Source of the DNA: Leptospirillum ferrooxidans C2-3
GTDB lineage: Bacteria; Nitrospirota; Leptospirillia; Leptospirillales; Leptospirillaceae
Reading direction: 5' to 3'
Assembly: GCF_000284315.1 (NCBI RefSeq)
Contig: NC_017094.1
Coordinates: forward strand, 1,829,486 to 1,893,485
Length of the DNA: 64,000 bases
Notes under the pieces: model-generated
The model's input: the letters and a program-made list of their open reading frames with translations, nothing else
The model's database searches: none
What the model was told of the DNA's origin: nothing
Position numbers and translations under genes: made by a program
Shown here: positions 1-64,000 of the stretch, in pieces
How positions within the stretch are numbered: the first letter of the stretch is position 1
Layout: each line of letters opens with the position of its first letter

Positions 1-684
1 TTTCCAAACATCTTCTGGCAAAATCAGGAATCCACCGTCCCGGATGGTTTCGATCAACTGGCTTTTTTCTTCCCATACACCGCGAAGCGTTCCGAGTGTC
101 TCGAGATGTGAGGGGCCGATAGAGGTAATCACCAGACATTCCGATGAAACGACATCGCCAAAGTATCCGATATCTCCTCTTTTTCGGACACCGACCTCAA
201 TGACAGCGTATGGTTCCGAGCTCTTCCATCCCCAAATGGTCAGGGGAACCCCAATCTCGTTATTTTCATTCCCGGAACTTGCCAGGACAGGCTCCCCAGA
301 TGAAGACAAACCCAGGCGAATCAATTCTCTTGTAGTCGTTTTTCCGGCACTTCCCGTAAGAACAACCATCTTCCCGCCGTTTGCCCGTCTTTTTCGAAGA
401 ATGACTCTCGCAAGATCAAGCATGGACTTTTGCGTGTTTTTCACTAATATCTGCGGAATCATTCCGGACATCGGTCTTTCGACAAGGGCTGCAGCTGCCC
501 CCTTCTCCATCGCTTCCTGAAGATGGAAGTGGCCGTCAAATCGTTGCCCGCAAAGAGCAAGAAAAAGGTCCCCTCTTTTAATATTGCGACTATCTGTTGA
601 CACTCCCCGGAAATCATCCGGGCAAGAGTCCACGTTATTGCACCAAGTTCCTTCGGTTGCCTCAAGAACCTCTGAAGAAGTCAT
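1..684 (-). CDS. murF: UDP-N-acetylmuramoyl-tripeptide--D-alanyl-D-alanine ligase (partial, N-terminal 228 codons)
   Basis: MurF adds D-Ala-D-Ala to UDP-MurNAc-tripeptide in cytoplasmic peptidoglycan precursor synthesis. The frame is open from 684 to the window edge. It shows the Mur ligase N-terminal domain (GVSTDSRNIKRGDLF-type), then the ATP-binding P-loop TGSAGKTTTRE, and then the central-domain segments ENNEIGVPLT and VIEVGVRKRGDIGYF. ATG 684 is preferred because GGAGG lies 8 nt upstream; an in-frame GTG at 699 is the alternative. It starts 26 nt after the murE stop, in the same operon. The ligase C-terminal domain is outside the window. Confidence 0.93.
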   Translation of the reverse strand, partial: MTSSEVLEATEGTWCNNVDSCPDDFRGVSTDSRNIKRGDLFLALCGQRFDGHFHLQEAMEKGAAAALVERPMSGMIPQILVKNTQKSMLDLARVILRKRRANGGKMVVLTGSAGKTTTRELIRLGLSSSGEPVLASSGNENNEIGVPLTIWGWKSSEPYAVIEVGVRKRGDIGYFGDVVSSECLVITSIGPSHLETLGTLRGVWEEKSQLIETIRDGGFLILPEDVWK

Positions 685-710
685 CCAGACATCCTCCACT
701 ATCCGGCGAC

Positions 711-2225
711 TCACAGATCGATCCCCAGAGCTTCTCTTGCAACCTCCCGATCATCGAAGTGATGTTTTATTTTTCCAAGAATCTGATAGTTTTCGTGGCC
801 CTTACCGGCAATGACAACACTATCTCCGGGTCTGGCAATGGAAATAGCCCGGAATATCGCTCTTTTCCTGTCGGCAATACGCTCATACGGGGTTCCTGTC
901 CCCTTGAGAGCCGGTTCAATCTCGTCAAGGATCCGCTCGGGATCCTCCGTTCTCGGATTATCTGAAGTCAGCATAACCATATCTGACAATCTTCCGGCTT
1001 TTTCACCCATCCGGGGTCTCTTCCCCCTGTCCCGATCCCCGCCGCATCCAAAAACAGTAATCACTTTTCCCTTGCATAATGGACGAACGGCGCCAAGCAA
1101 ATTCTCCAGGGCATCATCGGTATGGGCATAATCGACAATCACCGATATATTCCGATCCGACCGGATGACCTCAAACCGGCCAGGAACTCCATGTTGGGCA
1201 GAGATCCCCCTGGAGATCAGATCAAGAGGAATTTCGAGCGCAATAGAGCACCCAATCACGCCCATGATATTCATCAGGTTATAGTGGCCGGTCATTGGAG
1301 ATTCGATATGAAGATCACCTTTGGGGGTGCGGATCACCCCCCTGATTCCATCGATACCTATGGAAACATTTTTGGGAGAGATATCCGCATCTTGACTTTC
1401 GCCAATAATGATAGGGGTCCGTTTTTCCAAAACAAGTTCGGAGATGAGCCTTTTCCCCCAGGAGTCATCGCCATTGACAACACATATCGGATGGCTTCCA
1501 TCCGGATTTTGTCTGGAGAAAAGACGTTTTTTGGCTTGATAGTAGGACTCCATGTCAGGATGATAATCCAGATGATCTCGAGTCAGGTTGGTAAAATGCA
1601 CCACCGAAAAAGAAAGTCCTGAAACCCGTCCCTGATCAAGAGCATGGGATGAGACCTCCATGGACATGCCACGTAGCCCTTTCAACCAAGCCTCCCCCAA
1701 CAATCGGTGCAGATCCAGAATTCCCGGAGTCGTCTGGGTGGCTTCAACAACTTCATCGCCAATATCAAAAACAACAGTGCCAATCAACCCCGTGGGGATA
1801 CCAGACTGAACCATTACAGAACGGGTCAAAAAACTGGAAGTTGTCTTACCATTGGTGCCAGTCACAGCCACAACCTTCATCTTTTCCGAAGGATTCCCCC
1901 AGAAGGATGAGGCAACCCGTCCCATGGTATTGAGGAGATCATCGACAAAGACAACCGGCACGGAATGGAAAATTGCTTCGGTCAACCAGTTGGAACGAAT
2001 GGATGAATCCGTTACGACGAGTCGGACTCCTGCTTTTATCGCATCCTCTAGGAACGCCCAGTTAACCCCATTTTTTCCATGCCTCAGAAAAAAAAGATCC
2101 CCCTCACAAGCTGATCGGGAATCATCTGATAGCCCCCCTATATTGTCCGGAAACATTCCCCAAGCCGGATCGGGCAGAACACTTTTGATCCATTGCCGGT
2201 CTTTGCGAACAGGATGCTCTTTCAA
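711..2225 (-). CDS. murE: UDP-N-acetylmuramyl-tripeptide synthetase
   Basis: Adds the third stem-peptide residue to UDP-MurNAc-L-Ala-D-Glu. At 504 residues it has normal family length. Visible are the N-terminal domain (LSDDSRSACEGDLFF), the P-loop VTGTNGKTTSSF near residue 120, and the C-terminal motif DNPRTEDP. DNPR is the signature of meso-diaminopimelate-adding MurE, so a DAP-type wall is inferred. Translation starts at TTG 2225, with AAGGAGG just upstream, and overlaps the ftsI stop by 4 nt, which indicates translational coupling. Confidence 0.97.
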   Translation of the reverse strand: MKEHPVRKDRQWIKSVLPDPAWGMFPDNIGGLSDDSRSACEGDLFFLRHGKNGVNWAFLEDAIKAGVRLVVTDSSIRSNWLTEAIFHSVPVVFVDDLLNTMGRVASSFWGNPSEKMKVVAVTGTNGKTTSSFLTRSVMVQSGIPTGLIGTVVFDIGDEVVEATQTTPGILDLHRLLGEAWLKGLRGMSMEVSSHALDQGRVSGLSFSVVHFTNLTRDHLDYHPDMESYYQAKKRLFSRQNPDGSHPICVVNGDDSWGKRLISELVLEKRTPIIIGESQDADISPKNVSIGIDGIRGVIRTPKGDLHIESPMTGHYNLMNIMGVIGCSIALEIPLDLISRGISAQHGVPGRFEVIRSDRNISVIVDYAHTDDALENLLGAVRPLCKGKVITVFGCGGDRDRGKRPRMGEKAGRLSDMVMLTSDNPRTEDPERILDEIEPALKGTGTPYERIADRKRAIFRAISIARPGDSVVIAGKGHENYQILGKIKHHFDDREVAREALGIDL

Positions 2226-3970
2226 TCTCCCTCCTTGATCTTTTTGGCCTCAGCTATGATTCGAACCGGATAGGACTCTGCTGGAGAAGCGGAGGGTGGC
2301 GGGGAAGGAATACCGAAGTGAACCAGAGCCATTTGAGCGACTTTCCTGAAAAGTGGAGCGGCCACTGTCCCTCCCCATGAAAGGGATTTTGGCTTGACAA
2401 TAATGGCAAGGATCACCAGGGAAGGATCCTGCACAGGAAGAACGCCGACAAAGGAGTCTATCGTTCTCCTTCGGGTATAAGCCCTCTTCAGGGGATCATA
2501 AACCTGGGCTGTTCCGGTTTTTCCAGCCACATCATAGCCGCTGATGGAGGCATTCGCTCCTGTTCCACCCGGTGATACCACATTTTCCATCAACCCGAGG
2601 AGGGTTCTTGATGTTTTTCTGGAAATAACGTCTCGAACCAAGTGTGGCTTTCCCTTCCAGATGGTTTCTCCATCTGGAGATGTGATCGAGCTCACAAGGA
2701 ATGGTTCCATAAGCTTCCCGCCATTTGCTATGGCGCTGACCGCTGTCACAAGCTGAATAGGTGTTACACCAATCTCTTGCCCCATGGATATGCTGTAAAT
2801 GGAGCGATGTGACCATCGGGAAAGGGGGTGAAGGATTCCGGAAGACTCTCCCGGGTAAGGGATCCCTGTCCTGGCTCCAAATCCAAACAGACGGATATAA
2901 TGGTAAAATCGGGGGGGACCAAGCCTAAGACCAACCTGGGAAATCCCGATGTTGCTGGATTTTGCCAGAATGCCCGCCAGGTTGAGGCTTTTCTGGGGCT
3001 CATCGTCGTGAAGGACGCCTCCGGGAATGTAAAAGACCCCATCATGTCCATCAAACTGCTCTCCCAGAGAGACGGCCTTCTCGTTTAAAGCGGCTGAAGC
3101 GGTCACAAGCTTAAAAATGGACCCTGGTTCATAGACCATTGAAACGGCAGGATTGATCTGGCCTGCCATTCCCTTGTTATTGGAGGCCATTGCAAGGACA
3201 GCTCCCGTTTTAGGATTCATAACGAGAACAACTCCTCCTTCCGCCTGTACCTTGTCCACTTCTTCATCAAGTGACAACTGGGCATATTTTTGCAGTTCAC
3301 CATCTATTGTCAGCCGGATGACATTTCCGGACAGTTTTTCAGGGGGAACAAGATCCCTGAAAAAATAAGAACGTCCACGCGCCGAAACCTCAATGATGCG
3401 TCCTCCCGTATGGCCCGAAAGCTCCCTGTCAAACTTCCTTTCAATTCCTGAAAGTCCGGAATTATCCGTTCCGGTCGTCCCGATCAGGGTATGGAACGCT
3501 TCCCCTCCCGGGTAAAAACGCCTCTCTTCGTTCATGATATAAAGCCCAGGAATATGCAGATCCCTTATCTCCGAGGCTGTCTGGGGAAAGAGGTCATGGC
3601 GTATCCACACAAAACGGCTTTTTTTATTCAACATTGAGACGAGGCGGGAGACTGGAATACCGAGAGGTGAAGAAATCTTCTGGGCAACTTTCAGAACCGA
3701 AGAATGTTTTTTAATGACAGTTGGGTCACAAACAAGGCCAGGCAAGGACCGGTTGGAGGCCAGTACATCACCGTTTCGATCCAGAACGACACCTCGTTCT
3801 CCATGGACAAGGAGAATACGCTGATGTTCCTTCAGGGAAAGCTGGGCATAGTTCCCGCGGCCGACCGCCTGGACAAACACCAAACGAAGAGCGACTCCCA
3901 GAAAACCGAACAGGACAAATACCATTATGACCCTTGTCCTGCTCTTCATCCAGCCCCCTTTGGAACCCAT
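2222..3970 (-). CDS. ftsI: Penicillin-binding protein 3 / FtsI-type transpeptidase
   Basis: Septal peptidoglycan DD-transpeptidase, anchored in the inner membrane with its catalytic domain in the periplasm. At 582 residues it has one N-terminal membrane segment (about residues 14-34), a PBP dimer domain, and the transpeptidase motifs SIFK (in EPGSIFKL), SSN (in KSSNIGI) and KTGTAQ near residue 485. Its place between the ftsL-like gene and murE supports the division-specific assignment. ATG 3970 follows GACAGG; an internal ATG at 3949 preceded by a GGGGG run is an alternative start. Confidence 0.96.
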   Translation of the reverse strand: MGSKGGWMKSRTRVIMVFVLFGFLGVALRLVFVQAVGRGNYAQLSLKEHQRILLVHGERGVVLDRNGDVLASNRSLPGLVCDPTVIKKHSSVLKVAQKISSPLGIPVSRLVSMLNKKSRFVWIRHDLFPQTASEIRDLHIPGLYIMNEERRFYPGGEAFHTLIGTTGTDNSGLSGIERKFDRELSGHTGGRIIEVSARGRSYFFRDLVPPEKLSGNVIRLTIDGELQKYAQLSLDEEVDKVQAEGGVVLVMNPKTGAVLAMASNNKGMAGQINPAVSMVYEPGSIFKLVTASAALNEKAVSLGEQFDGHDGVFYIPGGVLHDDEPQKSLNLAGILAKSSNIGISQVGLRLGPPRFYHYIRLFGFGARTGIPYPGESSGILHPLSRWSHRSIYSISMGQEIGVTPIQLVTAVSAIANGGKLMEPFLVSSITSPDGETIWKGKPHLVRDVISRKTSRTLLGLMENVVSPGGTGANASISGYDVAGKTGTAQVYDPLKRAYTRRRTIDSFVGVLPVQDPSLVILAIIVKPKSLSWGGTVAAPLFRKVAQMALVHFGIPSPPPSASPAESYPVRIIAEAKKIKEGD

Positions 3971-4015
3971 CCTGTCAGAAAGGTGGTTCCAGATACCATT
4001 TGATTGTTTAAAACA

Positions 4016-4297
4016 TTAATGCAAGTAAATAACAGAAGCAGGATTGGCAAGAACAAGATGATGGCTCCGGGCGTAGGACATAACTCGGCTTTCGGTCATC
4101 AGATCCGCCTTCTGGATTTCAAGAAGCTTTTCCTGCCTCATAAGACTTCCGATCTCGGACCGGAGTCGAATCACATCATGATCAGTGTGCACGCTAAAAA
4201 TGGAAATACTCATACTGAACAGAAAAACAGCAAGGGCAAATAAAAAAAACCATAAAGCCCATCGTAGAGAGAGGACTGGACGGAGTATCTCAATCAA
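4016..4297 (-). CDS. ftsL: FtsL-like cell division protein
   Basis: A 93-residue protein with a short cytoplasmic N-terminus, one strong transmembrane helix (about residues 12-34) and a periplasmic heptad-like stretch (about 40-75). This is the FtsL architecture, a bitopic partner of FtsB/FtsQ that recruits FtsW/FtsI. FtsL sequences diverge strongly, so the assignment rests on topology and on the rsmH-ftsL-ftsI gene order. The start overlaps the rsmH 3' end by 8 nt, indicating coupling. Confidence 0.8.
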   Translation of the reverse strand: MIEILRPVLSLRWALWFFLFALAVFLFSMSISIFSVHTDHDVIRLRSEIGSLMRQEKLLEIQKADLMTESRVMSYARSHHLVLANPASVIYLH

Positions 4298-5219
4298 TGG
4301 AAAAGGCCCTCATTCTGGCACTCCTGGCTCTGGGATTAGCAAGGATCTCTGCCTGATCCGGAACAACCCCCCTCTGAAAAAGGATCTGCCCACAGCCTGA
4401 CTGTTTCCAATCCCGGAACAGATGCTTCACCACCCTGTCCTCTCTTGAATGAAACGAAATCACCACAATCCTTCCACCGACCGGCAGAACTTTTCTCCCC
4501 TCGGTTATCCCAAGGGTCAGGGACTCGATCTCCCGGTTGACAGCTATACGAAGGGCCATAAAAACCCTTGTTGCAGGGTGTTTACGACTTCTCCGAAAAC
4601 CCTTACGGTAATAAACCGCTGACACAAAAGCTGCCAGCTCTTTTCCTGTTCTGGGCAAATGACCGCGACTTCTGGCCTCTACCATGTTCCGGGCAATCAG
4701 CCAGGCCATTGGCTCTTCTCCCAGATCAGAAAAGATCTGAACTAGCTCATCCTGACCGAGTGTTTCCAGAAGATCGAGTGCACTCGAATCAAGCGTGGGA
4801 TCCATTCGCATGTCGAGAGGAGTATCGCTTGAAAAAGACATACCCAAGCTTTCATCCGTCATCTGGGAACTTGCCCATCCTGAGTCGATCAGGATTCCCC
4901 TTGGCCGGATATGATGGCTATTCGCAATCTCCGCCACCCTTCTATGATTTTCGGACACAATCAAAAACCTGCCGGGATACTCTTTTTCGTAGGTGCTCTT
5001 TCCTCTTGAAACAGCTGCTGGATCCACGTCAAATGCGAGAACATTGCCACCCCTCGCCAGAATTTCTCCGGAATGTCCTCCATGGCCAAAAGTGCCATCG
5101 ACATACCATTCCCCCGGGGTGACCAAGAGAGCATCGATCGCCGGAAACAGCATGACCGGTATATGGGAGTCGCCCACTTCCCCCTCTTCACCCTGCTCCC
5201 CGAATAAACCCTCATCCAT
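4290..5219 (-). CDS. rsmH: 16S rRNA (cytosine(1402)-N(4))-methyltransferase
   Basis: RsmH (MraW) methylates C1402 of 16S rRNA with SAM. The protein opens with HIPVM, followed by the SAM-binding signature VDGTFGHGGHSGEIL and the motif LAFDVDPAA. HPATRVFMALRIAVN and VISFHSREDRVVK near the C-terminus are family hallmarks. The usual DLGVSS motif reads DSGWASS, a noticeable divergence. ATG 5219, with GAGGG 8 nt upstream, is preferred over an in-frame TTG at 5234. It is the second gene of the dcw operon. Confidence 0.95.
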   Translation of the reverse strand: MDEGLFGEQGEEGEVGDSHIPVMLFPAIDALLVTPGEWYVDGTFGHGGHSGEILARGGNVLAFDVDPAAVSRGKSTYEKEYPGRFLIVSENHRRVAEIANSHHIRPRGILIDSGWASSQMTDESLGMSFSSDTPLDMRMDPTLDSSALDLLETLGQDELVQIFSDLGEEPMAWLIARNMVEARSRGHLPRTGKELAAFVSAVYYRKGFRRSRKHPATRVFMALRIAVNREIESLTLGITEGRKVLPVGGRIVVISFHSREDRVVKHLFRDWKQSGCGQILFQRGVVPDQAEILANPRARSARMRAFSID

Positions 5220-5247
5220 CTCTTCTGCCCTCAAGAAGACTTCCCCT

Positions 5248-5691
5248 CTAAAATAATCCTGTCAGGGATTGAGAAACGCTTCGGATTCTGTCTTTTCCTG
5301 TCACTTCCATCAGGCGATCCCCATTCCATATCTCAAATTTATCAAGGACTCCGACAAACCAGATATCCCGCTCAAGATGGGCAAACTCTCTTAAGGGTGC
5401 AGGAAGAAGAATCCTCCCCTGACGATCAGGAACACATTCGGTGGCAAATCCGACAACGAAACGAAGGTATGTCTTCAGATCAGGGTTCATCTGGGGAAGA
5501 TTCATGATCTTTTTTTCAAGCTCGGTCCATACCGCCAACGGATAAACGGAAAGGCATTCATCAGGCTCTGCGGTCACAATCAGAGTCGAATCCCCGCCTG
5601 TTTCATCGAGAACATCCCGATAACGGCCAGGGATCGCAACACGACCCTTGTCATCCAATGCATGCTGATATCGACCACGAAAAAGACTCAC
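5248..5691 (-). CDS. mraZ: Transcriptional regulator MraZ
   Basis: MraZ is a small AbrB-fold DNA-binding protein that represses its own dcw operon. The protein carries two swapped-hairpin motifs, DDKGRVAIPGRYRD near the N-terminus and DRQGRILLPAPLR near residue 95. The open frame extends further upstream, but those starts lie in or before the -10 box of a consensus promoter, so GTG 5691 (or the adjacent GTG 5694) is the likely start and gives an N-terminus MSLFRGRYQH. The start codons lie inside the fourth operator repeat. About 147 residues is normal for MraZ. Confidence 0.93.
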   Translation of the reverse strand: MSLFRGRYQHALDDKGRVAIPGRYRDVLDETGGDSTLIVTAEPDECLSVYPLAVWTELEKKIMNLPQMNPDLKTYLRFVVGFATECVPDRQGRILLPAPLREFAHLERDIWFVGVLDKFEIWNGDRLMEVTGKDRIRSVSQSLTGLF

Positions 5692-5723
5692 CACAATCCC
5701 CCACTTTCCACCACTTGACCCCA
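5689..5723 (-). promoter_or_regulatory. MraZ operator: four TGGKG repeats at 10-bp spacing
   Basis: Reading the minus strand, TGGGG begins at 5723, TGGTG at 5713, TGGGG at 5703 and TGGTG at 5693, each separated by exactly 5 nt. MraZ of E. coli and Neisseria is known to bind direct TGGG-type repeats with 5-nt spacers upstream of mraZ. Here the array runs from the -10 box through the start codons, so bound MraZ would block both polymerase and initiation. Confidence 0.85.
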
Positions 5724-5750
5724 TTATAGATCTCAAAAAAAAGATGTCAA
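5723..5750 (-). promoter_or_regulatory. Consensus sigma-70 promoter of the dcw operon
   Basis: The minus strand shows TTGACA (5750-5745), a 16-nt spacer and TATAAT (5728-5723). Both hexamers match the sigma-70 consensus perfectly. Initiation would fall near 5716, leaving a leader of about 22-25 nt before the mraZ GTG codons. Confidence 0.85.
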
Positions 5751-6203
5751 CAAGGCTCTCCCCACAGATAAAATTCGATAAAAAATTTTTTCCATCGTAC
5801 CTCGCTCAATTTTTCATCAGACGGAAAAAAGGACCTGAATGGCTTTCCATTGAAATTGAGGAGCCATTTAAAAGAAAGATGACAGTCCGAAGACATAATA
5901 TTGATCTTCCTGTCACACGGATCTTTCAAAATATCCCCCGGGAACAATCCCGAGCCAATTGCGAGAGAAAAGGGTCCGACATCCTCCCGCCAGATTATCC
6001 GCAACGATTCCCCTACACTTCCCCAAAACACCTCCAGAACCCATCAAAAAGGACAAGGACCCGCCACTCGCAGGCGCACAGGGAAAAGGAAAGCGTCAGC
6101 AATTTTCACCCTCTCCTTGATGATCTCTCCTTCCTTCTGATAGATTGATTACAGAAAAACAATTGTCTTTCTGTTTGAATGAAATTTCCGGGGGAGCCTT
6201 ACA
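5751..6203. other. Gene-free stretch between divergent mraZ and fmdB
   Basis: About 450 bp without a convincing gene. The open frames here lack ribosome-binding sites and recognisable domains. The right end should hold the fmdB promoter, but I see no consensus hexamers. GGGGGAG at about 6190 is the fmdB ribosome-binding site. Confidence 0.5.
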
Positions 6204-6449
6204 ATGCCTATTTATGAATATCGGTGCGACGAATGCCATCACACATTTTCATTGCTTCAGTCCATCAGGGTCCAGGAAGGGGAAACAGCCTGTATCCATT
6301 GCCAAAGCCACCATCTTAAAAAAATACCGTCAAGTTTCAGCAGTTCAGTCGCAGGATCCCAGATGTCCGGAATGGATTCCGGTGGCATGAGTTCACCGCC
6401 ACCATCAGGGGGAGGTTCTTGCTGCGGCGGTGGTTCCTGCTGCGGGTGA
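6204..6449 (+). CDS. FmdB-family zinc ribbon protein
   Basis: An 81-residue protein that begins MPIYEYRC and carries paired CxxC motifs (CDEC and CIHC), the FmdB/CxxC_CXXC_SSSS regulatory-protein zinc ribbon. The C-terminal third is low complexity: Ser/Gly rich, ending in two tandem GGGSCCG units, so two extra vicinal cysteine pairs may bind metal. The family role is unclear; a transcriptional or metal-handling function is usually suggested. Its stop overlaps the start of the next gene by 4 nt (GTGA). Confidence 0.85.
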   Translation: MPIYEYRCDECHHTFSLLQSIRVQEGETACIHCQSHHLKKIPSSFSSSVAGSQMSGMDSGGMSSPPPSGGGSCCGGGSCCG

Positions 6450-7003
6450 GCAAGGGGATGGGAGCGACAACTTCAAACTTTTCCATTCGGAAGGCTTTCA
6501 CGTCTTTTGCGTGGGGGCTGCTTCTTTTATCAGGATGTCACCTCAGCACAGAATCGCCTATTCAGATTGAGCCACAAAATGTCCAGATGATTTCCAAAAA
6601 TGGCATCACATTCATTCTCGTACCACTTGGTGTCCTTGATAAAGGATCCAGGACACTGAGGGTCCACCTGAGACACAGCATTTTGGATCTCACCACCGAT
6701 GACAAGAGGAATTATCGACTGAGAGGCTCGGACACTTCTGACTTTGTATTGCATCATTCAGATAAAAAATATGCGGATATTTATCCTGTCATCTGGAAGG
6801 AGTCCTGGGTGGACCGGGTGATGGCCCACAAGGATGCCGTTGTTCCGGCCGAAAACCAGAAATTCATTCCCATGCTCTATCTATACAGGGGAACACTCAC
6901 AGGGCTCGCCCATATGACCCTTCATCTGGTCTACTCATACCCACAAACGGCTTCCAACGATGAGATCATTCTCGATTTACCGCAATCCCCATCCCAAAAA
7001 TAA
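6446..7003 (+). CDS. Putative lipoprotein of unknown function
   Basis: About 185 residues with a signal peptide ending in LLLLSGC, a usable lipobox, so membrane anchoring is predicted. The mature region has no domain I recognise; it looks like a beta-rich extracytoplasmic protein. GTG 6446 overlaps the fmdB stop and suggests coupling. ATG 6458 is an alternative start, but its AAGGGG directly abuts the ATG. Function unknown. Confidence 0.7.
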   Translation: MSKGMGATTSNFSIRKAFTSFAWGLLLLSGCHLSTESPIQIEPQNVQMISKNGITFILVPLGVLDKGSRTLRVHLRHSILDLTTDDKRNYRLRGSDTSDFVLHHSDKKYADIYPVIWKESWVDRVMAHKDAVVPAENQKFIPMLYLYRGTLTGLAHMTLHLVYSYPQTASNDEIILDLPQSPSQK

Positions 7004-7076
7004 AACCACAACCAAACAAAATTCCAGCCTTGGAAACATTCCGGCCTTCTTCTGACCGACTCGCGCTGATCAAAAA

Positions 7077-7111
7077 TCAAAAAGAGGGGATGAGCAGTTG
7101 CTCACCCCCTC
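7077..7111 (-). terminator. Intrinsic terminator after the peroxiredoxin gene
   Basis: The arms GAGGGGATGAGCA (7084-7096) and its near-complement at 7099-7111 form a strong stem with one mismatch. On the minus strand it is followed by TTTTT (7083-7079). It lies 22 nt past the peroxiredoxin stop. Confidence 0.75.
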
Positions 7112-7133
7112 CCCAATCCAAAAAAGAAATACC

Positions 7134-7592
7134 TTATAAAGTAGCCAATGCCTTCAGGATATCCTGATCGTCACGAGCTGTCAGAATTTCCTGAACCTTA
7201 ACATAACGAACCACACCTGACTTATCGACGATCACAGTCGCGCGCTTGTTGATGTTGGCTTCTTCAATCAAGAGTCCATAATTGCGAGAAACCTCTCTCT
7301 TGATGTCAGACAGGAGGTTATGCTTGAGTTTAAGGGCATCTTTCCATGCCTTATGGCACCAGGTGCTGTCGGTGCTGATACCAAAAATCTCTGCGTTTGC
7401 ATCGGAGAACCTCGGAAGATCATTTGAAAAACAGGCATTCTCATTTGTGCAAACGGGGCTCCAATCCAATGGGTAGAAGGCCAGTACGACATTCTTTTTT
7501 CCTTTGAAAGAAGAGAGGGTAACCTTGTTTTTGTCTTGATCTTCAAGGGTAAAATCAGGTGCGATATCTCCAACTTTTATTTCAGCTGCCAT
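7134..7592 (-). CDS. Thioredoxin-dependent peroxiredoxin (AhpC/TSA family)
   Basis: A 152-residue cytosolic peroxidase predicted to reduce H2O2 and organic peroxides. The peroxidatic cysteine is Cys48 in PVCTNE, with the flanking [10 protein letters not shown] and the conserved DFTLEDQD. Further cysteines at 54 and about 83 could resolve the disulfide. The start has GGAGGAG upstream. It appears monocistronic, between the sucD end and its own terminator. An oxidative-stress role beside an rTCA cluster with oxygen-sensitive enzymes is plausible. Confidence 0.92.
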
Positions 7593-7701
7593 GCGTAAAC
7601 TCCTCCAGATTGAAAGTGGTATTCATCTCAACTCCAGGCCTGGAGAACAACTCCGGGCCCTCTTATGCCACCCTCCAAGCGATCGGAGGGCCGACCCCTT
7701 C

Positions 7702-8592
7702 TCAGGACCGTTTCAGGACCTCAAGAACTGTCTGACCAATCATTGAAGGATTTTGAACAACAGTAACACCCATCCCTTCAAGCGTCTTCATCTTGTCTTT
7801 CGCTGTTCCCTGCCCGCCAGAAACAATGGCCCCTGCATGTCCCATACGCCTTCCAGGAGGAGCTGTCTGACCAGCTATGAAGCCGACAACAGGTTTTTTC
7901 ATATGGCATTTTGCGAAGGCTGCGGCCTTTTCTTCATCTTCTCCGCCAATTTCTCCGATCATGACAATGGCTTCCGTTTCCGGATCATTTTCGAACAACG
8001 CCAGAACATCGATGAAATTCAAGCCCCTTACCGGATCTCCTCCGATCCCGACACAAGTCGACTCACCAAGACCAAGCTGAGTCAGCTGCCATACAGCCTC
8101 ATAAGTCAGAGTCCCACTTCTCGAAACAACACCAACTTTTCCCCGCTTGTGGATATAGCCGGGCATAATGCCTATTTTTGCACCATCGGGTGTAATGATC
8201 CCGGGACAATTGGGGCCAATCAGGCGAATGACTGATCCTTCAGCGTTCTTCGTATCCAGAACGCGTCGGACACGGACCATATCCAGAACAGGGATACCTT
8301 CAGTAATGCAAACAATCAAAGGAATCTCTGCGGCGATCGACTCCAGAACGGCATCAGCAGCAAATGCAGGGGGCACAAAAATCAGGGAGACATCCGGAGA
8401 CTCTGCCTCGACCGCTTCATGCACAGAGTTCCAAACGGGGAAACCCTCATGGGTTGTCCCGCCTTTTCCCGGGGTAACACCTCCGATAATATGAGTGCCA
8501 TAGTCCCTGCATGCTCCTGCATGATAAGAGCCTTCTTTTCCGGTAATACCCTGAACAATAACCTTTGTGGAGCGGTCGACAAGAATGCTCAT
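7702..8592 (-). CDS. sucD: Succinate--CoA ligase, alpha subunit
   Basis: The alpha subunit binds CoA and carries the phosphohistidine; with SucC it makes succinyl-CoA from succinate in the reductive direction. The 296 residues show the CoA-binding Rossmann motif [11 protein letters not shown], the segment GVTPGKGG, and the active-site [14 protein letters not shown] with the catalytic His. The start overlaps the sucC stop by 4 nt (ATGA). Confidence 0.97.
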
Positions 8593-9779
8593 TTCCCCCC
8601 CTTCTTCACCGCAAGGACAATTTTTTCGGCACCTTCAAACAATTCTTCGGCAACTTCAATGGCAAGCCCGGACGTACGCAACATCTCTCGGCCTTCAGAA
8701 GCGTTTGTACCCTGAAGTCGAACAACCAGGGGAACATTGATTTTGACATCCTGAGCTGCTGCAATAATACCGCCAGCGATTCGTTCGCACCTCACAATTC
8801 CACCAAAAATATTGACAAAAATCCCCTTGACGTGAGGATCGCTCAAGATCAGCCTGAATGCCTGCTCAACAGTATCCTTGCTCGCGCCTCCTCCAACATC
8901 CAGGAAGTTCGCAGGAGATCCTCCGGCCAAGGCAATGACATCCATTGTCGCCATCGCAAGACCTGCACCATTCACCATGCAGGCAATATTTCCATCAAGC
9001 TTGACATAATTGAGATTATATTTTGAGGCCTCGATCTCGAGGGGATTTTCTTCGGCGAGATCTCTCAACACCTTTGTGACAGGCTGGCGATAGATGGCAT
9101 TGTCATCAAATCCGACCTTCGCATCCAAAGCGATCAGCGTTTTTTCCGCTGTCAGAACAAGTGGGTTGATTTCAACCATACTTGCATCCTTCTCATGGAA
9201 GAATCGGACAAGATCCCCCACCAGCTTGACAAAAGCAGTCTGTGTCTCCGCAGGAAGTCCCAGAAAATAAAACAAGCGTCGCCCGATATGAGGAGAGTAC
9301 CCTTCACAAGGGTCTACAGAAAGATGGAAAATCCGCTCGGGATGTTTTTGGGCCACTTCCTCGATTTCCATCCCCCCTTCAGTGCTCGCAATCAGGGTCA
9401 CTCTTCGGAGATTTCGGTCAACAACCATACCAAGGTAAAACTCTTTATCGATCCGGGAGCCTTGCTCTATCCAGACCTTGCCAACCTGCCTACCCTCCGG
9501 ACCAGTTTGGTGGGTCACAAGAACCTTACCGAGGAGACCGGAGACAATTTCGGGAATGTTTGAGAATTCCTTTGTGATCTTGACTCCGCCAGCCTTACCC
9601 CGACCGCCTGCATGGATTTGTGCCTTGACAGCAAAAACTTGACCACTGGCTCCCTGAAAAAGAGGGTTGGTCTTGATCATATTTTCTGCTTCAGCAACTG
9701 ATTCAACCATCACACCTTTGGGGACAGGGATCTGATACTGGCCAAAAAGTTCTTTGGCTTGGTATTCATGAATATTCAA
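8589..9779 (-). CDS. sucC: Succinate--CoA ligase [ADP-forming], beta subunit
   Basis: ATP-grasp subunit that binds nucleotide and succinate. The N-terminus [12 protein letters not shown] is the SucC signature, and [16 protein letters not shown] is the nucleotide-binding loop. The motif [10 protein letters not shown] near residue 320 and [11 protein letters not shown] are also family hallmarks. At 396 residues it is standard length. It starts with TTG 9779 after AAGGAG and follows frdA by 40 nt, consistent with a frdBA-sucCD transcript running fumarate to succinyl-CoA. Confidence 0.97.
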
Positions 9780-9819
9780 ACGACGCTCCTTCCGGATGCA
9801 TTGTCAATGATTAAAAACA

Positions 9820-11442
9820 TCAAGCATTATCGCCTGATGCTTTCCGGCGATAATCCGGGAATAGCAAGGGCCCCTCGGGACGCTCTACTCCATGGAACTC
9901 AGAATCAAGCGCTGACTCAAATCGTTTAACGTGACCGAAACCGACCTCTTGCCATGAAAAAGGCTTACGAGTCATCCCTTCCTTGGCGGCAGCCAACCCC
10001 ACACGATGGCCAAAGACCAAAACTTCGAGGAGAGAGTTGCCCATCAAACGATTTTTACCGTGCAAACCTCCTGCCGTTTCTCCTGCCACATAAAGATGTT
10101 TGACAGGACTGCGCCCCTCCTTGTCCCCAGAGATTCCACCGTTCTGGTAGTGGAGAGTCGGGTACACCAGGATCGGATGGGTGGAGCAGTCCACATCGTG
10201 CTTGGACATCAACTTCAGAATATTGGGGAACCGTCTGGCCACAGTCCCCTCCCCCATTTCCCTGTCAATTTCCGACAAATCGAGATAAACGCCGAAGTGC
10301 CCCGCTGGGGTTCTGACTCCCCGACCCTCCGAACACTCGCGAATAATGGCGGACGCCACGATATCTCTTGTCTCAAGTTCATTGACAAATCTTTTGCCTT
10401 CTTTATTGTAAAGTCTCGCTCCGGCACCGCGAACAGCTTCGGTAATGAGCATCCCGGCCATTTCAGAAGGGTAAATGACTCCGGTCGGATGATACTGGAA
10501 ACTTTCCATATGCAAGAGAGGTGAGCCCATTCTATAGGCCATTCCAAGACCATCTCCTGTTGCCCCAAAATGATTGGAAGTAGCAAATCCACCAATGTGG
10601 AGACGACCGGTTCCGCCCGTCGCGAGGAGCACAGACTTGGCTTTCACCCATTTCAGCTTTCCGCTGTCAACATCCAGGAGGACCGCCCCTGCACATGAAC
10701 CATCCGGACCTTCCAGCAGTTCAACAGCGGGACTGAACTCCCAAAGCGGAATCCCCGAATTCAAAAGATCTTCTTTCAGAACCCTGACAAGCTCAAGGCC
10801 CGTATAATCCTTTGCAGAGATCAAACGCGGACGCGTTGTTCCCCCGCCTTTTCTGAGAGCAAGACTTCCATGAGCATCCCGATCAAAAAGGACCCCCTTC
10901 TTGACCAACCATGAAATCACTTCGGGGCCTTCTTTCACCAAAACAGAAAGAAGCTCAGGATCGCCAGTAAAATGTCCCCCCCTGTAGGCATCCTTCAGAT
11001 GCTGGGCTGGGCTGTCATCATCACCCAATGCAACCTGAATGCCACCTTCTGCCATTACAGTGTTGGAATCTCCGATTCGGAGTTTTGTTGCGAGAAGAAC
11101 AGATGCACCCGTCTCTTTTGCAAAAAGAGCGGCAACAATCCCTGCTCCCCCCCCTCCGACGATCAGGAGATCCACTTCAATATCCGGATCGGAAGGTTTT
11201 TCAGCTACATCAGGGTGAAGCAGTCGACTTCGGGTTTCCAGAATATTGGCGATTTCTTCTGGAACGACATTGCCTTTGTTAGGACCGACCCTGAGGGTTG
11301 TTTTTCCCTCCGGGCGATAGTCGGGATAATAGCGGTCCAGAAGCTCCCTTCGCTGTTCAGAAGTGAGTGAGGGTGGTTCATCCGTGATAAAGGTTGGAAG
11401 ACGATCGTACAACGGGAGGGCCGATTTCTGATCCTGACTCAT
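9820..11442 (-). CDS. frdA: Fumarate reductase / succinate dehydrogenase flavoprotein subunit
   Basis: A 540-residue FAD protein of the FrdA/SdhA/NadB family. It shows the dinucleotide fold VDLLIVGGGGAGIVAALFA, the substrate motif FQYHPTG, HYQNGGI, and a C-terminal AGETAGGLHGKNRLMGNSL. The covalent FAD-linking His of SdhA/FrdA (SHT) is replaced by Asn (DSNTVMAEGGI), as in non-covalent enzymes such as L-aspartate oxidase. With a partner Fe-S subunit and rTCA neighbours, fumarate reduction is the likely role. The start overlaps frdB by 4 nt. Confidence 0.92.
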   Translation of the reverse strand: MSQDQKSALPLYDRLPTFITDEPPSLTSEQRRELLDRYYPDYRPEGKTTLRVGPNKGNVVPEEIANILETRSRLLHPDVAEKPSDPDIEVDLLIVGGGGAGIVAALFAKETGASVLLATKLRIGDSNTVMAEGGIQVALGDDDSPAQHLKDAYRGGHFTGDPELLSVLVKEGPEVISWLVKKGVLFDRDAHGSLALRKGGGTTRPRLISAKDYTGLELVRVLKEDLLNSGIPLWEFSPAVELLEGPDGSCAGAVLLDVDSGKLKWVKAKSVLLATGGTGRLHIGGFATSNHFGATGDGLGMAYRMGSPLLHMESFQYHPTGVIYPSEMAGMLITEAVRGAGARLYNKEGKRFVNELETRDIVASAIIRECSEGRGVRTPAGHFGVYLDLSEIDREMGEGTVARRFPNILKLMSKHDVDCSTHPILVYPTLHYQNGGISGDKEGRSPVKHLYVAGETAGGLHGKNRLMGNSLLEVLVFGHRVGLAAAKEGMTRKPFSWQEVGFGHVKRFESALDSEFHGVERPEGPLLFPDYRRKASGDNA

Positions 11443-12125
11443 TTCACCTCACATTCGGATTTTAACTTTTCCGGTGAAAGGGAGATAAGCCTGAATAATT
11501 CTGCATCAAAATCTCCGGACTCGATAGCTTCCATTCGATGGAGAAGATTATCCGGGAACTTCAGCTCCTGACTTCCGTAAGCTCTTCTTGCGTATAGCGC
11601 AATTTCATGAGGAGCCATCTCGGCTATGCAACGGGAAACACATAATCCGCACATGACGCAACTCATTGTCCCTTCCGTCACACCCTTGAAATCCCCAAAA
11701 ACAGATCTCCATACAGCATCCCTTACATCAATTCCCTGCGGACAGACCTCTGTACAGGCATTACAATTTCTGCAGGTAGCCGATTCAGGATAAAGATTGA
11801 AAAGTTCTTCCTTCGTATCCGCAATGGCCTCGATCTTGTAATCAGCGCGCTGGGAAGGGAAGGATGGAATCAGGCTAAACGCCATATTTTCCTTGACAAG
11901 AGTCTGGCAAGCCAGCGCATTATGAAGATGGAAGTCCCCGGGCATTCTATATACGGCTGCACAGGCTCCGCAAACGCCACCCAGACAACCGATTCCATGG
12001 ATGACTTCATGGCCGGTGTACCACATGGCCTGAATCATGGTCAGACCTTCTGGAACACTCCAGTCTTTCCCATTGATACCCACCTTGATCATTTTCGCAT
12101 TATCGGGTTTCTCATACTTGAACAT
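11439..12125 (-). CDS. frdB: Fumarate reductase / succinate dehydrogenase iron-sulfur subunit
   Basis: A 228-residue electron-transfer subunit. A plant-type [2Fe-2S] region appears as CLGGVCGAC with a later Cys in ALACQ. Two cubane motifs follow: CRNCNACTEVCP and CVMCGLCVSRC. The second is CxxCxxCxxxC, not the CxxxxxCxxxCP ligand set of the [3Fe-4S] cluster in ordinary SdhB/FrdB, so the chain probably ends in a second [4Fe-4S]. ATG 12125 has AGGGGAG upstream; the longer frame to 12176 has no such site. No classical membrane anchor gene follows. Confidence 0.9.
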   Translation of the reverse strand: MFKYEKPDNAKMIKVGINGKDWSVPEGLTMIQAMWYTGHEVIHGIGCLGGVCGACAAVYRMPGDFHLHNALACQTLVKENMAFSLIPSFPSQRADYKIEAIADTKEELFNLYPESATCRNCNACTEVCPQGIDVRDAVWRSVFGDFKGVTEGTMSCVMCGLCVSRCIAEMAPHEIALYARRAYGSQELKFPDNLLHRMEAIESGDFDAELFRLISLSPEKLKSECEVK

Positions 12126-12217
12126 GGAAACTCCCCTATTTGAGGTTACTCGCTCAAGACACACCACCAGAAGCAATCTGAATGAACCAATGATCTTCTA
12201 TTTTAATTCGTGTGGGG

Positions 12218-12247
12218 ATTTTAACAGATCAGCCCTGTCATCATCAA
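12218..12247 (-). promoter_or_regulatory. Candidate promoter for frdBA-sucCD
   Basis: The minus strand shows TTGATG (12247-12242), an 18-nt spacer and TAAAAT (12223-12218), in the 147-nt gap between the PsiE-like gene and frdB. The match is moderate. Confidence 0.4.
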
Positions 12248-12272
12248 CGCCCATGCACCGACAAAAATCGTC

Positions 12273-12881
12273 TCATTGCGTCGATCCGGAGTTTTTTTTC
12301 CCGTTCCCTTTTCGACGAACTACTTCCAGGAGCTTCTGGAGTGCAAGAGAATGAGCGGAGAAATCGGGTCCCTCCTGGCGGGGAGGCTGATAGCGGATTG
12401 CAACAAACCGGAGCACAGCCAGAGAGAGAATCAGAACGATCAGTTCAAGAATTCTCTCAATTCCCTCACCCGAAAACCATGTCACCACAGCTTCAGATAA
12501 AAGGAGTGCCAGAACGGTATCCACAATAAAAGTCACTTTGACACGACCAAGAATAAAATAGGCCATAACCGTTCGGGAAACCTCCAGAAGGGCCAATACT
12601 AACAAGGAGTTCACCACAAGGCTTTTCAAAACCATCAAAAGACCGTTCGGAACTTGGCGGAAGGCAGCAAGAGCCGTTTCTACCGTTCCCCATATCATGG
12701 CAACCACCTGGATCAATAGAAGACTCAGGAGAACAAGCTTGATTCCCTTCACATACCATCCTGGAACCACATTATGGGTAGACGGTGGTTCATCTTCCCC
12801 TGCCCCTGTTGGCGCGGAAGAAACAGCATCGGGAATCGGTACAGTTACCTGTCCTGGAAGATCCGCATTATCCTCAATCAT
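12273..12881 (-). CDS. PsiE-family integral membrane protein
   Basis: A 202-residue protein with a Pro/Ser-rich cytoplasmic N-terminus (about 1-45) and four hydrophobic helices (about 48-72, 82-105, 115-135 and 142-165). LLEVSRTVMAYFILGRVKVTFIVDTVL and the following segment resemble the PsiE (phosphate-starvation-inducible E) domain. Its role is unknown. It lies directly upstream of frdBA, where succinate dehydrogenase operons often carry their membrane anchor, but it lacks heme-ligand patterns I could assign. The ATG follows AAGGAAGC. Confidence 0.72.
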   Translation of the reverse strand: MIEDNADLPGQVTVPIPDAVSSAPTGAGEDEPPSTHNVVPGWYVKGIKLVLLSLLLIQVVAMIWGTVETALAAFRQVPNGLLMVLKSLVVNSLLVLALLEVSRTVMAYFILGRVKVTFIVDTVLALLLSEAVVTWFSGEGIERILELIVLILSLAVLRFVAIRYQPPRQEGPDFSAHSLALQKLLEVVRRKGNGKKNSGSTQ

Positions 12882-12940
12882 TGAGCTTCCTTATAGAGAA
12901 GATGGGTGATGAATGGGAAGGATCATGAAACATGAAAGGA

Positions 12941-12976
12941 AGAAAAAGAGCTGACCCCTTAAAGAGAGTCAGCTCT
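12941..12976 (-). terminator. Intrinsic terminator after ccl
   Basis: Perfect 9-bp arms AGAGCTGAC (12947-12955) and GTCAGCTCT (12968-12976), followed on the minus strand by a T-rich tract (TTTTTCT). It separates ccl from the PsiE-frd-suc genes. Confidence 0.8.
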
Positions 12977-13029
12977 ATCTTAAACCATTGGAAAAAAGGA
13001 GACATCAAGAAATCAATCCTATCCCAAAA

Positions 13030-13830
13030 TCAGGATTTCTTGGGAACGGGTCTCACTCCTGGACCATCATATTCATAGGAGCCTTCCTCAAGACGTCTGA
13101 ACGGCTTTTCCCTATTCCATTCTTCAACGATATGGGCAACAAGTCCTGGAATCCTGCCGATGATAAAGATCCCTTTCCCTGTCTTCCAGGAAAGTCCCAT
13201 TTCGGAAATAACCGCTGCAATCATTCCATCGACATTCAAGGGAAGCGGTTTTTGTGACTGCGCTTCCAAGGCATCCTGGATGGCAACAGCAAACTCCACG
13301 TAACGCCCGGAAAACCCATATTCTTTAGCCAGGTCAAGAATACGGAGGGTTCTGGGATCTCGCTTGTAAAGCTTATGGCCGTATCCCGGAAAACGTTTTT
13401 TCTTTTTGGAAAAGTCTTCAACAACCTGGCGTGCATGGGCTGTCACATCCGTTACATCAGCACCCAATTGTTCCTGATAGATTTTTGCACATTGCTCAAT
13501 CGCTCCGCCATGGTGGTCACCCAAAGTCAAAACCCCGGCGGCAACAGCTGCATTCAATGGATTCCCCCCGGAGTAAACCGTTCGGGCCGAAACCACTGAT
13601 GGTGGACCGATCCCATGGTCAATACAAGCAACCAGCATTGCTTCCATCATTTTTCGTTCTTTTTCCGAAGGAAGTTCGCCTTTCAAAACCAGATAAATCC
13701 CCTCTGCAAAAGAAACATTTCCAATCAGATCATCTAGGGGATACCCCCGTACTACAGTTTTTCCATCCACTTGTCCTGCAACGGATGTTCTCCAGTTTTT
13801 TGTTGAGGACCCTTCAGTTCTTTCACTCAT
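13030..13830 (-). CDS. ccl: Citryl-CoA lyase (citrate synthase-like)
   Basis: Cleaves citryl-CoA to acetyl-CoA and oxaloacetate in the two-step rTCA variant first described in Hydrogenobacter. At 266 residues it is far shorter than true citrate synthase (about 370-430) and matches Ccl length. The citrate synthase fold shows in LGDHHGGAIEQC and PGYGHKLYKRDPRT, which carry the two active-site His regions. Co-location with ccsA, ccsB and acnA supports Ccl over a generic citrate synthase. It is flanked by terminators at 12947 and 13905, so it is probably transcribed separately. Confidence 0.92.
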   Translation of the reverse strand: MSERTEGSSTKNWRTSVAGQVDGKTVVRGYPLDDLIGNVSFAEGIYLVLKGELPSEKERKMMEAMLVACIDHGIGPPSVVSARTVYSGGNPLNAAVAAGVLTLGDHHGGAIEQCAKIYQEQLGADVTDVTAHARQVVEDFSKKKKRFPGYGHKLYKRDPRTLRILDLAKEYGFSGRYVEFAVAIQDALEAQSQKPLPLNVDGMIAAVISEMGLSWKTGKGIFIIGRIPGLVAHIVEEWNREKPFRRLEEGSYEYDGPGVRPVPKKS

Positions 13831-13897
13831 TTTTAGAAGACTCCCGAGTTAAATGAAACAATAAAAGGTTAATCAGCTTTTTTAGGGGGGATATAAC

Positions 13898-13929
13898 AAA
13901 AAAAGGGCCTTCCCTTATGAGGAAGGCCC
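13898..13929 (-). terminator. Strong terminator between acnA and ccl
   Basis: Perfect 9-bp arms GGGCCTTCC (13905-13913) and GGAAGGCCC (13921-13929). On the minus strand the stem is followed by TTTTTTT, and on the plus strand by TTTTT. It ends the ccsAB-acnA transcript. Confidence 0.9.
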
Positions 13930-13940
13930 TTTTTCATAGC

Positions 13941-15863
13941 TTAGGCAGTGCGGGATTTCACATAGGACAGTGTCCCACCTGCTGCCACAATATCGAGATC
14001 GCGGCTGCTCAAGGCGTGGGTCACAGGAATGGAGATTCCCTTCGTCACATTTTTCAGTGTGAGGGGCTTTTTATCCAGATTTGCTGTTTCCAGTTCAAGG
14101 ACATCTCCTGCATCAATCTTGTCATAATCAGATTCATTGACAAAAGTGAGTGGCAGGATACCGAAGTTGATCAAGTTTGCCAGATGGATCCTGGCAAATG
14201 ATTTCGTAATAACACCCCTGATACCAAGATACATCGGAGCGAGTGCGGCGTGTTCACGGCTGGATCCCTGTCCGTAGTTGTTCCCGCCGATGATAAAGCC
14301 ACCACCTTCTTCCTTTGCCCTTTTCGGGAAAGTCGGATCAATTGCTTCAAAAACATACTGACTGATTGCCGGCACATTTGAACGAAGGGGCAGCACCTTT
14401 GCACCCGCCGGCATAATGTGGTCGGTTGTGATGTTATCGCCAACCTTGAGAAGGGCTTTACCCTTGATTTGAGAGGCAATCCGGTCACGCGTCGGAAGAG
14501 GCTTGATATTCGGTCCTCTCATGATCTCAACATCTTTACCATCTGCCTGGGGGAAGATGAACATACGATCATCTAGGACATACTCGGATGGTATTTCGAT
14601 TTGCTCGAACTTGACACCCAGATCGCGGGGATCGGTAATCACACCTGTTATGGCACAGGCTGCAGCCACTTCAGGACTGGCCAGATAAACCTTTGCATCC
14701 TTGGTACCGCTACGTCCCTCAAAATTACGGTTGAACGTACGGACGGAAACACCGCCGGATGGAGGAGCAAAACCCATCCCGATACACGGACCACAGGCAC
14801 TTTCAAGAAGACGGGCTCCTGCAGTGATCATGTTCCCAAGAACACCATTTTGTGAAATCATTTCAAGTGTCTGACGGGATCCTGGAGAAAAACCAAGGCT
14901 AACCCCCGGGCTGACCATCTTCCCCTTCATCAGATGGGAAATCGTCATCAAGTCCTTGAAGGAAGAGTTTGTACATGAGCCGATCGCAACCTGAGACACA
15001 GGGATTCCCTGGATATCGCGAACCTTTACAACATTATCAGGGGAATGAGGCTGAGCAATCAAAGGTTCCAGGGTATCCAGATCAATCTCGACGGTCTCAT
15101 CATACGAGGCGCCGGGATCAGCTGCATAAGCCCGATAATCCTTTTCCCGTCCTTGTGCCTTGAGATATTCCCGTGTTCTCTCATCGCTTGGAAAAATTGA
15201 AGTCGTTGCCCCAAGCTCGGCACCCATATTGGTAATAGTAGAACGCTCCGGAACAGAAAGGGAGAGGACACCTTCCCCGGTGTATTCAAAGATCCTATTG
15301 ACACCGCCCTTGACGGTCAGACGGCGCAAAAGCTCAAGAATCACGTCTTTTGCCGAAACAAAAGGCTGCAAACGACCAGTCAACTTCACCTGGACAACTT
15401 TTGGCATCGAGAGGTGAAAGGCTTCGCCTCCCATTGCCAAGGCAACATCAAGACCGCCAGCACCAATGGCTATCATTCCAACGCCACCGTTGGTCGGGGT
15501 GTGGCTGTCAGAACCAAGGAGGGTCTTCCCTGGCTTACCAAATCTCTCGAGATGCACCTGATGACAGATACCATTGCCAGGACGGGAGAAAACAATTCCG
15601 TAACGGGCAGCAACAGTTTGGAGATAGCGGTGATCGTCCGCATTTTCAAAGCCTGTTTGCAACATGTTGTGGTCAACATAGGAAACAGAGAGCTCTGTCT
15701 TAACGCGATCAAGGCCGAGAGCTTCAAACTGAAGATAGGCCATTGTCCCGGTCGCATCTTGAGTGAGTGTCTGATCAATTCGTATGGCAACTTCTTTTCC
15801 GGCAACAATTTCTCCGGAAACGAGGTGTTCTTTAAAAATCTTCTGCGTCAGATTAAGCGCCAT
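13941..15863 (-). CDS. acnA: Aconitate hydratase
   Basis: Isomerises isocitrate and citrate with a [4Fe-4S] cluster. The 640-residue form resembles the shorter, mitochondrial-like aconitases of rTCA bacteria. Cluster ligands appear in SCTNSSF and ACGPCIGMG, and the swivel domain in GGNNYGQGSSREHAAL. The ATG follows AAGGAG. In the rTCA direction it supplies citrate to CcsAB, encoded just upstream in the same transcript. Confidence 0.95.
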   Translation of the reverse strand: MALNLTQKIFKEHLVSGEIVAGKEVAIRIDQTLTQDATGTMAYLQFEALGLDRVKTELSVSYVDHNMLQTGFENADDHRYLQTVAARYGIVFSRPGNGICHQVHLERFGKPGKTLLGSDSHTPTNGGVGMIAIGAGGLDVALAMGGEAFHLSMPKVVQVKLTGRLQPFVSAKDVILELLRRLTVKGGVNRIFEYTGEGVLSLSVPERSTITNMGAELGATTSIFPSDERTREYLKAQGREKDYRAYAADPGASYDETVEIDLDTLEPLIAQPHSPDNVVKVRDIQGIPVSQVAIGSCTNSSFKDLMTISHLMKGKMVSPGVSLGFSPGSRQTLEMISQNGVLGNMITAGARLLESACGPCIGMGFAPPSGGVSVRTFNRNFEGRSGTKDAKVYLASPEVAAACAITGVITDPRDLGVKFEQIEIPSEYVLDDRMFIFPQADGKDVEIMRGPNIKPLPTRDRIASQIKGKALLKVGDNITTDHIMPAGAKVLPLRSNVPAISQYVFEAIDPTFPKRAKEEGGGFIIGGNNYGQGSSREHAALAPMYLGIRGVITKSFARIHLANLINFGILPLTFVNESDYDKIDAGDVLELETANLDKKPLTLKNVTKGISIPVTHALSSRDLDIVAAGGTLSYVKSRTA

Positions 15864-16128
15864 TGCTTAAACTCCTTAATGGAATTGTTACGATTGGATT
15901 GGCTATTCCTTCCGGTCATGGAAGGGGCCGATTGATTCGGCTTGGACAAAGGGGGAAAACAGGTCATCCTTCGAAAGGGATCAGAGATTTATTGCGACAA
16001 AAGGCATCATCGCCAATTCGCATCAATCATCCAAATCAGACGAAGTCCTCATCACGGCTCACACGCCGCACATGAGAAGGGAACCTGCCCGGGAATCCCG
16101 GACAGGTCAACAACTCAACAATTTAAAA
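15864..16128. other. Intergenic region with a hairpin, upstream of acnA
   Basis: About 265 bp with no gene. A GC-rich hairpin at 16084-16106 (CCTGCCCGGG against CCCGGACAGG, one mismatch, 3-nt loop) lies just after the 49-residue ORF. It lacks a proper T tract on the minus strand, so it may be a weak terminator, an mRNA-stabilising stem or a processing site that sets acnA expression apart from ccsAB. Confidence 0.45.
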
Positions 16129-16278
16129 CTAGGGCCAAGGCCAAATCATGTGATGAGACACTACAGCATTGGTTTCAGCAGATTTCCCTAAAAATAAAAT
16201 AAAAAATAGCGTACCACCCACAACGATTGCTGCCAGGACCAGATTCTTTCCCATTCCCTGAGATTGCTGTTCTGCCAT
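16129..16278 (-). CDS. Small single-pass membrane protein (49 residues) in the rTCA operon
   Basis: Encodes MAEQQSQGMGKN followed by a hydrophobic helix (about residues 12-31) and a short tail ending HHMIWPWP. A textbook AGGAGGTGA lies 6 nt before the ATG, stronger evidence than most genes here have. It sits between ccsB and acnA with 31 nt to the ccsB stop. No family recognised. The tail with two His and two Trp could contact metal or a membrane surface, but that is inference. Confidence 0.7.
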   Translation of the reverse strand: MAEQQSQGMGKNLVLAAIVVGGTLFFILFLGKSAETNAVVSHHMIWPWP

Positions 16279-16309
16279 TTCGAATCACCTCCTCCCGATT
16301 AATATTGAA

Positions 16310-17296
16310 CTACCTGATTGTAGAGTAGAGAGGAGCAACATGAGCTGAGGTGCTGTCTTCAAAATCCCTGGGGACACCAAGGCTCTCGATCGCAGAAACA
16401 AGCTCATGATAATAAAAAGCAACCTTGACAGGGTGTTTTTTTCCTGCAGCATCAAGACGTTCAATCTTGTCAGTCGCCTTTCCCATTCCTCTTTCCACAA
16501 TGGCCCCTGCATGACCAAAGGCAACGCCTTCAGGCATTCTTTCCTGAAATCGACCGGAAATAAAAGCCGCCACAGGCTTCTTGAATACTCCAGAGGTAAT
16601 CAACTCGGCAGCCTGCTCTTCATAGGAGCCACCAGGCTCACCCAACATCACCACACCCTTGACATTTGGATCATCCTTGACTTGCATAAGGACATCCGCA
16701 TAGGTGGTATTACTTATAATATCTCCTCCGATAGCCAACGCACAATAGGTGCCCCAGCCTCTTCGCTTGAACATCTCAGCCGTTGTCACCGTCAGACCAC
16801 CACTCTTTGAGATGATCAGCAGACCTCCCTGACGGAATGCGACCGTTGGATCCTTACCGCCAATAGCCCCGATTCTCCCGACGGATGGCACAAAACAGCC
16901 AAGGCTTGTTCCCCCGACAATGATTGCATTGCGGCGAATTTTCTCCTGATAGATGATTTCAGAGTCGCGAATGGGAACATGCTCCGTGATAATATAGATC
17001 ACCTTGATCTCTGCATCCAGACACTCCATGACAGCATCAAGGACAGATGCTGGTGGCACATAAATCAACGCAGTATTAATCTTTGGACCGATAGCGGGGT
17101 CTTTTTTTGCCTGAAACAAAGTGTCAAAAACGGGAACAGCAAGCTCTGTCGAGCCGCCCTTACCAGGTGTCACGCCAGCTTTGATGATTCCGGGATAAAG
17201 AGCTTCAGACTCCTTGATCACCTGAGACGCTTCCCTTCCGGTCGCTCCGATCACGATGATTCCAGTATTTTCATTGAGATAAACAGGGCCCTTCAA
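16310..17296 (-). CDS. ccsB: Citryl-CoA synthetase small subunit
   Basis: The SucD-like subunit of ATP-dependent citryl-CoA synthetase, which activates citrate with CoA. It shows the CoA-binding motif [28 protein letters not shown], and the phosphohistidine motif GHAGAIVERGMGKATDK. At about 328 residues it is longer than SucD (about 290), as CcsB is. TTG 17296 is chosen because AAGGAGG lies 5 nt upstream; the in-frame TTG at 17314 would put that site inside the gene. Confidence 0.93.
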   Translation of the reverse strand: MKGPVYLNENTGIIVIGATGREASQVIKESEALYPGIIKAGVTPGKGGSTELAVPVFDTLFQAKKDPAIGPKINTALIYVPPASVLDAVMECLDAEIKVIYIITEHVPIRDSEIIYQEKIRRNAIIVGGTSLGCFVPSVGRIGAIGGKDPTVAFRQGGLLIISKSGGLTVTTAEMFKRRGWGTYCALAIGGDIISNTTYADVLMQVKDDPNVKGVVMLGEPGGSYEEQAAELITSGVFKKPVAAFISGRFQERMPEGVAFGHAGAIVERGMGKATDKIERLDAAGKKHPVKVAFYYHELVSAIESLGVPRDFEDSTSAHVAPLYSTIR

Positions 17297-17350
17297 ACGT
17301 TCCTCCTTAGACAAAACTGTCCAATAAGTCCGGGAAAATCCTATAGTGGA

Positions 17351-18601
17351 TTATACAATTTGCTCTGGCTGATAATTGACATGCTTGATCAAAAGCTCTT
17401 TCAGTCGAAGAGGTGCTTCCGTGATGGGAAGCTGGGAATCATAGATATCCCCCTTTATGCCGTTGCGAACAAAACACTCATGCAACATTTTCAAACCCTT
17501 CACATATTCCGGACCACTTCGACGAACAACCCAAATCAGATCCTTGTTCAACACACCTTCGGCATTCATGTCATCAAGAGCCTTGGCAAGACCTTCCCCA
17601 AGAGTGACGTCGATTCTGGTATTACTGGCCGTTCCTCCACAAACCAGAACAGCCTTCAGTCCCGGCTTTGATAGAATGATACGGGCGATCTTGTACATTT
17701 TTTCAGCGGGTGGGTTACCACCAATATCGGTCAGGTTTGCCACGCGAAGGCCGGCTTCGATCGCTGTCTCTGCAGTCACAGTGCTACCGCCACCGCCAAA
17801 TGTCATCAGAGCAACATCCCCGTCGAGCTCAACATAAGAACCGGCCTTACCCCGATGATCCCCCTGATCGATCAGGATGGCATCCTGCTCTCTCTGGGAA
17901 AGGGGACGACCCATGTCACCACGGGCAGAAAAACGAACGGATGGTGGGACTGCTGCATCATCGTCCAAGAGGACAACGGCATCAGCGGCGACCAGTTTTT
18001 TCTTGTCTCCGACCTTGGCAACAACGAGCGGATTAATCTCCAGAAGTCGGCACTCCGTTTCCCAGAATGCTTTATAAACATTGACAATGACTTCAGAAAG
18101 GGGACGAAGCATCTCTGGATCAGAAAATCCGATTCCAACCAAAAACTTTCTGATCTGGTACGGATAGACAGAACGGACATCTCCAACAATATAAGTATGG
18201 ATCAGCTTGTGATCGATCTCCTCGACCTCCATTCCGCCATGCTCACTAAATGTAATGGCAGGAGCACGATCCTTGGTCGAATAGGTAACGCTCAAATAAT
18301 ATTCTTTCTGGATGTCCAGTTTTTCACAGACAATCGCTCCGACAGATTTCTCACCATAGACATCACGAGTTGCAAGATCCTTGAATACCTCTACTGCCTT
18401 TGATTTGTCGGTGACAACTTTTACCGCTCCGGCCTTCCCCCTCTTCCCGACAAGAACCATCGATTTAATAACGACCGCTGGCTGCTTTTCGATAAATTCA
18501 CGGACTTTCTCTGTTGGCTCAGTAGCAAAAACAAACTTTGGCGCAGGAATCTGAAATTTCTTATAGATAGATTCGAGTGCCTCATGCTCATAAAGTTTCA
18601 T
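17351..18601 (-). CDS. ccsA: Citryl-CoA synthetase large subunit
   Basis: The SucC-like ATP-grasp subunit of citryl-CoA synthetase. At 416 residues it starts MKLYEHEALESIYKKF and has the nucleotide loop KSMVLVGKRGKAGAVKVV, then the ligase segment DLIWVVRRSGPEYVKGLKML. The divergence from the SucC encoded in this same window, and the pairing with ccsB, support citryl-CoA over succinyl-CoA specificity. It is the first gene of the ccsAB-ORF49-acnA transcript. Confidence 0.93.
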   Translation of the reverse strand: MKLYEHEALESIYKKFQIPAPKFVFATEPTEKVREFIEKQPAVVIKSMVLVGKRGKAGAVKVVTDKSKAVEVFKDLATRDVYGEKSVGAIVCEKLDIQKEYYLSVTYSTKDRAPAITFSEHGGMEVEEIDHKLIHTYIVGDVRSVYPYQIRKFLVGIGFSDPEMLRPLSEVIVNVYKAFWETECRLLEINPLVVAKVGDKKKLVAADAVVLLDDDAAVPPSVRFSARGDMGRPLSQREQDAILIDQGDHRGKAGSYVELDGDVALMTFGGGGSTVTAETAIEAGLRVANLTDIGGNPPAEKMYKIARIILSKPGLKAVLVCGGTASNTRIDVTLGEGLAKALDDMNAEGVLNKDLIWVVRRSGPEYVKGLKMLHECFVRNGIKGDIYDSQLPITEAPLRLKELLIKHVNYQPEQIV

Positions 18602-18681
18602 GCAGAACGGCTCCTTGGGGGCTAAACGGATCCAGATTGTTTGATGGATGAAATTTCATTCCAGAATTGGAAAATACGGGC

Positions 18682-18711
18682 ATCCTACATTAATCTTTTC
18701 CATTCAGTCAA
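18682..18711 (-). promoter_or_regulatory. Candidate promoter for ccsAB-acnA
   Basis: The minus strand shows TTGACT (18711-18706), an 18-nt spacer and TAGGAT (18687-18682), about 80 nt before the ccsA start. Confidence 0.5.
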
Positions 18712-18743
18712 TCAGTTGGCAATTTCATCCTTATTCAAGCCGA

Positions 18744-18772
18744 TTGACAAATTCCTTTCCCTTGCCTAGAAT
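18744..18772 (+). promoter_or_regulatory. Promoter of tRNA-Glu
   Basis: TTGACA (18744-18749), a 17-nt spacer and TAGAAT (18767-18772), 32 nt before the tRNA. Near-consensus sigma-70 spacing. Confidence 0.75.
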
Positions 18773-18803
18773 CATTTGGCTTTTCAATTCACAGCACACT
18801 CAC

Positions 18804-18881
18804 GTCCCCATCGTCTAGTTAGGCCTAGGACATCGCCCTTTCACGGCGGTAACACCGGTTCAAATCCGGTTGGGGACGCCA
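18804..18881 (+). tRNA. tRNA-Glu (anticodon TTC)
   Basis: Acceptor arms GTCCCCA and TGGGGAC pair over 7 bp. The anticodon loop reads CCTTTCACG with anticodon TTC, and the T arm is CCGGTTCAAATCCGG. CCA is encoded (18879-18881). All cloverleaf arms can be drawn by eye. Confidence 0.95.
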
Positions 18882-19034
18882 TCCGTTTCCGTACAACCAA
18901 TCTCTCCCCAAAAAAACCACAGGACATCTCTTCAATATCCCTGCCCATTAATCATGACTGATGGAATCTAGGCAATACACCATATCAGATGTTACACTCC
19001 AAAAAAACGTACATGTTCCTTGGAGATCAGAAAA

Positions 19035-19835
19035 ATGATCAATGCCAAACTTTCCGTTGCACCAAGCGTTGACGAGATTGCCGCCAAACTGGAAACACTG
19101 ACTTGCGATCGATGTGATATGGGCAATCTTCTCCCTTTTGACTTTACCTTCGCTTTCCAGCCAATTGTGGATATCAATACAAGAACAACTCATTCCTATG
19201 AAGCACTGATTCGCGGAATTCATGGTGAAGGAGCCCAGACAATCCTATCCCGAGTTGACTGGGAGACCCGATTCCGATTTGACCAGCTTTGCCGGGCAAA
19301 AGTCATAACACTCGCGAGCCAGCTTGGAGTCGATACCTTTCTCAATATCAATTTTCTTGTCAATGCCGTCTATAACCCTGACCACTGCATCCAGCTCACC
19401 CTTGAAGTCGCCCGAAAAATGAACTTTCCTGTGGAGAAGATTATCCTTGAAACAACAGAGGAAGAAAAAATAGAAGACCCCAATTTTCTCCGGAAGGTTC
19501 TCGATGGCTACCGAAAGCACGGCCTTTTGATTGCTATCGACGATTTTGGAGAGGGTTATTCCAGCCTGAACCTTCTGGCCCAGTTGCGACCGGAGTATCT
19601 GAAGCTTGACCGACTGCTGATCTCGGAAATTCAGAATGACAAAACCAAGGCAATCATCGTCGAAGCAATTGTCAAACTCTGCCAGACTCTTTCAGTCAAG
19701 GTGATTGGAGAGGGTGTGGAAACCGTTGAAGAAGCAAGGATTCTGAGAGATATGGGCGTCTATCTCTTTCAAGGATATTTTTTCGCTCGACCTGGCTTCG
19801 AAATGCTTCCTCCTGTTTCAAACTGGACTTTCTGA
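19035..19835 (+). CDS. EAL-domain cyclic-di-GMP phosphodiesterase
   Basis: About 266 residues, nearly all EAL domain, predicted to hydrolyse c-di-GMP to pGpG. The catalytic set looks complete: EALIRG, FLNINF, ILETTEEE, AIDDFGEGYSSL, YLKLDR, IGEGVE and FQGYFFARP. A short N-terminal segment carries CDRC and no sensor domain I recognise. ATG 19035 with GGAGA upstream is preferred to the in-frame TTG 19020. It lies alone between tRNA-Glu and a convergent EAL gene. Confidence 0.9.
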   Translation: MINAKLSVAPSVDEIAAKLETLTCDRCDMGNLLPFDFTFAFQPIVDINTRTTHSYEALIRGIHGEGAQTILSRVDWETRFRFDQLCRAKVITLASQLGVDTFLNINFLVNAVYNPDHCIQLTLEVARKMNFPVEKIILETTEEEKIEDPNFLRKVLDGYRKHGLLIAIDDFGEGYSSLNLLAQLRPEYLKLDRLLISEIQNDKTKAIIVEAIVKLCQTLSVKVIGEGVETVEEARILRDMGVYLFQGYFFARPGFEMLPPVSNWTF

Positions 19836-19851
19836 ACACCCGCAGGAACAG

Positions 19852-21108
19852 TTATCCGGAGCTATCTGACCAATCGACGTCGACACAAAAAACAACAGCG
19901 TCAGAAGAGCTTTCAAATGCGAGGGAAACAGTCCGGCAAAGATGTGCCCCTGTCAGGGAGAGATAGGGTGGAGAAATCTGGGGCACCCCCTTGTGGCTGA
20001 TTGCGCTTTGAAAATACCCTCTCCGAGCCCAGTTTGCTCCTTTGGCATCCTGAATCGGATCGAAACGGCTATCGCAAAAGTTCTGGACATCTCTCAGGGT
20101 TATGGTCTCTCCCAGTTGAAATCCCTGTCCATCAAGCATATAGAATCGAATGACTCCAAAAGCGCTGAAGGTGTCAAAGACATCGGCTTCCAACACTTCC
20201 GAATGACTTGTTGAAGGCATTTTGCCAGCAAATGACAGAAGGGATTCCGCAATATTTAAAACCGAAGCTTCGCTCTTATTGTTTCGCATGGAAAGGAGAA
20301 GCGTTTCATCCATTCTCTTGTCCGACAACGGGGTTATTCTGGAAAAAACCGGACCCGGTCTTGCAAAATAAAACCCCTGCACGAAATCCGCTTCTGTCTC
20401 AAACACCACCCTAGCTTCCTCTTCTGTCTCAACACCCTCCAGAACAACAAGCGACCCGGACTCGCGAAGAAGAGAAACGATGCCCGGAAGCAGCCGTCGA
20501 ATCCTTTTATTTTCTGCAGCGCCCCGGATCATCGATCGATCCACTTTCACAAGGTCCGGCTTGAACGACCAGATCCGGTCAAAATTGGAATGTCCCGCAC
20601 CGAAATCGTCAATCGCCAATAGGCATCCTATCTGCCGATAATACTCACCGGCCTCCGACAAGAGTTTTTCATCATCGATTCCACTTTCGAGAATCTCGAC
20701 AACCACCTGAGAGGGAAGAACAGAAAAGTGAGAAAGAATATCTTCAAAAAAACTGCCATATTCACGACCTGCAACCGCCGCATAGGGATCCAGATTTAAA
20801 AAAAGCCATTGCTTTTCTTTCGGGCGAAGAGAAAGATTGGCCAGATGCAGTGACCTTAGGAGGCGGTCCAGAAAGACCCTATCTCCTCCGTTTTTCCCGG
20901 GTAAAGAGAGAATCTCCATCGCAGAGACCGTACGCCCATCCGGGGCGATGCCTCTTACAAGAGCCTCGGATCCACCTGTGCGACAATGGAACAAACTAAA
21001 GATTGGCTGAAAAACACTTTCGAGAATGTATCCACCAAAATGCCCAACAAAATGATCTTCCCTGCGCTCAAGTCGTGAAAGGATTTCCTTAAAATGAGTG
21101 CTTCGCAC
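19852..21108 (-). CDS. EAL-domain phosphodiesterase with C-terminal Cache-like domain
   Basis: About 418 residues. The EAL domain (about residues 30-260) has an intact catalytic set: SEALVRG, FLNLDP, VEILESG, AIDDFGAGHSNF, LVKVDR, LEGVE and QGFYFARP. The C-terminal region (about 270-415) ends in the type of strand and helix pattern seen in YkuI_C/Cache-like ligand-binding domains (ISPPYLSLTGAHLCRTVSL). GTG 21108 is preferred, with GGAG 5 nt upstream; the in-frame TTG 21129 would place that site inside the gene. Confidence 0.85.
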   Translation of the reverse strand: MRSTHFKEILSRLERREDHFVGHFGGYILESVFQPIFSLFHCRTGGSEALVRGIAPDGRTVSAMEILSLPGKNGGDRVFLDRLLRSLHLANLSLRPKEKQWLFLNLDPYAAVAGREYGSFFEDILSHFSVLPSQVVVEILESGIDDEKLLSEAGEYYRQIGCLLAIDDFGAGHSNFDRIWSFKPDLVKVDRSMIRGAAENKRIRRLLPGIVSLLRESGSLVVLEGVETEEEARVVFETEADFVQGFYFARPGPVFSRITPLSDKRMDETLLLSMRNNKSEASVLNIAESLLSFAGKMPSTSHSEVLEADVFDTFSAFGVIRFYMLDGQGFQLGETITLRDVQNFCDSRFDPIQDAKGANWARRGYFQSAISHKGVPQISPPYLSLTGAHLCRTVSLAFESSSDAVVFCVDVDWSDSSG

Positions 21109-21133
21109 TTTTACTCCTTGCGCAGACAATATT

Positions 21134-21176
21134 CAGAATGAACAGACTCCATAAAAATCAATTCTTGTTCATTCTG
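21134..21176. promoter_or_regulatory. Inverted repeat between divergent EAL and methyltransferase genes
   Basis: Perfect 11-bp arms CAGAATGAACA (21134-21144) and TGTTCATTCTG (21166-21176), 32 bp centre to centre, which is about three helical turns. The surrounding 190 bp is AT rich and holds no gene. It could be an operator bound on one DNA face and serve both divergent genes. Confidence 0.5.
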
Positions 21177-21299
21177 CACTAGTTTGGATCTTCGAACAAG
21201 GAAGAAGAAAATCGATGGAGCCTACAGACAAGACAAAAAGAGATTTCAATACGATAAATAAAATAATATTATCGTAAAAATCAATTTGAAGGAGAAGGA

Positions 21300-21905
21300 A
21301 TGGCTTCCAAATTATTCGCGCAATTCTATGACCGGATGATCCGCAGGATGGAAAGGACCTACTTTTCTCCTGTCAGAGAATCCCTCATGCCAAACATCGA
21401 AGGAGATCTTCTCGAAATCGGATCCGGAACCGGGGCCAACATCCACTATCTTCCCCCAAAAGGACGGAAAGTCTTTCTGGAATATAATCCATGGATGCTC
21501 CGGGAATCTCTTAAAAAATCCCTAAAAGAACTTGGAGATCCAGTTATTGGATCTGGATCCGAACTTCCTTTCAGGGAAGGCTCCTTCGATACTGTACTGA
21601 TCACACTTGTTCTTTGTTCTGTGGGAAACTTACCGAAGACTGTCGAAGAGATCGATAGGGTCCTGAAACCTGGGGGAAAGGTTCTGGTGCTTGAACATGT
21701 TGTCAGTGAAAAAGGATGGATGGCAACCATTCAAAGGGCCATCACACCCATCTGGAGACACCTCGCTGACGGTTGCCACCTTGACCGGGATATCGACAGA
21801 GAGCTTCAAATCTTTTTTGGCTTAAGAGAGCAGCACCGGTTCCTGATCCAGAACACACCCTTCATTTACGGAGTCTACGAAAAAATCAGAAAGCCAGAAA
21901 CTTGA
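21300..21905 (+). CDS. Class I SAM-dependent methyltransferase (METTL7-like)
   Basis: A 201-residue Rossmann methyltransferase. The SAM site is LLEIGSGTGANIHYLP near residue 38, followed by the acidic loop and post-motif LKPGGKVLVLEHV. The N-terminal YDRMIRRMERTYF and the C-terminal CHLDRDIDREL resemble the METTL7/phospholipid-methyltransferase group. The substrate is unknown. GAAGGAG lies upstream of ATG 21300. Convergent with ppk2, whose stop is 8 nt away. Confidence 0.85.
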   Translation: MASKLFAQFYDRMIRRMERTYFSPVRESLMPNIEGDLLEIGSGTGANIHYLPPKGRKVFLEYNPWMLRESLKKSLKELGDPVIGSGSELPFREGSFDTVLITLVLCSVGNLPKTVEEIDRVLKPGGKVLVLEHVVSEKGWMATIQRAITPIWRHLADGCHLDRDIDRELQIFFGLREQHRFLIQNTPFIYGVYEKIRKPET

Positions 21906-21913
21906 GAAAACGG

Positions 21914-22783
21914 TCAAGATTCAAGTTGCTTTCGAATGGCTTTGAGCTCCCGGACACGATCCGCTCCCACCTCCGGAGTTTTCATGTCGAGACCCTTCAT
22001 GGTTTCAAGAATGATACCGGAGATCAATAGCCGGGCATTTTTTTTGTCATCGGCGGGAATCACATACCATGGTGCATGATCAAGGCTGGTATGGGAGAGA
22101 CACTCTTCATACGCCTGCATGTACTTTCCCCAGAACTTCCGTTCTGTCATATCCGCTTCTGAAAACTTCCAGTTTTTGGCCGGGTTGTCAATGCGCTCAA
22201 TAAATCGTTTTTTTTGTTCCTCCTCCGAAAGATGGAGAAAAAATTTGATGACTCTTGTCCCATTTCTGGTGAGATGCTTTTCAAGCTCCCGAATGGACTG
22301 ATAACGATATGCCCAGATGCTGTTTTCATCTTTGGGAAGGTCAGAAAGCCCCTGGGCTTTCAGGATCTCCGGGTGAACCCTGACAATCAGGACCTCTTCA
22401 TAATAGGAGCGGTTAAAAATTCCAATTCTTCCCCTTTCCGGGAGACATCTTGATGTCCGCCAGAGAAAATCGTGCTCAAGCTCTTCAGCGCTGGGGTGTT
22501 TAAAACTGTATACCTGACACCCCTGAGGATTGACACCAGACATTACATGGGAAATCGCTCCATCTTTTCCAGCTGCGTCCATCGCCTGAAAAATCAACAG
22601 GAGAGAGTGGCTGTTTGAGGCATAAAGGAGATATTGTTGACTTGAAAGCTCCGCTATATGCTTGGACAAAAGCTTTTCGTACTGACTTTTTGACTTATAC
22701 AGGGGCTCTGTCCGGGTTGGATACTGAGCCAGGTCGACCCGGGATCCTTCTTTGACCTGGAATTGGGCAAACCGTTTTTTCAC
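21914..22783 (-). CDS. ppk2: Polyphosphate kinase 2 family protein
   Basis: PPK2 enzymes transfer phosphate between polyphosphate and nucleoside mono- or diphosphates. About 289 residues with the Walker A-type motif [16 protein letters not shown], the lid-region motif [16 protein letters not shown] and [14 protein letters not shown]. This is the single-domain class I architecture. The open frame extends into zwf, but GTG 22783 with GGGAGAGG upstream lies just after the zwf stop and is chosen; ATG 22852 is an alternative. It is the last gene of the pgm-glgP-gnd-zwf operon. Confidence 0.92.
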
Positions 22784-22814
22784 CAGCACCACCTCTCCCT
22801 TTTTTGGGAAGAAC

Positions 22815-24353
22815 TCATGAATGCTTTTTCTTGGACAGCCCGTCAGGCTCATTGTAAATCGGCCAAAAATGTTCCGGCTTTTCCAAAAGACCAAGAGTTG
22901 CTTCAGGCCCCCAGGAACCTGCCGGGTAGTTGGGAAAGTCACTCGGAGGTGCCATGGACCAAGTTTCAATGACCGGGGAAAGAAGACTCCACGCCGCATC
23001 TATCTGATCTGAACGCATAAACAATGTGGCATCATTTCGCATCACATCCCAGAGAAGTGTTTCATACGCTTCCGGAGAGGGTGTCATAAACGACTCCTGG
23101 TAAGAAAACTTCATCTCGACCGGCCTGAGATGGAGCTTCTGGCCCGGATATTTTGCCTGAAAACGAAGGATGATCCCCTCCTCCGGCTGAATGGAGATCA
23201 CAAGCCTTGCCGGCTGCCAGCCGAGGGAAGCTTCCATCGGGAATGAACGATGGGGTACCTGACGAAATGTAATGACAATTTCTGAAATCTGACGGGGAAG
23301 TCGTTTGCCCGTACGGAGATAAAAGGGAACATTTTGCCACCGCCAGTTATCCACAAAAAGCTTCAGTGCCGCAAAGGTTTCCGTTCCGGAATCCTTCGAA
23401 ACACCTTCCTCCTGGCGATATCCAGGCACTTTTTTTTGAGCGATCCAGCCTTCTCCATACTGTCCCCTGACCGCCACCGAATGAACCAGCTCCATTGGTA
23501 TCGGACGAACAGCATGAAGAACATCAACCTTCTTGTTTCGGATTTCATCGGCATCAAAATCAACCATTGGCTCCATTGCCACAAGACACAGAAGTTGCAT
23601 CAAATGGTTCTGGACCATATCCCTGAGAGTTCCGGCCCCGTCAAAATAAGACCCCCTGTGCTCAACACCCACTGTTTCAGCAACCGTGATCGTGACACAT
23701 TCCACATAGTGACGATTCCAGAGAGGCTCAAAGATCGGATTGGCAAAGCGGAACGCCAAGATATTCTGGACCGTTTCTTTCCCCAGATAATGGTCTATAC
23801 GGAAAATCTGGGACTCGTCGAAGCTCTCGGAGAGTGTCTGATTCAATGCCCGGGAGGATTCCCGGTCATAGCCGATGGGCTTTTCGATCACCAGCCTTGA
23901 ACACTCCAGATCATCGGATAAACCGGCACCTTTCAGATACTTGGGAATCTCCCCAAAAAGACTTGGAGGCGTCGCCATATAAAAAATGCGCTGAGTCTTT
24001 TCTTTCCATAGAGCATCAATCTCGTTACAACGAGCCGCAAGAGCGGAATACGTTTCTGACTTTTTAAAATCTCCCCTGAGATAAAAAATCTGGCTTGAAA
24101 ACGCATCCCAGTCCTCGGGGGTCACTTTCCCCACCCTGGAAAAAGAGTTCACTCCATCAAAGAAGTGCTTTCTGATCTTATCGTCCGCAAAATCATTTCG
24201 ATCGACGCAGATGATTGCAAAGTGATTCGTGATGCTTTTGGCCCGGTACAGATCAAAAAGGGCCGGCACCAGCTTTCGCCAGGTCAGATCTCCTCCACCC
24301 CCGAAAATGACAAAGATCGTCGATGGAGCCTTGTCGTGATTCGGGGCCATCAT
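22815..24353 (-). CDS. zwf: Glucose-6-phosphate 1-dehydrogenase
   Basis: Oxidises glucose 6-phosphate to 6-phosphogluconolactone, yielding NADPH. At 512 residues it has the NADP motif [17 protein letters not shown] and the substrate signature [13 protein letters not shown] near residue 175. It starts at ATG 24353, overlapping the gnd stop by 4 nt. No 6-phosphogluconolactonase gene is present in this operon. Confidence 0.97.
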
Positions 24354-25777
24354 GACTCATCCCAATCTGTGTGGAAGACACCCTTGCGATCGATTCGCTC
24401 ATAAGTATGGGATCCAAAAAAATCCCGCTGGGCCTGAATCAGGTTGGACGGAAGCCATTCACTTCGATAAGCGTCAAGGTATGAAAGAGTCGACAAGAGA
24501 GCCGGAACAGGGATCCCCATTTTGATGGCTTCAATGCTCACCAATCTCAGCTGCTCCTGATGATCGGCCACGATCTTTGCAAAAGCGGGATCAAGGAGAA
24601 GATTGGGAAGAGAGGGAGAACGTCGGTATACACTCCTGATATCTTCCAGGATGGTGGCACGGATAATGCACCCTCCGCGCCAGATTCTCGCGATCGCTTC
24701 AAGATCGAGCCCATACCCTTGATGGAAGGATGCGACCGACAAGAGGGCCATCCCCTGAGAATAGACCAGAAGCATGGAAGCAATCATCGCGCTTTTGAGC
24801 TTTGAGACAAACTCGGCCTTCTCCCCAGCATAAGGTATCGCGGGACGGGAAAGATTGGACTTTGCAATGGACCTTTCAGAGTGAAGAACGGATAAATTCC
24901 TCATCGCAACAGCCACATCGATCGTCGGAGTCGGTACTGAAAGTTCCATAGCGCTTTCAGACGTCCACATGCCCGTTCCCTTTTGAGCTGCAGCACCCTT
25001 GATTTCATCAATCAGGTCTTTTTGGGTTTCGGAATCTTTCCGGCCAAAGATCTCACCGGTGATCTCCATCAGATAACCGGTCAAACCTTCCTTGTTCCAG
25101 TCTTTGTAAACCTGCTCCAGCTCACGATTGCCCAGACCAAGCCCCCTCTTCATCAGATCATAGGACTCTGAAATCAACTGCATCAGGGCATATTCGATCC
25201 CGTTGTGAACCATCTTGACAAAATGGCCGGAAGACCCTGGTCCGATATGGGTCACACAAGGCTCTCCATTGACCTTTGCAGAGGCCGCCTCAAGAATCGG
25301 CTTCACCCGTCCATAAGCTTCCGGGCGTCCACCTGGCATGATGCTTGGCCCGTAACGGGCCCCCTTTTCACCGCCCGACACACCCATTCCCATGAACCAC
25401 ACCCCTTTTGCATAGAGCGACTTCTCCCGGATATCGGTATCTTTATAGTCAGAGTTCCCCGCATCAATGATCAAATCCCCCGGTTCCAGGAAAGAGAGAA
25501 GCTCATTGATGACAGAATCAACAGCCGAACCCGCGGGAACGAGCATCATGACAGCCCTCGGTTTTTTCAGCAGAGCGATAAAAGTGCCAAGATCATTTGA
25601 ACCACTGACATCGTGATTCGCCCCTTCCTTCAAAAAAGCTTGGACCTTCGCAACATCCCTGTCGTATCCAGCCACAGGAAAATTGTGATCAGCCATATTC
25701 AAAAGGAGGTTGCGCCCCATCACTCCAAGACCGATCATGCCCAGTTCAAAACGACTGCCTGTTTTCTCTTCGTTCAA
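24350..25777 (-). CDS. gnd: 6-phosphogluconate dehydrogenase (decarboxylating)
   Basis: Converts 6-phosphogluconate to ribulose 5-phosphate, CO2 and NADPH. The protein has the NADP motif [35 protein letters not shown], and the catalytic [15 protein letters not shown]. The open frame is 544 codons, but a TTG at 25777 with AAGGAGG 6 nt upstream gives 475 residues, the usual Gnd length. The extra upstream frame overlaps glgP and is not real. Confidence 0.95.
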
Positions 25778-25793
25778 GATAAACCTCCTTGTT

Positions 25794-28343
25794 TTACTTT
25801 TGCCACAGGATCTGTGATGCCTCAAGCGGTACAGAAACACCAGGAAAAGATGGAATGATCCGTGCGGTATAGTCCCCCGGTGGCCTGTTGGCGGGGACGG
25901 TCGCCGAATAAAGGCGATCACCTGATATGGCCGCAGGGTCCATTTCCATTTTCTGCCGGAACATTGGAAAATCTCCTCCAGCATCGGCGTAAAGTTCCAC
26001 GGAAAATTCTGAAGGGTCCAAGTTTCCGGGATCTATTAAAACGGTAAAGAGAAACTGACTCTCCTTGTTCGATAATGACACATTCCGGATTTTTAGCGTT
26101 GCCCAGTAGTTCGCCACTTTCTTTTTCCAGGCAGCGATTCTGGTTCCGGAAGCTCCATTCTCCATGGATCGAGATCGCACACTTTCTGATGCGGGAAGAT
26201 AGTAGGACTCCGTATATTCCCGGACCGCCCGATTGCTTGAAAATCGGGGTGTCAGGCAAGCCATGCTTTCCCTTATCCGCTGGATCCAGCCTGACGGCCG
26301 ATTATTTCTGTCGCGTTCGTAGAACGCAGGAATAACTTCCTGCTCGAGCTTTTCATAAAGCGACTCAGCCTCCACCTGGTCCCATACAGGATCATCTCCA
26401 TGTTCAAGGCCGTCACCAAGAGCCCAACCGACCTTGGGCGAATAAGCCTCTGCCCACCATCCATCAAGTTCTGAAAAATTCAGGCCTCCGTTGACCAGAA
26501 CTTTCATCCCGCTCGTTCCGCAAGCCTCCCAGGGTCTTCTGGGTGTATTGAGCCAGAGGTCGACGCCCTGGACAAGCCGTTCACTTAAAAGCATGTCATA
26601 GTCCGACAGGAACATTACACGTCCAAAAACCTCTGGTCTTCTGATGAAAGAAATCCATTCCCGGACCATTTTCTGACCTGCAAGATCCGCTGGATGAGCC
26701 TTTCCAGCAATCACCAGCTGAACCTGCCCCTTTGGATGATGAAGAAGACGGATCAGACGATCCGGATCAAATAGAAGGAGATTGGGTCGCTTGTAGGTTG
26801 CAAATCGCCGGGCAAATCCGATCGTCAAAACATCAGGGGAAAAAAATGAGGACACACGTTCAATCAGCTCTGCCGATTCCCCGGAAACCTTCATCTGACG
26901 GGTAAGGTGCCTTCTGGCGTAAGAGATGAATGTTTCTCTCGAGGCGTTCCGGAACTCCCAAATGGACTCATCTGACAGGCGGTGGATATCGTTCTCAAGA
27001 GACTCTGTCGGCAAAAGCCACCGATCCTTTCCGCAGGAATTGCTCCACAGGGCATCGGCTCCCTCAGAATCCCAGCTGGGAGCATGGACTCCATTGGTCA
27101 CAGATCCGATCGGAACCTCAGGTGTAGGCCATCTGGGAAAAAGATCTCCCAGAATGTGCCGGCTGACCCGCCCATGGAGCGCACTCACACCGTTGACATG
27201 GCCGCTCCCTCGCATCGCAAGATGTGCCATGTTGAAAAGCGAATCGGTCGCTTCAGGATGGATCCGTCCCAGAGAAAGAAGCTCCTCAAAGCCAATTTTC
27301 AAATCGTTCTCGGCGTATTTTCTGAAGTAGCGATCCATCAAGAGAGGCTCGAAGCGGTCAAATCCGGCAGATACTGCAGTATGAGTCGTAAAAAGATTCC
27401 CCGCCCTGGTGGTCGCCAACGCTTCATCAAAAGATTGCCCGGTCTTTTCCATCTGGTCTCTCGATCGTTCCAGAATGGCAAAAGCCGCATGCCCCTCATT
27501 CAGATGACAGACCGTTACGTCCATTCCGAGCTTTCGGAGAAGTCTCCAGCCGCCGATTCCCAAGACAATTTCCTGCTTCAGCCGGAGAGAAGCTCCACCA
27601 CCGTAAAGCTCGCTCGTCACCTGACGATGGGAGGGATGATTGGCCAGATCATTGGAGTCCAGAAGGTACAGACTCACCTTTCCAACCTTGACGTGCCAGA
27701 CCCTGAGCCACATTTTTGCTGATGGCATGTCCACCGAGAGTCTGAGCCATTCTCCATTCGGTTCCCGGACGGGTGTGATCGGAAGACTTCCTGGGTCGTT
27801 ATAGGGATAAAGGGCCTGTTGATTCCCCCCGCTGTCGATGACCTGGCGAAAGTACCCCTGTTGATACAAAAGACCGATACCCACAACAGGGACACCCAGA
27901 TCACTTGCCGCCTTGAGCTGGTCACCCGCCACATTTCCAAGTCCGCCGGAATAGATGGGAAGAGCTTCGCTCAGCATGAATTCCATGCTGAAATAGGCCA
28001 CTGTGGAAAGGGCGGAGTTCGGGTGAGCCATCTGGAACCATGCAGGAGCTTCCGTGGACTTCTTTTTTTCTTTCAAAAGCCTTGCCACATCCTTCCGGAA
28101 AGAAGGATCCGAAAAAGCCTCCAAGATCCTGTCCCGCGAAACGGTTTGGAGAACCGCCCATGGGTTATGGGTCAATTCCCACAAATCAGGATCAAGCAGC
28201 CGCCAGACCGAATCCGCCGCATGATTCCACGACCAGCGCATATCGAGCGCCAGCTCTGCGAGCGAATCAAATCCCTCGACATCTGAATGTCTGGTGGTAT
28301 AACGCAGGTTGGTCGACTCTGGTATCGTTGTTTTCCTGACCAT
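25794..28343 (-). CDS. glgP: Alpha-glucan (glycogen) phosphorylase
   Basis: Releases glucose 1-phosphate from alpha-1,4-glucans. The 849-residue protein is of the bacterial type with the N-terminal LALDMRWSWNHAADSVWR and the segment YFSMEFMLSEALPIYSGGLG. The pyridoxal phosphate site is in WEACGTSGMKVLVNGG, where the Lys binds PLP. The ATG follows GAGGGG. Its product is the substrate of phosphoglucomutase, encoded 45 nt upstream. Confidence 0.95.
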   Translation of the reverse strand: MVRKTTIPESTNLRYTTRHSDVEGFDSLAELALDMRWSWNHAADSVWRLLDPDLWELTHNPWAVLQTVSRDRILEAFSDPSFRKDVARLLKEKKKSTEAPAWFQMAHPNSALSTVAYFSMEFMLSEALPIYSGGLGNVAGDQLKAASDLGVPVVGIGLLYQQGYFRQVIDSGGNQQALYPYNDPGSLPITPVREPNGEWLRLSVDMPSAKMWLRVWHVKVGKVSLYLLDSNDLANHPSHRQVTSELYGGGASLRLKQEIVLGIGGWRLLRKLGMDVTVCHLNEGHAAFAILERSRDQMEKTGQSFDEALATTRAGNLFTTHTAVSAGFDRFEPLLMDRYFRKYAENDLKIGFEELLSLGRIHPEATDSLFNMAHLAMRGSGHVNGVSALHGRVSRHILGDLFPRWPTPEVPIGSVTNGVHAPSWDSEGADALWSNSCGKDRWLLPTESLENDIHRLSDESIWEFRNASRETFISYARRHLTRQMKVSGESAELIERVSSFFSPDVLTIGFARRFATYKRPNLLLFDPDRLIRLLHHPKGQVQLVIAGKAHPADLAGQKMVREWISFIRRPEVFGRVMFLSDYDMLLSERLVQGVDLWLNTPRRPWEACGTSGMKVLVNGGLNFSELDGWWAEAYSPKVGWALGDGLEHGDDPVWDQVEAESLYEKLEQEVIPAFYERDRNNRPSGWIQRIRESMACLTPRFSSNRAVREYTESYYLPASESVRSRSMENGASGTRIAAWKKKVANYWATLKIRNVSLSNKESQFLFTVLIDPGNLDPSEFSVELYADAGGDFPMFRQKMEMDPAAISGDRLYSATVPANRPPGDYTARIIPSFPGVSVPLEASQILWQK

Positions 28344-28388
28344 TACACCCCTCTATCTTGTGAACTTGTGAATGGTTTGCAAACCGAG

Positions 28389-30032
28389 TTATTGAGACAG
28401 TGCCTTGTTCACGACTTCCTGCGCTTCCGACAAGATCCGTCCGAGGTGCTCCTCTCCCCCAAAGCTTTCGGCATAAATCTTGTAGATGCTTTCAGTCCCT
28501 GAAGGTCTTGCAGCAAACCATCCGCTTTTCGTCACGACCTTCAATCCTCCAATGGATTGATTGTTTCCCGGAGCCTTTGTCAGACACTCAAGGATCTTTT
28601 CTCCGGCAAGCTCTCCTGAACGGACCTTTTCCGGAGTGAGATTCTTCAACAAGGATTTCTGCCAGTCGGTCGCGGGGGCATCGATCCGGCGATACGCCGG
28701 ATTTCCGAATCGTTCACAAAGATGCCGATAGGACTCTCCGGGATCCATCTGAGTCCGGGCAGTCATTTCTGCCGACAGTAACCCCGGGATGATTCCATCC
28801 TTGTCTGTCGACCAGACTCCTCCGTCGATTCGGAGAAAAGAGGCCCCGGCACTTTCCTCCCCTGTAAAACCGAGGCTCCCATCGATCAGACCGTCCACGA
28901 AATACTTGAACCCAACGGGAACTTCATAGAGATCTCTTCCAAGATCCTTCGCCACAGCATCGATCATCTTCGAAGAAACAAGCGTCTTTCCAACTCGGGC
29001 TTTAGCAGCCCACTTTGGCCTGTGAGTAAAAAGATAGCTCACCATAACGGAGAGATAATGATTGGGGGCCATCAGACCAGAGCTTTTTGTGACGATACCA
29101 TGTCGATCATGATCGGTATCCGCAGCAAATGCGATATCAAACCGATCCTTCATAGCCACCAGAGACTCCATTGCATAGGGGGAGGATGGGTCCATGCGGA
29201 TTTGACCGTCCCAATCAAGGGTCATGAAGCGGAATGTTGGGTCAACGGTCTGGTTCACACACGTCAGATCCAGATTGTATTGTTCAGCGATCCGGTTCCA
29301 GTAGTGCACGCCGGCCCCTCCAAGCGGGTCAACCCCCATCCGGATTTTAGAACTCCGGATCATCTCCATATCGACAACATTTCCCAGGTCCCCGACATAG
29401 GAGCCCAGGAAATCATGTCGATGCGTTGTGGGGGACTTGAGTGCCCTGGCATAAGAGATCCGCTTGATCCCCTGAAGACAATCCTCCAGAAAACCATTGG
29501 CCTTGTTTTCAATCCATGAGGTAATAGCGGTATCCGCCGGTCCACCGTTAGGCGGATTGTACTTGAACCCTCCGTCGTGGGGAGGATTATGTGACGGGGT
29601 AATGACAATTCCGTCGGCCAATCCAGTCTTTCGATTGGCGTTGTAAGTCAAGATCGCATGGGAAATCACCGGAGTCGGAGTAAACTCGTCGTTATAGGCC
29701 AGATAGACATCGATGTCATTGGCAGAGAGAACTTCAAGGGCTGTGACCATCGCCGGAACGGAAAGGGCATGCGTATCGATGCCAAGGTAAAGAGGGCCAT
29801 CGATCTTCTGGGATTTTCGATACAGGCAAATCGCTTGGGTGATGCACAAGATATGTTCTTCATTAAATGATCGGGAAAAAGAAGATCCCCTGTGTCCAGA
29901 GGTTCCGAAAGAAACCCTCTCTGAGGGCACTCTGGGGTCGGGCATTTCCGTAAAGTAGGCTGTGACAAGTTTCGAGACATCGACCAGAACATCAGGAGAC
30001 GCGGGCTTTCCCGCAAGAGGGTTGATCGGCAT
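28389..30032 (-). CDS. pgm: Phosphoglucomutase (alpha-D-glucose phosphate specific)
   Basis: Interconverts glucose 1-phosphate and glucose 6-phosphate. At 547 residues it matches the E. coli Pgm class. The phosphoserine loop reads GIVITPSHNPPHDGG, the metal loop ADTDHDRHGIV, the sugar loop FTGEESAGASF, and the phosphate-binding loop RPSGTESIYKIY. The ATG follows AAAGGAG. First gene of the operon that runs to ppk2. Confidence 0.97.
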   Translation of the reverse strand: MPINPLAGKPASPDVLVDVSKLVTAYFTEMPDPRVPSERVSFGTSGHRGSSFSRSFNEEHILCITQAICLYRKSQKIDGPLYLGIDTHALSVPAMVTALEVLSANDIDVYLAYNDEFTPTPVISHAILTYNANRKTGLADGIVITPSHNPPHDGGFKYNPPNGGPADTAITSWIENKANGFLEDCLQGIKRISYARALKSPTTHRHDFLGSYVGDLGNVVDMEMIRSSKIRMGVDPLGGAGVHYWNRIAEQYNLDLTCVNQTVDPTFRFMTLDWDGQIRMDPSSPYAMESLVAMKDRFDIAFAADTDHDRHGIVTKSSGLMAPNHYLSVMVSYLFTHRPKWAAKARVGKTLVSSKMIDAVAKDLGRDLYEVPVGFKYFVDGLIDGSLGFTGEESAGASFLRIDGGVWSTDKDGIIPGLLSAEMTARTQMDPGESYRHLCERFGNPAYRRIDAPATDWQKSLLKNLTPEKVRSGELAGEKILECLTKAPGNNQSIGGLKVVTKSGWFAARPSGTESIYKIYAESFGGEEHLGRILSEAQEVVNKALSQ

Positions 30033-30490
30033 TCATCACTCCTTTTGAGATTTGAAGCGAACCTTACGCCTGTTGTTTCCAATGTATCGGAGCAAATCTA
30101 CCAAAACCCGCAAATGAATGATTTTTTCTAAAATCTCAAGAACTAAAAGAGAAGACGAACAGCAGACACAAAGAAGGAGTTCACCAGTAAAAGAATGAAA
30201 TACGTTCTTCCATCCTCTCTCATTAAAGGAAATTTTACAACCAGCAGGAGCGCTTCCGCTTATTATAAAGATTTATCTTGCTCAGTCTGGTCATTCATGT
30301 ACGACCAGGAAAAAGAAAAATGGCTTAAACCGGATTGAACAGGGAGGTGATGCCGGGAAAACAAACAGGTAAAAGCATCCTCATTCTTTTTCCGTATAAA
30401 AACAATCGAAAAAGAAATGAGGATGCCACAACGAAGACCATCATTCTTCAGCTGAATACAATCGCCTTCACAAGACCCCTTGCATGACGA
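30033..30490. other. Gene-poor intergenic region
   Basis: About 460 bp. A 47-codon ATG frame starts near 30195, but AAGGAG is about 15 nt away and the peptide matches nothing I know, so it is not called. The left half should hold the pgm promoter; no consensus hexamers stand out. The right half carries the terminator annotated separately. Confidence 0.5.
30360..30426 (-). terminator. Long-stem terminator after the OmpA-family gene
   Basis: Arms GCATCCTCATTCTTTTTC (from 30375) and its complement ending at 30426 pair over about 17 bp with one bulge. On the minus strand a T-rich run (TTTTACCTGTTTGTTTT) follows. Confidence 0.65.
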
Positions 30491-31288
30491 TTACCGGGTT
30501 TTTGGGAATCGACCGTTTTCATCGGAAATGACCACCTCGACACGTCGGTTTTCCTGCCGTCCGGCAGAGGTCTTGTTGGATGCTACAGGATACTTTGCCC
30601 CATATCCCTTCGTGATGATTCTTTGAGGATTGATTCCGTCACTGACCAGGGCATCCCGAACGGACTCAGCACGTCTCAGGGAAAGAATCTTGTTATATTG
30701 GGCCTTCCCTGTGTTATCAGTATATCCTTCGATCATGACATTCCTCTTGGGATCGGCATTCATGAACTGGGCAAGCTTGTCCACATTCTGTGTTGCTCCG
30801 GATTTTAATGAGGCCCGGTTCACATCAAAGAGAACACTCCCCAAAGTCAGGACTAGACCACGGTTCGTATTTTTAGCCTTCATGCTTGAAAGCTGGTCTC
30901 TCAGCTGATCTATTTTTTGTTGTTTGGACTGAAGCATAAGGGCATCCCGTTGTGCTCCGGCCTTCTTGATTTTTGCCTGAATCGTGTCGTTCTCCGCTTT
31001 TTCATTGGCAATCTCCACCCTTCTTTTTGCCAAGTAAGCATAATGATCAACATCAGTATCTGAAGGATTTTTTTGATAAAGACTCTTGGCTTTGTCAATT
31101 GCGGAAGAGGCCTTCTGCAACTGCTCTGGTGCCGCCTGCATCACACTAGGATCCTGACTTGCTGTTTGGTATGCTGACATAGCCGCATCAAGGTTCGTGT
31201 TATGGGGTGGAGCACTGGCACAACCGGTCAAAAAGACAGAAACCAGAATCGATCCCGGGATCAAGGCAAGAAAAGAATTTTTTTTCAT
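30491..31288 (-). CDS. OmpA-family lipoprotein with DUF4398 region
   Basis: A 265-residue outer-membrane or periplasmic protein. The N-terminus MKKNSFLAL leads to the lipobox LTGC, so a lipid anchor is predicted. Residues 25-130 are helical and DUF4398-like with coiled-coil potential. Residues about 140-260 form the OmpA peptidoglycan-binding domain (EGYTDNTG, LSLRRAESVRDAL, GYGAKYPVASN, NRRVEVVI). ATG 31288 has AAAGGAGG upstream. Second gene after a DUF4398 lipoprotein; the two ribosome-binding leaders are almost identical. Confidence 0.9.
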   Translation of the reverse strand: MKKNSFLALIPGSILVSVFLTGCASAPPHNTNLDAAMSAYQTASQDPSVMQAAPEQLQKASSAIDKAKSLYQKNPSDTDVDHYAYLAKRRVEIANEKAENDTIQAKIKKAGAQRDALMLQSKQQKIDQLRDQLSSMKAKNTNRGLVLTLGSVLFDVNRASLKSGATQNVDKLAQFMNADPKRNVMIEGYTDNTGKAQYNKILSLRRAESVRDALVSDGINPQRIITKGYGAKYPVASNKTSAGRQENRRVEVVISDENGRFPKTR

Positions 31289-31353
31289 TACAAACCTCCT
31301 TTGCAGAAAATCCATCGATAAAAGTCATCCTCTACCCATCGGTTTCCAGTCAC

Positions 31354-31749
31354 TTACTGAGATGACATTCCGGGTTGAGTCACTTCCTTTTCGAGCGACT
31401 GCATACTTTTCTTCAATTCTGCCTCTGCTTCCTTGGTTTTCGCCGTCTGGGTCTTGGCTTCGGCAAGTTCTGCGTCAACCTTTGCCTCCTTGGCCAAGAA
31501 ACGTGCTTCCTTATAGTCTCCTTCCTTCATTTCCTTCCTGGCTTTTTTCAACTTGTCTTTCGCCAAGGTCAAATCATAATTCGCGTAGTTCCGTGTTCCC
31601 TCCCTATCCGCTTGATCGACAGCCGTCTTCGCCTGGGATATCGCAACATCCGGCTTTGGACCGGAACTCATGCATCCGCCAAGCGCAATGGCCGATAAAA
31701 GCATAACCCCTGTAGTCACCAAGTGTGGTCGATTGATCAATGGCTTCAT
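31354..31749 (-). CDS. DUF4398 lipoprotein
   Basis: A 131-residue protein with a signal peptide ending in the lipobox ALGGC, followed by a highly charged Ala/Lys/Glu-rich helix typical of DUF4398. It probably forms a periplasmic coiled coil tethered by lipid. ATG 31749 has AAAGGAGG upstream; the longer open frame to 31845 does not. It likely shares a transcript with the downstream OmpA-family gene, which carries the same domain, suggesting a partner pair at the outer membrane. Confidence 0.85.
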   Translation of the reverse strand: MKPLINRPHLVTTGVMLLSAIALGGCMSSGPKPDVAISQAKTAVDQADREGTRNYANYDLTLAKDKLKKARKEMKEGDYKEARFLAKEAKVDAELAEAKTQTAKTKEAEAELKKSMQSLEKEVTQPGMSSQ

Positions 31750-32073
31750 CGCAAACCTCCTTTGGTTGTTTCTGGCAGGTAAAATGAACGGGAGAAAAGC
31801 CTTCCGGAAATACTGGGAAGAAAGACTACTTTTTAGGTTTATCACTTCAGGGAGGAAAGCACAAGGCCAAAAAACATATCTTATAGTATAATAAAATCAA
31901 AATTACAAGATATACTTGTCCTTCATAATAAAATCTATCTTTTGGGATCTCCAGAACATCCATCATGGATATTTTGAGCGGGTACAGGAATTCTGATTTT
32001 CCGGCAAGAACCCTGATGAGAGAAAATGGATAGGAAGAGACCATAAAAATCCGTAGTAACTGAATGAGAACAC

Positions 32074-33195
32074 CTAAAAAGAATGTCCTAGAACAAGATG
32101 GGTATCTCTCGAAATGGTCCAGTCTTCCTGTGCGGAAATGACAACCACACACACTCGGGAGCCGGCATGCGAGAGCACTCTATCAGGCGATGTCTCCAGG
32201 CTCTCCCCGTTTTTGACTGAATCAAGGAAGATCCCCAAAAACCCCAGATCCCGGCAAATCCACTCCCTCATCAAACTTGAGTTCTCTCCGATTCCACCGG
32301 AAAAAACCAGACAGGAAAGGCCCCCCATGGATGTCGCCATCTGGGAAACCGACTGCGCCGCTTTTCTTGCGAACATGGACAACGCCAACCCTGCCCCACT
32401 ATGTCCTGAATGGAAGGCTTTTTCCAGAATAATCAGATCACTATCAAGGCCGGAGACACCCAAAAGACCTGAGCGATGGTTCAGATCCTGTTCAATCTCC
32501 CCGGATGACAGACCTTTTGTCCCCAGATAAAACGGAATTCCGGGGTCGATGGAACCGGACCGTGTCCCCATCATCAGTCCTTCCATCGGAGTCAGTCCCA
32601 TTGTTGTATCCACAGAGATCCCGGAATGAATCGCGCAAGCAGAAGCTCCATTGCCAAGATGGAGAGCAACCGTACGCTCGATTTTCTCTGGTTTAAAAAG
32701 CTCTTTCAAACGGTGGGAGAGATAATCGTAGGACAGTCCATGAAAGCCATACCGTCTGACTCCATGATCCCGAACCCAAGCTTCCGGAACAGGGTATCGG
32801 CTCGAGATTGCCGGGAGCGTTCGATGAAAGGCTGTATCAAAGGACAACACAATAGGGCAACCCGGAAAAGTTTGCTTCAAAGCCTTGATCGTACGAATAG
32901 CACCATCTGTATGCAAAGGCGAAAGAGGGCGAAGAGCCTCGAGGTTCTCAAGGATTCCTTCCCCTGCAAGGACCGGGTTTCCGAATGCAGGCCCACCGTG
33001 AACAACCCTCACTCCGATTGCCCCCGGAAAACTGTCCGATATTCCGGAGAAAGAAGTGGATATCGCCTTTTCCAGAATATCCGGACGATCGTGAAATGGC
33101 ACCGTGGAAGTTACGGTTCTTTTATTGCCATTCCACAATGACAGCTTGATAGTTGATGAACCTGGGTTGACGACAAGCACTTTCACCGGATGCAC
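32074..33195 (-). CDS. ackA: Acetate kinase
   Basis: Interconverts acetate plus ATP and acetyl phosphate plus ADP. At 373 residues it shows the N-terminal VLVVNPGSSTIKLSLW, the signature VRRYGFHGLSYDYL, the ATP loop LHLGNGASACAI, TRSGSIDPG and FSGGIGENS. GTG 33195 is used; GTG 33186 is equally possible. No phosphotransacetylase gene is adjacent, so its metabolic partner is not visible here. Confidence 0.94.
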   Translation of the reverse strand: MHPVKVLVVNPGSSTIKLSLWNGNKRTVTSTVPFHDRPDILEKAISTSFSGISDSFPGAIGVRVVHGGPAFGNPVLAGEGILENLEALRPLSPLHTDGAIRTIKALKQTFPGCPIVLSFDTAFHRTLPAISSRYPVPEAWVRDHGVRRYGFHGLSYDYLSHRLKELFKPEKIERTVALHLGNGASACAIHSGISVDTTMGLTPMEGLMMGTRSGSIDPGIPFYLGTKGLSSGEIEQDLNHRSGLLGVSGLDSDLIILEKAFHSGHSGAGLALSMFARKAAQSVSQMATSMGGLSCLVFSGGIGENSSLMREWICRDLGFLGIFLDSVKNGESLETSPDRVLSHAGSRVCVVVISAQEDWTISRDTHLVLGHSF

Positions 33196-33309
33196 CCCCC
33201 CAGGAAGAAGTCAGAAAGACTCACCGAACCGTTCCCTCAACGGCTAGGACAAAATTCTGATGATGTGATAGGGCCGGGTGACCCCAAAGAGGATAACCCG
33301 GCAGCCACA

Positions 33310-35172
33310 TTACCGCTTCAGCTGGGACAAGTCTCGCACTGCACCACGATCTGCGGAGGTAGTCATGGCCGCATATGCCTTGAGAGCCTGGGAAACCGGT
33401 CGTTCCCGATTGACCGGAAGCCACGCCCCGTCACCCTTCGCTTCCATGGCGGCACGGCGCGCAGAAAGCACTTGGTCCGAAACCCGAAGGCTAATCGAGC
33501 GGTTGGGAATATCAATATCGATCACGTCCCCCTCTTCGACCAACCCAATCGCCCCCCCTTCAGCCGCTTCCGGTGAAGCGTGTCCGATCACCAGCCCCGA
33601 CGAGCCACCGGAGAACCGACCATCGGTCAAAAGCGCGCACACCTTCCCAAGACCTTTTGACTTGATATAGGAGGTCGGATAGAGCATTTCCTGCATTCCC
33701 GGACCGCCTTTTGGACCTTCATAACGGATGACGACGACATCCCCGGCATGAACATGATCGCCAAGAATCGCATCCACAGCCGCATCCTGGCTTTCGAAAA
33801 TGCGGGCCTTTCCGGAAAATTTCAGGATGCTTTCATCCACACCGGCTGTTTTGACAATACAGCCCTTCTCCGCAAGATTGCCGGAAAGAATCGCCAGCCC
33901 CCCATCTTTTGAATACGCATGGGCAAGATCCCGGATACACCCGCCACTCCGGTCAAGATCCAGGGCTTCGAAACGCTCCGACTGGGAAAAGGCGACTTGA
34001 GTCGGAACACCGCCGGGAGCCGCCATAAACAGCCGGTGAACGGCCGGATCACGGCTCAACATGACATCGTTCTTTTTGATAGCTTCTCCGAGAGTCTTTG
34101 CATGAACGGAAGCCACCGATGTATCCAGAAGGCCAGCCCGTTCCAACTCACCCAGGATACCGAAGATGCCCCCGGCGCGGTGCACGTCTTCGATATGATA
34201 TTTGTCCGTCATTGGGGCAACTTTGCATAAACAGGGGACTTTCCGGGAAATTCGGTCAATATCCGCCATCCTGAACGGAACACCCGCTTCATGAGCAGCA
34301 GCCAACAAATGGAGAACGGTATTGGTGGAACCTCCCATCGAGACATCCAGAGCCATCGCATTCTCAAAAGCCGCCATGGTGGCAATGTTCCGGGGAAGAA
34401 TCGATGCATCACCCTGCTCGTAATAGCGCTTGGCCAGATCGACAATCAGCCGGCCGGCGCGCAGGAACAAATCCTTCCGGTCCGAATGCGTTGCAACGAT
34501 GGTACCGTTTCCCGGCAGCGACAACCCCAGCGCTTCGGTCAAACAGTTCATCGAATTGGCCGTAAACATTCCGGAGCATGAACCGCAGGTGGGACAAGCC
34601 GAGCGCTCGATTTCCTCGACATCAGCATCGCTGACAGCGTTGTCTCCGGCTTTGATCATCGCATCAACCAAGTCGAGCTTGATGACTTTTTCCCCCCCGT
34701 TGACAACTTTCAAGATTTTTCCCGCTTCCATCGGGCCGCCAGACACAAACACCGACGGAATATTGAGGCGCATGGCAGCCATCAGCATTCCGGGTGTGAT
34801 CTTGTCGCAATTGGAGATGCAGACCATCGCATCCGCGCAATGGGCGTTCACCATATATTCGACCGAATCGGCGATCAGGTCCCTTGACGGAAGGGAATAC
34901 AGCATGCCTCCGTGGCCCATTGCGATACCATCATCAACGGCAATGGTGTTGAACTCCTTTGCGACACCGCCTGCCGCTTCAATTTCACGTGCGACCAGCT
35001 GGCCCAGGTCCTTCAGGTGAACGTGGCCTGGCACAAATTGGGTAAAAGAGTTCACCACGGCGATGATCGGCTTGTCGAAATCGCCATCCTTCATGCCGGT
35101 GGCTCGCCATAGTGATCGTGCGCCAGCCATGTTTCGTCCATGGGTGGTGGTACGGGAACGGTATTCGGGCAT
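33310..35172 (-). CDS. ilvD: Dihydroxy-acid dehydratase, long (E. coli-type) form
   Basis: Dehydrates 2,3-dihydroxy-isovalerate and -methylvalerate in branched-chain amino acid synthesis. At 620 residues it is the long proteobacterial form, with Fe-S ligand motifs [11 protein letters not shown] and [12 protein letters not shown], and the C-terminal [16 protein letters not shown] second, shorter ilvD lies at 45364-47037. Its codons look more GC rich than those of its neighbours, so later acquisition is possible. The ATG follows AAAGGAG. Confidence 0.95.
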
Positions 35173-35425
35173 GACTTACTCCTTTTGTCCTGGTTGGAAA
35201 ATCGCTTGCAAGTTTCCTGTCGATTGAGCTCTTGTGTTTCGATATTCCGGTCATTCCCCTTCTGCTGAAATCTCCCGTCTCAGGGAAGAGACTTGTCCAG
35301 AACGCTGATATCAATAGACATATCCCATCAGATTGCCTTTCCCTTCTCTCCTTGTCAAACAGTCTCCTCTCACCACCAATGATTACCTCCCCATACAGCT
35401 TCAAGTCAGGACTGAAGAAAAAAGA
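35173..35425. other. Intergenic region upstream of long-form ilvD
   Basis: No gene seen. It carries the ilvD leader (AAAGGAG at about 35180). No T-box, leader peptide or clear promoter hexamers were recognised. Confidence 0.45.
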
Positions 35426-35458
35426 CAAAAAAAAGGGGAGACCCAAGGCCTCCCCTTT
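35425..35458 (-). terminator. Intrinsic terminator after the 103-residue gene
   Basis: Arms AAAGGGGAG (35432-35440) and CTCCCCTTT (35450-35458). On the minus strand the stem runs into a T8 tract. It lies 25 nt past the stop at 35483. Confidence 0.85.
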
Positions 35459-35482
35459 CAATCGTTCACTTTTGGGGTCCCT

Positions 35483-35794
35483 TTAATGAAGCTCCGCAAA
35501 AACTTCTTTCAGATGTCGGATGGCTTCTTCATGAGGAACATCCATGACTGGCTGCCGGTTGATCAAAACCTCACAACCCCGCTCGAGAGCGTCCAGGATT
35601 TCTCCCCTCAGCTCCGGTGCATGGTATTCCATCACAAGATCATCACAAACCGCTCCAAAATACCCCCTCACATTTTGTTTCCAGGAAATCAGACCATCCT
35701 CGGTGGGATCCGGAGCCGGATCAATCAATGCAAGTCTCCCTTTTTTCTCGGCTTTCATGATAATCTCTTCTTTTTTAACCTGTGTCGTTTCCAT
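35483..35794 (-). CDS. Conserved-looking hypothetical protein (103 residues)
   Basis: A soluble acidic protein with no domain I recognise. The middle reads EDGLISWKQNVRGYFGAVCDD and the C-terminus is helical (HEEAIRHLKEVFAELH). A good site (GCAGGAGG) precedes ATG 35794; an internal ATG at 35758 is possible. With its own terminator it looks like a monocistronic gene. Function unknown. Confidence 0.75.
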   Translation of the reverse strand: METTQVKKEEIIMKAEKKGRLALIDPAPDPTEDGLISWKQNVRGYFGAVCDDLVMEYHAPELRGEILDALERGCEVLINRQPVMDVPHEEAIRHLKEVFAELH

Positions 35795-36068
35795 GGCCTA
35801 CCCTCCTGCAATGAGAAGTTGTTGTCCAAAGACCGATCCATAACTTGCCTGAAATCCCCCCCTATAGCTCCCTTCGGATTAAGTGGAACCGTACCTTCCA
35901 CCCGCAGGGAAGAAGACGGAGCCCGGCCACCAAAAAGGGAAAGCCATTATGAATGAGTTCAGATAGGGGAATGGCTTCAGGGTACACCCGAAACGACCCT
36001 TGTCAAGGTCGATGAAAAAGAGCGCACATGGACCGCAAACGAAAGGCCGGATAGAACGGGACAGGAGT

Positions 36069-37067
36069 TCACGTGCGGGGGAGTTTTAGAGATAAGGCCT
36101 TGGCCTGTGACAACTGTTCAGGAGACATTTTTCTGGAAAGATAGACCATTTCCCTTCGGACAACCATCCAGGTTTTGGAATGTGGTTTCGAAGCATTGAA
36201 AACTCGCGAAAGCCATGCATAGGCCCTGATTCGATCCTTGGGCACTCCTTGCCCCTGTGCGTAACAGATGCCAAGACCGTAGGCCGCGACAACAGAGCCG
36301 AGAGCAGCGGACTTTTTATACCAGAAAACCGCTTTGGAGAAATCTCTGGGAACACCCTGTCCATATTTATAGAGCGAGCCAAGCATCGCCATCGCCTGGG
36401 GATCATTGCGGGAAACCGCTACATCGAACCATTTTCTTGCTCTGGAAAAATCCTTACGGCCCAAAAGCCCGTTCTCGTAGATGACACCCAGATCTGTTGC
36501 CGCACCGGCATCTCCGCCTGCCGCAGCTTTCCGATACCAGCTGATCGCTTCGGGAATGTCTTTTGAAACACCAAGACCTGAAGCATAGAGCGTTCCCATC
36601 CAGCTTTCCCCGTTGACAAAACCCTGGATCGCCGATTTATGGAACCATTCCTTGGCGATCAAATAATTTGCAGGAACCCCTTCCCCATAGAAATACGCAG
36701 CGCCAACATCGGTCTCGGCATCGGGATTTCCCTTTTTTGCCGCGGCAAGATACCACTTGAACGATTTGACCGGATCTTTCAGGCCGCTCTTCCCTCTCAA
36801 GTAGTAATCCCCCAAAACGATTTCGGACCAGAGATCGCCCGTCCGGGCAAGATGCCTTAACCGGGAAAAGGCTCGATGATCACCTTTTTCCGCTTTCCGT
36901 CCAAGAAGAATGGCTTCTTTTTTTGTCAGTGCGGAAGAAACATGAGGAAAAAGCAAAAGGGAAGAGAAGGACACGAGGGCCAGAAGAAGCCCTCCCGTCC
37001 TTGTTTTAAGGAACAGCTCCAGCTTTTCAGGAGAAGTTGTCATGATCCTGTCAATATTGTCAGTCAT
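36069..37067 (-). CDS. Sel1-repeat protein, exported
   Basis: A 332-residue protein with an N-terminal signal segment (about residues 25-46, hydrophobic, ending VSSALT) followed by about six Sel1-like repeats of 36 residues, each with the pattern A-x-LG-x-x-Y-x-x-G-x-GV-x-K-D. Such repeats build a curved protein-binding scaffold. The periplasmic partner is unknown. It starts 4 nt after the alcohol dehydrogenase stop, so the two genes are co-transcribed. Confidence 0.88.
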   Translation of the reverse strand: MTDNIDRIMTTSPEKLELFLKTRTGGLLLALVSFSSLLLFPHVSSALTKKEAILLGRKAEKGDHRAFSRLRHLARTGDLWSEIVLGDYYLRGKSGLKDPVKSFKWYLAAAKKGNPDAETDVGAAYFYGEGVPANYLIAKEWFHKSAIQGFVNGESWMGTLYASGLGVSKDIPEAISWYRKAAAGGDAGAATDLGVIYENGLLGRKDFSRARKWFDVAVSRNDPQAMAMLGSLYKYGQGVPRDFSKAVFWYKKSAALGSVVAAYGLGICYAQGQGVPKDRIRAYAWLSRVFNASKPHSKTWMVVRREMVYLSRKMSPEQLSQAKALSLKLPRT

Positions 37068-37070
37068 TCC

Positions 37071-38114
37071 TCAATCCAGAGATCTCATATCGATAACAAA
37101 GCGGTAGCGGACATCTCCGGAGAGGGTCCTCTCATAAGCTTTGTTCACTTCGGAGGGGGAAATAACCTCGACATCGGCACCTATCCCCTCCCGTCCGCAG
37201 AAATCCAGAAGTTCCTGCGTTTCAGGAAGTCCACCGATCAGGGAAGCCGTCAGGTTTCGTCTTCTGCCAATCAGACTGAAGGCGTGAACAGATAACGGAG
37301 CTTCGGGAACACCAACAAGGACCATCGCCCCATCGCGTTTCAAGAGTCCGAGATAAAGGTTCGGATCATGGGGCGCCGAAATCGTATCGATCATCACATC
37401 AAGGGTTTCTGAAAGGCGTGCCATGCCACCTGAATCATTTGTCCTGACAAACCCGGTCGCTCCTAGCACCCTGCTGTCAGCTTCCTTATTGGGAGAATGG
37501 GAAAGGACCGTGACATCCGCCCCCATTCTGGAAGCAAGCTTCACAGCCATATGCCCCAACCCCCCAAGACCCATGACTCCGACACGGCTTCCTTTTCCGA
37601 CCTTGAACCTTCGAAGGGGTGAATAGGTCGTGATGCCCGCGCAGAGAAGCGGCGCAACCCTTTCAAGGGGAAGGTTCCGGGGAATTTCAAGAGCATAGTC
37701 TTCCCGGATCACTATCTTTCGGGAATATCCCCCTTGGGTCATATTCCCGTCCCTGTCCTTTGAGTTGTAGGTCCAGACCAGACCACCCGTACAATATTGC
37801 TGCAACCCTTCCCTGCAGGATTCACATGTTCCGCAGGAATCGACAAAACACCCGATGCCGACGGCATCCCCGACAGCAAAACGCTTCGCCTGCGAGCCAC
37901 CCTTTAAAACACGACCCACGATTTCATGTCCGGGAACAAGAGGAAATGTTGCCCCACCCCATTCGTTTTTCACCTGATGGATATCAGAATGGCAAATTCC
38001 GCAATACAGGATTTCCACTAAAATATCATTGGGGGCGAGCTCTCTTCTGGAGAATGAAAAAGGCTCCAGGGGCCCTCCCGCCTTCATTGCCGCATAACCT
38101 TTCGTTTCGATCAT
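37071..38114 (-). CDS. Zinc-dependent alcohol dehydrogenase (CAD/YahK type)
   Basis: A 347-residue medium-chain dehydrogenase. Catalytic zinc ligands show in YCGICHSD and PGHEIVG, the structural zinc in CGTCESCREGLQQYC, and the cofactor fold in GLGGLGHMAVK. The family usually reduces aldehydes with NADPH. ATG 38114 with GAGAGGAA upstream is preferred to the frame start at 38177. Substrate not predictable from sequence. Confidence 0.92.
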   Translation of the reverse strand: MIETKGYAAMKAGGPLEPFSFSRRELAPNDILVEILYCGICHSDIHQVKNEWGGATFPLVPGHEIVGRVLKGGSQAKRFAVGDAVGIGCFVDSCGTCESCREGLQQYCTGGLVWTYNSKDRDGNMTQGGYSRKIVIREDYALEIPRNLPLERVAPLLCAGITTYSPLRRFKVGKGSRVGVMGLGGLGHMAVKLASRMGADVTVLSHSPNKEADSRVLGATGFVRTNDSGGMARLSETLDVMIDTISAPHDPNLYLGLLKRDGAMVLVGVPEAPLSVHAFSLIGRRRNLTASLIGGLPETQELLDFCGREGIGADVEVISPSEVNKAYERTLSGDVRYRFVIDMRSLD

Positions 38115-38295
38115 CTTCGAGTTCCTCTCTTTGAAAATCCGCCATCGTCTATATTTATCGGCATGATTTTCCCCCAAAAAACACTATGAGGTCAAACCGT
38201 AAAAGGCCATTGAACGATAGGGAGGAAGATTGATCCGGGGTGGATCGGGACTCAAAAATCCGGAAACAGGATCAAAAAAGAATGGCTGAAGGGAA

Positions 38296-38325
38296 ACCCG
38301 GAAGGAAAGACGGTCCCTTCCGGGT
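38296..38325. repeat. Perfect 10-bp hairpin after sat
   Basis: Arms ACCCGGAAGG (38296-38305) and CCTTCCGGGT (38316-38325) with a 10-nt loop, 18 nt past the sat stop. It has no T tract on either strand, so it may be a weak terminator or a 3'-end stabiliser for the apr-sat mRNA. Confidence 0.6.
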
Positions 38326-38342
38326 CATCAAAAGGAAAGAGG

Positions 38343-39515
38343 TCATGAAACAGGAGTTGCCACTTTTGAATAATGGTTGATCAGGATTTTGGCCACTTCC
38401 GGTCGTGTCATCTCCGGAGGGGGCGCCATGCCTTCGCGAAGCATCTTTCGAACCTGGGTTCCCGAAAGGAGTATCCTTGAATCTTCAGGGTGCCCACAGG
38501 TCTTGTGGGAGGCCATTGCCTCGCAGGAGCGGCAGTAATAGGCTGTATCAAAAAAGATCGGAACAATTCCCAGATCGTCGTAATCAAACTCCTTCAGCAG
38601 GTCATGGGCCTCAAAAGGACCATAGTATGAACCGACACCCGCATGATCCCGGCCAACAATAAAGTGAGTGCATCCATAGTTTTTGCGGATCAGGGCGTGA
38701 AAGAGAGCTTCCCTGGGTCCGGCATAACGCATCGAACCGGGGAAAACACCAAGGACAACCCGGTTGGAAGGGTAATATCGGGAGAGGAGGGCCTCGTAAC
38801 AATCCATTCTCACAGAGGCCGGGACATCATCTTCCTTTGTCTCCCCCACCAGAGGGTGGACAAGAAGCCCGTCGACCAGCTCAAGTGCACATTTTTGGAT
38901 ATATTCATGAGCCCTGTGGATGGGATTTCTGGTCTGAAAACCCACAACAGTGGACCAGCTGTGGTGATTAAACAAATTTCTGGTTTCGGTTGGGGTCATT
39001 CGTCTGTTTGAAAAAACCCCTCCGGACAGATTCTCGACCACACGAACCTTGCCGCCAACGGCGAATGGAGAGACGGACAAAAGATAATGGACACCAGGAT
39101 GGGCAGAATCTGTTGTGCGATAAACCTCCCGAGCCTCCTTTTGCACATCCCTTCTGAATACATCGCTGACGTTAAGGGCTGCCAAAATTTTTCCATTCTC
39201 ATCCTTCAGTGCGACAAGATCCCCTTTTTTAAAGGTTTTTGCCAATTCTTCCGCCACGGGCAAAACAACAGGAAGCGGAAAGAGAAGGCCATTCGGGAGT
39301 CTCATGCGTTCAACAACCGAGGTCCAGGCGGCTTCATCCATAAATCCGTCGAGGGGGGAGAGTCCGCCCTCGGAGAGCAAGATGAGGTCGGAAATTTCCC
39401 GTGGATCAAGTGTCACTGATGGAGCCTTTTTCAGCTCCCGTTGAAGAGAGTCTCTTTCCTGGGAATCCACGGAATTGATCACAAGAGATCCGCCGTGAGG
39501 CACAGACAACGTCAT
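38343..39515 (-). CDS. sat: Sulfate adenylyltransferase (ATP sulfurylase)
   Basis: Converts sulfate and ATP to adenosine 5'-phosphosulfate, or the reverse. The homomeric, dissimilatory-type enzyme has 390 residues, with the substrate motif FQTRNPIHRAHEY and GRDHAGVGSYYG. A CxxC...C cluster near residue 320 (CRSCEAMASHKTCGH) is a typical zinc site. It lies downstream of aprA-aprB on the same strand, forming an APS module. Confidence 0.96.
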   Translation of the reverse strand: MTLSVPHGGSLVINSVDSQERDSLQRELKKAPSVTLDPREISDLILLSEGGLSPLDGFMDEAAWTSVVERMRLPNGLLFPLPVVLPVAEELAKTFKKGDLVALKDENGKILAALNVSDVFRRDVQKEAREVYRTTDSAHPGVHYLLSVSPFAVGGKVRVVENLSGGVFSNRRMTPTETRNLFNHHSWSTVVGFQTRNPIHRAHEYIQKCALELVDGLLVHPLVGETKEDDVPASVRMDCYEALLSRYYPSNRVVLGVFPGSMRYAGPREALFHALIRKNYGCTHFIVGRDHAGVGSYYGPFEAHDLLKEFDYDDLGIVPIFFDTAYYCRSCEAMASHKTCGHPEDSRILLSGTQVRKMLREGMAPPPEMTRPEVAKILINHYSKVATPVS

Positions 39516-39591
39516 TTTTTTCCTTTCAGATAAAAGATTTCAATCATCAAGAAGAGCTATGTCCAAAGAAACAATGGAACCTCACAAGCAA

Positions 39592-39945
39592 TCAGGCTCC
39601 CCCCATTTCGGCAATCAGATCATCCGGAACACGGGTTGGAGCGTCAAAGAACTCCGGTTCCCTGTTGACCGTTTCAAGAGTCCATCGTATGGTCTCCCTC
39701 CTCACTTTCGGCATCAGACGGGCATTCTCCGCTGCGACAGAATAGGGCAGGACCACTTCAACCGCCCCAACCGGACAGGGCTTGACGCAAGCATAGCAGT
39801 CCCAGCAATCGGCCTGAACACGCATGAAAGCTTTCTGATCGTCCTTCCGGATCCCGATCAGATCCCCGGGACAAGCCATGACACATCTGGCTTCTGGCAA
39901 TTTAACACACCCATGACAAACATTGAGATCAATGCGAATTCCCAT
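39592..39945 (-). CDS. aprB: Adenylylsulfate reductase beta subunit
   Basis: A ferredoxin-like subunit with two [4Fe-4S] clusters that passes electrons to AprA. Ligand runs are CHGCVKLPEARCVMACPG (first cluster) and CWDCYACVKPCP (second). At 117 residues it is shorter than many dissimilatory AprB proteins, which carry a longer C-terminal tail around AprA. ATG 39945 has AAGGAGG upstream and overlaps the aprA 3' end by 17 nt. Confidence 0.94.
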   Translation of the reverse strand: MGIRIDLNVCHGCVKLPEARCVMACPGDLIGIRKDDQKAFMRVQADCWDCYACVKPCPVGAVEVVLPYSVAAENARLMPKVRRETIRWTLETVNREPEFFDAPTRVPDDLIAEMGGA

Positions 39946-41680
39946 GATGGAAAACCTCCTTATCCTCTAGATGACCATTTCTGACACTCTCTCCTCCGTC
40001 AAGGGGTCTCAGGATGATCTTCAATTCTCCCGTCCGGAGATCCCTAACGGAATTGACAAAAACGGACCAGTTCAACGGATCTGTCTCTGGAAAATCCGTA
40101 CGGCTCTGGAAGCCTGGCCATCGACTTTCCTTTCTGGCCCGAAGATGGGAGACGAGAACTAGTGAAACATCGATCCGGTCGACAACCTCATGGGCATTCA
40201 TCAGTTCATGAAGATCCCTGGCTTTCATGCGGGGAAGGTCCGACGAAATTCGCTGAAGGTAGTTGTCCGCCATGGCAAGACCAGCCTCATTCATTTTATA
40301 GGCGGTCCTTATTCCGCCGGCATATTCGTCCATGACTTTCTGCATGCGCTCCTCGAGCTCTTCTGGAGAATATTCCCCGCTCGCGTTCTCCAAATAAGAG
40401 AACACACGTGTTTCTTCCTCGTTCACCTGGGCAAGGTCAAGGTCCGCCATACTGGACTGTTCGCTCCGTATCTCTGAAATGGCCGTAAGGGCTGCAATTT
40501 TCCCTTCGGCAAAGCACCCGGAAACAAATTTATAGGGAGCTCCCCCTGCCACATCTCCCGCGGCAAAAAGGTTGGGAAGAGTTGTCCGTCTCCCGGCATC
40601 GACCCAATAACCTGCCTGACAATGACCGCCAACAACGTAAGGTTCGGTTCCACAAATCTCGATCGGGTCACGTCCCGGATCGATATCTGCCGAAGCCCAG
40701 TAAAGAACGGTATTGGGATACATATCCAGGTAGGCTTCCTTGAGCTTTTTTACCCGATCGGCGGAAAGATGCCTGGTATCCATAAAGCATGGCCCCCGGC
40801 CCTCCTCGATCTCTTTCATCGGAGCCGCAAGCCGGATCGGAGTCGGAGCACCCTCTCCTCCCCACTCTGACCACCTGAGCTTCATGAACTCTTCCCCAAC
40901 GGCATTGACCTGTGGGGCACCAAATCCAAGCGCCAGCGTCCCGGTTGGCGCCAGTGTCTCCTTCGTCCTCAGAGCGATAAAACGATGCTCGAAGCTTGTC
41001 ATCTCGGCACCGGCCCTGATCCCGATCGCATATCCGGCACCGGTGTTGAAGGGGGAATACCACATCTTGTGGCGAGCGGCTCCTTCATTATTGGGGCGAT
41101 AAAGCCCAGATGCCCCGCCGGTGGCAACAATCGTCTTTTTGGCCTTTGCTATATAGAACTCACCGTCCCGAACTCCGAATCCCATGGCGCCGGTCACAGC
41201 CCCATCCTGTAACATGAGGTTCGTGACCACAACACGATTCAGAACCGTCACCCCGGACTCAATCACCTTTCTGGCCAGAATGGACTTGAGTGACTCTCCA
41301 TGAATCTTGATGTTCCATCGGCCACGCGGTGAATACTGGCCATTTTCACCCTTCACGATGGGCAGGCCCATCTGCTCAAGCTCCCTGACAACTTCGGAGA
41401 AAAGTTCCGCCTGGGTTCTCACGAGGTCTTCCCTCAAAATTCCCATGGAGTCGAAACGAACATAATCCACAAAAGAATCGACCGTTTCACCTGGATTGAT
41501 ATAGGCATTGATGGCGTTCATTCCTCCGGCAAGACAACCGGAGCGATCGATATGGGCTTTCTCAAGAATAAGAACCCTGATATCGGGAGACGCCCGTCTT
41601 GCACTGATGGCCGCAAAGCAACCGGCCGTCCCCCCGCCAATGATCAAAAGGTCTGTCTCGTGAATTTGACGCTTGACCAT
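39929..41680 (-). CDS. aprA: Adenylylsulfate reductase alpha subunit
   Basis: Flavoprotein that interconverts APS and sulfite plus AMP. At 583 residues it has the FAD fold LLIIGGGTAGCFAAISAR, CLAGGMNAINAYINPGET, GRWNIKIHGES, and the segment VVGGHCQAGYWVDAGRRTT. It is somewhat shorter than the AprA of classical sulfate reducers. GGAGGAG precedes the ATG. A consensus promoter lies about 55 nt upstream. Confidence 0.95.
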   Translation of the reverse strand: MVKRQIHETDLLIIGGGTAGCFAAISARRASPDIRVLILEKAHIDRSGCLAGGMNAINAYINPGETVDSFVDYVRFDSMGILREDLVRTQAELFSEVVRELEQMGLPIVKGENGQYSPRGRWNIKIHGESLKSILARKVIESGVTVLNRVVVTNLMLQDGAVTGAMGFGVRDGEFYIAKAKKTIVATGGASGLYRPNNEGAARHKMWYSPFNTGAGYAIGIRAGAEMTSFEHRFIALRTKETLAPTGTLALGFGAPQVNAVGEEFMKLRWSEWGGEGAPTPIRLAAPMKEIEEGRGPCFMDTRHLSADRVKKLKEAYLDMYPNTVLYWASADIDPGRDPIEICGTEPYVVGGHCQAGYWVDAGRRTTLPNLFAAGDVAGGAPYKFVSGCFAEGKIAALTAISEIRSEQSSMADLDLAQVNEEETRVFSYLENASGEYSPEELEERMQKVMDEYAGGIRTAYKMNEAGLAMADNYLQRISSDLPRMKARDLHELMNAHEVVDRIDVSLVLVSHLRARKESRWPGFQSRTDFPETDPLNWSVFVNSVRDLRTGELKIILRPLDGGESVRNGHLEDKEVFHHGNSH

Positions 41681-41715
41681 TTCTCCTCCAAAAGAAATCA
41701 GTTTAATATTTTATT

Positions 41716-41732
41716 GTTACTAACCTAATAAC
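41716..41732. promoter_or_regulatory. Imperfect palindrome at the apr transcription start
   Basis: GTTACTAACCTAATAAC is an imperfect palindrome directly downstream of the aprA -10 box. On the minus strand it contains TTAGGTTAG, which resembles a half site of iron-dependent DtxR/IdeR-type repressors. A single half site is weak evidence. Confidence 0.35.
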
Positions 41733-41733
41733 T

Positions 41734-41762
41734 ACTATAAACATAAATAGGAGTTCTGTCAA
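41734..41762 (-). promoter_or_regulatory. Promoter of aprA-aprB-sat
   Basis: The minus strand shows TTGACA (41762-41757), a 17-nt spacer and TATAGT (41739-41734). A near-perfect sigma-70 promoter in an AT-rich stretch. Confidence 0.8.
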
Positions 41763-42021
41763 ATACCCTATTCATCACTCCTCATGGACTCCATATGGCA
41801 AAAAAGACGGAGGTGGAAGTGATCATCTCACAACAAAACGCTTGAGACAGGGCCGTTTCACAAGAGAAATGAAGCGCTCAATGGGCTAAAAGAAACCACT
41901 GAAAACTTGTCCTCTGGGGGGAAAGCGGAAGGGTTATCGGAGATCTTGGCCGGAGACTGGGGAGAGGGAGAAAAATGCAAGGTTCAAATAAAATAAAGAG
42001 AAACTCCAAAAAATCCTGGGG
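41763..42021. other. Intergenic region between apr promoter and sua5
   Basis: No gene seen. It lies beyond the sua5 stop and should hold its terminator, but no stem with a T tract is evident. Confidence 0.45.
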
Positions 42022-43020
42022 CTACTCCAAAACCATGGGAAAGACATGAGCGGCACGGAGAACCCGGTCATTCACCGCCATCCATTCGGCTTCATCGGGA
42101 AGCGATTCAATCAAAATACAGTCAAAGGCTCCCCGATCAAGACGATGAAGCGTCGAATAGAGTTCACGCCCATATTCGACCGGACTTGATGGCATAAAAA
42201 TGGTCGTTGTCTTGTGAATTTCGAAATCCTTCCCATCGTCTCCGAGTTTCAGAACGGCCACCTTTCTTCCCTGTGAAACCATTTCAAGAACACGACGGGA
42301 CAATGCATCCTGGTGAAGAACTTCAAGGGAAGTGACGGGAGAATAATGTGAAGCCAGCATTCCTGGAGCGCGCACCTTGTGCTCCCCTGAATTCACAAGA
42401 ATTGGCTGGCCGAGCGTGTCCTCGAGCTCCGGAATCGATAGGCCTCCGGGACGCAACAGCACAGCTTGACCGTCAAGAAAGCTGAGGATGGTCGATTCCA
42501 CCCCGACACGGCAAGGTCCCCCATCAAGGACCATTCCCACTTTCGAACCAAGTCCTTCCCTCACATGCTGGGCCGTTGTTGGGCTCACCCGACCAAACAT
42601 GTTGGCCGAAGGTCCCACAATTCCGCCACCAAATGCCTGAAGCAGAGCGGTCGCGACCGGATGATCCGGGATACGAACCGCCACCGTGTCCTGACCACCC
42701 GTAACCTCTTTCGGGACCTCCCTTCGCCGGGGCAGAATCAATGTCAAGGGACCCGGCCAGAAACGGGCTGACAATCTCCATACGACGCGGGGAATGTTCT
42801 CCGCCCACAAATCCAGTTGTGTCACATCAGCAATATGAACAATCAGTGGATGATCCGAAGGCCGCCCCTTGATCGTGAACACTTTTTGTATCGCCAGAGG
42901 ATTCGACGCATCCGCTCCAAGCCCATAGACCGTCTCCGTCGGAAAAGCGACCGTCTCCCCTGCTTTCAGGAGAGCCGCTCCTGCACGAATATCGTTTTCC
43001 ATTTTTGAATCGAAGATCAT
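42022..43020 (-). CDS. Threonylcarbamoyl-AMP synthase, long Sua5 form
   Basis: Makes threonylcarbamoyl-AMP for the t6A37 modification of ANN-decoding tRNAs. About 332 residues: the YrdC-like domain (about 1-200) with FPTETVYGLGADASN and KGRPSDHPLIVHI, followed by a Sua5 C-terminal domain (about 230-330; APGMLASHYSP). ATG 43020 with AGGGAGG upstream is preferred to the longer frame beginning at 43092. Confidence 0.93.
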   Translation of the reverse strand: MIFDSKMENDIRAGAALLKAGETVAFPTETVYGLGADASNPLAIQKVFTIKGRPSDHPLIVHIADVTQLDLWAENIPRVVWRLSARFWPGPLTLILPRRREVPKEVTGGQDTVAVRIPDHPVATALLQAFGGGIVGPSANMFGRVSPTTAQHVREGLGSKVGMVLDGGPCRVGVESTILSFLDGQAVLLRPGGLSIPELEDTLGQPILVNSGEHKVRAPGMLASHYSPVTSLEVLHQDALSRRVLEMVSQGRKVAVLKLGDDGKDFEIHKTTTIFMPSSPVEYGRELYSTLHRLDRGAFDCILIESLPDEAEWMAVNDRVLRAAHVFPMVLE

Positions 43021-43157
43021 GCTCCAGCCTCCCTGCAACCCTGCACTCTTTTTCCTGGCCGATCTGACTTCATCCGATACAGGCCCACACAAGCGGTGGG
43101 GAGTCCCGCGCGAGAGGGCAGCAAACCTCTAGCATCCGCCCTTTCTCCATCAAAAGG

Positions 43158-44441
43158 CTATACACCTTCAAATGGACGGATCCCCAGCTTTTTCATTTTC
43201 CGCCACAAGGTTGTCCGGCTCATTCCCATCAACTCGGAAGCTTTTGCAATCTCTCCCCCAGATGATCTGAGAGACCCAACGATCAGTTCCCTCTCGATTG
43301 CCAGATCCTCCCATTTGTCGGGACATTGGGATCCTGATAAATCGATCTGGAGGGATTTGAGTTCCTCCCTGATCCAGTCCATTGGCACTTTTTCCTGAGG
43401 CAAGAATGTGGCCAAAAGACAATCCAGAAAGGAAAAGAGCTCCCTGATGTTTCCAGGCCATGAATAGGATTGCAACACCCTGATTCCCTCCTTTGAGAGA
43501 ATGGGCGGCTGGCTCTTGTTTTCCTCCTGCCATTTTCTCCATTTCCATTCGATCAGGGAAGGGATCTCCCCAAGCTGATCCCGAAGTGAGGGGATGCGAA
43601 TGGTTTTCCCCCTGATCCGGTAGAAAAAGTCCGGTCTTAATCGACCATTCGACAAGAGGGAGGAAAGGGGTTCATTGGTGGCTACCAGGATCCTCGCATC
43701 AATGGATATTTCAGTCGACGAACCAAGCGGTTGCAATGTCTTGCGGTCGAGGAACCTCAATAGTTTCATCTGGATCTCAAGCGACATATTCTGAAGCTCA
43801 TCGATGAAAAGAGTTCCCTTGTCTGATAATTCCAGCCGGCCCTTCTGATCTCCTGTCGCCCCCGTAAAAGTTCCTTTTCTATGGCCAAAAAGAAGGGCAT
43901 CGGCGATTTCGCTGGAAAAATGTGTCGCATCCAGAACAATAAATGGCCCCTTTTTGCGAGGGCTGTTTTCATGGATCATCCGGGCAAGGAACTCCTTGCC
44001 CGTTCCCGTCTCTCCCTCAAGAATCAGCGGAAGGGATGTCTGAGCAAATATTTCTGAGCCATCCCGGGCGGGAACACCCAAAAAAGATGCCGATGGAGAT
44101 GATGAGTTCTGAAAACCAAGATTGCCTTCTCCGGAAAGGAGCCCGGTTTGAGAAATTTTGCTGCTCGCATTCACCAGGCTGAGCCTTGCCGAGTCAGATC
44201 CCTTTCGGGATGAACTCCCGCCTATCATCATACCAAATCCCTCCCCGTCAGAGATGTTTTGCCCTTTTGAAGGACTTACCCTGTCGAATCGGGCAAAGGA
44301 AGAGAGGGCACACCCACCCTCGGATGAATCCTTCCAACCATCAACATCCGGACAATCCGGAACGAACGGACCCGCGGAATCCTCCCTACCACCTGCCTGT
44401 CTGGCTGACATCGCATTTCTAAAATCGTTTGGATATTTCAT
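43158..44441 (-). CDS. Sigma-54-dependent transcriptional activator
   Basis: About 427 residues. A poorly conserved, Ser-rich N-terminal region (about 1-115) has no response-regulator, PAS or GAF pattern I can see. The AAA+ domain follows, with Walker A GETGTGKE, the sigma-54 contact loop reading GTFTGA instead of GAFTGA, Walker B GTLFIDEL, and arginine finger region RPDFFYRI. A Fis-type helix-turn-helix ends the protein (KASELMGMSRTTLWRKMKKLG). ATG 44441 with GAAGGG upstream is preferred to the ATG at 44519. Target genes unknown. Confidence 0.88.
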   Translation of the reverse strand: MKYPNDFRNAMSARQAGGREDSAGPFVPDCPDVDGWKDSSEGGCALSSFARFDRVSPSKGQNISDGEGFGMMIGGSSSRKGSDSARLSLVNASSKISQTGLLSGEGNLGFQNSSSPSASFLGVPARDGSEIFAQTSLPLILEGETGTGKEFLARMIHENSPRKKGPFIVLDATHFSSEIADALLFGHRKGTFTGATGDQKGRLELSDKGTLFIDELQNMSLEIQMKLLRFLDRKTLQPLGSSTEISIDARILVATNEPLSSLLSNGRLRPDFFYRIRGKTIRIPSLRDQLGEIPSLIEWKWRKWQEENKSQPPILSKEGIRVLQSYSWPGNIRELFSFLDCLLATFLPQEKVPMDWIREELKSLQIDLSGSQCPDKWEDLAIERELIVGSLRSSGGEIAKASELMGMSRTTLWRKMKKLGIRPFEGV

Positions 44442-44600
44442 CGGTATGCCCTTCAACTGAATGCAATGCGTTGTTTTCCGATTCATCATGAAGCCGTTCA
44501 AGCCGGTTTCACTATCCATGTCTGCCGGAAAGGGTTGTGGCCAAACCGATGGCCAAAAGAAATTTCATTCGCCAGATCAACGAGACCATTTCCCCATGAC

Positions 44601-45314
44601 TCAAAAAAACTCCATGGCCGAGCCATCCGACAATCGGGTGGCCAGATCAACAAGACCAGGCGGGTAATCGAGCCGGCCGGAGACTTCACAAACGGGTAAA
44701 TGGGCAACCTCTATGACATCCCTTCCAAGCCAGCGGGAGAGAAAATCGGCATTTCTCATACTGGGATCAATGTCAGGGGCCACTTGATTGAGCACCACGC
44801 CGGCCAGGGCAAGACCCCGATGGGCGATGGCCTCTGCGGTGGATATTGTCTGATGGATCGCACCGAGGCGGTCCGACGTCACCAAAAGAACCGGGAGCCC
44901 CAATGCCAGAGCAAGATCTGAGTTCAATCCATCCTTGGCCATTGGAGAGCAGAATCCTCCCGCCCCTTCCACGAGCAGAAAATCACCGGCATCAACGCCA
45001 TCGTGACAAGCTTCGATCATATCTTGAAGGCAAATATCGACACCTTGAAGAAATGCAGCCCGAGCCGGAGACAGAGGCGGCTTAAGGCAATAGCGGCAGA
45101 TGCGCGAAAGCGGCTCGACACCACCCGAAGCCTTATAGTAGGCCAATCCATCGGATCCAACCAATCCATCGATCGATTCAATGCAACCGGATTCCACGGG
45201 TTTTCGGGGACGAACCCTCACTCCCTGACGGGAAAGCAATTCGCACAACATCACCCCAATCGCAGTCTTCCCGACCCCTGTATCCGTTCCGGTGATCATT
45301 ACGCCATGTCCCAC
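44601..45314 (-). CDS. bioD: Dethiobiotin synthetase
   Basis: Closes the ureido ring of dethiobiotin from DAPA, CO2 and ATP. The P-loop is MITGTDTGVGKTAIG, followed by the motif KPVESGC and the later VEGAGGF. GTG 45314 is chosen because AGGAGG precedes it and the resulting N-terminus MGHGVMITGTD has the family spacing; the longer frame starts at 45362. It directly follows a short-form ilvD; no other biotin gene is in the window. Confidence 0.92.
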   Translation of the reverse strand: MGHGVMITGTDTGVGKTAIGVMLCELLSRQGVRVRPRKPVESGCIESIDGLVGSDGLAYYKASGGVEPLSRICRYCLKPPLSPARAAFLQGVDICLQDMIEACHDGVDAGDFLLVEGAGGFCSPMAKDGLNSDLALALGLPVLLVTSDRLGAIHQTISTAEAIAHRGLALAGVVLNQVAPDIDPSMRNADFLSRWLGRDVIEVAHLPVCEVSGRLDYPPGLVDLATRLSDGSAMEFF

Positions 45315-45363
45315 CCAACCTCCTGAACATTGAAAATGGATATCCCGTTCTCCTGAAATCACT

Positions 45364-47037
45364 TCAATCAGTCACTGCACCCTTGCTGGCAGAGGAAACA
45401 GACTTTGCATATTTTGCCAGGACTCCTCTCGTGTAGCGAGGAAAAGGAGCCGTCCACCCAGCCCGGCGGAGTTCGATCTCCTCTTCAGCCACGTGAAGTT
45501 CCAGAAGCCGCTTTTCTGTATCGATGGTGATGAGGTCCCCCTCCCTGACCAGAGCGATCGTGCCACCCACCGCCGCTTCCGGCGCAACATGGCCCACAAC
45601 CATACCGTAAGTTCCCCCCGAGAAACGGCCATCTGTGATCAAACCCACACTGTCGCCAAGCCCCTCACCCACAAGGGCCGAAGTGGGTGAAAGCATTTCA
45701 CGCATGCCTGGACCGCCTTTCGGACCCTCATAACGGATCACGATCACATCCCCGGCCTCGATCTTTCGGGAAAGGATCGCGCTCATGCACTCCTCTTCGG
45801 AGTCGAACACGCATGCCGGTCCTGTCATCCTGGGAAACTTCACCCCGCTGGTTTTGGCCAGAGCGCCTTCGCTGGCAAGGTTCCCCTTGAGAATGGCGAG
45901 ATGGCCATGCTGGTACATTGGCCTCCCCCATGGCCGGATGACATCCTGTCCGACAGGCGGTTCCTCCGGAACATCCTGCAATACCTCGCCAATGGTCTGT
46001 CCGGTTATCGTGAGCGCATCTCCATGCAGCATACCGTGAGACAACAACATTTTCATGATCTGGGGAATCCCCCCAGCCTTATGCAGTTCTGTCGTCACGT
46101 AACGCCCGGATGGCTTCAGATCGCACAACACCGGGACCTTCCGGCTCATGTCATCAAAATCATCGAGCGAAAGCTCCACTCCTGCGGCATACGCGATGGC
46201 TGGAAGGTGAAGCACAGCGTTTGTAGAGCCACCAAGAGCCATTAAAATGGCCAGAGCATTTTCAAACGCCTTTCGGGTCAGGATATCCCGCGGCAGGATC
46301 TGCTTGCGAATCGCCTGGACCAGAACCTCGGCCGAACAGGCTGCATTGTCGGACTTCTCATCGTCTTCAGTCGCCATTGTCGAGGAATAAGGCAGACTCA
46401 TCCCCATGGCCTCAAAAATGGCTGCCATGGTGTTCGCGGTATACATGCCTCCGCAGGAGCCGGCTCCCGGACAGGCATGTCGTTCGATCTCCAGTAGCTC
46501 CTGCTCGTCGATCCGTTTGGCAATGAACTCCCCGACCGCTTCGAAGGCGCTGACGACAGTTAGGTCCCGGCCATGGTAATGGCCCGGTTTGATGGTGCCC
46601 CCGTATACAAAGATGGACGGAATATTCATTCGTGCCATCGCGATCATTGCTCCCGGCAAGTTCTTGTCACATCCCCCGATCGCAAGAACTCCGTCCATGC
46701 TCTGACCGTTGCAGACCGTTTCGATGGAATCGGCGATCACTTCTCTTGAAACCAGTGAGTACTTCATGCCCTCGGTGCCCATGGAGATTCCATCTGAAAT
46801 CGTGATGGTCCCGAATACCTGAGCCATGGCGCCGGCCGCTTTCATCGCCGCCTCCGCTCTCGATGCCAGTGCGCCTATCCCGATGTTGCAGGGAGTGATG
46901 GTACTGTGCGCGCTTGCCACACCGACGATGGGCTTTTCGAAGTCCCGATCCGAGAATCCCACCGCCCTCAACAAGGCACGGTTGGGGGAACGCTGCACCC
47001 CCTGTGTGACGTTTTTGCTTCTGTGGTTGTCAGACAC
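45364..47037 (-). CDS. ilvD: Dihydroxy-acid dehydratase, short form
   Basis: The 557-residue form common in archaea and many non-proteobacterial lineages. Cluster motifs are [12 protein letters not shown] and [16 protein letters not shown], with [15 protein letters not shown] near the C-terminus. Starts at GTG 47037 after GGGGGTGA. Together with the long form at 33310-35172 it gives the organism two IlvD types with different cluster surroundings. Confidence 0.95.
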
Positions 47038-47114
47038 GATTCACCCCCTGGAGGCCAATAATGATGGACACTGATTCACTGTGAGAAAAAAGCCGGTCGA
47101 CAAACTTCTTCCCA

Positions 47115-47975
47115 TCAGGGGTTGCAATAGTCACAGTGGGCCGGATCGGCATACTTCCGCCCGGAGCGTTCGAGTGTGACGCGATGGTCGCACTTGAGGC
47201 AGCCGTGAACTTCAGCCATGATCCCCTGTGTCCTTCCCCCGCAGTTTCTGCAGGGGAGTCCCGGAAGCCGTTCGACAATCCAGAACCCCGGGGTATCGCA
47301 AACAGGACATACGGACCGGATCTTCTTTAACAGATCCTCGGATGCCAAACGAATAGCCTCCATCCTCAGTGGATTGGCATGGGCACGGCCATCTGTTTCC
47401 AGGAAGACCTGACCACTGTCCGATTGACCCAATGCCCAGAAAAAAGCCGTTTCAAGCTCCGGCCATGAGCGGATTCCCTTCCGGAGTCGATGATCATTCT
47501 CCCCTTCGGGACGAATAACGAGATAGTTCCCGGGGAATCCTGACTCCCGGGCAAAAGTTTCTGCCTCAGACCATTCCGATGCCAGCGAATGAAAGAAATT
47601 CGCTTTTCCCTGATAGGCCCCAAGAATCTCAAGACTCCTTTCGTCATCGATAAAGATCAGAAGCTCCAGATTCCATGGAAGCATCCCTGAAAAAGGATCA
47701 GGACCAAAAGCTCCTTCGCTTGCAACCCCGAAAGGCAGTCCTGAAAGATCCATTCCGATCCGCGCCTTTTTTCTGGCCGCCTCTATCTGCATTCCTGCCC
47801 TTGGGATATCCCGGGTAAAAGTTCCAAGGAGATCCGTGTCATAGCCCTCGACTCTCTCCACATGGCACCCGAGCGCAGGATCCAGAACCGGAGAAATGAC
47901 CCGCTCCTTTCCATGCTGGGTCAACAGGGCAATCTTCTTCCCACGGTAAAAAGAGACATCCCTTTCTGTTGGCAT
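47115..47975 (-). CDS. DUF6671-like protein with C-terminal zinc ribbon
   Basis: About 286 residues. The N-terminal two thirds start with FYRGKKIALLTQHGKERVISP and contain GYDTDLLGTFTRDI and GASEGAFGPDPF-like motifs, as in DUF6671. The C-terminus holds four CxxC pairs (CPVC, CRNC, CLKC, CDYC), enough for two zinc ribbons. Function unknown. ATG 47975 is preferred to the frame start at 48017, since TAAGG precedes it and the protein there begins at the conserved region. Confidence 0.75.
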   Translation of the reverse strand: MPTERDVSFYRGKKIALLTQHGKERVISPVLDPALGCHVERVEGYDTDLLGTFTRDIPRAGMQIEAARKKARIGMDLSGLPFGVASEGAFGPDPFSGMLPWNLELLIFIDDERSLEILGAYQGKANFFHSLASEWSEAETFARESGFPGNYLVIRPEGENDHRLRKGIRSWPELETAFFWALGQSDSGQVFLETDGRAHANPLRMEAIRLASEDLLKKIRSVCPVCDTPGFWIVERLPGLPCRNCGGRTQGIMAEVHGCLKCDHRVTLERSGRKYADPAHCDYCNP

Positions 47976-48054
47976 CCTTACGCCTTTCCTGCAACTGAAC
48001 AACCATAACAGTGACACACAAAGGGCCCAAGACGGGCGCAGATCGCAGTGTTTC

Positions 48055-49239
48055 CTACAGTTTCACGGTCTGGACCCTTTCAATACTCTTTTTAAGCTCC
48101 AGAACCAGCTGATCAACCTGATGGCGGACATCCGTCACACTTCTAAACTGTGTTTCCGTAACGCCAACAATAGACTTCAGCGAATCGGACAAAACCGTTG
48201 CACGGCTAACGATCGACTCGAATACCGTCCTGACTCCCTCCGCCTTCAGCTGGCTCTCTGCAACCGTTCCCAGCGTTCTGCATATCAGATCCACTGTCTG
48301 TGCCGTATCGTTTTGTGATTTCTTGATCGTCGCGGCGATTTCCTTTGTAGCTCCGATCGTGCGCTCCGCAAGCTTCCGGACCTCTTCTGCCACGACAGCA
48401 AACCCTCTCCCCTGCGTCCCGGCCCTGGCAGACTCGATCGCCGCATTCAAGGCAAGAAGATTGGTCTGGCTGGCAATGTCGTCGATCACCTCTACAACCA
48501 TTCCAATGTCCCGGCTCCGGGCATTGAGTTCGCTGACCACTTCACCAAGATCCTTCATCGCTCCCTCTGCCTCACGTACCTGGGAGAGAAGATCTTTCAG
48601 GGTATTCCGGCCGGCCTCTCCTTCCAAACGGGTCTTCTGTGCCTCATCGGAAACCTTCCCGGTCGTTTCAACGATCTCCCGGATTCCCGAGTCGAGAATC
48701 CCCATTGACTGAGCAAGCCGCACTGAGGATTTCTCCTGGGCCTCGACCGAGGTTCTTTCGTGCAGTCGGTCACTGGTTATATCCCTGAAAATCGTCATAT
48801 ATCCCACGATCCGTTTTGAGGAAGGATCGCTGATCAACTGTATCGTCGAAAGAAGGCTCACTTCTCCAATCTCTATCACCGCATTTCTCCGGATCTCTCC
48901 AGGTCGTATTTTTTCCAGTCTTTCCCGAATCAAGTCCGGATCCTTGTGGAAACGGTGAATCGATCCTCCCATCACCTGGGAAGGGGATATTCCAAATCTC
49001 TTCAGGAGGTCCGGCTCCATCCGGCGTACGATCTCTTTCATGCTTCGATTCATGTAAACAATGCGATTCCCGGATATTCCTGATCCCATGTCGGAAGAAG
49101 AAATCGCTATTCCCAAACTCTCCAGGGAATCAAGGATTTCCCAAGCGATCAGGGGATCCTTCATCAATCCATCACCGAAATTTGTCTCACCAGCCTGGAC
49201 AGGCGGTTCACTTTCAGGAGCCTTGGCAAACCATCCCAT
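48055..49239 (-). CDS. Soluble PAS-type methyl-accepting chemotaxis protein
   Basis: A 394-residue receptor with no transmembrane segment. A PAS-like region (about 35-155; [28 protein letters not shown] ending) precedes a signalling domain with the conserved hairpin tip [22 protein letters not shown] near residue 265 and [17 protein letters not shown]. It would signal to CheA/CheW, sensing a cytoplasmic or redox cue. No che genes are adjacent. Confidence 0.92.
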
Positions 49240-49391
49240 TTCAGACCCCTTTTGCTTTCAATGTCATATGACAGAACCACTCCAGAAGAGAAGATGGAAA
49301 ATCGCTCCTTCAGACGGATCTCCCCGACTTCTCCATCACAATAGACCCCAGAACCTATCCGTCAATCTTGATCCACCAGAACAACCTCCGC

Positions 49392-52300
49392 TCAGAGAAG
49401 AAGCTTTTGTAACGCCTGATGAATCTCGGACAACTCTGACCTGAGGCGCTCCATTTCCGCCTTATTGTTGCTCTCCCTGGCCGAAGCAACCTCCGGCGCA
49501 AACGAACAGAGATCATCGTGAATCCCCTTCAGCACATCGAACCCGTCTGTGCCCCTGTGTCTCACCGTTCCCGTATGGCTCATCCACTTCTCAGAAACAG
49601 CGATATGATCATCCGTCCACTCTTTGTTCAAATTTCCCGGGGTATCGAGTCCATCCAGAAGTCCTTTCTGAAAAATGCCCAGAGCTTGCCAAAGCATCAA
49701 AAGGGGACTGTCTTTCAACCATCCCATATTCCTTGTTGTCTGACTTTTCCATGATGAAAATGGCTTCCATTTCTTCTGCCAATCCGGAATCATCGATGGA
49801 AGCATTGGCCTTGCAATTCCAAAACCCTGGGCAACAGTGCATCCGATCAGAATGAGAAGAGCCCCTTCCTCCTCAGTCTCGACCCCCTCAGCCACTACGT
49901 CTATCAGCATCATTCTGGCTGCTACGGAGAGGCTGAACACAATTGCCAGATCCTTCTGGCTCGCCATTATTCGGTGGACAAAGCACTTGTCGATCTTGAC
50001 TTCCTTGATGTCGAGTTGCTGAAGGGATGTCAGGGATGCCTGTCCTGTGCCGAAATCATCGAGACTGACAGAAACACCCAAACCCCGACACAAATCGATC
50101 GTCTTTCTGGCTCGCTCCAGATCCCTGAGAGCCTCCGTTTCCGTCACCTCGATCTCGATTCGAGGTTGTTCCGTCCGTTCCTGTCGAAGTAAGATTTGAG
50201 CAAGATCTTCCACGAATCCGTCCGAGAGGAAGTGTCGCGCGCCGATATTCACGCTGATACGAAGGTGGATACCGATTCGCTCCCACTCTTTCTGCTGGAT
50301 CAGAGCGCTTTCGAGAACCCATCGGCCCATGGCTGCGATCAACTCGCTTTTTTCGACCACCCCGATAAAAGATTCCGGAGTAAGGAGACCCCGTTCCGGA
50401 TGGTTCCAGCGGACAAGAGCCTCGACCCCGACCACTTGTCCGGTTTCCATATTGACCTGGGGCTGATAATAGAGACAAAGCTCCCCGTTCCGGAGCGCTT
50501 GTCCAAATTCGGTTAGAATCTGATGCTGGAGCTGAAGGGAATGAGCCATCTCGCTTTCAAAAATCGCCCAGCCATTTCGACCGAGATCTTTTGCCCGATA
50601 CAGGGCCATATCGGCGTGGGCAATCAGGGAGGTCGCATCTCCATGATCAGGGGGACAAAGAGTCAACCCCAAACTCCCGGAAATCCAGACTATTTCCCCG
50701 GAGCCATGGCCGACCTCGAACGGATCAAGAAGGGCCTGGACAATTTTCGAGAACAGATCACTCGGAGTTTTTCCATGTCCTAGGTCGGTCAGAAGAAGTC
50801 CAAACTCATCGCCGCCCAGACGAGCCAAGGTATCCGTTTTCCTTAAGAGAGATCCTAATCTTTTTCCGACCTGGACAAGAAGCTCATCCCCTTTTTGATG
50901 ACCCAGACGATCATTCACCACCTTGAAACCATCCAGGTCAAGAATTCCAACAGCAAAGCGTTCATGCTCCCTACCCGACCGGTGGAGCATTTGACCTATA
51001 CGCTCGATAAAAACACGCCGGTTGGGGAGATCTGTCAGGGCATCGTGCGCCGCCATATGCTCGATACGCTCTTCATTTCTCTTCCTCTCTGTAATATCCT
51101 GGGCAGAGATCACAAGCCCCTTTCGCGATCCGTCCGGATGAAAAAGAGGAACCTTTGCAACATCCAGAATGACCATATTTCCATCCGAATCAGAAAAGAC
51201 CTCGATCTCCTTTGTAGCCTTTCCGGATTCCCATGCCAGAGCATCCGAGCGGATACATCCCTTAATGATCGGAGCCATACGGGAAGATCCCGAGCAGATC
51301 TCACTGTCCGTTTTACCTATCCATTCGCTTTGTTCTTCAAGTCCGAACAGACGCAGTCCGGAGGGATTGACCGTTTCCCATCGCCCTTCACCGTCCTTAA
51401 AAAAAATGGCTTCGGGAAGGTTTTCGATCAGGATGCTCAGCCTTTCCTCCGATTTCAAACGTGCCTGCTCGGAAAGAATCCTTCTATGGGCAATCGCTAT
51501 CTCCTGAACCAGAACTTCAAGGAGGGAGAGATCGAAAGGGTCAAAACGGAAAATCGGATGAGTACTCGCAATCCACACTGCCTGTGATTCTAAAAAGGGA
51601 ACTGCCATAAAACTCTTTGCTCCCAACATGGAACGCTCTGGAAAAAGAGCCTCATATCCGGGAGAATCATCAATCAGGATTCCCTTTCCCGATTGAGAAA
51701 AGTTGCCGGACAGAGAATCACTCGAAACTCCATTATGGAATTCAAAAGGATCCGGAAATTCCGGATGCGCCCGAAAGAGGGACTTCCAGAGAAAATGTCC
51801 CGATTCCTTCTCCGCAAGACAAATCCCTCCATAATCCGCTCCGGTCATCCGGCAAAAAGAATCCAGCGCCCGTTCAATGAGCCCGTCGACCTCTTTTTCA
51901 AGAGCGATCTCCTTGATCGTCTCCAGAAGGGTTGCCTGGTGTTCTGCCAGACGAACGTGTTCCAGAACCGCCCCAAGCTGTCTCCCCATCGCCTCCAGAA
52001 AAGGAAGGTCCTGCACATCAAGCTTCTTTTGCCCGAACGTACCGACCACAAGCGCTCCGACCGTCCTTTGGCGGTTCTTGACCGGAACAGCGATCTCCGC
52101 CATCATTCCCAATGTCCTGACTTCAGGAAGAGCCCATGAGAAGCTTTGATAATCTTCTATCAGGAGTGACGTTCCTGTTTCTATGACCCTTCCGGCTGCC
52201 CCTTCTCCCATTTTCAGCGTTTTTTCGAGGAGCGGTTCCATGGAAATGACCGGATCGCGCGAGATCACTGCCCGCAATGAGAAAGCACGCAAGGAAGGAT

Positions 52301-53036
52301 TCCAGAGAACAACCTCCCCGTTGTCGGAATTGGTCAAATGGCAAATGGCCTCCAGCGCTCCCTTGAAAAGATCCGGAAGTTCTGTTTCCCGGGTCAGCTC
52401 TTCCATCCATTTCAGAAGGATCGTTGCCCGGCTTTCATGATGTTTGCGTCTCACCTCTTTCACCATGTTGTCGAGGAACAAGGCAATGTTCCCGGACAAA
52501 AAGATGAAAAGGGAGATCAGATCCGGATCGAAATAATCCGTCTCATCCGATTCGACGATCAGCGCCCCATGAACTGTTTCCCCTGAAATCAGGGGGAAAG
52601 CGGCTATGGAAGCGATTCCGCTTCCATAGCGGTCATTCCTCTGTAAATCCCCGGACTGGATCTCCATTGCATCTGTCCAGACAATCGTTTCTCTGGCTTG
52701 GATAATCTCTTCCAATAGCCGCTGATCCCGGAAACTGGTGTCATCCTTAAGCTTTTGCCCTTCATAAACGACACATCTCCCTGACCGGTTTTCCGGATCA
52801 CAAAGGGCAATCCGGACCGAAAAGACCTGCAATTCTTCAAAGAGAATGAAGCAGGTCATCCGGAGCAGGCTCTCCTGTGATGGGCCGGTGAGAATCAAAC
52901 GATCAATGCGTGCAAGAGCTCGGCAAAGTCGATTCTGACGAAACACGCCCTGGTCGCTGAAATGATATTTCCGGGATGGAGACATAATTTTCTGGAACCC
53001 CCGTGTTTTTTCAAAATGGCTCAACAAAGTGCCCAC
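49392..53036 (-). CDS. Multi-sensor GGDEF-EAL cyclic-di-GMP enzyme
   Basis: 1214 residues: three GAF-like domains (about 55-190, 215-350 and 375-515), a PAS domain (about 525-650), GGDEF (about 660-820), EAL (about 840-1080) and a C-terminal helical domain (1090-1214). GGDEF is intact (ARLGGDEF), with an RKTD inhibitory site five residues before it. The EAL set is intact (VEALVRW, IEVTETEAL, LDDFGTGQ, VAEGVE). The tail resembles the zinc-binding CZB fold but lacks some ligands. GTG 53036 is used; ATG 52985 is possible. Confidence 0.9.
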   Translation of the reverse strand: MGTLLSHFEKTRGFQKIMSPSRKYHFSDQGVFRQNRLCRALARIDRLILTGPSQESLLRMTCFILFEELQVFSVRIALCDPENRSGRCVVYEGQKLKDDTSFRDQRLLEEIIQARETIVWTDAMEIQSGDLQRNDRYGSGIASIAAFPLISGETVHGALIVESDETDYFDPDLISLFIFLSGNIALFLDNMVKEVRRKHHESRATILLKWMEELTRETELPDLFKGALEAICHLTNSDNGEVVLWNPSLRAFSLRAVISRDPVISMEPLLEKTLKMGEGAAGRVIETGTSLLIEDYQSFSWALPEVRTLGMMAEIAVPVKNRQRTVGALVVGTFGQKKLDVQDLPFLEAMGRQLGAVLEHVRLAEHQATLLETIKEIALEKEVDGLIERALDSFCRMTGADYGGICLAEKESGHFLWKSLFRAHPEFPDPFEFHNGVSSDSLSGNFSQSGKGILIDDSPGYEALFPERSMLGAKSFMAVPFLESQAVWIASTHPIFRFDPFDLSLLEVLVQEIAIAHRRILSEQARLKSEERLSILIENLPEAIFFKDGEGRWETVNPSGLRLFGLEEQSEWIGKTDSEICSGSSRMAPIIKGCIRSDALAWESGKATKEIEVFSDSDGNMVILDVAKVPLFHPDGSRKGLVISAQDITERKRNEERIEHMAAHDALTDLPNRRVFIERIGQMLHRSGREHERFAVGILDLDGFKVVNDRLGHQKGDELLVQVGKRLGSLLRKTDTLARLGGDEFGLLLTDLGHGKTPSDLFSKIVQALLDPFEVGHGSGEIVWISGSLGLTLCPPDHGDATSLIAHADMALYRAKDLGRNGWAIFESEMAHSLQLQHQILTEFGQALRNGELCLYYQPQVNMETGQVVGVEALVRWNHPERGLLTPESFIGVVEKSELIAAMGRWVLESALIQQKEWERIGIHLRISVNIGARHFLSDGFVEDLAQILLRQERTEQPRIEIEVTETEALRDLERARKTIDLCRGLGVSVSLDDFGTGQASLTSLQQLDIKEVKIDKCFVHRIMASQKDLAIVFSLSVAARMMLIDVVAEGVETEEEGALLILIGCTVAQGFGIARPMLPSMIPDWQKKWKPFSSWKSQTTRNMGWLKDSPLLMLWQALGIFQKGLLDGLDTPGNLNKEWTDDHIAVSEKWMSHTGTVRHRGTDGFDVLKGIHDDLCSFAPEVASARESNNKAEMERLRSELSEIHQALQKLLL

Positions 53037-53045
53037 GTCCGGATC

Positions 53046-53237
53046 TCATTTCCCCGCCGCTTCAGAATCTCTGATAGCGGGTGATCTTCCGAATGAGACA
53101 CCCTTCATGCGTGCCGCATTGGGAATAAAGATTTCCCCGACCATAATCAAAGAGACTCGTGATGAGCTCCGAAAACTCCACAGACCTGTTCTCTTTAGCA
53201 AGCGGATCAGATCACGTTGATTCAGATCAGGGGCCAT
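53046..53237 (-). CDS. Possible small protein (63 residues)
   Basis: Starts at ATG 53237 with GGAGG upstream. The stop lies 9 nt before the GTG of the GGDEF-EAL gene, so coupling is possible. The peptide is basic and Ser/Arg rich with no recognised domain. It may be a real leader peptide or a chance frame. Confidence 0.3.
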   Translation of the reverse strand: MAPDLNQRDLIRLLKRTGLWSFRSSSRVSLIMVGEIFIPNAARMKGVSFGRSPAIRDSEAAGK

Positions 53238-53322
53238 CTTTCCCTCCATATCATAGGAAAGATGAACCCCATCCCCTTCTGGCCGTTCCCTGAAACTTGC
53301 TATAGGTCAGCCATTCGACCTC

Positions 53323-55866
53323 TTATGACACTCGTTTCCATTGCTTGTCCGTTGTTCTCTGGTAGATTCCTCCTTGTTCATTGTCGATTTCGAAAACGAA
53401 CAGCCATCGATTCTCGATCAATTCGCGTACGAGTTCATGTTTGGCGATAATGTTATCGATTGCCGACTTCGGTGCCTCGAGAAAGACGTTCAGTCGAAGG
53501 GGTTCGTGCACCCAACGCTCTCCGTCATGAAGCGACTGCATCGGAAGACCGACGCGCAAGTCCCCGCCATTTCCCTCCAGCACACCGATCGCCCCCCCGA
53601 CAATATTGTGCAGCACCTTGTTTCCACTACCGTATCTTCTGTTATCCACAACCGAAGCGTAATACTGCATGTTGATCCAGTTGGCGACCACCATTGGCGC
53701 GGTCATGATGAGCTCCAGAACTCCAAAACCCTCATCTTTCCGCCAGTCGTAATCATGCAGGAATGATCTTCCCGAAAGATTGATCCCCACTGTTCTCGTT
53801 CGTGGAGCAGCGATAAAGGCAGCATTTCCGGCAAGCCCCCATTCCGGACGAACCTGCGACCAGTCCCGGCTGCGTTCATGGACCAGTGCATCGACTATCT
53901 CGGGAGCAGCATCATTGATCCCCAAAAGCGTTGAACGCTCCATTCTGGTCAATTGCCCTGCTTCCGCCAACCACTGCTTCAGCTGTTTCAGATCATCCGC
54001 GTGGGTCGACTCCAGTCCCTCGATATCAAACAGATCGATTGTGTCAACTGTCGTGTCGTGCAACGCACCCACAAAGCGAGTGTCGGAGGGAATCTTGATC
54101 CCTTTTTGAGAAAGCTCTTCACGAACTTTCGATTCATTCAGTAACGCAGCGATGACCCTGGCGCTCACCTCACCTGTTTGCCCTGCACAGGCACCACAAT
54201 CCAGGCCTGTTGCATAAGGATTATTGAACGTGCTGCTTCCATGGCCGACCAGAAGCACCAGTCTGGCGAAATTACTGGTCATAGACATCGCCCGCAGAAT
54301 GATTTCTGCCAATCCCCCCCGATCTGTCATCGGGATGCCGACCGTGGGTGATTCCGCTGCCTTCTGCCTGGTTTTCGTAATATCCTGTCCGTGGGAAACC
54401 GACTCCAACGTTGGAACAAGACGCCCCTTGACCGAGGAGTGAACTCCTTTGGTTGATGGATGGGGTACTGGCCTGCTCCATCCGAAGCTATCCCCCAGCA
54501 GTTTTGCCCCATAAAGCAATCCGGTCGATTCCACAAAAGAAAAACAGGAGGATGGGGAACTCTTGAAACTCTTCCAGGTATTCGCTCCATGCAAATTTTC
54601 CCGACGTTGGCGGATCGCCTTTTTGACATCATGGTCGCTGCCCCCGCGAATTCGCTCGTGGCCCTGCCAACCTGGCGTCAAAAGGACCGGAAGATGGATC
54701 CTCGGTTCTGATGCCCCCAATGGAACAAACTCCATGAATGCCCCGAAAAATCCGGCGAACCCAATCGTTTGAGCCGTCGGAGCAACTGTTTCCAGTGCTC
54801 TACGGTAAATCTCCGAACGCACATCGATACAGAATGCGGCCTGTACGGACGGCCGGACAGATGAAGAACTCTTTGTCCCTGACTGTCGACTCGGATGGGA
54901 AAGCTCCGCAATCACACTTTTCTGATAGCTCAGCTCAAAGGCTGTTTGCAGGGCAAAATCCAATTGCGTAGGGGGCATGATCCCTTTCTCTGAAGAATTT
55001 CTGATGGCTCCCGCCACTTTTTTCCAAATTTTTGCCCATTCAGTCACATTCCGGGCGTTGAACAGAATCAACTCCCATGCAAGCCTGATGGCAAGAAGAT
55101 CTATGATGGAGCTCTCCCCTCCGCCAACCAGTTCTTTTTCCCACTGGAGGTAGCGTGTCCAGGAAGCCCAACCTCCCACCGACATCAAATTGGCAAGGAG
55201 ATAGTATTCGATCATATCCGCAGGAATGGCGAGCTTCTTGACGACAAGAGCAATCGTCTCCTCCGCATTTATCGGAAGCCTGGAAACAAAGCTCCCGACA
55301 TCGCGAAGTCCCATCATCCTGGGAGCCAGATCGATTTTGGCATACTGATACCATGCCCCGAAAAGCCCTTCCTTCCCGGATGGCTCTTTCCAGATGGCTT
55401 GCCCCTGGTCAAAGTAGGCCGCACAAAATTGGCTGATCTGTTCCACAATAAAGACGCTCCATTCGGTCTTCTCACTCTGTCCCAAAACATCCGAAACCAG
55501 CGGAATCGGCTCAGGAAGAATGGGTCTGTCTCCGGACAGGCTTTTCTGCACTTCGGAAAACGTCATATCCAAACCATGTTCTTTAAGAGACTTCTCCAGA
55601 TCGGCCTTGGCGATCCGCCCTGAAGAGATTTGCTCAGCATAGTAACGGCGGGACATGAGAAGGGAGGATCCGGCAACCCTGCCCAGCGTTTCATTGGCCT
55701 TCTCAAAATCCTGATCCCTCAGGCCAAAATAAGGGCTTACGGCCACAAAAGCATCGAGCGGCCAGAGCGGAGCGATCCGATGGCAAACCGAATCGATGAT
55801 GGGTTTCAGTGAAACAGATAGATGATTCGCTTTTTCTTCCCGGTCTTGGGTTATTGAGAGACTCAT
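53323..55866 (-). CDS. dabA: Inorganic carbon transporter subunit DabA (DUF2309)
   Basis: DabA is the cytoplasmic, carbonic-anhydrase-like half of the DAB complex, which couples CO2 hydration to cation flow so that bicarbonate accumulates. The 847-residue protein keeps the proposed zinc set: Cys and Asp in FCIDVRSE, His in LVGHGSSTFNN, and Cys in GLDCGACAGQTG. It starts 2 nt after the dabB stop. Partner of DabB and, by homology to the Staphylococcus MpsABC system, likely of the MpsC proteins nearby. Confidence 0.95.
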   Translation of the reverse strand: MSLSITQDREEKANHLSVSLKPIIDSVCHRIAPLWPLDAFVAVSPYFGLRDQDFEKANETLGRVAGSSLLMSRRYYAEQISSGRIAKADLEKSLKEHGLDMTFSEVQKSLSGDRPILPEPIPLVSDVLGQSEKTEWSVFIVEQISQFCAAYFDQGQAIWKEPSGKEGLFGAWYQYAKIDLAPRMMGLRDVGSFVSRLPINAEETIALVVKKLAIPADMIEYYLLANLMSVGGWASWTRYLQWEKELVGGGESSIIDLLAIRLAWELILFNARNVTEWAKIWKKVAGAIRNSSEKGIMPPTQLDFALQTAFELSYQKSVIAELSHPSRQSGTKSSSSVRPSVQAAFCIDVRSEIYRRALETVAPTAQTIGFAGFFGAFMEFVPLGASEPRIHLPVLLTPGWQGHERIRGGSDHDVKKAIRQRRENLHGANTWKSFKSSPSSCFSFVESTGLLYGAKLLGDSFGWSRPVPHPSTKGVHSSVKGRLVPTLESVSHGQDITKTRQKAAESPTVGIPMTDRGGLAEIILRAMSMTSNFARLVLLVGHGSSTFNNPYATGLDCGACAGQTGEVSARVIAALLNESKVREELSQKGIKIPSDTRFVGALHDTTVDTIDLFDIEGLESTHADDLKQLKQWLAEAGQLTRMERSTLLGINDAAPEIVDALVHERSRDWSQVRPEWGLAGNAAFIAAPRTRTVGINLSGRSFLHDYDWRKDEGFGVLELIMTAPMVVANWINMQYYASVVDNRRYGSGNKVLHNIVGGAIGVLEGNGGDLRVGLPMQSLHDGERWVHEPLRLNVFLEAPKSAIDNIIAKHELVRELIENRWLFVFEIDNEQGGIYQRTTDKQWKRVS

Positions 55867-55868
55867 GG

Positions 55869-57503
55869 TCAGACTCCTTTGGCTTGGGTCAATGAAGTGG
55901 AGCGTATTCCCCAGATACGGCTTACCAGTCTTGAAAAGGGGATATCGACATACAATCCGTTATAAAGATAGACATAAACTCTGCGAGAGAATGGATTGCC
56001 CAAAAATTTCGGCAAGCTCTGCTGAATCACCAGGATGGAAAGGAACACCACCATCACCAGGGCAATGAGGGCAAACTGCGCGGGACCGTTGATCAAGCGC
56101 ACTGCCGGCAAACTCGATGCCAACATGTAATGAAATGCGGCATGCAGACTGAAATAAGAGGTACAAACCAGCGCCCCCATAAAGGCTGCACGTGCGATAA
56201 AGGCTGCACCCATTCCCGCCTTGAAAGACTGGAGGATCAACTGGGTCATGGCGACTCCAAGGATTGATCCCAATGCAAGAAGTGCAGGCTGGTGCTCTGT
56301 CGTCACACCAAATAAAGACCCGATACCAATGGTGACCAGAACCGAGAAGGCTGCCACGACAATCCACTGGCCCACTGTCGGAGTGTCCTGGGCAGGACGG
56401 ACTGCCGGCGCACGAAAGAGATCGACGCCACTGCCGGATGAAAGAAAGGCATGCGCCTTGTATAACGAATGTCCGACCAGATGCAGCATGGCCAGGCTGT
56501 AAAGACCAAGACCGCATTCCAGCAACATGAAACCCATCTGGGCGGTTGTCGTCCAGGCCAGATAGACCTTGAGACTGGTTTGGGTCATCATGACCAGTCC
56601 GGCAGCGGCAATCGTTAAGAGTCCAATAATCGCCAATACATCAGAGGCGATTATCGACTGGGACATAATCGGACTCATGCGCACCACCAGAAAAGCACCG
56701 GCATTGACAATTCCCGCATGCAACAAAGCCGACACCGGAGTTGGAGCTTCCATGACCTGAATCAGCCAACCTTGCAATGGGAACTGGGCCGTTTTGAGCG
56801 CCGCTGTCAACACTATGAATCCGCTTGCCCATTGAAGGGCGACCGGCATCGGCCCGACTCCTGCCGACATGAGATGAAAAACGGTCTCAAACTGCATGCT
56901 GTGGAGAGTCGATCCGATCAATAAAACAGCTATGAAAAGACTTGTTTCGGCAACACGGCTGACAATCCATTTTTTTCGGGCCGCAAGGACTGCTCCCGAA
57001 CGTTCCGGATAAAACACCAGAAGGTGATGCAGGCAAAGGCTGGTGGAAATCCATGCAAATGTGAACATCAGCATGTTCCCGGAGACAATCATCGTCAGGA
57101 TGGATGCGAGCGTCAGATTGAGCCAAGTGTAGAATCGCCCCTGATTTTGCTCCCCCTGAAGGTAGTTGCTCGAAAAGCGGGCAACGACAAACCCTACGAA
57201 TGAAACCAGGGAAAGCATCATCACCGTGACAGGATTGATCAGGATACTCAGTGCAAAATGTCCTGAGTTTCTAGGCAATGGATAAGAAAAAGCGGTGATC
57301 GTCTGGACTTTTCCGCCAATGGCATACAACAAAGAGGCGAGAACCGCGCAGATAAACACAAGACCCGAGCTTGCAGTGCTTAACCCCGCAATCACCCGGG
57401 CCTGTCTCGGGGAAAGAAGACTCCCGAAAAGCCCCATCGCCAAAACGAGCAACGGAACACAAATGATGAGAATAGAAAGAACAAGATTCAGATTGGTTGC
57501 CAT
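55869..57503 (-). CDS. dabB: Inorganic carbon transporter subunit DabB (NuoL-like)
   Basis: About 544 residues, almost wholly membrane helices, of the proton-conducting antiporter family shared with NuoL/MrpA (ALKTAQFPLQGWLIQVMEAPTPVSALLHAG is the family core). It provides the cation channel that drives DabA. ATG 57503 with GAGGAG upstream begins just before the first helix; the frame start at 57539 is less likely. Translationally close to dabA. Confidence 0.95.
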   Translation of the reverse strand: MATNLNLVLSILIICVPLLVLAMGLFGSLLSPRQARVIAGLSTASSGLVFICAVLASLLYAIGGKVQTITAFSYPLPRNSGHFALSILINPVTVMMLSLVSFVGFVVARFSSNYLQGEQNQGRFYTWLNLTLASILTMIVSGNMLMFTFAWISTSLCLHHLLVFYPERSGAVLAARKKWIVSRVAETSLFIAVLLIGSTLHSMQFETVFHLMSAGVGPMPVALQWASGFIVLTAALKTAQFPLQGWLIQVMEAPTPVSALLHAGIVNAGAFLVVRMSPIMSQSIIASDVLAIIGLLTIAAAGLVMMTQTSLKVYLAWTTTAQMGFMLLECGLGLYSLAMLHLVGHSLYKAHAFLSSGSGVDLFRAPAVRPAQDTPTVGQWIVVAAFSVLVTIGIGSLFGVTTEHQPALLALGSILGVAMTQLILQSFKAGMGAAFIARAAFMGALVCTSYFSLHAAFHYMLASSLPAVRLINGPAQFALIALVMVVFLSILVIQQSLPKFLGNPFSRRVYVYLYNGLYVDIPFSRLVSRIWGIRSTSLTQAKGV

Positions 57504-58105
57504 GACACACTCCTCTTCATGTGATTGAGTCGAAAACATTTAAGATCCGGCCGACAAGATTTCCTGAGATGATCTTGATCCTTGCCTCTTCCGGCATTTG
57601 CCGAACACAGCATCAAATCCTTGGCCCACCTGATCCCTCTGATCGTCACCCAACCAGGAAAATCATTTGTTCCACGGGTTACCTTCTGGCCCACAATTCA
57701 GGGCACCTCCTTGGAGAATTTCCATTGGCGCCGTCGAACTGTCTGCCGATTCAGACAAAAAAAGCCGGCTCAATGATGAATTGAGCCGGCTTACACCCCG
57801 ACCGATCCTGCATGACAGGACTTTCGGGGTATCTTCCGTCGAATAGAAATTGACATTACCATCTGGAACAAAACCCAACCCGCGGCAGACTGGAAGAAAA
57901 ATGCTGATATCCAGACACTACTTCAGGGCTGGTGATGCGCTTTTACCTCGCCTAACAAACTAGAACAACAAGCCGCAGGAAAAGACCCCCAGGACAGCTC
58001 CTGAGCTGAAGAAAACGCTTATGATATACCCGGATGATGACCGAGAATCACCTACCCCCAACACCAACAAATGGAAACTCATGCAGGGCGATCTTTAAGT
58101 GCCCC
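57504..58105. other. Long gap between mpsC1 and dabB
   Basis: About 600 bp with no convincing gene. It holds the structured leader at 57757-57837. About 250 nt lie between its terminator and dabB with no further clear stem. A small palindromic stem (CAGCTC/GAGCTG, about 58000) lies past mpsC1 and may help end its transcript. Confidence 0.5.
57757..57837 (-). ncRNA. Structured leader element, copy 1 (upstream of dabBA)
   Basis: Transcribed on the minus strand from GGAAGATA (57837-57830). A stem ACCCCGA/UCGGGGU encloses a purine internal loop and a second stem UCCUG/CAGGA. Then comes a perfect 13-bp terminator hairpin AAGCCGGCTCAAT (57762-57774 and 57780-57792) with U7. It is closely similar to the element at 59247-59327 in sequence and shape, with compensatory pair changes. 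It matches no riboswitch class I can identify by eye. Confidence 0.7.
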
Positions 58106-58504
58106 TTATTTTTTCAGTGTTTCCGTCTTCTTCGGTGACTTGGCGAATTGCTCCTCGAGATTTTTGTTCAAGGAAAAAATAATCATGCGCTCACCCGTTT
58201 TGGTGCTAATATCGGTGTGCAGGGTCATGACTTTAAGACCCGTAATTTTTTCCACCGCATCAGCAAGCATCTCTCTGCCCTGTTCCAGAAGATTGGATCG
58301 CACCTTTTTGATGAGGTTCATTCCTTCTGGGTTTTTCGCCAGTTGTTGCTCTGCCGGAGTCAGCACACCTTTTAACCGGACCAGAACCATATCCTCAATA
58401 ATGAAAGACTTTGTCTCCTCCGGCCCCCGTCCCTTATAATCCTTTTCAAACTGGATCAAAGCATTGCTGATCTCGGCTTCGACCTGGCCTTTTGTTTTCT
58501 TCAT
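58106..58504 (-). CDS. DUF2294 / MpsC-family protein, copy 1
   Basis: A 132-residue soluble protein starting MKKTKGQVEAEISNALIQFEKDY, the DUF2294 (MpsC) pattern. In Staphylococcus, MpsC belongs to the MpsABC system whose A and B parts are DabB and DabA homologues. ATG 58504 follows AAAAGGAG. It is about 75 percent identical by eye to copy 2, 210 nt upstream, which indicates tandem duplication. Likely a partner or regulator of DabAB. Confidence 0.88.
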   Translation of the reverse strand: MKKTKGQVEAEISNALIQFEKDYKGRGPEETKSFIIEDMVLVRLKGVLTPAEQQLAKNPEGMNLIKKVRSNLLEQGREMLADAVEKITGLKVMTLHTDISTKTGERMIIFSLNKNLEEQFAKSPKKTETLKK

Positions 58505-58714
58505 TGAACTCCTTTTGTCACAGCCGACCAGTGCCAAACTGTCGATTCTATATTCCGGGCAAAAAAGTCGAAGCCATTGCGGGCTCATCAAATTCCAGCT
58601 CTAGAATACAGCAAACCGGGGGCCAGAGAAAACGGTGGCTCAATCAAATACACTCCGTACCTGAATCCACTTGCTTCAAAAACCCGTACGATCTTTTAAA
58701 TCAAGGGATACCCC

Positions 58715-59107
58715 TTATTGCTGAATCATTTTTGGATCTTTCGCACGGAAGGAGATTTCCAGATTTTTGTTTAAAGTAAAAACAATCATTCTCTCACCAG
58801 TCTTGGTGCTGATATCGGTATGAAGCGTGATAACTTTGAACCCTGTAATTTTTTCGATCACATTTGTCAGAAGATCCCGACCCTGCTCCAGAAGATTTGA
58901 ACGAACCATCTTTATAAGATTCATTCCCTCAGGGTTTTTGGCCAGCTGCTGCTCTGCAGGAGTTAAAACTCCTTTCAGGCGAATCAGGATCATGTCTTCA
59001 ATGATGAAAGTCTTCGTCTCTTGGGGCCCCCTACCCATATAATCCTTTTCGAACTGGATCAAGGCATTGCCAATTTCGGCTTCCAACTGGCCTTTTGTCT
59101 TTTTCAT
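58715..59107 (-). CDS. DUF2294 / MpsC-family protein, copy 2
   Basis: A 130-residue paralogue of copy 1. Conserved blocks are FIIEDMILIRLKGVLTPAEQ, NPEGMNLIK and LHTDISTKTGERMIVF; the two differ most at the C-terminal end. ATG 59107 with GGGAG upstream is used. The structured leader at 59247-59327 precedes it by about 140 nt, whereas copy 1 has none, so copy 2 may be the regulated gene of the pair. Confidence 0.88.
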   Translation of the reverse strand: MKKTKGQLEAEIGNALIQFEKDYMGRGPQETKTFIIEDMILIRLKGVLTPAEQQLAKNPEGMNLIKMVRSNLLEQGRDLLTNVIEKITGFKVITLHTDISTKTGERMIVFTLNKNLEISFRAKDPKMIQQ

Positions 59108-59246
59108 TGGACTCCCTAATTCTGACCGGCGTCTGAGCAATACCCCATAAAACCTTCCCCAAGAGCTTGGCAAAGCCTTTGCCATCCTTCCACACCGTCT
59201 TTCTGTTTCTCTTTCTGAACGGTGAAGCTATCGGCATATGACAAAT

Positions 59247-59327
59247 AAAAAAAGCCGACCCAATTATGAACATTGAGTCGGCTTATAGCTGGACCAATCC
59301 CCTCAGGGATTCTTCCGGCTATCTTCC
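59247..59327 (-). ncRNA. Structured leader element, copy 2 (upstream of mpsC2)
   Basis: Minus strand from GGAAGATA (59327-59320). Stem AUAGC/GCUAU, a purine internal loop (AG opposite GG), second stem AAUCCC/GGGAUU, then a 13-bp terminator hairpin (59252-59264 and 59272-59284) with U7. Compared with copy 1 the terminator has a paired G-C to A-U change, and both stems differ in sequence while keeping pairing. That supports a conserved RNA structure. Confidence 0.7.
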
Positions 59328-59433
59328 ATTTGTGCTGTTGGTATTTTATGCACCAAACAGTGGCTCCAAGTCAAGTGCCCTTTTCCGTCAAACCGGTGGG
59401 AACGGGGGACGCAAACACACGAGTCTCGGATGA

Positions 59434-59628
59434 CTATTCCGACACAAAGGATATATTTTCATGAGATCCGTCACAAAATGGAGCAACTCTGGAGCCACCA
59501 CATCTGCACAATTGATGGACCATCGTTGCCGTTTTGGTATGATGGCCGTTCGCATCCTCGATATCGACCTCACCATGAACCAAAATGGGTCCATTTTTGC
59601 TGCAGGACAACCACGAGTCCATTTTCAT
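59434..59628 (-). CDS. CDGSH iron-sulfur domain protein
   Basis: A 64-residue protein holding the CDGSH signature CRCGGSRVAPFCDGSH, whose three Cys and one His bind a redox-active [2Fe-2S] cluster, as in mitoNEET-like proteins. The preceding NGPILVHGEVDIEDANG matches the usual strand arrangement of bacterial members. Electron transfer or redox sensing is the likely role. It lies upstream of the mpsC2 leader and downstream of the HD-GYP gene on the same strand. Confidence 0.88.
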   Translation of the reverse strand: MKMDSWLSCSKNGPILVHGEVDIEDANGHHTKTATMVHQLCRCGGSRVAPFCDGSHENISFVSE

Positions 59629-59656
59629 TGACCTCTCGAAGGAAAAACATATTGTT

Positions 59657-61039
59657 TCAACGGGCGTCCAATCCGTAATCCTTTGGCAGAAGTCTGTTCT
59701 GTCTTTTCAAGTCCATCAAGAGATCCACACATTTTCCATCCAGGGCAGAATCACGAAGTTCATGGAGAATCGAAAACGCTTTTTCATCCTCCATCGCCTT
59801 CCGGTAAGGACGATCTTCAGTCAGTGCATCATAAATATCCGAAACAGAGATAATCCGGGTCTCAAGAGGAATCTCTTTCGCCAGGAGCTTTCTGGGATAC
59901 CCCTTTCCATCAAGACGCTCATGATGTGCACCCGCAACAAAGGAAAGTGTCTTAAACGGGCCAATTCGAACCAGAATTTCCTCCGTGTAACGGGCATGAT
60001 TCTGGACGATATCATATTCTTCGGAAGACAGACGGCCAGGTTTGTCCAGAATGGTATTGCTGACTCCGAGTTTCCCGAGGTCATGAAGAAAGCCTCCCCT
60101 CCGGACCCAACGGCAGCGATCCTCAGAAAATCCCATTTCCCTGGCGATCGACATTGTATATTCGCCCACTCTTTGGCTATGCCCATAGGTGTAGGGGCTT
60201 TTTGCATCGATGATTTTCCCGAAGGCCCTCGAGAGAGCATCGAGCCGCTCATCGTTGGCTGGAAGAGAATACTCCGAAGGCTCCAAACTGCGGACATGGT
60301 CAGAAAGTTCTTCCGGCGGCAACGGCTCCCAAAGTTCGCTCTTTTGGGACACACTTCCAAACGCCTCCACAACTTCAGGATCAAACCAGGACGATTTGCG
60401 TTTTTTTAACTCATAGACCGCCTGGGAGGGGCTTCTTCCATAAGAAAAAACATCCGCCACCTGAGATAAAAGAGCGATTCTGGACAAGAGGGGGATGTCT
60501 TTCCCCTCGAGGGATCTTGGCCGTCCTTTTCCGTTCCAGTGTTCGTCGAGACATCGAATCGCATGGGCAATATCCTCATTAAACCCCATCTCGAGAGCAA
60601 TGTGGGCACCTCTCTCGCATCTCGCCATAAACATTTCCGTGGCCAACTCCTCACCATTTCTGACAAGGTTCAGGATACGATCGATTTTCTCACGCAAGGG
60701 GTGTCCCAGAGCCGTATGGGAAAAGACGAAGCGGGCCACCTGAAAAAGACTGTCCGTGTCGACCTTCTTGAAGTCGTTCTTGGTCTGCCGGTCATCAGAA
60801 GCATACAGTTCAAAAAGCCTTGCAGCGTTGCTGCTGCAACCGGCATCTTTCAGAAGGATGGAATAATAAAGATTCCACAGAGTCTTCTGATCAAGCCCCA
60901 TCTCCCGACCGATAGCCATCCCGATTCGACAGGATCTCAGACAGTGTCCGGGGGGCTGTCCCTCCGTCAAATCAAGCGCATAGGTAAAAGAAGCAACCAC
61001 ATCGGAGATGGAAAAAGCGCCCCGTGGTTGTTGCGACAT
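59657..61039 (-). CDS. HD-GYP domain protein
   Basis: About 460 residues with two HD-like regions. The N-terminal one (about 10-210) is degenerate. The C-terminal HD-GYP (about 280-430) keeps HDLGKLG, the HHERLDGKGYP loop with GYP, and SDIYDALTEDRPYR, so c-di-GMP hydrolysis is predicted. ATG 61039, with GGAG about 10 nt upstream, is preferred; the open frame goes back to a TTG at 61126 that has no site. Confidence 0.9.
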   Translation of the reverse strand: MSQQPRGAFSISDVVASFTYALDLTEGQPPGHCLRSCRIGMAIGREMGLDQKTLWNLYYSILLKDAGCSSNAARLFELYASDDRQTKNDFKKVDTDSLFQVARFVFSHTALGHPLREKIDRILNLVRNGEELATEMFMARCERGAHIALEMGFNEDIAHAIRCLDEHWNGKGRPRSLEGKDIPLLSRIALLSQVADVFSYGRSPSQAVYELKKRKSSWFDPEVVEAFGSVSQKSELWEPLPPEELSDHVRSLEPSEYSLPANDERLDALSRAFGKIIDAKSPYTYGHSQRVGEYTMSIAREMGFSEDRCRWVRRGGFLHDLGKLGVSNTILDKPGRLSSEEYDIVQNHARYTEEILVRIGPFKTLSFVAGAHHERLDGKGYPRKLLAKEIPLETRIISVSDIYDALTEDRPYRKAMEDEKAFSILHELRDSALDGKCVDLLMDLKRQNRLLPKDYGLDAR

Positions 61040-61291
61040 GTTCTCCGGGCTCCAGTTGACCTCCAGAATATTTGGTGTTGACAAGGGCACTCCCGTTTTC
61101 AGGTAGAGATCATTTTGAATTGACAAGACGATTCTGGAAACATTCTCTCACGAGAAAAGCTTGATACGTCAAGCAGAACCCTAAAGACGAATCCTTTCGA
61201 AAACTCTTCCCCTTGGAAATCAGGGATTTTGGGGTATCCTTTTGGGGGGAAGATGTGAGGAAATTGCAATTCAAATGAATAGGAGGATCAC

Positions 61292-61870
61292 ATGAGCAAG
61301 GTTCTCAAGGATGTCATTGACGCAAACAAGGCCTATGTTCAAAACTTTGGAACAAAAAAAGACCTGCAGTTGCCTCCGGCGAGGCAGTTTGCCATTCTGA
61401 CCTGCATGGATGCCCGTATTGATCCTGCAAAAATGGCCGGACTCTCCGAAGGAGACGCCCATGTCATCAGGAATGCCGGAGGTCGGGCCTCCGATGATGC
61501 CATCCGCAGCCTGGTCATTTCCTACAAGCTTCTCGGGACAAAAGAATGGTTTGTGATCCATCATACAGATTGCGGAATGCAGCTTTTCACCGATGACATC
61601 ATGAGGGGACTTCTCAAAAAGAGTCTGGAAACATCCAGCATTGGCTCTTCCGGATGGGTTGATCATGGCCATGGTCCTGGGTCTCTTGAAGGGCAATATG
61701 TCAATTTTCTCCCGTTCAAGGATCTTGAAGAAAGCGTTGTCGAAGATGTTCAACGCATTCGTGGCCATCATCTGGTCCCCAAGAGGATCCCCATTTACGG
61801 ATTTGTATACGACGTCAAAACAGGCAAGCTCAATCAAGTCTCAAAAGCCATGGAAGCAGGAAAAGTCTGA
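61292..61870 (+). CDS. Beta-class carbonic anhydrase
   Basis: A 192-residue enzyme that interconverts CO2 and bicarbonate. Zinc ligands and the catalytic dyad show in LTCMDARID (Cys, Asp-Arg) and HHTDCGM (His, Cys). AGGAGG precedes the ATG. It is divergent from the HD-GYP gene and lies 4 kb from dabAB, so a role in carbon acquisition is plausible. The rTCA enzymes in the window give it a clear metabolic setting. Confidence 0.94.
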
Positions 61871-61888
61871 GAAAAACAGGAACGCCCT

Positions 61889-61934
61889 TTGTCTATGGAA
61901 AAGGCTCAATCATTTTCGCCTTTTCCATAGACAA
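61889..61934. repeat. 17-bp perfect inverted repeat at convergent gene ends
   Basis: Arms TTGTCTATGGAAAAGGC (61889-61905) and its exact complement (61918-61934) with a 12-nt loop. The right arm lies inside the last codons of the lipoprotein gene; the left arm lies between the two stops. It has no T tract on either strand. It may act as a bidirectional terminator or RNA-stability stem. Confidence 0.7.
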
Positions 61935-63156
61935 TAAACGGGATCGTTTTCATCGACCACTCCGAAAGGGGTCTTTCCAGCATTTTTCGGAGAAAGGTCC
62001 GAAACACCTTCCGGTCCAGCTCGAAATAAGGGCTGCCCTGATCGTACCGGGGGTGGAACGGAAAGGGCTTCTTGCTGGCGAAAATGACAAGATATTCCTC
62101 GGATACTTTTGTAACCCCCGAGGGTAATGATGCCACGAGAGAGACCGTTGGATCATCCGGAGGATAGAGAAACTCACCCGGGGAGGTGGCAAAAAACTGT
62201 TCCCGTGTTGAACGGTAATGAACGTTCTCCGGGAGATGTTCGGCGGTTGGAATGATCCCGACGACCGATCCGGAAAATCCATATCTGTCAAAAACCGCAA
62301 TATAAAGAGGCTCGTTGACGGAAAAGGAAAGATGAGCGCTCTCTCCATCTTGGTAAAAGGGATGATCGAGCCGAACCTGAAAAACAGGCCCATCAAGAGA
62401 TTTCCTCCTGAGGGTCAGGCTGACGCGAACCGCAAGCAGCCTGACATGAATTCCTTCAATGGATTTTTCGATCTCCGGAAGAACGGAAAGCTTCATCCCC
62501 AAAATATCAAAAGAGTTTTGGAGAAAAAGAGATCGCTCATGAATGGATCCCATCTGGACATTCTGGGCAATGACATCACCCTGGTAAAGCATTCGCCCCT
62601 TCATCAGGGCATCTTTCATCGCCCTTCTCATCGCAATTTCACGAGCATCCAAAAAGCCATAATCCGAAAGGCTTGCAAAGCCTGTCCCGGTGACCGGGAT
62701 CACTTGACCGGAACTCAGCATCCCCGATGGAGTCTGAGCCGGCCGATTTCTCGAAGAAACTCCATTTAGGATATCGGCTTTTGGAAGATAGGCCAGGATT
62801 CGAACTTTTCCGGGGGGCCGAGTTTCATAAAAACGGACCTTTCCGGAAAGGTTCAGTTTCGAAACAAGCACACTTGCACTGGCCGAGGAGGTCTTCCCGT
62901 TCAGACCCAAAAATCTCGAATGAACATCAATGACATCGCTTGAAACAACTGTCACAAGGCTAACGATCGCCTCTTTCCTTGCTATCTTTTGGGCTTTTTC
63001 AAAAGATCTGCCAAAAGTGGAGGACTCGCCTGAACCGATATAGTCGAGAGAAGGGTCGGGCCCGGTCGAAGCCGGGTGAGATACGGCCACACAGCCACAA
63101 CATGCAAGAAGCAGAAAAAAGACTGACAATCGATTCAAAAACAAGGCCGGGTTCAA
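61906..63156 (-). CDS. Lipoprotein with LPP20-like and DUF4384-like regions
   Basis: About 416 residues. TTG 63156 is chosen: GGAGGGG sits 4 nt upstream and it gives a compact signal peptide ending FFLLLACCGC. Residues about 30-230 resemble LPP20-type domains (KAQKIARKEAIVSLV, REIAMRRAMKDALMKG). The C-terminal part (about 250-400; VNEPLYIAVFDRYGFSGSV, LVIFASKKPF) resembles DUF4384. Probably a cell-surface or outer-membrane-associated protein. Function unknown. Confidence 0.8.
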   Translation of the reverse strand: MNPALFLNRLSVFFLLLACCGCVAVSHPASTGPDPSLDYIGSGESSTFGRSFEKAQKIARKEAIVSLVTVVSSDVIDVHSRFLGLNGKTSSASASVLVSKLNLSGKVRFYETRPPGKVRILAYLPKADILNGVSSRNRPAQTPSGMLSSGQVIPVTGTGFASLSDYGFLDAREIAMRRAMKDALMKGRMLYQGDVIAQNVQMGSIHERSLFLQNSFDILGMKLSVLPEIEKSIEGIHVRLLAVRVSLTLRRKSLDGPVFQVRLDHPFYQDGESAHLSFSVNEPLYIAVFDRYGFSGSVVGIIPTAEHLPENVHYRSTREQFFATSPGEFLYPPDDPTVSLVASLPSGVTKVSEEYLVIFASKKPFPFHPRYDQGSPYFELDRKVFRTFLRKMLERPLSEWSMKTIPFIVYGKGEND

Positions 63157-63272
63157 TGTTCCCCTCCAGACATCATTTGAACCGGAGCGTCCGGCAGATT
63201 CACAAAGCAGTCCATGATCGGGGATTATGCGGAAGTTCATCATTTGTTCGATAATGATTAAAGAGAAACGAG

Positions 63273-63302
63273 GAAAAAAAAACGGGAGGATAAACCTCCC
63301 GT
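63273..63302 (-). terminator. Intrinsic terminator after the 37-residue gene
   Basis: Perfect 8-bp arms ACGGGAGG (63282-63289) and CCTCCCGT (63295-63302), followed on the minus strand by a T tract of about eight residues. It lies 66 nt past the stop at 63368. Confidence 0.85.
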
Positions 63303-63367
63303 CCGGAACAACAGACTCCCCGGCAAGGCCGGAGAGAAGACCCCCTGAGTGAACGGGGGAAGGGGAT

Positions 63368-63481
63368 TTACTTCTGGGAAGAAGAGGTAACGATTCCCCA
63401 AGAGAAAAGGACGATCACCACAGCCAGAAGAGCCATCCATGAGCCGAGACCCACATTGTTTGGTACCATGTTTTCTGTCAT
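63368..63481 (-). CDS. Small single-pass membrane peptide (37 residues)
   Basis: Reads MTENMVPNNVGLGSW followed by one hydrophobic helix (about residues 14-31) and the tail SSSQK. AGGA lies upstream of the ATG and a terminator follows, so it looks like a real transcript unit. No family recognised. Single-helix peptides of this size often serve as accessory subunits of respiratory or transport complexes, but nothing here identifies a partner. Confidence 0.6.
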   Translation of the reverse strand: MTENMVPNNVGLGSWMALLAVVIVLFSWGIVTSSSQK

Positions 63482-63786
63482 TTTTCTAATCCTCCATCGA
63501 CGGGATCGGCCAAACCCCACAAAACCTCAAAACACAATAATAACGTATACTTACCTAAGATAAGTCCTCCACCACTACCGGAAGCCGAAAATCATAGGGC
63601 TCCAGCATTGGACCTGCCCTTACAATATTAGGAAGAGAGTGTTTTATTGTCAAGCGGAACCAGATCATCGATAATGAATTATTGGCCTATCTTGACTAAG
63701 GCAGGAGTTGCATCAATAAATACTTAAATTTAAACATATTTTCGGGTTGATGCACCTCAATTTTCAAATCTTTCTTTAAGGAGAGT
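63482..63786. other. AT-rich divergent control region
   Basis: No gene. It holds a 17-bp near-palindrome ACTTACCTAAGATAAGT (63549-63565), one mismatched pair, upstream of the 37-residue gene. It also holds an 8-bp inverted repeat TGCATCAA/TTGATGCA (63709-63716 and 63747-63754). TTGACT at about 63691 with ATAAAT about 18 nt on may be the CNNM gene promoter. Confidence 0.45.
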
Positions 63787-64000
63787 ATGGTTCCCCTTTG
63801 GCTTGATGCCACGGCAATAGCTCTTCTTATTCTGATCAACGCCATCCTTGCTGCGGCAGAGATTTCCACCATTTCACTGAGACTCTCAAGAGCCCATCAG
63901 ATCGCTCAGGCGGGGACACCGGAAGCACAGGCCCTCCTGAAGCTCAGAAGGGATCCGGAACGTTTTGTCGCGACGGTCCAGGTCCTGATGACGCTGATCA
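63787..64000 (+). CDS. CNNM/CorC-family (hemolysin-related) membrane protein, 5' part
   Basis: The first 71 codons are present. AAGGAG precedes ATG 63787. The N-terminus is a transmembrane helix (WLDATAIALLILINAILAAAEIS) followed by SLRLSRAHQIAQAG and LKLRRDPERFVATVQV. This matches the DUF21/CNNM domain start, where AAAEIS and the following Arg-rich loop are typical. CBS and CorC_HlyC domains would lie beyond the window. Family proteins export or sense Mg2+ or Co2+. Confidence 0.85.
   Translation, partial: MVPLWLDATAIALLILINAILAAAEISTISLRLSRAHQIAQAGTPEAQALLKLRRDPERFVATVQVLMTLI

Follow-up and report, generated by a model that had tools for sequence, protein, structure and literature searches.

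An uncatalogued hairpin-terminator RNA upstream of carbon-uptake and CO2-fixation genes of Nitrospirota: a likely transcription attenuator and candidate riboswitch

Introduction

Two copies of a structured RNA lie upstream of genes of inorganic carbon uptake in a 64,000-nucleotide stretch of Leptospirillum ferrooxidans C2-3 DNA (hereafter the window; positions 1829486-1893485 of a single-contig genome of 2,559,538 bp), and covariance models that start from them bring the total to 22 copies, spread over 12 families and 19 genomes of Nitrospirota. The element is nearly certainly an uncatalogued class of cis-regulatory RNA. We consider it probable that it represents a new class of transcription attenuator, one that works as an ON switch, is likely a riboswitch and serves genes of carbon uptake and CO2 fixation. 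To our knowledge, how chemolithoautotrophs sense CO2 shortage and switch on their DAB-type pumps is an open question, and a compact RNA with a built-in readout on DAB, SbtA and reductive-TCA genes makes the sensing question testable in vitro. If the proposal is true, the element would provide a carbon-status sensor for engineered CO2 fixation.

Two Elements in the dab/mpsC Module

On the minus strand of the window the order is element 1, two tandem mpsC genes, element 2, dabB and dabA. The initial annotation, made from the letters of this stretch, placed two structured leaders on that strand at 59327-59247 and 57837-57757, and both are there. So are the features that it described: the shared GGAAGATA, a unit of two stems with an internal loop between them, a 13-bp terminator hairpin and its T7 run. 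Its assignment of the copies to the mpsC/dab module also holds, with the order of the genes corrected: element 1 lies ahead of the first tandem mpsC (58715..59107, minus strand, PF10057, with the start MKKTKGQ at 59107), and element 2 separates the second mpsC (58106..58504, minus strand, PF10057) from dabB (55869..57503, minus strand, likely start 57503). The latter encodes a DabB/NuoL-like proton-antiporter subunit (PF00361/PF00662) and is followed by dabA (53323..55866, minus strand, PF10070). Both stretches fold better than their dinucleotide shuffles, with z of -8.1 for 57837-57757 and -6.4 for 59327-59247 and none of 200 shuffles as stable in either case. The 11-mer GGAAGATANCC, with one mismatch allowed, is not enriched in the window (8 occurrences vs 5.1 expected).

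When aligned, the two copies read GG-AAG-(9-position P2)-AR-(P3)-GG-(P2')-AAG-CC, and the fold common to both consists of P1 (GG/CC), a symmetric AAG/AAG loop, a P2 of nine positions, an AR/GG loop and P3. In element 1, whose core spans 59277..59332 of the minus strand by covariance-model match, alignment and folds, the model and the folds place P1 at UGG 59328-59326 and CCG 59281-59279, the AAG/AAG loop at 59325-59323 and 59284-59282, P2 at 59322-59314 and 59293-59285, followed by an AG/GG loop, and P3 at 59311-59306 and 59301-59296. The core of element 2, delimited by the same three means, occupies 57785..57842 of the minus strand, with P1 at CGG 57838-57836 and CCG 57789-57787, followed by the AAG/AAG loop, and with P2 at 57832-57824 and 57801-57793 and an inner stem at 57821-57816 and 57810-57806 by model and folds. 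The two different outer stems of the initial annotation are in fact one aligned 9-position stem, AUACCCCGA/UCGGGGUGU vs AUAGCCGGA/UCCAGCUAU, with one C.A mismatch, and P1, which had been overlooked, arises from the pairing of the GG of GGAAG with the CC of AAGCC across the AAG/AAG loop.

The folds give each element a 13-bp terminator hairpin on the minus strand, at 59247..59284 with a T run for element 1 and at 57757..57792 with T7 for element 2, and in both the 5' arm of this hairpin overlaps the AAG loop and the P1 3' strand. Since the P1 3' strand is the terminator 5' arm, P1 and the terminator exclude each other. A promoter-like site with a consensus score of 9/12 precedes element 1 on the minus strand (59345..59374: TTGACT 59374-59369, an 18-nt spacer, CATAAA 59350-59345).

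Distribution and Covariation

Three covariance models were built, R1 from the 2 window copies, R2 from 5 sequences and R3 from 16 sequences, two of them from MAGs labelled Kuenenia, and they contributed 3, 9 and 8 new copies, respectively, i.e., 20 beyond the window pair. The E-values are rough because the models were short-calibrated. The genomes are an incomplete sample of the phylum, and in searches above 40 genomes only the best candidates per genome are scored, so that copies are missed. Copies were accepted by score and promoter/terminator and not by gene context, with the exception of the second copy in G156. Among 100 genomes, R1 found both orthologs in G001, a further genome of the genus (E 2.8e-9 and 5.6e-8), and one copy in another Nitrospirota family, in G051 (E 1.2e-4). 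R2 added nine more copies at E<=1e-4 among 395 Nitrospirota, and in the same 395-genome sample R3 matched 14 genomes at E<=0.01, all accepted, of which G271 (E 9.2e-4) and G044 (E 0.005) were new. When 246 genomes from the class to which G182 belongs were sampled, 15 were matched and all accepted, five of them new. The second copy in G156 (E 0.0014, with the model matching P2-P3 only) came from a scan of 21 loci around mpsC genes, and its gene context is thus not independent.

The initial annotation had proposed that a covariance model from both copies be run on Nitrospirota genomes; the outcome is a set of further conserved, covarying copies which, in part of the phylum, precede dab/mps homologues. 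Because their models find such copies across Nitrospirota, the window copies are no chance pair. The 22 copies are from Nitrospirota only, and outside this phylum the distribution rests on few genomes; 18 Nitrospinota genomes, a set that holds no positive control, gave no model matches.

The claim that selection acts on the RNA fold is borne out by covariation. In a MAFFT alignment of five copies that was made independently of the model, 95.4% of the cells are paired and 8 are changed on both sides, and none of 500 shuffles reaches either value. The cells changed on both sides number 22 in a 14-copy alignment and 31 in the 22-copy alignment (0/500 shuffles), where 91.8% of the cells are paired and 11 pairs have two-sided changes; controls slid along the 22-copy alignment give 22.6-43.2% pairing and at most 8 two-sided cells. 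These figures lean upward, since the sequences are related to one another and the larger alignments follow the model. Variation at the two inner P1 pairs is so slight that covariation says almost nothing on P1, which is supported by the invariant GG, a dinucleotide without a terminator partner, and by the folds.

These data also bear on the simplest alternative, that the copies are duplicated terminators or repeats with no part in regulation. The terminators are strong and a related hairpin is present in several copies in one MAG, as this explanation would have it, but the element shows covariation and invariant nucleotides outside the terminator, and in the whole 2.56-Mb genome the motif pattern and the models match only the two window copies; we regard a purely repetitive origin as extremely improbable.

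Eight weak matches were dropped, four of R1 (G011, G018, G052 and G051:C249, E 0.11-0.76) on score and without recurrence with R2 or R3, and four of R2 (G354, G112, G261 and G293, E 0.006-0.048) in which no promoter/terminator frame was seen; they were judged on these features and are left out of the count of gene contexts given below. The weak match L220 in G536 (E 0.009) is also left out of the 22.

The MAGs labelled Kuenenia were treated separately. A pattern scan across genome contigs gave at least 120 stretches, and R2 was applied to 80 loci among the matches listed; its hits there, likewise among the matches listed, were three known copies, two weak ones in Kuenenia-labelled MAGs (E 0.025 and 0.081) and the weaker matches L063, L090 and L127 (E 0.33-0.81). 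Searches of the two whole MAGs gave 1 and 6 matches; both MAG matches are training rows of R3, and the MAG copies are left out of the 22. The MAG hairpins (L112, L057, L172-L178) look related to the element and are accompanied by terminators, with several copies in one MAG and with conservation also upstream, and the genes near them are mixed (two mpsC, a P-type ATPase, arsD and others). Rfam microRNA matches in L112 lie away from the hairpin. Two of the 41 genomes of that MAG family were positive in the search. At 8.2 and 7.4 Mb, with family neighbours of 4.7-9.9 Mb, the MAGs are larger than Kuenenia, which suggests that the label is wrong.

Comparison with Known RNA Classes

The view that the element belongs to no known class is supported as far as Rfam goes: with Rfam 15 (4227 models, including the Na+ and Li+ classes), applied to the window at gathering score and to all 22 copies in permissive scans of the two window elements, of ten loci and of nine more, no copy matches any family beyond chance. 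The matches at the window elements at E<=5 (SNORD87, AbsR25, STnc450 and other sRNA/snoRNA) are at chance level, the G051 leader has three weak matches of which none falls on the core, and an Rfam scan of nine loci yielded one tRNA, elsewhere than the element. Our literature searches, which took in the accessible parts of PMC6478431, PMC11109978 and PMC8632094, found no report of this RNA, and no riboswitch for bicarbonate, CO2 or 2-oxoglutarate was found in the literature searched.

Genes behind the Element

All 22 copies are located on the coding strand ahead of inorganic-carbon-uptake or reductive-TCA genes. The downstream gene encodes a DabB-type subunit in 15 cases, DabA in 1, SbtA in 2, MpsC in 2, AclB (ATP-citrate lyase) in 1 and Icd in 1, where mpsC is counted as a carbon gene because of its neighbourhood. 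The DabB-type genes (window, G001, G118, G162, G182, G184, G231, G271, G361, G369, G425, G428, G429, G431 and G432) were called by PF00361/PF00662, except for that of G431, which is cut by the contig end and was called by PF00662 alone. DabA (PF10070) is encoded behind 13 of these 15 genes, with its G182 and G432 versions broken into two or more pieces; in G184 other ORFs occupy this place, and in G431 the contig ends first. One copy in G156 precedes DabA and then Mrp-like ORFs. The SbtA copies are those of G156, with a P-II protein behind, and of G158, with isocitrate dehydrogenase further on, and the mpsC copies are those of the window and G001. In G051 AclB is encoded downstream (PF16114/PF24948), and in G044 a monomeric isocitrate dehydrogenase (PF03971), followed by mpsC and ATP-citrate lyase genes. 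Within this icd-mpsC-acl cluster of G044, a degenerate copy with a terminator, outside the 22, is seen by eye ahead of mpsC (L207 ~3370-3500, minus strand).

Most copies are closely flanked by a promoter-like site and a terminator, the layout expected of a stand-alone sRNA of 80-90 nt that would act elsewhere and would owe its carbon-gene neighbourhood to co-inheritance. Such an sRNA is very unlikely, given that all 22 copies precede, on the coding strand, carbon genes that belong to several unrelated families, and given the distance of 27-29 nt between T run and start codon in 3 of the 14 leaders measured.

Promoter, Terminator and Switch Geometry

TTGAC is found within 60 nt upstream of 19 of the 22 copies. 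The best promoter pair has an 18-nt spacer in 18/22 and the sequence TTTAAT in 8, and the promoter score reaches at least 10/12 in 13/22 copies vs 0.9% of mononucleotide shuffles; element 2 and its G001 ortholog have no good promoter. A run of at least 5 T stands behind 21/22 copies, and G051 keeps AAGCCG though it has no T run within 70 nt. Among the 14 of 22 leaders in which the distance from T run to start codon was measured (the value for G001 element 1 is void, the base used not being a start codon), it is 27-29 nt in G162, G231 and G156 (sbtA) and 66-253 nt in ten. A gap of 27-29 nt leaves hardly any room for a second promoter, so that in those three leaders read-through should set gene expression.

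An architecture suited to read-through control, as the initial annotation envisaged it, is supported by the computed folds of P1 and terminator. When the transcript is cut just after the P1 strand, the GG/CC of P1 forms in all 15 copies folded (of 22), with lower P2 open in G158 and G271; in the full-length fold the P1 3' strand goes into the terminator in 14/15, and G044 keeps P1. Attenuation through mutual exclusion of P1 and terminator is likely. The GG is invariant without having a role in the terminator, and AAGCCG is kept in G051, from which we infer that the P1-closed form is the bound form, i.e., that the switch would be of the ON type. Two hallmarks of a riboswitch class are present, namely a covarying structure in the 5' leader (22 copies) and, as far as computed folds tell, an exclusive expression platform.

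A similar arrangement is known from the HMP-PP (thiS) riboswitch, in which, according to the accessible parts of PMC6478431, ligand-bound P1 precludes the terminator and vice versa, resulting in an ON switch. The two are alike in this exclusion and in the ON sense, and they differ in fold, genes and taxa; as far as the same parts of PMC6478431 describe it, the thiS aptamer lies mostly inside the terminator, whereas here only the 3' side of P1 overlaps it.

In the mechanism that we propose, transcription would begin just upstream of the element, the invariant GG/CC together with the AAG/AAG and AR/GG loops would make up the effector site, and binding of the effector would stabilise P1. If a carbon-limitation signal held P1 closed, terminator formation would be prevented and transcription would continue into the genes.

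Candidate Effectors

A small molecule is more likely than a protein as the effector. The protein alternative would be an RNA-binding antiterminator, perhaps MpsC, that stabilises P1 in the manner of BglG/SacY. BglG/SacY-type antiterminator sites are protein-bound hairpins of ~30 nt with internal loops that overlap the terminator and, when stabilised, cause read-through. The hairpin described here is ~55 nt long, and the overlap with the terminator, which is the working mode of the BglG/SacY-type antiterminators, is common to both. mpsC adjoins many copies and itself stands behind element 1; in the sample, the window's own family encodes MpsC only in G000 and G001, where alone the element is also found. 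MpsC is encoded in 13 of the 14 element genomes of the R3 search, being absent from G271, and element-bearing genomes account for 15 of the 17 MpsC rows with the best scores; the remaining MpsC of the sample have lower scores and come from genomes in which no element was detected. G036 and G058 have high-scoring MpsC and no element. MpsC is encoded in 130 of the sampled Nitrospirota genomes, and in 117 of these the element was not detected, which counts against the attenuator proposed here. Structure and fold searches for MpsC as an RNA-binding protein gave no clear match, a result that says nothing of a new fold. A protein-responsive attenuator appears rather unlikely, and we return to the reading in which P1 is closed by a small molecule.

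Such a molecule would accumulate at CO2 shortage; CO2-acceptor metabolites of the reductive TCA cycle, 2-oxoglutarate among them, are examples. A signal that increases under CO2 shortage is favoured by the ON sense and by the gene set, which combines carbon import with citrate-splitting and 2-oxoglutarate + CO2/isocitrate enzymes. The cyanobacterial NdhR regulon answers to 2-oxoglutarate and 2-phosphoglycolate, and the proposed signal of CO2 shortage would parallel it by analogy.

The initial annotation named bicarbonate, pH, Na+ or membrane potential as conceivable signals, and it could also be that the riboswitch reads inorganic carbon itself (HCO3-/CO2) or a linked ion (Na+, H+). The dab and sbt genes downstream move bicarbonate/CO2, and Pfam describes Sbt_1 as dependent on Na+ and assigns MpsC to a system that translocates Na+. 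However, if stabilising P1 turns the genes on, the sign is wrong for simple HCO3- feedback, and AclB and Icd are unsuited to a Na+ or pH regulon; that some copies precede ATP-citrate lyase or isocitrate dehydrogenase suggests carbon status as the signal more than sodium or membrane potential. The Na+ riboswitch (DUF1646, RF03071) resembles the element in the length of its model, 55 positions, and its genes are tied to ion-coupled transport; it differs in that none of the 22 copies matches it and in that the gene set of the element includes AclB and Icd. RF03071 has model matches in 0/26 genomes and none among the Rfam scans of the 22. We judge direct sensing of inorganic carbon or an ion to be unlikely.

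Carbon status, as read through a metabolite, brings to mind the icd and icd-II candidates, orphan cis-RNAs ahead of isocitrate dehydrogenase for which TCA-cycle acids have been proposed as ligands (accessible parts of PMC8632094). The G044 copy also precedes isocitrate dehydrogenase. In the same parts of PMC8632094, icd and icd-II are three-stem junctions, with the RBS of icd-II in P1 and with occurrence mostly in Polynucleobacter, whereas the Nitrospirota element is a single hairpin with a terminator and falls outside the definition of icd-II.

Tentatively, and with some doubt on our own part, we put forward a more specific version: carbon-fixation status may here have its first riboswitch class, a hairpin that binds a CO2-acceptor metabolite (e.g., 2-oxoglutarate) or inorganic carbon itself and that, across Nitrospirota, turns on import (DAB, SbtA, MpsC) as well as the ATP-citrate lyase and isocitrate dehydrogenase of the reductive TCA cycle, with two aptamers in series on successive terminators in some species.

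Second Hairpins and Neighbouring Features

In five leaders, those of G369, G118, G158, G051 and the second copy in G156 (loci L043, L044, L048, L016 and L211), a stretch between the element and the gene could fold into a second hairpin of the same plan. These leaders were chosen on a visible second terminator from among the 22 and not by a systematic scan of all of them. The plan comprises a 2-bp P1 (AC/GU or UC/GA), an AGG/AGG or AAG/AAG loop, a P2 of nine positions, 8-9 of them paired, and an inner hairpin, and a terminator hairpin follows, in G118 without a T run. Folded alone, the second hairpin has z of -5.0 in G118, -4.7 in G158 and -4.5 in the second copy of G156; that of G369 has z of +0.34 and does not form the planned fold, and the minimum-energy fold of G051 gives the stretch other pairing partners. 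R3 run on the second hairpins gave no detection, so their kinship with the element rests on geometry. An exact pattern for the second-hairpin terminator matches only G156 and G158 among 365 genomes, and G044 resembles the two-hairpin leaders less clearly. Two hairpins are possible switches in series, most of them with their own terminator, and such leaders would respond more sharply. According to the accessible parts of PMC6478431, ~30% of HMP-PP (thiS) riboswitches are downstream of another terminator-bearing riboswitch.

A possible remnant of a second hairpin follows element 1 at 59227-59180 of the window (minus strand), with a 9-position stem of which 8 are paired and with z of -0.17; by a hand estimate of chance occurrence (~0.1) it could well be fortuitous. 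A short ORF ends just upstream of element 1 (window ~59435 and up, minus strand) and is also found in G001; it contains a motif that we take to be CDGSH-like. A carbonic anhydrase gene (Pro_CA) is located near the dab/mpsC module at window positions 61292-61870 of the plus strand, and in G036 and G058 an ORF that by eye resembles carbonic anhydrase lies directly 5' of mpsC, with no element.
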